Of a DNA stretch of 32,415 nt, positions 1 through 32,415 are shown piece by piece. The position numbers and the translations under genes are program-made. Source of the DNA: an uncultured Pelagibacteraceae bacterium (lineage in GTDB: Bacteria; Pseudomonadota; Alphaproteobacteria; Pelagibacterales; Pelagibacteraceae); NCBI GenBank assembly GCA_902600855.1, contig CACKKY010000008.1, forward strand, positions 1 to 32,415, given 5' to 3'. The notes under the pieces were generated by a model. That model had not been told where the DNA came from and ran no database searches. It was given only the letters and a program-made list of their open reading frames with translations. How positions within the stretch are numbered: the first letter of the stretch is position 1; each line of letters begins with the position of its first letter.

Positions 1-195
1 CCTATATTAGTAGGAAACTCAAGAAAAAAATTTATAAAAGAAATTTCTAAAAAAAATGAAAGCAAATCTAGAATTGGTGGTACGATGAGTTCATCAATTT
101 ATTTAATGATGCAAGGAGTTCAAATTTTGAGAATTCATGATGTAAATGAATTAATACAAGGTATTAAAGTTTTTAAAGAAATAATAAATAAGTAA
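1..195 (+). CDS. folP: Dihydropteroate synthase, C-terminal fragment (5' truncated by window edge)
   Basis: Frame 1 reads PILVGNSRKKFIKEISKKNESKSRIGGTMSSSIYLMMQGVQILRIHDVNELIQGIKVFKEIINK*. The 'SRK' and 'G..ilRiHDV' motifs are typical of the DHPS C-terminus. It lies directly upstream of glmM, a common folP-glmM arrangement. Confidence 0.88.
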   Translation, partial: PILVGNSRKKFIKEISKKNESKSRIGGTMSSSIYLMMQGVQILRIHDVNELIQGIKVFKEIINK

Positions 196-1526
196 TGTCA
201 AAAAAATATTTTGGTACAGATGGTATAAGAGGTGCGATTAATAGCAAGAATATAAATGGCGATATGTTCTTTAAATTTGGACTAGCAAGTGGAACATATT
301 TTAAATCTCAAAAAAAAAGAAAACAGATAGCAATTATTGCTAAGGATACGAGATTATCTGGCTATACATTAGAACCTGCTCTCGTATCTGGCCTAACTTC
401 AGCAGGCATGCACGTTTATACACTAGGACCGCTCCCCACAAATGGTTTGGCAATGTTAACGAAAGAGTTGAAAGCTAATATGGGTATAATGATAACTGCT
501 TCACATAATCCACATTTTGATAATGGTTTAAAATTATTTGGTCCAGATGGCATGAAACTGTCAGATAAAATTGAGAAGAATATTGAAAAACTTATTGATA
601 AAAAAATTGCAAATAACCTTTCTAAACCTGAAAAATTAGGAAGAGTAAAGCGTTTAGAAACTGGTACTAAAAAATATATAAAAATTTTAAAGAGAAATTT
701 TAATAAAGAATTTAATTTAAGGGGATTAAGGATTGTAATTGATTGTGCAAATGGAGCAGGATACAAGGCTGGACCTGAATTATTAAAGTCTTTAGGAGCC
801 AAAGTAATCGCAATAGGTATAAAACCTAATGGTTTAAATATTAATAAAAATTGTGGTTCGACTTTCCCAAATAAAATTAGGTTAGCTGTAAAAAAATATA
901 AAGCACATATAGGTATTTCATTAGATGGAGATGCAGATAGAATTATAATGTGTGATGAAAACAGTAATATAATTGATGGAGATCAGATCATAGCAGCTTT
1001 AGCTATTAGATGGAAAAATAAAAAAATGTTAAAGGGTGGTGTGATTGGAACTTTAATGTCTAATTATGGTTTAGAAAAATATTTTAAATCTAATGATATA
1101 AAATTTATAAGAGCAAATGTTGGTGATAGATATGTTAAAGAAAAAATGCAGAAATATAAATTTAATTTAGGTGGAGAACAGTCTGGTCATATAATTTTAG
1201 GTAAATTTGCTACAACAGGTGATGGTTTATTGGTTGCATTAGAAGCATTGTTTGCTCTGAGAAAAGGAAAAAAAACTAGTGAATTTTTTCAAAAATTTAA
1301 AAAAACACCTCAAATTTTAGAAAATATACAAGTAAAAAATAGAAATATAATAAATAAACCAGAAGTAAAAAAAACCATCAAAATAGCAGAAAAATTAATC
1401 AGAGGACAAGGAAGAATTTTAGTTAGAAAATCTGGCACAGAATCAAAAATAAGAGTAATGGGTGAAAGTGAAAATAAATCTCTTCTTTTAAAATGTGTAA
1501 ATATCATTACAAAAAAAATAAACTAG
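195..1526 (+). CDS. glmM: Phosphoglucosamine mutase
   Basis: 443 aa; MSKKYFGTDGIRGAIN start, TASHNPHFDNGLK phosphoserine loop, DGDADR metal-binding loop, GGEQSGH and RKSGTES motifs. Confidence 0.96.
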   Translation: MSKKYFGTDGIRGAINSKNINGDMFFKFGLASGTYFKSQKKRKQIAIIAKDTRLSGYTLEPALVSGLTSAGMHVYTLGPLPTNGLAMLTKELKANMGIMITASHNPHFDNGLKLFGPDGMKLSDKIEKNIEKLIDKKIANNLSKPEKLGRVKRLETGTKKYIKILKRNFNKEFNLRGLRIVIDCANGAGYKAGPELLKSLGAKVIAIGIKPNGLNINKNCGSTFPNKIRLAVKKYKAHIGISLDGDADRIIMCDENSNIIDGDQIIAALAIRWKNKKMLKGGVIGTLMSNYGLEKYFKSNDIKFIRANVGDRYVKEKMQKYKFNLGGEQSGHIILGKFATTGDGLLVALEALFALRKGKKTSEFFQKFKKTPQILENIQVKNRNIINKPEVKKTIKIAEKLIRGQGRILVRKSGTESKIRVMGESENKSLLLKCVNIITKKIN

Positions 1527-1527
1527 T

Positions 1528-2340
1528 TTGAAACCAAAATCAAAAATACTAATTATTGCAGGTTCTGACTCTTCAGGGGGTGCTGGTATTCAAGCTGATA
1601 TTAAAACCATCACAACTTTGGGCTCATATGCAATGACTGCTATAACAGCTGTTACAACACAAAATACATTAGGTGTAAAATCAATAGTCGGTATAAATAA
1701 TAAAGAAATTTTTAATCAAATCGTATTTAGCTCTAAAGATATTAAGCCTGATGCAATAAAAATTGGTATGTTACATTCTTCAGAGGTAATTAAATCGGTT
1801 TTAAAAGCTTTAGATATAATTAAAATTAAAAAAATTATTTTAGATCCAGTAATGGTTGCTAAAGGTGGAGCTAAATTAATTGATTATGAAGCAATACGTT
1901 TACTTAAATTAAAAATGATTAAAAAATCATTTCTTATCACACCTAATATACCTGAAGCTGAAATTTTAACGAATACAAAAATTTTAACAATTGAAGACAT
2001 GATATTTGCTGCAAATAAATTAATTCAATTTGGATCTAAAAATGTTCTTATTAAGGGAGGTCATCTAAAAGAAAAATCTGTTAAGGATGTATTTGTGAAT
2101 AAGGAAGATATTAAAGTTTTTTCTAGCAAAAGATATCTAACTAAAAATACGCATGGAACAGGATGTACATTATCTAGTGCAATTTCAACTTTTTTATCAT
2201 GTGGAAAAACTGTAAAGAAATCTTGTGAGCTAGGTATTAAGTATGTAAATTCAGCTATAAAATCAAACCCAAATTATGGAAAAGGTCATGGCCCAATTAA
2301 TCATCTTAATTCTGTGGAAATAAATAAAAAATTTAGATAA
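1528..2340 (+). CDS. thiD: Hydroxymethylpyrimidine/phosphomethylpyrimidine kinase (TTG start)
   Basis: 270 aa; [27 protein letters not shown] and [12 protein letters not shown] motifs. Start codon is TTG at 1528. Confidence 0.93.
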
Positions 2341-3632
2341 TGAAAAATATTGTTGTTGTTGGTTCTCAATGGGGAGATGAGGGAAAGGGAAAAATAGTAG
2401 ATTGGTTATCAGAACAAGCAGATGTTGTTATTAGATTTCAGGGTGGCCATAATGCAGGCCATACTTTAGTTATTGAGGGAGTAACATATAAATTAAGACT
2501 ACTTCCATCAGGAATAGTAAGAAAAGGAAAAATATCAATTATAGGCAATGGCGTTGTAATAGATCCATGGGCATTGTTAGATGAGATAGATGAGATTAAA
2601 TCAAAAGGTGTAGATGTTAATGTAAATAATTTTATAATTTCAGAATCAGCAAATTTAATCTTACCATTTCATAGAGAAATGGATGAAATAAGAGAAGATG
2701 CTGCTGGAACAAGCAAAATAGGCACTACAAGAAGAGGAATTGGTCCTGCTTATGAAGATAAGATAGGTAGAAGATCAATAAGAGTAATGGATTTAAGATC
2801 AGAAAAAAATTTAGATCAAAGACTTGAGTCTGTACTTATACATCATAATGCAATTAGAAAAGGACTCGGAAAAAAGATTTACGAAAAAGATCAACTAAAA
2901 GATGATTTGCTAAAAATAGCTCCAAAAATATTGGAATTTTCACAACCTGTGTGGCTCAAGATTGATGAGTTTAAAAAAAAGAAAAAAAAAATTTTATTTG
3001 AAGGTGCGCAAGGCATTTTACTTGATGTTGATCATGGAACTTATCCTTTTGTAACCTCTTCAAATACAGTTGCATCTAGTGCAGCAACAGGAACAGGTTG
3101 TGGTCCTAATTCAATAAATTATGTTCTTGGAATTACAAAAGCTTACACAACAAGAGTTGGAGAGGGACCCTTTCCTACGGAGTTAACAGACGAGATTGGA
3201 GAATTATTAGGAATTCGAGGAAAAGAGTTCGGCACCGTTACAAGTAGAAAAAGAAGATGTGGATGGTTTGATGGAGTTTTAGTAAGACAAACAATTAAAG
3301 TTTCAGGTATAGATGGTATAGCTTTAACGAAATTAGATGTATTAGATGAATGCGATAAAATTAAAATGTGTGTTGAATATGAGCTTGATGGTAAAAAATT
3401 AGATTATCTGCCTGCGGCAGTAGAAGACCAACTTAAAATAAAACCAATATATAAAATATTTGAGGGATGGAAGGTTTCTACAAAAGGAATAAAAAATATG
3501 GTTGAGCTTCCAGAAAATGCAAAAAAATATATTTTTGCTGTAGAAGATTTTATTGGCGCTAAAGTCACTAGTATTTCAACAAGTCCAGAAAGAGATGATA
3601 CAATTTTATTAGAAAATCCTTTTGATATTTAA
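2340..3632 (+). CDS. purA: Adenylosuccinate synthetase
   Basis: 430 aa; [40 protein letters not shown] and GWFDGVLVR motifs. Confidence 0.97.
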
Positions 3633-4522
3633 TTTACAGGCAACAAATTTTTAGATTTGGCTAAAAGAAGCATATGTTTTTGAAGTTTCTCAAAAGCTTT
3701 ATTTTCAATTTGCCTAACTCTTTCTCTACTTATTTTATATTTTTTACTTAAGTCCTCGAGAGTTGTAGGACTATCATTTAATCTTCTTGAGTACAATATT
3801 TCACGCTCCCTATCGTTTAGAATTTTAATGGAATCTTTTAATAAATCTTTTCTACTTTTCATTTCTTCATGTTGTGCAAACTTTAAATCATGATCAAGTT
3901 CCTTATCTACCAACCAGTCTTGCCATTCATCACCATCTTCACTAACTTGTGCATTTAAAGAGAATTCTTTTCCAGACAATCTTCTATTCATAGATACAAC
4001 TTCTTCTTTACTTACGTCAAGTTTGTTTGCAATATGATCAACATGTTCTTGTCTCAAGTCACCTTCTGTTTCAGGTGCAATTTGATTTTTAATTTTTTTT
4101 AAATTAAAAAATAGTTTTTTTTGTGCTGTAGTTGTACCAATTTTTACTAAGCTCCACGATCTTAAAATATATTCTTGAATCGAAGCTTTTATCCACCACA
4201 TCGCGTAAGTAGCTAACCTAAATCCTTTTTCAGGTTCAAATTTTTTTACAGCTTGCATAAGCCCTATATTTCCTTCTGATATCATTTCATTTACAGGCAA
4301 TCCATATCCTTTGTATCCCATAGCAATTTTAGCAACTAGTCTTAAATGACTCGTCACTAATTTTTCTGCAGCTTTTATATTTCCAGTTGTTTTCCAATTT
4401 TTTGCTAACATATACTCTTCTTCTGCAGCTAACATCGGAAATTTTTTAATCTGTTCTAAATATGCAGATAGACCACCCTCATTTGAGAGTGCAGGTAAGT
4501 TATTAGATATAGTTGTACTCAT
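3629..4522 (-). CDS. rpoH: RNA polymerase sigma-32 factor (heat-shock sigma)
   Basis: 297 aa; region 2 ([83 protein letters not shown]) and region 4.2 helix-turn-helix ([16 protein letters not shown]). The RpoH-box-like '[10 protein letters not shown]' is present. Confidence 0.95.
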
Positions 4523-4563
4523 GAGTTGTTTTATTTAATTAATTTTTTTAAATTTTCAATAAT

Positions 4564-5544
4564 TTATTCTTTAGTATTTCTAAGCATTTTTAAAATATTA
4601 TTTAGTTCTTTAGGCAAATTTGATGAAAAAACCATTTCTTTATTAGCTTTAGGATGAAAAAATCCTAGAGTTTTTGCATGCAAAAATTGTCTATTTAATT
4701 TTGAAATTGAATTTTGAACAATTGAGTCAACGTTCTTAAGTTTTTTATATTTTTTTTTATATTTGTCATCACCAACAATGCTATTACCTTTGTAATTCAT
4801 GTGAACTCTAATTTGATGTGTTCTTCCAGTTTCTAATTTACATTCAACCAAACTTAACGTTGGTATTTTTTCATTTTCAAAGATTTCTATTGTTTTATAA
4901 TTTGTTATAGCTATCTTTCCTTTAGAACGACTAACTTCCATAAGCTGTCTATTCTTAGAACTTCGTGTAATATAAGTTTCAATCTTTCCAAAAGATGGTC
5001 TAAGTTTCCCCCATATCAAAAGCTGATACACTCTTTTGATTATATGTTTTCGGAATTGTTTTGATAAGTTTTCATGTGTTTCAATATTTTTTGCTACTAC
5101 AACTAGACCAGAGGTATTTTTATCAATCCGATGAACAATGCCTGGTCTAAGTTCATCACCAATATTGGACAAAAAATTTTTGTCGTAATGTATTAATGCA
5201 TTGACAATTGTTTCATTATAATTTCCAGCACCGGGATGCATAATTATTCCAGCTGGTTTATTAATAATCATTAGATCTTTATCCTCAAAAATTATTTCTA
5301 ATTTGTAATTATATGGTTTTAGAGATATTTTCTCTGGTGAATCAATTTTCAGATTTACTTCATCATCAATCTTAACTTTTTTTGATGGGTTTTTTATAAT
5401 CTCATTATTCAATTTTAGGTTTTCATTTAAAATCAAATTTTTAATTCTAGTTCTACTAATTAACTTTTCTCTTTTATTTATTAACGTATCTACTCTAAGG
5501 TTATTTTCATTTTCGTTAACTATTAAATTAATGATTTTTTTCAT
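4564..5544 (-). CDS. rluD: RluA/RluD-family 23S rRNA pseudouridine synthase with N-terminal S4 domain
   Basis: 326 aa; catalytic HRIDKNTSGLVVVAK motif, GRTHQIRVHM, and an S4-like N-terminus. The exact family member (RluD versus RluC) is inferred. Confidence 0.85.
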   Translation of the reverse strand: MKKIINLIVNENENNLRVDTLINKREKLISRTRIKNLILNENLKLNNEIIKNPSKKVKIDDEVNLKIDSPEKISLKPYNYKLEIIFEDKDLMIINKPAGIIMHPGAGNYNETIVNALIHYDKNFLSNIGDELRPGIVHRIDKNTSGLVVVAKNIETHENLSKQFRKHIIKRVYQLLIWGKLRPSFGKIETYITRSSKNRQLMEVSRSKGKIAITNYKTIEIFENEKIPTLSLVECKLETGRTHQIRVHMNYKGNSIVGDDKYKKKYKKLKNVDSIVQNSISKLNRQFLHAKTLGFFHPKANKEMVFSSNLPKELNNILKMLRNTKE

Positions 5545-5598
5545 ACTCTACTATATGAATAACATAAAATATAATTTTTGATAATTTAATCTAAAATA

Positions 5599-7497
5599 AT
5601 GGAATATAGAAAAGATATTAACGGGTTAAGAGCTATTGCTATAATCGGAATTATATTATTTCATTTAAATATTAATTATTTTCAAGGTGCAATTATTTGT
5701 ATTGATATATTTTTTGTCTTGAGTGGATATTTGATAACCTCAGTTATACTAAATAAAGATGATAAATTTGATCTTATTTTATTTTGGATCAATAGAGCAA
5801 GAAGAGTACTTCCTCTTCTTTTATTTATTGTTTTTATGTCAGTCCCGTTTGCTCTTTACTATATGGTGCCTGTTAACTTAACAAATTTTTTTCAAAGTGT
5901 TTTTCTTACACCATTATTTTTATCAAATATACTCTTTTGGATTGAGAGTGGATATTGGGATTTGCCATCTCAAATGAAACCGTTATTACACACTTGGAGC
6001 ATTGCTATCGAAGGGCAATTTTATTTTTTATTTCCATTAATTTTTCTCTTAAAAGATAAAAAACAATCTTTATCAATAATTATTATAATTTGGATCTTAA
6101 GTTTATCTGTAGCTTTATTTCATGAATCTGAAATTTTAATAGTTCAAACTGATAAATTTCTATCTTTAGCAGATCATTTTATGCCATTTGGAAGATGGTG
6201 GGAGTTAATGTCTGGTTCATTTGTAGCTTTTATATTAGGAAAGAAAAATTCCTTAAAAATACAATTAAGTTGGTTTTTTTCTTCTTTAGGATTAATTTTT
6301 ATATTCATTTCAATAATTTTTTTTAACAATAATTATCTTTTTCCAGGGCCTCTTTCAATAATTCCTGTTCTAGGAACATCATTAGTTTTAATTTTTTCAA
6401 ATGAAAACCAGTTTGTTTATAGATTTTTAAATTTTAAATTTTTAAATCACATAGGTGAAATTTCTTATAGTTTGTATCTATGGCATTTTCCAATATTAGT
6501 TTTTATGAAATATTTTTTTGTACAAAATTTAAATGAATATGCAATCTTATTTGTTATTATCTCAACATACTTATTGTCATTATTTTCATATAATTTAATT
6601 GAAAAACCTTTCTATAAAAAAAAAATTTTATCTAATAGAAATTTTTTATTATCTATTTTATTTTTAATCTTAATATTATGTACATCTGCTTATTATTTAA
6701 ATGATAATAAATTAACATATTCAAGATTAGCTAGTAAAAATGAGAATATTAAAAAAGAATTTCCACAATATAACTTTGGTCAAACAGAGGAAATAAACGT
6801 TAAGATAGAAAATAACTTTTCCAAAGATATTGATAAAATTAAAATTTTAATTGTAGGTGACTCTCATGGCAGAGATTTAACTAGGACTTTAATGTCTAAT
6901 AAAGAGAATCTTAAAGATCATGAGTTTAGTTTTATAAGAACACAAACTCTTGAGGCTTATGAGAACAATTCTTTAATCGATATTAATGAAAAAGTTAAGA
7001 TTGATAACGCAAATATTATATTTTTATCAAGACAATTCACTAGTGAAAAAAATCAAATTAGAAAAATTAAAAAATTAGTAAAATTTGTAAAAGGTTTAAA
7101 TAAAAGATTTGTTATTATTGGATCAGCTCCAGAATTTTATACTAGTGAGGGTGATTTGCTTTTAACCTATTTAATAGAAAGTGAAAAAAATAAGGATTCT
7201 TTAAAAAAAGATGAGTACTCAAATGTCAATCAGTACTTTTATTCTAAAATTAAATCCTATCTATTTGATACAAATAAAAAATTGAAAAAAATTGCAAAAG
7301 ATATGGATGTATACTATTTAGATAGATTTGAATTTACTTGTAGATTAGAAAAAAATATGTGCTGGGCCCTTGATGAAAATGGTAATAGAAATTTTTTGGA
7401 TTATTCTCATTTTACATCACATGGAGTAAAATTTTTTGGTAAACAAATTAATAAATTAGGATGGCTTAAAAAAGTAACGAATTTAAATAATTTTTAA
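5599..7497 (+). CDS. Membrane acyltransferase (acyltransferase-3/OafA-like) with C-terminal SGNH-hydrolase domain
   Basis: 632 aa; N-terminal MEYRKDINGLRAIAIIGIILFH and FFVLSGYLIT, many hydrophobic segments, HTWSIAIEGQFYFLFPL. The soluble C-terminus has SGNH block I (VGDSHGRDL) and a block V-like DYSHFTSHGVKFFG. Confidence 0.88.
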   Translation: MEYRKDINGLRAIAIIGIILFHLNINYFQGAIICIDIFFVLSGYLITSVILNKDDKFDLILFWINRARRVLPLLLFIVFMSVPFALYYMVPVNLTNFFQSVFLTPLFLSNILFWIESGYWDLPSQMKPLLHTWSIAIEGQFYFLFPLIFLLKDKKQSLSIIIIIWILSLSVALFHESEILIVQTDKFLSLADHFMPFGRWWELMSGSFVAFILGKKNSLKIQLSWFFSSLGLIFIFISIIFFNNNYLFPGPLSIIPVLGTSLVLIFSNENQFVYRFLNFKFLNHIGEISYSLYLWHFPILVFMKYFFVQNLNEYAILFVIISTYLLSLFSYNLIEKPFYKKKILSNRNFLLSILFLILILCTSAYYLNDNKLTYSRLASKNENIKKEFPQYNFGQTEEINVKIENNFSKDIDKIKILIVGDSHGRDLTRTLMSNKENLKDHEFSFIRTQTLEAYENNSLIDINEKVKIDNANIIFLSRQFTSEKNQIRKIKKLVKFVKGLNKRFVIIGSAPEFYTSEGDLLLTYLIESEKNKDSLKKDEYSNVNQYFYSKIKSYLFDTNKKLKKIAKDMDVYYLDRFEFTCRLEKNMCWALDENGNRNFLDYSHFTSHGVKFFGKQINKLGWLKKVTNLNNF

Positions 7498-7554
7498 AAC
7501 TATTTTTTTAAAGATTATTTAAAAGTAAATAATTTTAGTATATTGTACTAGAAT

Positions 7555-7631
7555 GCGCTTGTAGCTCAACTGGATAGAGCGCCTGACTTCGGATCAGGAG
7601 GTTCTGGGTTCGACTCCTAGCAGGCGCACCA
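7555..7631 (+). tRNA. tRNA-Arg (anticodon TCG), CCA encoded
   Basis: Cloverleaf read by eye: acceptor GCGCTTG/CAGGCGC, D-arm GCTC..GAGC, anticodon stem CCTGA/TCAGG with loop CTTCGGA (anticodon TCG), T-arm CTGGG-TTCGACT-CCTAG, then ACCA. Confidence 0.96.
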
Positions 7632-7633
7632 AT

Positions 7634-8425
7634 TTATTCTCCAATATTGATTAAAGTCCCTTTGTCCCTAGCTTTATCAAAAGAATAATAGAATACTAAT
7701 ATTGCGATAATGAGATATAAGGCATTTAAATAAAATGCTTGAATAATATTTTCATAGTCAACAAACCCATTTACTAATATATTCCTAGTTTCTTCAAAAA
7801 TATAAACCAATGGAAGCACATAAGCTATAGATTGAAAGATTTCAGGTAATGTTTCAACTGGATAATAAATACACCCAAAAGGTGCAAGTAAAAATAATGT
7901 TGACCAAGAAATATTTTCAAATGAAGGCCCAAATCTTAATAGTCCTGCTGATACAAATAATCCTAGCGTGATACCAAAAATATATAAACTTAAGAAAAGA
8001 AAAGCTAAAGGTAACCCTAGATCAAATAATGATATTCCAAAAATTGGGGATGTAAGTAATATGGCTGGTACTAAACCAATCAAAGCTCTAATGAGAGCTG
8101 TAAAAACTAATGAAACTATAATTTCACTTATTTTCATTGGGGCAATAAAAAGATTAGTGAAATTTCTACTCCATATCTCCTCTAAAAATAACATATTAAA
8201 ACCAATGCTAGTTCTAAATAAAAAATCATAAAGAATTGCACAAGAAAGAATTACTCCCACCGTACCGTTATAAAATGAGCTATGAGATGCAAAAAAATTA
8301 GAAATAAAACCCCAAAGAGTAATTTGGATAGAAGGCCAATAGATTAAATCTAATATTCTAGGAAATGATCTAGTTATTAAATAAAAATGTCTTAAAAATA
8401 GACCATATATTCTAGTCAGATTCAT
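7634..8425 (-). CDS. ABC-2 type transporter permease
   Basis: 263 aa, polytopic hydrophobic protein with an ABC-2 membrane-family look. Its start overlaps the end of an adjacent ABC ATPase ORF by 14 nt. Confidence 0.82.
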   Translation of the reverse strand: MNLTRIYGLFLRHFYLITRSFPRILDLIYWPSIQITLWGFISNFFASHSSFYNGTVGVILSCAILYDFLFRTSIGFNMLFLEEIWSRNFTNLFIAPMKISEIIVSLVFTALIRALIGLVPAILLTSPIFGISLFDLGLPLAFLFLSLYIFGITLGLFVSAGLLRFGPSFENISWSTLFLLAPFGCIYYPVETLPEIFQSIAYVLPLVYIFEETRNILVNGFVDYENIIQAFYLNALYLIIAILVFYYSFDKARDKGTLINIGE

Positions 8426-9149
8426 TTTTATCTCTCACAAGTTCTAAAAATACTTCTTCTAAATTTTTTCTTCCATATTTTGTAATTAGATATTCTGGGG
8501 TGCCACTATCAATGATAATACCATCTTTCATCATCATCACGGAACTACATAATCTTTTAACTTCGTCCATATTATGTGAAGCTAATAAAATAGATAATTT
8601 TTTTTCTTTATTATAATTTTCTAAAAATGTTCTTACAAAATCACCAGTTTCAGGGTCTAGAGATGCCGTAGGCTCATCTAGCAAAAGTACACTTGGATCA
8701 TTAATTAGTGCTTTTGCTAAACTTACTCTATTCTTTTGTCCAGATGATAGCTCTCCTGTAACTTTATCTAAAAGTTCATTTAGTCTTAATTTGTTTGCTA
8801 AATATTCAATTCGATCATTTATATTTTTTACATCATATAACTTTCCATAGACAATTAAATTTTGTTTTACTTTAAGTTTTTTAGGTAATTCAATATAAGG
8901 AGATATAAAATTCATTTTATGTAAAAGAGGAATTTTATTTTTTTCAATATTAGTTCCATTAATTAAGACTTGCCCACTTGTTGGTTTTAATAAACCAAGT
9001 ATCATTCCGATTGTTGTAGTTTTACCACAACCATTCGGCCCTAATAAACCAACAATTTCATTTTGATTAATTTTAAAATTTATATTACTTACAGCTTTCT
9101 TAGACTTATAAGTCTTTGATAAATTTTTCACTTCAATTGAATTTGACAT
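8412..9149 (-). CDS. ABC transporter ATP-binding protein
   Basis: 245 aa; Walker A GPNGCGKTT, signature LSSGQKNRVSLAKAL, Walker B VLLLDEPTASLDP, H-loop ASHNMDE. Confidence 0.95.
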   Translation of the reverse strand: MSNSIEVKNLSKTYKSKKAVSNINFKINQNEIVGLLGPNGCGKTTTIGMILGLLKPTSGQVLINGTNIEKNKIPLLHKMNFISPYIELPKKLKVKQNLIVYGKLYDVKNINDRIEYLANKLRLNELLDKVTGELSSGQKNRVSLAKALINDPSVLLLDEPTASLDPETGDFVRTFLENYNKEKKLSILLASHNMDEVKRLCSSVMMMKDGIIIDSGTPEYLITKYGRKNLEEVFLELVRDKNESD

Positions 9150-10082
9150 TTAATACTTGGATGCTCTTCTTAATCTATCATTAATTGTTTTGCCAATACC
9201 TAAATTTGGAATCTTCTCTACAGCAATCATTTTATATCCTTTATTTTTTACCTTTCTCAACAATGAGTATAAATTTTTTGCTACTTGTTTGAGATTTTTT
9301 TTTCTACTTAGATAATAATAGTTTTTTAAAAATATATTTCTTTGCTTTATTAATAGATAAGCTTCATTTTTTTTTGGTTTTTTTATATTCATTCTTAAAG
9401 GTATGCCGGGAGAATAATGTAGAGGAAATTGGCCAGGTGCAATCTTTATTTTTGAATTAGTTTTAACTAAAATTTTTTCATTCAAAACTTTTTCTATTTT
9501 TGAAATATCTAGACCGCCAAGTCTTAATATTGTTGGTTTATTTATAATATTAATTATAGTGGATTCAATGCCAATTTTACATTTACCCCCATCTAAGATG
9601 TATTTAATACTTAAACCAAATTCTTCTAGAACATCTGAAGCTTTAACAGCGCTTAACCTTGTTGATATATTGGCACTTGGGGCAGCCAAAGGATAATCTA
9701 AATTTTTTAGTAATTTTCTAAATAATAAATGTTTTGGAAAACGAACTGCAATAGTTTTTTTTTTATTAGTAATAAATTTTGAAATTTTAGATTTTCTTTT
9801 TAATTTTAAAATGAACGTTATAGGCCCAGGACAAAATTTTTTGTATAGTTTGATAAAATTATCATTAATATAACAATCTTCTTCAAGTTTATTTATATTT
9901 AAATAATGAACAATTAAAGGATTATTCATGGGTCTTTTTTTTAGCTTAAATATTTTTTTTACAGAAATATCAGAATACGCATTACCAGCTAATCCATAGA
10001 CAGTTTCAGTAGGCACTCCAATACAATGTTTTTTATCTAGGTATTTTTTTGCTTTTTTGATATTTGATTGACTAGAATTCAT
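9150..10082 (-). CDS. Threonylcarbamoyl-AMP synthase (Sua5/YciO/YrdC family, full-length Sua5 type)
   Basis: 310 aa; GVPTETVYGLAGNA, KKRPMNNPLIVH, PGPITFILK, AVRFPKH and APSANIS motifs, plus a C-terminal Sua5-like extension (APGQFPLHYSP). Confidence 0.92.
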   Translation of the reverse strand: MNSSQSNIKKAKKYLDKKHCIGVPTETVYGLAGNAYSDISVKKIFKLKKRPMNNPLIVHYLNINKLEEDCYINDNFIKLYKKFCPGPITFILKLKRKSKISKFITNKKKTIAVRFPKHLLFRKLLKNLDYPLAAPSANISTRLSAVKASDVLEEFGLSIKYILDGGKCKIGIESTIINIINKPTILRLGGLDISKIEKVLNEKILVKTNSKIKIAPGQFPLHYSPGIPLRMNIKKPKKNEAYLLIKQRNIFLKNYYYLSRKKNLKQVAKNLYSLLRKVKNKGYKMIAVEKIPNLGIGKTINDRLRRASKY

Positions 10083-10102
10083 GTATTAATAATTATTATT
10101 AT

Positions 10103-10351
10103 ATGAAAGATAAAAATTTACCACCTGATATTAATACAAGTTCACTAGAGGATCTCACAAACCAGGCAAGTCAACTAATCGATTTATTAGAAAATGAGAA
10201 AGATTTAAATAACTTAACAGAAAGTTACCAAAAATTATTACAACTAAATAATATGATTGAAAAAAAATTTCATAAAAATTTAAGATTTATTAATGAAGAA
10301 ACCAAAAAAAAAGTAAAAGAAATATTTAAAAAACATGCAAAAAAAACTTAA
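10103..10351 (+). CDS. xseB: Exodeoxyribonuclease VII small subunit
   Basis: 82 aa helical protein in the conserved xseB-ispA-dxs gene order. The 'SLEDLTNQASQLIDLLENEKDLNNLTESYQKLLQLNNMIEKK' pattern fits XseB. Confidence 0.78.
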   Translation: MKDKNLPPDINTSSLEDLTNQASQLIDLLENEKDLNNLTESYQKLLQLNNMIEKKFHKNLRFINEETKKKVKEIFKKHAKKT

Positions 10352-11207
10352 TAAAATTGCCAAAGATACAAATTTATTTTTAAAAAGATTTTTTAATAAT
10401 CAAAGGAATTCAGAATTAATGCCAGCAATGAAATATGGCTTGTTTTCAGGAGGAAAAAAAATAAGATCAAAAATTTTAGTTGATATTGGTTTATTGCTAT
10501 CAGTCGATTATAAAACATTAATTAAAATTGGTGCAGCAATAGAGTGCATTCATGCATACACACTTATACATGATGACTTACCATGCATGGATGATGATAA
10601 GACAAGAAGAGGAAAGCCATCAACTCATATTAAATTTGGTGAATCCACAGCAATTCTTGCTGGTAATTCTTTACAAACAATAGCATGTGAAATATTAGCA
10701 GCTCCAAATTTAAAGGTAAGTGAAAAAATTAAGATTGATCTAATAAAAAAATTATCAGAATGTTCGGGTCACTTAGGAGTTGCTGGAGGTCAATATCTTG
10801 ACCTAAAATATGAAAAAAGAAAAATTTCTAAAAATAAGATTATTGAAATGGAAATAAAAAAAACTGGAAAATTGTTTAGTTTTTGTTGTGCTGCTCCAGC
10901 AATTATCAAAAAAAAGGCAAAAAAAGAAATAAAATTTTTTGAAAACATTGGTTTGAATATTGGATTACTTTTTCAAATTGCAGATGATTTGATTGATTTT
11001 AAGGGAGATGAAAAAATTGCAGGAAAAAAAACAGGAAAAGATAAAAAAAAAGGTAAAGCAACGTTAATAAGTTTGCTAGGATACAAAAATTCTATTAAAT
11101 ATTGTGATAAAATTATTTTAGATATTAACAAAAGTTTAATAAAATATGGTTCAAAATCAAAAAATATGAGAAAAACTCTTAAATATATTTTAAATAGAAA
11201 AGCATGA
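10335..11207 (+). CDS. ispA: Polyprenyl synthetase, farnesyl/geranyl diphosphate synthase type
   Basis: 290 aa; GGKKIRSKI, first Asp-rich motif [12 protein letters not shown], second Asp-rich motif [12 protein letters not shown]. Located between xseB and dxs. Confidence 0.93.
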
Positions 11208-13120
11208 AATCAAGATTTAAATTTTTAGATAATATTAACTTTCCTTCAGATTTAAGAAAACTTTCTGAGAATGATTTACAAAATGTATCAGATGAAGTCA
11301 GAAAAGAAATGATTGATGCCGTTTCTGAAACTGGGGGACATTTAGGTGCTGGTTTAGGAGTAGTGGAATTAACGGTAGCACTACATTATGTTTTTGACAC
11401 GCCCAATGATAAATTAATTTGGGATGTAGGACACCAATCATATCCACATAAAATTCTTACAGGAAGAAAAGGTAAAATTAGGACATTAAGACAAGGAGAG
11501 GGGCTATCTGGTTTTACTAAAAGATCTGAGAGTGAATACGATCCTTTTGGAGCTGCCCACAGTTCAACATCGATATCTTCAGCATTAGGTATTGCCGAGG
11601 CTAACAAACTAGAGAATAAGTTATCTAATGTGATAGCTGTAATAGGTGATGGAGCAATAAGTGCTGGTATGGCATATGAAGCTATGAATAATGCAGGCGC
11701 TTCAAAAACAAAGCTTATAGTTATTTTAAATGATAATGATATGTCAATTGCTAAACCAGTGGGAGCAATGAGAACATATTTAGCAAAATTATTTACTGGA
11801 AAAATTTATTTTAGTTTTAGAGAGACTATAAAATTAATTACATCGGCATTTTCAAAAAGATTTAGTGCTAAAGCAGGCAAGGCTGAAGATTTCTTACGAT
11901 CAGCTGTTACAGGAGGAACTCTGTTTAACTCTTTAGGCTTTTATTATGCTGGCCCAATAGATGGTCATGATTTGTCTGTACTTATTCCAATTTTAAAAAA
12001 TGCCAGGGACTCAAAACATCAAGGTCCAATAATGATCCATATTAAAACACAAAAAGGCAAAGGTTATTCATATGCTGAAAAAGCAAATGATCACTACCAT
12101 GGGGTTTCAAAATTTAATGTAGAAACAGGTGAGCAAATTAAAAGTGGAAATAACAAACCTTCTTATACTAAAGTATTTGCCAATACTTTAGTAAAACATG
12201 CCAAAAAAGATAGTAAGATTGTTGGTATTACAGCGGCAATGCCTGGTGGAACTGGTATGGATATTTTTGGCAATGAATTCCCAAATAGAATGTTTGATGT
12301 TGGTATTGCTGAACAACACGCTGTAACTTTTGCAGCAGGGTTAGCAACAGAGGGCTATAAACCTTATGCAGCTATATATTCCACTTTTTTACAACGGGCA
12401 TATGACCAAGTGGTTCATGATGTTGCTATTCAAAGTCTACCTGTAAGATTTGCAATAGATAGAGCAGGGTTAGTTGGTGCTGATGGATCAACACATGCAG
12501 GCGCATTTGATATAACTTATTTATCGACACTACCAAATTTTATTGTCATGGCAGCTAGTGATGAGGCAGAATTAGTCAGAATGATTAATACATCAGTATA
12601 TATAAACGATAAACCTAGCGCCATTAGATATCCTAGAGGGTCAGGCATTGGTATTGAGTTACCATCAATTGATGAAAGAATTGAAATCGGTAAAGGAAGA
12701 ATAGTCCAGAAGGGAACTCAAGCATGCATATTAAGTTTAGGTACTCGACTTGAGGAAAGTAAGTTGGCCGCGGAAGAGTTAAAAGCAAAAGGAATTTCTG
12801 TGACAATAATAGATGCAAGATTTGTTAAACCTTTAGACGAAAAACTAATTTTGAATTGTGCAAAAGAACATGAAGTTATGATTACGGTTGAAGAGGGTTC
12901 GATTGGTGGATTTGGCTCTCATGTTAAAAATTTACTTTCGGAAAAAGGCTTATTTGACAAAGGGTTAAAATTTAGATCAATGACATTACCTGATAAATTT
13001 ATTGAACAGGATGATCCAAAAAAAATGTACGATACAGCTGGGTTAAATAGCTCTCAAATTTCTAAGAAAATTTTAGAAGTTTTATTTAGTAAAAATTCAA
13101 TTAGGGTTGTTAAAAATTAA
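11204..13120 (+). CDS. dxs: 1-deoxy-D-xylulose-5-phosphate synthase
   Basis: 638 aa; [69 protein letters not shown] motifs. Confidence 0.97.
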
Positions 13121-13123
13121 ATC

Positions 13124-14206
13124 TTAACCACATTGAGCTTTATGCATTAAGTAGTGGTCTAATAGTACGCAATTAATCATGGCCTCTCCAATTGGAACTG
13201 CTCTAATGCCAACGCAAGGGTCATGCCTACCTTTTACAGAAATTGTGGTATTTTTTCCAAATTTATTTATAGTTTTTCTTGTTGTTAAAATTGAAGATGT
13301 TGGTTTAACAGCAAATGAAGCAATAATTTCTTGACCAGTAGAGATTCCACCTAAAATGCCTCCAGCGTTATTGGAGTTAAATCTTAATTTTTTTTCCTTT
13401 GATGAAATTTCATCTGAATTTTCTTCTCCACTTAATTGTGCGGAGTTCATTCCAGAGCCAATATTTACACCTTTCACTGCATTTATACTCATTAGGCCAG
13501 ATGTTATATCGGTATCTAATTTTGAGTATATTGGTGCTCCTAAGCCAACTGGTATACCTCTTGCTCTTATTTCAATAACTGCTCCGCAAGAGGATCCAGA
13601 CTTTCTAACATTAAGTAAATATTTTTCCCAAAGTTTAACCATTGATTTGTCAGGACAAAAAAATGGATTTTTTGAAATTATTTTATCGTTCCATTGACTT
13701 GTATCACACCCCAGTATTCCTAATTGGGTTACTGCCCCAATAACTTTGAATTTTTTACCTAATTTTTTTTGAAGAATTTTTTTTGCGATTGCCCCAGCAG
13801 CGACTCTTGCAGCAGTCTCTCTAGCTGACGATCTTCCACCACCTCTATAATCCCTTATTCCGTATTTTTTAAAATATGTAAAATCTGCATGACCAGGTCT
13901 AAATTTATCTTTAATATTTCCATAATCTTTAGATCTCATGTCTTTATTATAGATAATTAGTGAAATTGGTGTTCCCGTTGTCTTGCCTTCAAAAACTCCT
14001 GATAATATTTGAACTTTGTCATCTTCTTTTCTCTGTGTTGTAAACTTTGATTGTCCTGGTTTTCTTTTGTCTAGTTCTATTTGTATATCTCGCTCTTTAA
14101 GATTTATATATGGGGGGCATCCATCAATTATGCAGCCAATAGCCAGACCATGGGACTCCCCCCATGTAGTAAAACGAAATAGCTTTCCAAATGTATTAAA
14201 TGACAT
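13124..14206 (-). CDS. aroC: Chorismate synthase
   Basis: 360 aa; [74 protein letters not shown] motifs. Confidence 0.97.
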
Positions 14207-14239
14207 TATTTATACTATATAGATTATTTTGTTAAAATT

Positions 14240-14866
14240 ATGAATGAAAAAAACTCTTTAGGACTTAATAGTTGTTTTCTTGACTTAGAAAATCCAATTA
14301 GATTATTTGATAAATGGATGGAAGAGGCTAAGAAAACAGAGCCAAATGATCCAAATGCTGTTGCTTTAGCTACATCAAGTAAAAAGAATATTCCTTCAGT
14401 AAGAATGGTTTTACTCAAGGATTTTAATGAAGATGGATTTGTATTTTATACTAATCTTAATAGTCAAAAAGGAAATGATTTAAAAGAAAATCCTAATGCT
14501 GCAATGTGTTTTCATTGGAAAAGTCTTTTAAGGCAAATAAGAGTTGTAGGGAAAATTTCTTTAGTAACTGATGAGGTAGCAAACAAGTATTATTCATCAA
14601 GAGCGTATGAAAGTCGAATAGGTGCTTGGGCATCAAATCAAAGTAAAGAATTAAAAACAAGAGATCAATTAATCAAATCTATAGAGAATTTTAAAAAAAG
14701 ATTTAAAGATGAAACAAATGTTCCTAGACCAGAGCATTGGTCTGGCTGGAATCTATCTCCAGATAGCGTTGAATTTTGGCTAGATGGAGATAACAGAATT
14801 CATGAGAGATTAAAGTATTCCAAAAATAAATCTGGCAATTGGATAAAGTCTTTACTTAGTCCTTAA
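14240..14866 (+). CDS. pdxH: Pyridoxamine 5'-phosphate oxidase
   Basis: 208 aa; PNAVALATSSKKNIPSVRMVLLKDFNEDGFVFYTNLNSQKG, RQIRVVGKI, PEHWSGWNLSPDSVEFW motifs. Confidence 0.95.
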   Translation: MNEKNSLGLNSCFLDLENPIRLFDKWMEEAKKTEPNDPNAVALATSSKKNIPSVRMVLLKDFNEDGFVFYTNLNSQKGNDLKENPNAAMCFHWKSLLRQIRVVGKISLVTDEVANKYYSSRAYESRIGAWASNQSKELKTRDQLIKSIENFKKRFKDETNVPRPEHWSGWNLSPDSVEFWLDGDNRIHERLKYSKNKSGNWIKSLLSP

Positions 14867-15876
14867 AAATTTCTTGACAAACTAAATGAAGTTAAGTTTT
14901 TAAAAATATCTTTTACTTTAGAGTCGTTAAACACACTTAATGAGTTTGAAGCTAAGTTGATATAATGTTTAGCTTTTTGAAAGCATTCTTTAATGATTTT
15001 ATATTTATTTATTAAAGTAATTATATTGTTAAAGTCTTCTTTAGTTCGTATCTCTTTATTAAAAATTTTAATCAAATTCATTTTTTCTTTATGATCTAAT
15101 TTTTGAAATAGTAATATTATTGGTAGTGTAATTTTGCCTTCAAAAAAATCTTGACCGATTTTTTTTCCAAATAATTTAAGTTCAGAATTATAGTCAAGTG
15201 TATCGTCTGCTATTTGGAAAGTTAATCCTAAATTTTTTCCATAAAATTCTAGCGCATCTTTCTCCTTATTTTTAGCATCAGATAAGATTGCTCCCACTTT
15301 TGTTGCAGCTGCAAACAATTCTGCAGTTTTGGCAGAAATTATTTTTAAGTAAGTTTCTTCCAACATATCAACTTCACCTTTATGTTGAAGTTGCAAAACT
15401 TCACCCTGGGCAATTTTAGATGAAGTAGAAGATAATAATTTCAAAACTTCTAAGTTACCATCCTCTACCATTATTTCAAAACATCTACTCAGTAAGTAAT
15501 CTCCAATTAAAACTGAAGAATGATTATTCCAAACTTTATTTAAAGTTTCTTTTCCTCTTCTGACTTTGCCTTCGTCAATCACATCATCATGCATTAAAGT
15601 TGCACTATGTATTAATTCTACACAAGCAGCTAAATTTATGTCTCTAGAACCTTTTGAGTAACCACAAAGTTTTGCACTTCCTAAAGTTAGTAATGCTCTT
15701 AGTCTTTTGCCTCCAGTTTCTATATGATAATCTGTCATTTTTTGAACTTGTTGGACATCACTTACTAGTTTCGCTTTAATTTTTTCTTCAGTCAAAATAA
15801 GCTTTTCTTCAACAGATTCTCTTAGCTGAAAATAAGAATCATTTATCTGGTTTTTTAGCTGTACTACAGTTCCCAT
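14863..15876 (-). CDS. ispB: Long-chain polyprenyl (octaprenyl/decaprenyl-type) diphosphate synthase
   Basis: 337 aa; GGKRLRALL, ELIHSATLMHDDVIDEGKVRRGKETLN, FQIADDTLDY motifs. Chain length cannot be determined by eye. Confidence 0.88.
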   Translation of the reverse strand: MGTVVQLKNQINDSYFQLRESVEEKLILTEEKIKAKLVSDVQQVQKMTDYHIETGGKRLRALLTLGSAKLCGYSKGSRDINLAACVELIHSATLMHDDVIDEGKVRRGKETLNKVWNNHSSVLIGDYLLSRCFEIMVEDGNLEVLKLLSSTSSKIAQGEVLQLQHKGEVDMLEETYLKIISAKTAELFAAATKVGAILSDAKNKEKDALEFYGKNLGLTFQIADDTLDYNSELKLFGKKIGQDFFEGKITLPIILLFQKLDHKEKMNLIKIFNKEIRTKEDFNNIITLINKYKIIKECFQKAKHYINLASNSLSVFNDSKVKDIFKNLTSFSLSRNF

Positions 15877-15922
15877 AATAATTTTAAACTAGTATAAATA
15901 AGGTATATATATTACTTATCAA

Positions 15923-15950
15923 TTGACGCACCTGATACTTCAATTATAAG
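15923..15950 (+). promoter_or_regulatory. Putative sigma70-type promoter upstream of the S49 peptidase gene
   Basis: TTGACG (15923-15928), 16-nt spacer, TATAAG (15945-15950), about 35-40 nt upstream of the ATG at 15992. Confidence 0.45.
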
Positions 15951-15991
15951 TAGTCTTTTATATTCAATAAATAATTCTATAGTACATAATT

Positions 15992-16798
15992 ATGTTCTCT
16001 TTTTTTAAAAAGAAAAAAATTGTAGCCCACTTAAAACTTAGTGGCGTAATAGGAAATTCTGGAAAGTTCAAACAAGGTATAGATTTTGCTGGACAAGAGG
16101 ATCTTATTAAGAAAGCGTTTTCATTAAAAAAAGCTTCTTGCGTTGCTGTATCTGTCAATTCTCCAGGAGGATCTCCTGTACAATCTCACTTAATTTATAG
16201 CTATATAAGACAACAAGCAAAAAAAAATAAAAAAAAAGTTATTGTATTTGCTGAGGATGTAGCAGCCTCTGGAGGATATTTGATTTCATGCGCGGGAGAT
16301 GAAATTTATGCTAATTCAAGCTCAATTATTGGATCAATTGGAGTAATTTATTCATCATTTGGATTTACAGAATTAATAAAAAAGATTGGTATAGATAGAA
16401 GAGTACATACTGCAGGAAAAAACAAAAGTACATTAGATCCATTTTTAGAGGAGAAAAAAGAAGACATTGAAAGATTAAAGAATATTCAATTAGATTTACA
16501 TAATGATTTTATAAAAGTAGTAGAAAAAAGTAGAGGTTCAAAATTAAAAAAATCAGAAACAGAACTTTTTTCTGGAGAATTTTGGTCTGGAAGTAAAGCA
16601 AAAAATTTAGGATTAATTGATGGAATTGGAAATGCTCATGAAGTTTTAAAAGAAAAATTTGGTGAGGAAGTAATAATTAAGAAGTTTGAAAAATCAAAAG
16701 GATGGTTAAGTCAAAAATTATCTTCTTCCAATAATCAAGTAGACTATTTTGCGAGCACTTTAGAAGAAAGATCAATTTGGCAAAGATATGGTTTCTAA
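15992..16798 (+). CDS. S49-family signal peptide peptidase (SppA/SohB-like)
   Basis: 268 aa; [57 protein letters not shown] motifs of the S49 family. Confidence 0.92.
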
Positions 16799-17669
16799 AA
16801 TAAAAAAAACTCAAAAAAAGATCCAAACATTTCAAGATACAATTTTAAATCTTCAGAAATTTTGGAGTAAAAAAGGTTGTGTTATTCTTCAACCATACGA
16901 TGTAGAGGTAGGTGCAGGAACTTTTCATCCCGCTACAACACTTAGATCGCTTGGAAGTAAACCATGGAAAGTTGCATACGTTCAACCATCAAGAAGACCA
17001 ACTGATGGAAGATATGGGGAAAACCCTAACAGACTTCAACATTATTATCAGTTTCAAGTTTTAATTAAACCTTCACCAGATAATATTAAAAAAATTTATC
17101 TTAATAGTTTGTCAACAATAGGGATCGACCATAATGAACACGACATAAGATTTGTAGAAGATGATTGGGAGAGTCCAACTCTCGGTGCTGCAGGATTAGG
17201 ATGGGAAGTTTGGTGTGATGGAATGGAAATTACACAATTTACTTATTTTCAACAAATGGCTGGATATGAGTGTAAGCCAGTTTCAGTAGAAATTACATAT
17301 GGTTTAGAAAGAATTTGTATGTTTACTCAACAACAGAAAAATGTTTACGATCTTTTATGGAACAATGAAGGAATAAAATATAGAGAAGTATTTTATCAAG
17401 CAGAAAAAGAATTTTCAGCATATAACTTCGAACATGCAAATGTTGACTCTCTTCTTAAAATGTTTGACATGCACGAGATAGAAGCAAAATCTTTGGTAGA
17501 AAAAAAAATTTCATTACCAGCATATGATCAATGTTTAAAAGCAAGCCATGTTTTTAATATTTTAGATGCAAGAGGTGCAATTAGTGTAGCTCAAAGAGCA
17601 GGTTACATTGGAAGAATAAGAGATATCACCAAATCGGCAGCTGGTGCTTGGTTAGATAGTCAAAAATAA
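16788..17669 (+). CDS. glyQ: Glycyl-tRNA synthetase alpha subunit
   Basis: 293 aa; [71 protein letters not shown] motifs. Confidence 0.97.
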
Positions 17670-19738
17670 TGGCTGACTTGTTTTTAGAATTATTCAGTGA
17701 AGAAATTCCTTCAGACCTTCAAAAGAATACTAGAGAAGATTTATTAAAAAGTTTCAATGACCTCTTCTTGGAAAAATCTATCTCATTTAAAAAAAGTTCA
17801 TCTTATTCAACTCCAAATAGATTGATTATTCTCTTTGAAGGAGTTCAAAAAAATTCTGTTATAAAAGCTGAGGAAATTAAGGGTCCAAATATCAATTCAC
17901 CAGTTCTAGCATTAGAAGGCTTTATGAAATCAAATAAAATTTTAAAAAAAGATCTTTATCAAAAAGATACTGATAAGGGTAAGTTTTATTTTTTTAAAAA
18001 AAAATCAAAAAAATTAAATACACACCATTTATTAGAAGAATTTACGCCAATATTGTTACATAAAATTAAGTGGAGAAAATCAATGCGTTGGGGAAATTTT
18101 GATTTAAATTGGGGCAGACCACTCAAGTCAATTTTAGCAATGTTTAATAAAAAAAAGCTTAATTTTAATTTTCATCACCTTAAATCCTCAAATTCGACTT
18201 TCATAGATAAAGAATTTGAGGATAAGAAAAAAATATTTATTGATTTTAGAGAATATAAAAAATTTTTTAAATCAAAAGGTATAATCATTGATCAAAATGA
18301 AAGAAAAAATTATATTGAGCAAACATTTGAAAAAATCTCAAAAAGTAGAAATATAAATATTGATTATAATCCCAAGTTACTTGACGAAGTTGTTGATCTT
18401 ACAGATCAACCAAATGTAATTATTTGTGAATTTAATAAAAAATTTTTAAATATTCCTAAAGAGATCTTAATTATTACAATGCAACATCATCAAAAATATT
18501 TTCCAACTTTTGATAAAAAAAGAGATATTACAAACGAATTTCTAGTAGTTGCTAACAAAAAAGATAAAAGAGGATTAATTAAATTAGGGAATGAAAGAGT
18601 AGTGGAAGCAAGATTAAGTGATGCAGAATTTTTTTGGAAAAAAGATAAATCTCAAAATATGGTAAAAAGAGTTACTAATCTAAAAACAATGAATTATTTT
18701 AAAGGACTAGGAACTTATTTTGATAAAGCTCAACGAATGAGAAAACTTGGTGGTATGATTTCTGATGAGCTATTAATTAGTAAAGAAAAAGTTGAATTAT
18801 CAGCATCAATTTGTAAAGTTGATTTGTTATCAGAAATTGTGGGTGAATTTCCAGAGCTGCAGGGTGTTATGGGAGGATATTTTGCAACGGCCCAAGGTTT
18901 TGATAAAGATCTAGCACTTGCAGTAAGTGAACAATATTTACCAACTGGGTCTAACTCGAGAGTTCCAAAAAAACCTTTTAGCATTGCACTTTCCATTGCA
19001 GATAAAATAGATACGTTAGTTGGTTTTTTTGGTTTAAATCAAAAACCAACTAGTTCAAAAGATCCATTTGCATTAAGAAGAATAGCATTAGGAATTATAA
19101 AAATTATAGTTGAAAATGAGAAAGATTTAAAAATAAGGGACTTAATAAATTATTCATCAAGCTTATATTTAGATCAAGGATTTAAATTTGAGAATAAATT
19201 TGTGCAAAAAGAATTATCCAACTTTTTAACGGAAAGATTAAAGTACTTCATGAGAGAAGAAAATATTAGAATTGATATTATTAAAGCTGCAATGAGCTCA
19301 TTTAATCTGGATCAATCAGTAGTAATTTTTAACAAGGCTAAAAGTTTAGATAAAATAATTAGCAAACAAGAGGGAATTGATATTATTTCAAGTTATAAGA
19401 GAGCCTCAAATATTTTAGATAATGAATTGAAGAATAATAAAATTGATTTATCAAATACAACTGATCCTGGTATTTTTAAATCTGAGCTTGAGAAAAATCT
19501 TTTTAAAAAGATAAATGAATTACTGAAATATTTCTCAAATTTAAATAAAGACGAAAATTATACTCAAACATTGGGCAACTTAGCCAGTGCGAAGAGAGAA
19601 ATATTTGATTTTTTTGATAATGTAATCGTTAACGAAAATGATCCCGTAATTAAAAAGAATAGACTAGAACTAATTCAAATGATGTGTAAAACATTTGATA
19701 ATTATATTAATTTTTCTTTAATTGACTCTCATCAATGA
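17669..19738 (+). CDS. glyS: Glycyl-tRNA synthetase beta subunit
   Basis: 689 aa; LFLELFSEEIPS start, MRWGNFDLNWGRPLKSILAMF, MQHHQKYFP, DAEFFWKKDKS, motifs. Directly downstream of glyQ. Confidence 0.96.
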   Translation: MADLFLELFSEEIPSDLQKNTREDLLKSFNDLFLEKSISFKKSSSYSTPNRLIILFEGVQKNSVIKAEEIKGPNINSPVLALEGFMKSNKILKKDLYQKDTDKGKFYFFKKKSKKLNTHHLLEEFTPILLHKIKWRKSMRWGNFDLNWGRPLKSILAMFNKKKLNFNFHHLKSSNSTFIDKEFEDKKKIFIDFREYKKFFKSKGIIIDQNERKNYIEQTFEKISKSRNINIDYNPKLLDEVVDLTDQPNVIICEFNKKFLNIPKEILIITMQHHQKYFPTFDKKRDITNEFLVVANKKDKRGLIKLGNERVVEARLSDAEFFWKKDKSQNMVKRVTNLKTMNYFKGLGTYFDKAQRMRKLGGMISDELLISKEKVELSASICKVDLLSEIVGEFPELQGVMGGYFATAQGFDKDLALAVSEQYLPTGSNSRVPKKPFSIALSIADKIDTLVGFFGLNQKPTSSKDPFALRRIALGIIKIIVENEKDLKIRDLINYSSSLYLDQGFKFENKFVQKELSNFLTERLKYFMREENIRIDIIKAAMSSFNLDQSVVIFNKAKSLDKIISKQEGIDIISSYKRASNILDNELKNNKIDLSNTTDPGIFKSELEKNLFKKINELLKYFSNLNKDENYTQTLGNLASAKREIFDFFDNVIVNENDPVIKKNRLELIQMMCKTFDNYINFSLIDSHQ

Positions 19739-22395
19739 AAAAAAATATTTTTAATTTTAAATCTAAAGATATTAAAAAAATTAAAAATCCAAAAAATTTT
19801 TTAGGTGGCAAAGGTACTAACCTTTCTGAAATGGGAAGAATGGGACTTCCAGTGCCACCAGGTTTTACGATATCCACAAACGTATGTGAACTTTTTTACA
19901 AAAATAAAAAAAAACTTGATAAAAAATTAATTGAGGAAATAAAAAAAGAATTAAAATTTATTGAAAAAGATGTATCAAAGAAATTTGGAGATTTAAAAGA
20001 TCCGTTGTTATTATCAATTAGATCAGGTGCCAGGGTATCCATGCCAGGGATGATGGATACGATTTTAAATTTAGGTCTAAATGATAAAACAGTAATAGCT
20101 TTAGCCACAAAAACTTCAAATGGAAGATTTGCCAAGGATAGTTATAGAAGATTTATACAAATGTATGGCAATGTTGTAATGGGAATTGAAGGTTATCATT
20201 TTGAGGAATTAATTGAAAATTATAAACTTACTAAAGGAGTTCTTTTGGATACGGATCTTGATGAGAAGGATTGGGATGGATTAATATTAGATTTTAAGAG
20301 AACAGTTAAAGAGCAAACAAAAAAAGATTTTCCACAGGATGTTTATCGACAATTAATAGATGCAATAAGTTCAGTTTTTTTGTCTTGGGAAAGCAATAGA
20401 GCAAAAATTTATAGAAAACTAAATCATATTCCTGTTGAGTGGGGAACAGCTGTTAATGTCCAATCAATGGTGTTTGGTAATATGGGTGAAGATTGTGCTA
20501 CTGGGGTAGTATTTACGAGAAATCCATCGAATGGTAAAAATGAAGTATATGGAGAATATCTAATTAACGCTCAAGGTGAAGATGTTGTTGCTGGAACAAG
20601 AACTCCTCAATATATAACTAAGAAGGCAAAGAAGGAGGCAAAGTCAAAAGAACTATCAATGGAAGAATCTATGCCTAAAGTTTTTGAGAAACTTAACAAA
20701 ATTTTAAAATCTTTAGAACATCATTATAAAGATATGCAAGATGTTGAGTTTACAGTTGAAAATAAAAAATTGTGGATTCTTCAAACCAGATCAGGAAAAA
20801 GAACTGCTAAATCTGCAGTAAAAATTGCTGTAGATATGGTTAAAGAAAAATTAATTTCAAAAAAAGATGCAGTCCTCAGAGTAGATCCAAGCTCTTTAGA
20901 CACTTTACTTCATCCTACTTTAGACGAAAAAAGTTCAATAAATGTAATTGCAAATGGGTTGCCGGCCTCTCCAGGCGCTGCTAGTGGAAAGGTAGTATTC
21001 ACATCAGAAGAAGCAGAAAGATTAACAGGAATGATGCAAGACACAATTTTAGTAAGAGTAGAGACATCTCCCGAAGATATTCAAGGAATGCATGCTGCTA
21101 AAGGTATTTTAACTGCAAGAGGAGGAATGACAAGTCATGCTGCAGTAGTTGCTAGAGGAATGGGAAGACCTTGTGTTTCTGGTTCTAGCGAGATTGATAT
21201 AAATTATGAAAATAAATCATTCAAAACCACTTCTATGGAAATAAAAGAGGGTGAGATCATTACAATAGATGGATCTACGGGAAGAATAATTTCTGGAAGG
21301 GTAGCCACCATTGAGCCTGAGATATCTGGTGATTTTTCAAAAATTATGTTCTGGGCAGATGAATTTAGAAAATTAAAAATTAGAACAAATTCAGAAACAA
21401 TCAAAGATACTAAAATAGCCAAAGATTTTGGAGCAGAAGGAATTGGCCTTTGTAGAACAGAGCATATGTTTTTTGATGAGGAAAGAATTCTGTTGGTGAG
21501 AGAAATGATTTTATCCAAAACAAAAGAGGATAGATTAATAGCTTTAGAGAAACTTTTACCTCATCAAAAAAAAGATTTTGAAGAAATTCTTAAAATCATG
21601 TCAGGATTACCAGTTACAATTAGATTATTGGATCCCCCATTACATGAATTTTTACCACATACAGAGAAAGAAGTTAATGAGGTTGCAAATGTAATAAATC
21701 AACCAATACAAGAAATAAATACAAGAATACAAGAGCTACATGAGCAAAATCCGATGCTAGGACATAGAGGCTGTAGACTTGGAATATCTTTCCCAGAAAT
21801 TTATGAAATGCAATGCAGAGCTATATTTGAAGCATTTGTTGAACTAAAGAATAAAAAATTTAAATCGGCATATCCAGAAATTATGATTCCTCTGGTTTCA
21901 ACAGAACAAGAAATAAAGATAATGAAAGATTTGGTTCTTAAAATTGCAGGTGAAATTCAAAAAAAATATAATACAAAAATTGAATTTATGGTTGGAACAA
22001 TGATTGAACTACCTAGAGCAGCAATTAAAGCAAAAGATATAGCAAAACATGCTGAATTTTTTAGTTTTGGCACAAATGATTTAACCCAAACAACCTTTGG
22101 TATTAGTAGAGATGATAGTGGAAAATTTTTAAATGATTATCTTGATAACAAGATTTTTTCAATAGATCCATTTGTCTCTATAGATGAGGGGGTTGGAGAT
22201 TTAATAAAAATTGCTGTTGAAAGAGGAAAAAAACAAAATAAAAGATTAAAGCTAGGAATTTGTGGTGAACATGGAGGAGATCCTAGGAGTATAGATTTTT
22301 GTGCTAAATCTGGATTGAATTATGTTTCTTGCTCACCTTACAGGGTACCTGTTGCAAGATTGGCTGCTGCTCAAGCAGAAATCAAAAAAGAATAA
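19735..22395 (+). CDS. ppdK: Pyruvate, phosphate dikinase
   Basis: 886 aa; GGKGTNLSEMGRMGLPVPPGFTIST, RSGARVSMPGMMDTILNLGLND, GGMTSHAAVVARGMGRPCVSG catalytic His region, GICGEHGGDPRSIDFC. Confidence 0.97.
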   Translation: MKKNIFNFKSKDIKKIKNPKNFLGGKGTNLSEMGRMGLPVPPGFTISTNVCELFYKNKKKLDKKLIEEIKKELKFIEKDVSKKFGDLKDPLLLSIRSGARVSMPGMMDTILNLGLNDKTVIALATKTSNGRFAKDSYRRFIQMYGNVVMGIEGYHFEELIENYKLTKGVLLDTDLDEKDWDGLILDFKRTVKEQTKKDFPQDVYRQLIDAISSVFLSWESNRAKIYRKLNHIPVEWGTAVNVQSMVFGNMGEDCATGVVFTRNPSNGKNEVYGEYLINAQGEDVVAGTRTPQYITKKAKKEAKSKELSMEESMPKVFEKLNKILKSLEHHYKDMQDVEFTVENKKLWILQTRSGKRTAKSAVKIAVDMVKEKLISKKDAVLRVDPSSLDTLLHPTLDEKSSINVIANGLPASPGAASGKVVFTSEEAERLTGMMQDTILVRVETSPEDIQGMHAAKGILTARGGMTSHAAVVARGMGRPCVSGSSEIDINYENKSFKTTSMEIKEGEIITIDGSTGRIISGRVATIEPEISGDFSKIMFWADEFRKLKIRTNSETIKDTKIAKDFGAEGIGLCRTEHMFFDEERILLVREMILSKTKEDRLIALEKLLPHQKKDFEEILKIMSGLPVTIRLLDPPLHEFLPHTEKEVNEVANVINQPIQEINTRIQELHEQNPMLGHRGCRLGISFPEIYEMQCRAIFEAFVELKNKKFKSAYPEIMIPLVSTEQEIKIMKDLVLKIAGEIQKKYNTKIEFMVGTMIELPRAAIKAKDIAKHAEFFSFGTNDLTQTTFGISRDDSGKFLNDYLDNKIFSIDPFVSIDEGVGDLIKIAVERGKKQNKRLKLGICGEHGGDPRSIDFCAKSGLNYVSCSPYRVPVARLAAAQAEIKKE

Positions 22396-22404
22396 ACAAA
22401 ATTT

Positions 22405-22668
22405 CTAAAGGGGCGTTCTGTTGCCAGGTGCCCCAGACCCCGTCTACTAAATTAACAAAGTTAATTAGGCAGCAAGTGCATAACTTTCGTTAGCATTTAT
22501 AAATTAGCCCGTTACGGTGGAACAATTCCGAACGAAAGAATAGCTTTTAGTCACTCGTCGATTCTAATTCACCCCCATTTAACTAAAATGGTGGAGGTGG
22601 TGGGTACTGCCCCCACGTCCGCAATGGTTATTACGAAATTCGTTTATCGTTATAGTTGGAAAACCAAC
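22405..22668 (-). ncRNA. ssrA: tmRNA, circularly permuted two-piece alphaproteobacterial type (boundaries approximate)
   Basis: Minus strand order is T-arm GTGGG-GGCAGTA-CCCAC (22616-22600), acceptor 3' strand CACCTCC (22599-22593), discriminator A and CCA (22592-22589), 12-nt spacer TTTTAGTTAAAT, acceptor 5' strand GGGGGTG (22576-22570, pairs fully with CACCTCC including one G-U), then tag ORF GCT AAC GAA AGT TAT GCA CTT GCT GCC TAA = ANESYALAA* (22494-22465), then GGGGC...GCCCC structure to about 22408. Confidence 0.93.
22465..22494 (-). other. tmRNA proteolysis-tag reading frame, ANESYALAA plus stop
   Basis: Reverse complement of 22465-22494 is GCTAACGAAAGTTATGCACTTGCTGCCTAA. The C-terminal YALAA matches the canonical SsrA degron end. 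Confidence 0.9.
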
Positions 22669-22673
22669 ACTTT

Positions 22674-22701
22674 ATTATAGAGTTAAATCGTGAAATATCA
22701 A
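22674..22701 (-). promoter_or_regulatory. Putative sigma70 promoter of the tmRNA gene
   Basis: Minus strand TTGATA (22701-22696), 16-nt spacer, TATAAT (22679-22674). Predicted start at about 22667, at the beginning of the GTTGGTTTTCCAAC hairpin (22668-22655). Confidence 0.7.
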
Positions 22702-22844
22702 AATTTAAATTATTTCACTTTTAGGAAAATAATTTACTTAAAACTTTTATATAATCTAATATAAACGTAATAATTTATTAAATACTTCAAAAAATTCTTG
22801 TAAAATTTATAAAAAAAATTACTAGCATAGTAAGTTCAACATTT

Positions 22845-24422
22845 ATGACGTTACAAAAATTAATAATATTACTGCTTTTATCACTTATAACTCTATTTTC
22901 TTTCTTTCTTAATTATTATTATGGTTTTCTGGGAGTAAATCCTTTAGACAATTTTACAAATTTCAATTCAGGATTCAGTTTTTTGAAGGGCAAATATCCA
23001 TTTAAAGATTTTTGGACTGCAACCGGTCCATCATTGGGAATATTTCAAAGTTTTTTTTTTAAGATATTAGGCTTTAGTTGGAAATCATATGTCATTCATG
23101 CATCAATTTTTAATTCTATTATAGCAATTTCTTTATTTCTTTTTTTATTAAAAATAGGTTTAAATAAATACATATCTTTTTTATATTCAATCTTATTCTC
23201 AGTTATTTTCTACCCGCCAGTAGGAACTCCTTTTGTCGATCATCATTCTATGTTTTTTACCTATCTAACTTTTTTTATAATAGTGTATTCACTTAATGAA
23301 AATAAGCCAAATTTATTTGCATTTATTCCAATTTTTTTTCTGCTAGGATTGTTTTCAAAACAAACCCCAATAGGTTACTTTTTTATACTAATTTCTCCTG
23401 TAGTAATTTATAAATTAACAAATATAAAAATTTTTTATTCTCTCTTAATTGGTTTATTAATTTCAATACTTTTATTTTATTTTTATATAAATTTTACTAA
23501 CATAAAATTAATAGATATTTATTATCAATATTTTTTATCTACATCTGAAGTTGGTTCTTACAGATTAAATAATAGTTCATTTTCTTTTTATGACGTATTC
23601 CATAGATATAGATTTATACATTTATCACTTATTTTATTTATTGTTTTAGCAATTAAGTATGAAAATTTTAATCAAATTTTTAAAATATCTAAATTTCAAT
23701 TAATATATCTAGTTTTATCAATTAATTTCACAATGATTTTTCATCAACTTTTATCTATGAATCAAGCATTCATTCTTTCATTAATTTTCTTAAATCTTGG
23801 TTTAAGTTTAAGATTAATTAATTTTGATAGAAAAAGAATTTTAAATAACAAATTTCTTATTTTTCTTATACTTTTTTCTCTATACATTTGTTTTAAATAT
23901 CACTTCAAATTTAATGAAACTAGAAGATTTAATGATTTAGCATATTCTAATAAATTACAAAATATTGATTCAGGTAAGTATTTTCCTTCATTAAAAAATT
24001 TAAATTGGTTTACTAATTATAATAATGACCCAAAAAAAGAAATTGAGAATTTAAAACAAGCCTATGACGCATTAAAAAAAGAAAAAAAAAAATATGCTTT
24101 AATAACAGATTATCAATTCTTATCTTTAGAATTAGGAATTTACGGAAATTTTCCATTAAAATGGTTTCATGAAAATGTTTCTTTTCCAAATATGAAGTCT
24201 GAAGACAATAAAAAGGCCCAACTAGCTTTTTCTAATTTTTTTATAAAAAAATTAAAAGTCAACCAAATAGAGGAAATTTATTTTGTTCCACCTGAAAAAT
24301 ATAGAGAGGATTTTATAGTAAATATTATTAACAAACATTGTGTCATTAAACCAAAACATATAAACCAAGATTCATCTAACGAATCTAAATTTTACGAAAA
24401 AATAAGCATAAAGTGCTTGTAG
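22845..24422 (+). CDS. Polytopic membrane protein, possibly a GT-C-fold glycosyltransferase-like protein
   Basis: 525 aa with many hydrophobic segments. An early luminal loop (NPLDNFTNFNSGFSFLKGKYPFKDFWTATGPSLGIFQSFFFKILG) resembles the first loop of GT-C/ArnT-like proteins. The C-terminus is soluble. The function call is weak. Confidence 0.5.
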   Translation: MTLQKLIILLLLSLITLFSFFLNYYYGFLGVNPLDNFTNFNSGFSFLKGKYPFKDFWTATGPSLGIFQSFFFKILGFSWKSYVIHASIFNSIIAISLFLFLLKIGLNKYISFLYSILFSVIFYPPVGTPFVDHHSMFFTYLTFFIIVYSLNENKPNLFAFIPIFFLLGLFSKQTPIGYFFILISPVVIYKLTNIKIFYSLLIGLLISILLFYFYINFTNIKLIDIYYQYFLSTSEVGSYRLNNSSFSFYDVFHRYRFIHLSLILFIVLAIKYENFNQIFKISKFQLIYLVLSINFTMIFHQLLSMNQAFILSLIFLNLGLSLRLINFDRKRILNNKFLIFLILFSLYICFKYHFKFNETRRFNDLAYSNKLQNIDSGKYFPSLKNLNWFTNYNNDPKKEIENLKQAYDALKKEKKKYALITDYQFLSLELGIYGNFPLKWFHENVSFPNMKSEDNKKAQLAFSNFFIKKLKVNQIEEIYFVPPEKYREDFIVNIINKHCVIKPKHINQDSSNESKFYEKISIKCL

Positions 24423-24470
24423 AATATGTAAATAATATTACTAATATAATATCAACCCTTTAAATTATTA

Positions 24471-25418
24471 ATGAAATTAACTAAAGAGCAATTAGAAGAG
24501 ATAAAAAACCAACAATCTCTAAGTAATCCAACTAAAAGAGTAACGGTATCTGACCTTGAGAAAATATTGTATGAAGCAATTCCTGCCTTAGACCACGGAT
24601 TTGTAAGAGTAATTGATTACATGGGTGATGATACATCTATAGTACAATCTGCAAGAGTTTCTTATGGTAAGGGCACAAAACAAGTTTCAACTGATAAAGG
24701 CCTGATTAAATATTTAATGAGACATTGGCATAGTACTCCATTTGAAATGTGCGAAATAAAATATCATATTAAATTGCCAATATTTATTGCCCGTCAATGG
24801 ATTAGACATCGAACAGCTAATGTAAATGAATATTCAGCAAGATATTCAATTTTAGATAAAGAATTTTATTTACCTTCTCTAGAAAATTTAGCTGCTCAAT
24901 CAACCAGCAATAGACAAGGTAGAGGAGATATCATCGAAGGTGAACAAGCAAAAGAAGTTTTAGAGCTTTTGAAAAATGACGCTGAGAGAACTTATGATAA
25001 TTATGAGACTATGCTTAATCAAAAATTTGATGGCTCAACTATTGATGAAAATAAAAAAGGTTTAGCAAGAGAACTTGCAAGAATGAATTTAACTTTAAAT
25101 ACCTATACTCAATGGTATTGGAAAACAGATTTACTAAATTTAATGAACTTTTTAAGATTAAGAGCAGATAGTCATGCACAATATGAAATAAGAGTCTATG
25201 CAGACATAATGTTAGATACACTTAAAAGATGGGTTCCAATAACTTATGATGCATTTATGGATTATAGAGTTGGAGGAACAGAAGTATCGTCAAAGGGAAA
25301 AGCAATTATTAAAAAATTAATTAAGGGAGAAAATATAGATGTAGATAGCTCAGGTTTATCTAAAAGGGAATGGAATGAATTAATGATGGCTTTTGATCTT
25401 AAAGATAAGTTGATTTAA
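24471..25418 (+). CDS. thyX: Flavin-dependent thymidylate synthase
   Basis: 315 aa; ThyX motif [19 protein letters not shown] (RHRxxSxNExSxRY-like), preceded by [26 protein letters not shown]. Confidence 0.96.
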
Positions 25419-26223
25419 TTTTTTTAGCAAATTCTAAATATATCTTTGAAATTTCATGTTCAGGATTTTTTTCTACCAAAGGTTTTCCTTCATCTCCACA
25501 TTTTCCTACCTCAGGGTTAATCGGAATCTCTCCTAAAAATTCTTTTTGAAACTCCTTTGCTGTATTTTTAACTCCTCCTTCTCCAAAGATTTTATATTTC
25601 TTTCCATCATCTCCAGTGAAGAAACTCATATTGTCTACTAACCCTAAAATTTTTACTCCAAGCTTATCGAACATTTTAATACCTCTTTTCACATCCAATA
25701 AAGCTACTTCTTGAGGTGTAGAAACAATTATTGCACCATCCATTTTTATCTCTTGAGAAAAGGTCAATTGAGTATCTCCTGTCCCTGGAGGCATATCTAC
25801 AACTATGAAATCTAAATTTTTCCAATTTACTTTTTGAGTAAAAGTTTTAATTGCACTTGTAACCATAGGACCTCGCCATATCATTGGAGTTTGTTGATCT
25901 GTAAGAAAACCTATGGACATGCACTGAATATCATATTTTATAATTGGTTCTAGTTTTTGACCATCACTTTTAGGTTTTTCGCTAATATTAAACATTTTTG
26001 GGACTGAAGGACCATAAATATCAGCATCTAATAAACCAACTTTACAACCGATTTGTTTTAATGCTAATGCTAGGTTAGTCGCAAATGTAGATTTTCCAAC
26101 TCCTCCTTTTGCACTTGAAATTGCTATTGTAAATTTTGTACCTAAAATAGGATTTTTAACGAATTTTTTTGGTTGGAGATTTCTTTTCATTGCGTCACTT
26201 AATTCAGTCTTTTTATCGGACAT
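25399..26223 (-). CDS. Mrp/ApbC/NBP35-family P-loop ATPase (Fe-S cluster carrier type)
   Basis: 274 aa; deviant Walker [52 protein letters not shown]. Confidence 0.94.
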
Positions 26224-26261
26224 AATTTTATCATTACTTGTTTTTTATAATAAAGACACTA

Positions 26262-26267
26262 TATACT
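26262..26267 (+). promoter_or_regulatory. Putative -10 element for hflK, positioned for a leaderless transcript
   Basis: TATACT at 26262-26267, with TTGTTT at 26238-26243 (18-nt spacer). Predicted start at about 26274; the ATG is at 26275. Confidence 0.4.
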
Positions 26268-26274
26268 TTGGCAT

Positions 26275-27375
26275 ATGTCAGATGATTTTCAAGGTAGAGG
26301 TGGAAGCCCGTGGGGAAAACCCCCAGGTGGAGGCAATGGTTCAGGAAAAGGACCCACACCACCAGATATAGATGCAATAATAAGAGATATTCAAAACAAA
26401 ATTAATAAGTTTCTACCAGGAGGAAGTAAATCTGGAGGAAAACCTATAGGCCTTATAATAATGATTTTACTTTTCGTTTGGCTAGCAAGCGGATTATATA
26501 GAGTATTACCTGATGAGCAGGGTGTTGTTTTAAGATTTGGTAAATTTATAAAAACAACTCAACCAGGATTAAATTACCATTTCCCTTTTCCAATAGAGAC
26601 TGTTGAAACACCTAAAGTTACAAAAGTAAATAGAATGGATATTGGTTTTAGGTCTGAGAGAGATAGTGGTTTTTCAACCGGGGGAGGAGTTGCGGATGTT
26701 CCTCAAGAAAGTTTAATGTTAACTGGAGATGAAAATATTGTTAACATAGACTTTTCAGTATTTTGGGTAATTAAAGATGCTGGAAAGTTTTTGTTTGAAA
26801 TTCAAGATCCTCAACAAACTGTTAAAGCTGCAGCTGAAACAGCAATGAGAGAAGTCATTGCAAAAAGTGACATTCAACCAATTTTGACAGAAGGTAGAGC
26901 AAAAATAGAGATTGAAACTCAAGAAATTATTCAGTCTATATTAGATGAATATCAAAGTGGAATTCAAATTACTCAAGTACAAACTCAGAAAGCAGATCCA
27001 CCAGACCAAGTAATTGATGCTTTTAGAGATGTGCAAGCAGCAAGAGCTGATATGGAGAGATCTAAAAATGAGGCAGAGGCTTACGCTAATGATGTTATCC
27101 CAAGAGCTAGAGGAGAGGCTGCAAAAATTTTACAAGCAGCCGAAGCATACAAAAAAGAGGTAGTTGCAAAAGCAGAGGGTGAAGCAAGTAGATTTGTATC
27201 TATATATAATGAATATGCAAAAGCAAAAGAAGTTACTCAGGAGAGAATGTATTTAGAAACGATGGAAAAAGTTTTAGCAGATATAGAAAAAGTAATCATT
27301 GAAAAAAATGCAGGCTCAGGTGTAGTTCCTTATCTTCCATTGCCAGAATTAAACAAAAATAAATCAACTAATTAA
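26275..27375 (+). CDS. hflK: HflK, SPFH/band-7 membrane protein (FtsH modulator)
   Basis: 366 aa; Gly/Pro-rich N-terminus, one TM segment, PDEQGVVLRFGKFIKTTQPGLNYHFPFPIE, followed by hflC. Confidence 0.94.
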   Translation: MSDDFQGRGGSPWGKPPGGGNGSGKGPTPPDIDAIIRDIQNKINKFLPGGSKSGGKPIGLIIMILLFVWLASGLYRVLPDEQGVVLRFGKFIKTTQPGLNYHFPFPIETVETPKVTKVNRMDIGFRSERDSGFSTGGGVADVPQESLMLTGDENIVNIDFSVFWVIKDAGKFLFEIQDPQQTVKAAAETAMREVIAKSDIQPILTEGRAKIEIETQEIIQSILDEYQSGIQITQVQTQKADPPDQVIDAFRDVQAARADMERSKNEAEAYANDVIPRARGEAAKILQAAEAYKKEVVAKAEGEASRFVSIYNEYAKAKEVTQERMYLETMEKVLADIEKVIIEKNAGSGVVPYLPLPELNKNKSTN

Positions 27376-27377
27376 TT

Positions 27378-28247
27378 ATGAAAATACAAAAAATATTACT
27401 ACCAATCATAGCAGTTATAGGAGCCTTAGTTTTCTTCTCAATATTCATAGTCAAGGAAGTTAATCAAGCAATTGTTCTTCAGTTTGGAGATCCAAAAAGA
27501 ATAATTGTTGAACCAGGTTTAAATTTTAAATTACCATTCATTCAAAATGTGGTTTTTTTAGATAAAAGAATTTTAAATTTAGATACTCCACCTGAAGAGG
27601 TAATTGCGTCAGATCAGAAAAGATTGATAGTTGATGCATTTGCAAGATTTGAAATTGTTGATCCTTTAAAGTTTTATATTTCAGTTGGAAATGAGAGAGT
27701 TGCTAGATCAAGATTATCAACGATTATAAACTCGAGAATTAGAAATGTTTTAGGTCAACAAGAATTACAGACTTTATTATCTAAAGATAGAACAAAGCAA
27801 ATGGCATTAATTCAAGAAGGAGTTAATATTGAGGCAGAAAATTTTGGAATAAAAATTGTAGATGTCAGAATTAAAAGAGCAGACCTTCCTCAAGCAAATA
27901 GTGATGCAATCTATAAAAGAATGCAAACTGAGAGGGAAAGAGAAGCAAAGGAGTTTAGAGCAAAAGGAGCTGAAATGGCTGTTACTATTACTTCAACTGC
28001 AGATAAAGAGGTTTCTGTAATACTAGCAAATGCAAATAAAGACTCTGAGATCATGAAAGGAGAGGGTGACGGTCAAAGAAATAAAATTTTTGCTGAAGCT
28101 TTTGGAAGAGATCCAGAATTTTTTGCATTTTATAGAGCTATGCAAGCATATGAAACAGCACTAATAGGTGGGGATACTTCATTGATTTTGTCACCAGATA
28201 GTGAATTTTTTAAATTTTTTGGAAACATAAAACCTAAAACAGAGTAA
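27378..28247 (+). CDS. hflC: HflC, SPFH/band-7 membrane protein (FtsH modulator)
   Basis: 289 aa; FIVKEVNQAIVLQFGDPKRIIVEPGLNFKLPFIQNVVFLDKRIL, and the R-R-E-rich MQTEREREAKEFRAKGAE region. Confidence 0.94.
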   Translation: MKIQKILLPIIAVIGALVFFSIFIVKEVNQAIVLQFGDPKRIIVEPGLNFKLPFIQNVVFLDKRILNLDTPPEEVIASDQKRLIVDAFARFEIVDPLKFYISVGNERVARSRLSTIINSRIRNVLGQQELQTLLSKDRTKQMALIQEGVNIEAENFGIKIVDVRIKRADLPQANSDAIYKRMQTEREREAKEFRAKGAEMAVTITSTADKEVSVILANANKDSEIMKGEGDGQRNKIFAEAFGRDPEFFAFYRAMQAYETALIGGDTSLILSPDSEFFKFFGNIKPKTE

Positions 28248-28257
28248 TCAAATATTC

Positions 28258-28443
28258 ATGAGGGAATTGATCATAGCTTTTGGTCTTTTTCTTTTTATAG
28301 AGGGAATTTTATATGCCTTATTTCCATCAAAAATGAAAAATATGTTAAAAAAATTAGAGTTAGTTAAAGACAGTCAATTAAGAACAGGCGGGCTAATTTT
28401 TGCAATTATAGGATTTATAATTATTTATTATATAAAGAATTAA
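28258..28443 (+). CDS. DUF2065 (YjeT-like) small membrane protein
   Basis: 61 aa; 'AFGLFLFIEGILYALFPSKMKNML' and a second TM segment, directly after hflKC as in the enterobacterial hflKC-yjeT arrangement. Confidence 0.8.
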   Translation: MRELIIAFGLFLFIEGILYALFPSKMKNMLKKLELVKDSQLRTGGLIFAIIGFIIIYYIKN

Positions 28444-28444
28444 T

Positions 28445-29860
28445 ATGAAAAGTCTAAAATTATTATTGATATCAATTATTTTTTCAATTTCCGTATATTC
28501 TCAATCTATTTCAAAATCAGCACCATCCTCTTTTGCTGATCTTGCAGAAAGATTAATGCCTTCAGTGGTCAACATTTCCACAACACAAACAGTTGTGACA
28601 AATACAAATCCATTTCCTTTTCAATTTCCTCCAGGATCTCCTTTTGAAGATATGTTTAAAGAATTTGGTACACCTCAAGAAAGAAAATCTTCCGCTCTAG
28701 GCTCAGGGTTCATAATTGATGATAAAGGTATAGTGATTACTAATAATCATGTAATTCAGGATGCAGAGGATATTATTGTAAGAGTAAACGGAGATAATGA
28801 ATACAAAGCTAAAGTTCTTGGTGCTGATCCTTTGATGGATATAGCTGTATTGCAACTAGAAACAGATGATGAATTTATCCCAGTTAAATTTGGTGACTCC
28901 GATAAAGCCAGAATTGGGGATTGGGTGATAGCAATTGGAAATCCATTTGGGCTTGGTGGGACTGTTACTGCTGGAATAATTTCAGCTAGAAACAGATCAA
29001 TTGGACTATCAAGATATGAAGATTTTATCCAGACAGACGCATCAATTAATTCTGGAAATTCTGGAGGTCCTTTGTTTGATATGGAAGGAAATGTTATTGG
29101 AATTAATACTGCAATATTAGGGCGTAACGGATCAATAGGAATTGGATTTTCGATACCAGCTAATAGCGCTAAGACTGTAATTGATCAATTAATTGAATTT
29201 GGAGAAACAAAAAGAGGTTGGCTTGGAGTTAGAATACAAGATGTAACTAAAGAGATTGCTGAGGTAGAACAGTTAGACGAAGCAAGAGGCGCATTAGTAG
29301 CTAGTGTTGCTGAAAATAGTCCTTCAGAAAAAGCAGGTATTAAGGCAGGAGATATAATTTTAGAATTCAATGAAGTAAAAATTAATCAGATGAAAGAATT
29401 ACCTGCAATTGTTGCAAAAACAGAGGTTGGAAAAAAAGTTAAAGTAAAAATTTGGAGAAATAAGAAAGAAATTTTAAAAAGTGTAGTTTTAGGAAGACTA
29501 GAAACTTCAGAGGATTTTCAAGTTAGTAAGAAGAAGGAGCCAGTTGAAAAACAAGTTGAAGATATAAAAAATTTAAAAATAACAGTTAGACTTTTAAATA
29601 AAGAAGATATCAAAAATAGAAAATTACCAAACCAAACAACCGGTGTTATTGTTACAAAAATAGAAAACGATAGCCCTCTAAAAAATACAACTTTAGTTGA
29701 GAATGATATTATTATTGAGGCTCAAAAGAAAAGAATAAGATCAATTAGTGACTTAAAACAAATTACTGAAAAAGTTCTTAATTCAAATCAAAAAACAATA
29801 TTATTTGCAATATACAATAGTCAAAATCAAAGAAGATATATTGGTGTCAAATTAGATTAA
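28445..29860 (+). CDS. DegP/HtrA-family periplasmic serine protease with two PDZ domains
   Basis: 471 aa; signal peptide, GSGFIIDDKGIVITNNHVI, DPLMDIAVLQL, TDASINSGNSGGPLF catalytic Ser, two PDZ-like domains. Confidence 0.95.
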   Translation: MKSLKLLLISIIFSISVYSQSISKSAPSSFADLAERLMPSVVNISTTQTVVTNTNPFPFQFPPGSPFEDMFKEFGTPQERKSSALGSGFIIDDKGIVITNNHVIQDAEDIIVRVNGDNEYKAKVLGADPLMDIAVLQLETDDEFIPVKFGDSDKARIGDWVIAIGNPFGLGGTVTAGIISARNRSIGLSRYEDFIQTDASINSGNSGGPLFDMEGNVIGINTAILGRNGSIGIGFSIPANSAKTVIDQLIEFGETKRGWLGVRIQDVTKEIAEVEQLDEARGALVASVAENSPSEKAGIKAGDIILEFNEVKINQMKELPAIVAKTEVGKKVKVKIWRNKKEILKSVVLGRLETSEDFQVSKKKEPVEKQVEDIKNLKITVRLLNKEDIKNRKLPNQTTGVIVTKIENDSPLKNTTLVENDIIIEAQKKRIRSISDLKQITEKVLNSNQKTILFAIYNSQNQRRYIGVKLD

Positions 29861-29862
29861 TT

Positions 29863-30774
29863 ATGGATTTTAAATCCAAGATTGTTTTAATCTCAGGCCC
29901 TACCGCATCTGGTAAGTCAAAATTTGCAATTAAACTTGCCAAAAAAATTAATGGTGAGATAATTAATGCTGATAGTATGCAAGTTTATAAAGAATTAAAA
30001 ATTTTGTCTGCTAGACCAAGTTTTAAAGATTACCAAAATATTAAACATCATCTATATGGATTTCATAATGTTAGAAATAATTTTTCTACAGGTGATTGGC
30101 TTAAATTATCTTTAAGAAAAATTGTAGAAATTAAAAAAAGAAAAAAAATACCAATTTTAGTTGGTGGAACTGGTTTATATTTTAATGCAATTCTAAAAGG
30201 ATTAGTTAAAATTCCAAAGATCCCTATTAAATATCGAGATAAAATTAGAGAATTACATAAAAACTTAGGTCAAAAAATTTTTTATAAAAAACTTTTGGAA
30301 TTAGACCCTAAGTCAAAAAATAAGATTAACTCGACAGACTCTCAAAGATCTATTAGAGCTTATGAAGTTAAGAAATTTACAAATAAATCACTTCATGACT
30401 GGTATCAAAATACTAGTCCTGTTTATGAAGATAAAGATTTTTTCAAAATTTATATCAATTTTCCGAGAGATCAGTTGATTTCAAAAATTACCTCAAGAAC
30501 TGGAAAAATGATAAAAATGGGTGCAATTAGAGAAGTACAAAATTTTGTGAAGCTTAAAGTAAAAAAAGATAAAAGCGTCAATAAAGCCATTGGTATAAGC
30601 GAGATCAAAGAATATTTGAATGATGAAAAAAAATTAAATGAAATTAAAGAGAAAATCTCAATAAAGACTAGACAATATGCCAAAAGACAGAGCACATGGG
30701 CCAGAGGGAATATGAAAAATTGGTTTCAACTTGAGTCACTAAATATCAAATCATTTTTAAAAAAAATTAAATAA
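29863..30774 (+). CDS. miaA: tRNA dimethylallyltransferase
   Basis: 303 aa; ISGPTASGKSKFAIKLAKKINGEIINADSMQVYKEL, ILVGGTGLYFNAIL, QRSIRAYEV, IKTRQYAKRQSTWARG. Confidence 0.96.
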   Translation: MDFKSKIVLISGPTASGKSKFAIKLAKKINGEIINADSMQVYKELKILSARPSFKDYQNIKHHLYGFHNVRNNFSTGDWLKLSLRKIVEIKKRKKIPILVGGTGLYFNAILKGLVKIPKIPIKYRDKIRELHKNLGQKIFYKKLLELDPKSKNKINSTDSQRSIRAYEVKKFTNKSLHDWYQNTSPVYEDKDFFKIYINFPRDQLISKITSRTGKMIKMGAIREVQNFVKLKVKKDKSVNKAIGISEIKEYLNDEKKLNEIKEKISIKTRQYAKRQSTWARGNMKNWFQLESLNIKSFLKKIK

Positions 30775-30787
30775 TTCATTCTAAAAC

Positions 30788-30817
30788 TTGACCAATGAGC
30801 ACAACTTCAGCTAGATT
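30788..30817 (+). promoter_or_regulatory. Putative sigma70 promoter for the acetolactate synthase gene, positioned for a leaderless transcript
   Basis: TTGACC (30788-30793), 18-nt spacer, TAGATT (30812-30817). Predicted start at about 30823-30824; the ATG is at 30823. Confidence 0.45.
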
Positions 30818-30822
30818 GCGAA

Positions 30823-32415
30823 ATGCCAAAATTATATACAGGAGCAGAAATTGTTTTTAAGTGTTTGGAGGATCAAGGAGTAGAGCATATTTTTGGTTAT
30901 CCAGGCGGAGCGGTTCTCCCAATTTATGATGAATTAAAAAATCACTCATCAATAAAACATATTTTAGTTAGACACGAGCAAGGAGCTGGTCATGCAGCAG
31001 AGGGTTATGCAAGATCGTCTGGAAAACCAGGAGTAGTTTTGGTTACTTCAGGTCCCGGAGCAACAAATGTTGTTACAGCATTGACAGATGCCTATATGGA
31101 CTCTGTTCCTCTTGTTTGTATTTCTGGTCAAGTTCCAACTCATTTAATTGGAACAGATGCATTTCAAGAATGTGATACCACAGGTATTACAAGACCTTGC
31201 ACAAAACATAATTGGTTAGTTAAAGATATCAATGATCTTTCAGATGTAATGCATGAAGCATTTAAAGTTGCAACAACAGGTAGACCTGGACCTGTTTTAG
31301 TTGATATCCCAAAAGACATTCAATTTGCAAAAACAAAATATAAAAAACCAAAAATACAAAAAAAATTAAATGGTAAGTCTCAAAATAAATTTACACAAAA
31401 TGAAGTAGATGAATTAATTAAATTACTAAGCAAAGCAAAAAAACCAATAATATATAGTGGTGGCGGAGTTATAAACTCTGGTCCGAAAGCTAGTGAAGCT
31501 TTAAGAGAATTCGTTAATCTGACTGGTTTTCCAATAACATCAACATTACAAGGCCTTGGCGCTTTTCCTGGAGACGATAACCAATTTTTAGGTATGCTTG
31601 GAATGCACGGAACTTATGAAGCAAACAATGCAATGCATGATTGTGATCTTTTGATAAATATTGGCGCAAGATTTGATGATCGTATCACAGGAAAAATCGA
31701 TGATTTTTCTCCAAGATCCAAAAAAGTTCATATCGATATTGACCCATCGTCAATTAATAAAATTATTAAAGTTGATCTTGCTATAGTTGGAGATGTATCT
31801 AGCGTTATAAATAAAATTAATAAAACAATCATTAAAAGTAAAAATGGTCATAGTAAATCAAACAAATCTAATATTGCTAAATGGTGGGAACAGATAGAAA
31901 AATGGAGAAAAAAAGACTCTCTGAATTTTATTAATAGCGATGAAACAATCAAGCCACAGTATGCTGTTCAAAGACTTTATGAATTAACAAAAAATAAAGA
32001 TACTTTTGTAACCACAGAGGTGGGTCAACATCAAATGTGGGCTGCTCAACATTATAAGTTTAACAAACCTAATAGATGGATGACTTCTGGAGGATTGGGT
32101 ACTATGGGATATGGATTGCCCGCGGCAGTAGGAGTCCAAATTGCTCATCCAGAAAAATTAGTTGTTGATATAGCTGGAGAAGCATCAGTTTTAATGACGA
32201 TGCAAGAAATGTCCACTGCTGTACAATACAATTTGCCAATTAAAATTTTTATTTTGAATAATCAATATATGGGAATGGTAAGACAGTGGCAGGAGCTGTT
32301 GCATGAAAAAAATTATTCAGAGAGCTATTCTGAGGCTTTACCAGACTTTGTAAAAATGGCAGAAGCATATGGATGCAAAGGTATCAAAGCTAATAATCCT
32401 TTAGATCTTGATGAA
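30823..32415 (+). CDS. ilvI: Acetolactate synthase large subunit (3' truncated by window edge)
   Basis: Open frame of 531 codons to the window end (absent from the supplied ORF track, presumably because it has no stop): MPKLYTGAEIVFKCLEDQGVEHIFGYPGGAVLPIYDEL..., ThDP-enzyme motifs GYPGGAVLPIYD, RHEQGAGHAAEGYARSSGKPGVVLVTSGPGATN, and TSGGLGTMGYGLPAAVG. The ilvI versus ilvB name is a convention choice. Confidence 0.93.
   Translation, partial: MPKLYTGAEIVFKCLEDQGVEHIFGYPGGAVLPIYDELKNHSSIKHILVRHEQGAGHAAEGYARSSGKPGVVLVTSGPGATNVVTALTDAYMDSVPLVCISGQVPTHLIGTDAFQECDTTGITRPCTKHNWLVKDINDLSDVMHEAFKVATTGRPGPVLVDIPKDIQFAKTKYKKPKIQKKLNGKSQNKFTQNEVDELIKLLSKAKKPIIYSGGGVINSGPKASEALREFVNLTGFPITSTLQGLGAFPGDDNQFLGMLGMHGTYEANNAMHDCDLLINIGARFDDRITGKIDDFSPRSKKVHIDIDPSSINKIIKVDLAIVGDVSSVINKINKTIIKSKNGHSKSNKSNIAKWWEQIEKWRKKDSLNFINSDETIKPQYAVQRLYELTKNKDTFVTTEVGQHQMWAAQHYKFNKPNRWMTSGGLGTMGYGLPAAVGVQIAHPEKLVVDIAGEASVLMTMQEMSTAVQYNLPIKIFILNNQYMGMVRQWQELLHEKNYSESYSEALPDFVKMAEAYGCKGIKANNPLDLDE

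Follow-up and report, generated by a model that had tools for sequence, protein, structure and literature searches.

A split, permuted tmRNA was described in Candidatus Pelagibacter ubique in 2009, with the region between its two pieces quoted as 75-125 bp (PMC2704228). In Orientia, the processing of the tmRNA into two pieces, of about 80 nt and 240 nt, has been followed by Northern blot and RNA-seq (PMC7335160), and 11,946 unique permuted tmRNA genes have been counted (PMC11915505). We analysed a stretch of 32,415 nt from an uncultured bacterium of the Pelagibacteraceae (SAR11), hereafter the window. The gap of 449 nt at positions 22396-22844 contains a complete and unannotated tmRNA gene on the minus strand, as a preliminary description of this DNA had proposed. 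The gene gives a full-length match to the Rfam model alpha_tmRNA, RF01849 (22407-22706, minus strand, model positions 1-355, 222.6 bits, E=1.9e-63; gathering threshold 50 bits), the pan-permuted model RF04321 matches 22465-22651 (127 bits), and ARAGORN reports a permuted tmRNA with the tag ANESYALAA* in the gap. Hence, the two checks advised in the preliminary description, with Rfam and with ARAGORN, were both positive and agree. ARAGORN places the 3' end at 22374, inside the adjacent PPDK gene, whose stop is at 22395; this end is not credible, and we place that of the tmRNA at about 22407-22410. The elements of the locus, placed by Rfam, ARAGORN and coordinates, are the following:

19735-22395: pyruvate phosphate dikinase gene (ppdK; Pfam PPDK_N and PEP-utilizers)
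22410-22434, minus strand: 3' end hairpin GGGGCACCTGGCAACAGAACGCCCC, GGGGC...GCCCC
22407-22576, minus strand: coding piece
22447-22468, minus strand: post-tag hairpin
22465-22494, minus strand: proteolysis tag, GCT AAC GAA AGT TAT GCA CTT GCT GCC TAA, translated directly as ANESYALAA*
22570-22576, minus strand: acceptor 5' strand GGGGGTG (RNA GGGGGUG)
22577-22588, minus strand: intervening spacer TTTTAGTTAAAT (RNA UUUUAGUUAAAU), 12 nt, read directly and expected to be removed on maturation
22589-22592, minus strand: discriminator A and encoded CCA
22593-22599, minus strand: acceptor 3' strand CACCTCC (RNA CACCUCC)
22600-22616, minus strand: T-arm, loop GGCAGTA (RNA GGCAGUA)
22589-22668, minus strand: acceptor piece (tRNA-like 3' half)
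22655-22668, minus strand: hairpin GUUGGUUUUCCAAC at the 5' end of the acceptor piece, paired in Rfam alpha_tmRNA
22674-22701, minus strand: probable tmRNA promoter, TTGATA (-35), 16 nt, TATAAT (-10), sigma-70-like with 11/12 consensus matches
22845-24422, plus strand: ORF of 525 aa with multiple transmembrane segments, between the tmRNA and the divergent thyX, no Pfam match

The circular permutation can be read directly: the acceptor piece lies 5' of the coding piece, the CCA is encoded, and 12 nt separate the two pieces. The permuted alphaproteobacterial identity was thus correctly recognised at the outset, and the tag, T-loop, spacer and CCA reported then were all correct on re-reading. The acceptor strands GGGGGTG and CACCTCC, followed by ACCA, carry alanine identity. 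The pair G3-U70, the identity pair for alanine, is present in 279/279 genes compared, a set that is nearly all alphaproteobacterial and in which duplicates are counted. In this set, the sixth pair of the acceptor stem, whose strands are on separate pieces, covaries (T-A in 229 genes, C-G in 44), and pairs 1-2 of the T-stem change among G-C/C-G and T-A/C-G/A-T; acceptor pairs 1-4 are uninformative in this respect, their 5' side being fixed by the search pattern. The 5' terminal hairpin is also kept by compensating changes, e.g., GTTACTTAGGTAAC in one relative. In the window, the tag frame ends in a hydrophobic C terminus and a stop.

The setting in the genome was also analysed. The gene in the window is the only match to alpha_tmRNA above the threshold in this assembly, which is 57% complete, and SmpB is encoded in the same genome (G000 C9:27730-28155, E=3e-56). 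A second match (C23, 22.5 bits) is under the cut-off and is neither a tRNA nor a tmRNA for ARAGORN; we treated it as a chance match. Across the order, 176 of the 197 genomes have a match above the cut-off, and most of those without one come from incomplete or fragmented assemblies, in which the gene may lie in a gap. We conclude, with a probability of about 0.97, that the tmRNA gene in the window is the functional ssrA of this SAR11 bacterium, in the permuted form of alphaproteobacteria, and that by analogy with the family it would give a two-piece tmRNA charged with alanine. The gene had been missed by annotation and is of a known kind, since the split permuted form is normal for alphaproteobacteria; as an annotation it adds one missing housekeeping RNA gene and nothing beyond.

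The best surviving alternative, albeit a very improbable one, is that the window contains a decayed or displaced copy and that the functional tmRNA lies in the 43% of the genome that the assembly lacks. The incompleteness of the assembly, the non-ancestral upstream context and spacer of the gene, and the fact that partial copies do arise here (in locus L284 a decayed ancestral 5' half stands beside thyX) would be compatible with such a pseudogene. Against it, the stems, G3-U70, the CCA, the tag frame and the stop are all intact, and the score is similar to those of the matches in complete relatives, most of which have a single match listed.

The preliminary description had extended the gene to 22701. 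The stretch from 22701 to 22674 reads as a sigma-70-like promoter, so that, judging from promoter spacing, the probable transcript start is near 22668, at the hairpin GUUGGUUUUCCAAC, and not at 22701. This promoter match is weak when taken alone, because 2.8 such sites are expected by chance in the region; in most relatives, the same position is occupied by TTGAATC...TATATT. By analogy with the family, this promoter would drive a single precursor RNA, in which the 3' and 5' strands of the acceptor would form a stem resembling that of tRNA-Ala, whose loop holds the CCA and the 12-nt spacer. Cleavage by RNase P would be expected before G22576, and trimming of the 3' side would be expected to expose the CCA, so that the gene should yield a two-piece product. 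The two-piece tmRNA, having G3-U70, would be charged with alanine, bind SmpB, enter stalled ribosomes and append ANESYALAA. Both the promoter and the spacer of the window differ in sequence from those of nearly all relatives, and expression could therefore differ as well.

To our knowledge, every permuted tmRNA precursor needs the removal of a spacer looped between the strands of the acceptor stem. A single stem-pairing rule was applied to measure the spacer in 70 genes from the order and in 66 from across the class. The spacer spans 6-17 nt in the former and 5 to 232 nt in the latter, where 14/66 have at most 14 nt; other alphaproteobacterial genomes include, besides longer spacers, some of 5, 6, 7, 9 and 10 nt. 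A further, larger set comprised 178 unique Pelagibacteraceae-type genes, among them genes from named Pelagibacteraceae single-cell genomes located by pattern search; part of the set was selected with a pattern in which the T-arm is fixed and the spacer may have 3-33 nt. Within that range, the spacer is of 12 nt in 127 genes and of 11 nt in 41, the remainder having 4-17 nt, so that 12 nt is the modal length. These counts are not fitted by the 75-125 bp of PMC2704228, and they show that spacers of 5-17 nt are common among alphaproteobacterial permuted tmRNAs. The T-loop GGC[AG]GTA is found in 70/70 genes of the order and in 59/66 of the class, and the loop of the window is the Rfam consensus; this statement is drawn from these two samples because the pattern behind the 178 genes fixes the T-arm, and the T-loop count there is not independent. 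Tags of 9 residues are usual in the SAR11 order, and ANESYALAA is the commonest one (112/178 Pelagibacteraceae-type genes).

The preliminary description had singled out the 12-nt spacer, the T-loop without the usual TTC and the 9-codon tag as oddities, and had called for a comparison of spacer lengths across SAR11 and alphaproteobacteria; once made, this comparison removes the novelty and leaves the annotation standing. The weakest alternative, an unusual processing variant peculiar to this gene, could appeal to a spacer below the 20-50 nt typical of the other alphaproteobacteria sampled and below the published length, and is already refuted by the rule of 6-17 nt across the order, the 5-10 nt of unrelated alphaproteobacteria and a T-loop that is the class consensus.

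In SAR11, the spacer is conserved in sequence and not in length alone, an unexplained constraint on a segment that should not persist in the mature RNA. The commonest spacer in Pelagibacteraceae-type genes is TTTACAACTTAT, and a core, CAACTTA, occurs in 148/168 SAR11 genes that were not selected for the motif. Weighted column conservation is 0.76 in the spacer versus roughly 0.4-0.5 in the downstream flank. In 54 genes thinned to downstream flanks less than 75% alike, the core positions have a mean pairwise identity of 0.99 and the spacer as a whole 0.90, against 0.62 in the stretch preceding the -10 box and 0.35 in the downstream flank; the size of this contrast is overstated, because all 54 genes were chosen as already carrying both motif and native promoter and because the flank itself served for the thinning. 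The spacer of the window is unique in sequence among the 178 genes.

The presence of the core is associated with the position of thyX. All 100 genes with a divergent thyX directly adjoining the tmRNA have the core (100/100), which is absent from 10 of the 15 genes with thyX farther off behind other genes, the window being among the 10 (Fisher p=4e-11, uncorrected for kinship and only descriptive because the association was noticed in the same data). The window therefore belongs to the separated, core-less class: its spacer is atypical in sequence, not in length. A quick thyX tree places 13 separate separations and 9 separate core losses, with every loss in a separated lineage. A phylogenetically corrected sign test has about 5 pairs on well-supported branches, too small a number for significance; the pairs that differ all point in the same direction. 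The native -35, TTGAATC, is present in 134/148 core-bearing genes, and the genes that have lost the core are also without it. In the other SAR11 family sampled, thyX is adjacent in 26/26 genes, which have no CAACTTA core; this is therefore evidence against a general role of the core for thyX.

A tentative reading of these data, which we regard as possible and somewhat doubtful, is that the core is under selection for a function needing the tmRNA next to a divergent thyX and the native GAATC-bearing promoter, e.g., as a shared cis-regulatory element or as part of thyX expression, and that it decays once a gene intervenes, as in the window. Alternatively, the insertion might carry a 5' half of the tmRNA gene with it, including the spacer.

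Several other observations concern the same region. GANTC is the kind of site methylated by CcrM in alphaproteobacteria. One such site, GAATC, is contained in the TTGAATC of the 134/148 core-bearing genes and is absent in the window. At L284, positions -1470 to -1320 from the T-arm of its tmRNA hold what is left of an ancestral tmRNA 5' half, now decayed, with its promoter and its CAACTTAT spacer (core included), beside thyX; the intact tmRNA lies 1.3 kb from it. We discarded a pairing of the core with another part of the precursor: among the folds of five precursors, the spacer stays unpaired, as a hairpin loop, in those of the four relatives, and the predicted fold of the window is partly rearranged at the spacer. 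No compensating column for the core was found inside the gene, and the columns with the strongest association to the core lie upstream of the gene. An antisense thyX promoter in the spacer was also discarded, as reading by hand gave no convincing -35/-10 pair.

The usual SAR11 arrangement, in which thyX adjoins the tmRNA, is found in 100 relatives. The 525-aa ORF of the window, which has no tblastn homologue in the other loci compared, is a lineage-specific insertion relative to this arrangement. Other relatives have different genes between the tmRNA and thyX, by eye aminotransferase-like, TPP-enzyme-like, radical-SAM-like and multi-transmembrane ones. The variety of these genes suggests that the interval between the tmRNA and thyX is an insertion hot spot for surface-related genes.

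The other end of the gene is repeated in many relatives. Downstream of the gene, the 21-nt core of the tmRNA 3' hairpin occurs again, one to four times and as direct repeats, in 32 of the loci examined; it is single copy in the window. About 50 of the 151 genomes of the genus have two or more 3'-end copies (counted from a table), and a reversed control pattern gave none. Some copies lie at a distance from the tmRNA, and these are often flanked by convergent genes. The small ORFs between repeats, read by eye, include HNH-like nucleases and short exported proteins, and no integrase was recognised among them inside the cassettes; complete genomes have mostly one tyrosine recombinase. The 3'-end element may serve as an attachment site or as a mobile terminator, or combine the two roles. 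Our literature search found no paper on SAR11 cassette arrays at the tmRNA, and the repeats of the ssrA 3' end around cassettes could indicate a site of cassette gain in one of the ocean's most abundant bacterial groups. Individual examples of the 3' end (GGCACCTGGCAACAGAACGCC) repeated downstream of ssrA are L246, L280, L287, L290, L295 and L296; copies elsewhere than at ssrA are seen in L309-L316, at convergent gene ends.

Overall, the locus resembles the described systems closely. It shares with the two-piece tmRNAs of Caulobacter (Keiler et al. 2000, to the extent cited in PMC2704228) and of Orientia (PMC7335160) a permuted gene and the expectation of an acceptor piece of about 80 nt and a coding piece; in contrast to them, its tag and spacer are short for the class, and it is described here at the level of the sequence. 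Like RF01849, it has the full length of the model, the permuted order, the T-loop GGCRGUA, an encoded CCA, a tag ORF and a 3' hairpin, and it departs from the model consensus by a shorter spacer and a tag of 9 residues, both usual in SAR11. The tmRNA of Ca. Pelagibacter ubique HTCC1062 (PMC2704228) is likewise split and permuted, and has a divergent thyX on the same side; in contrast with HTCC1062, the window has the 525-aa ORF between the tmRNA and thyX, and an upstream promoter and a spacer whose sequences are unlike the usual ones of the family.
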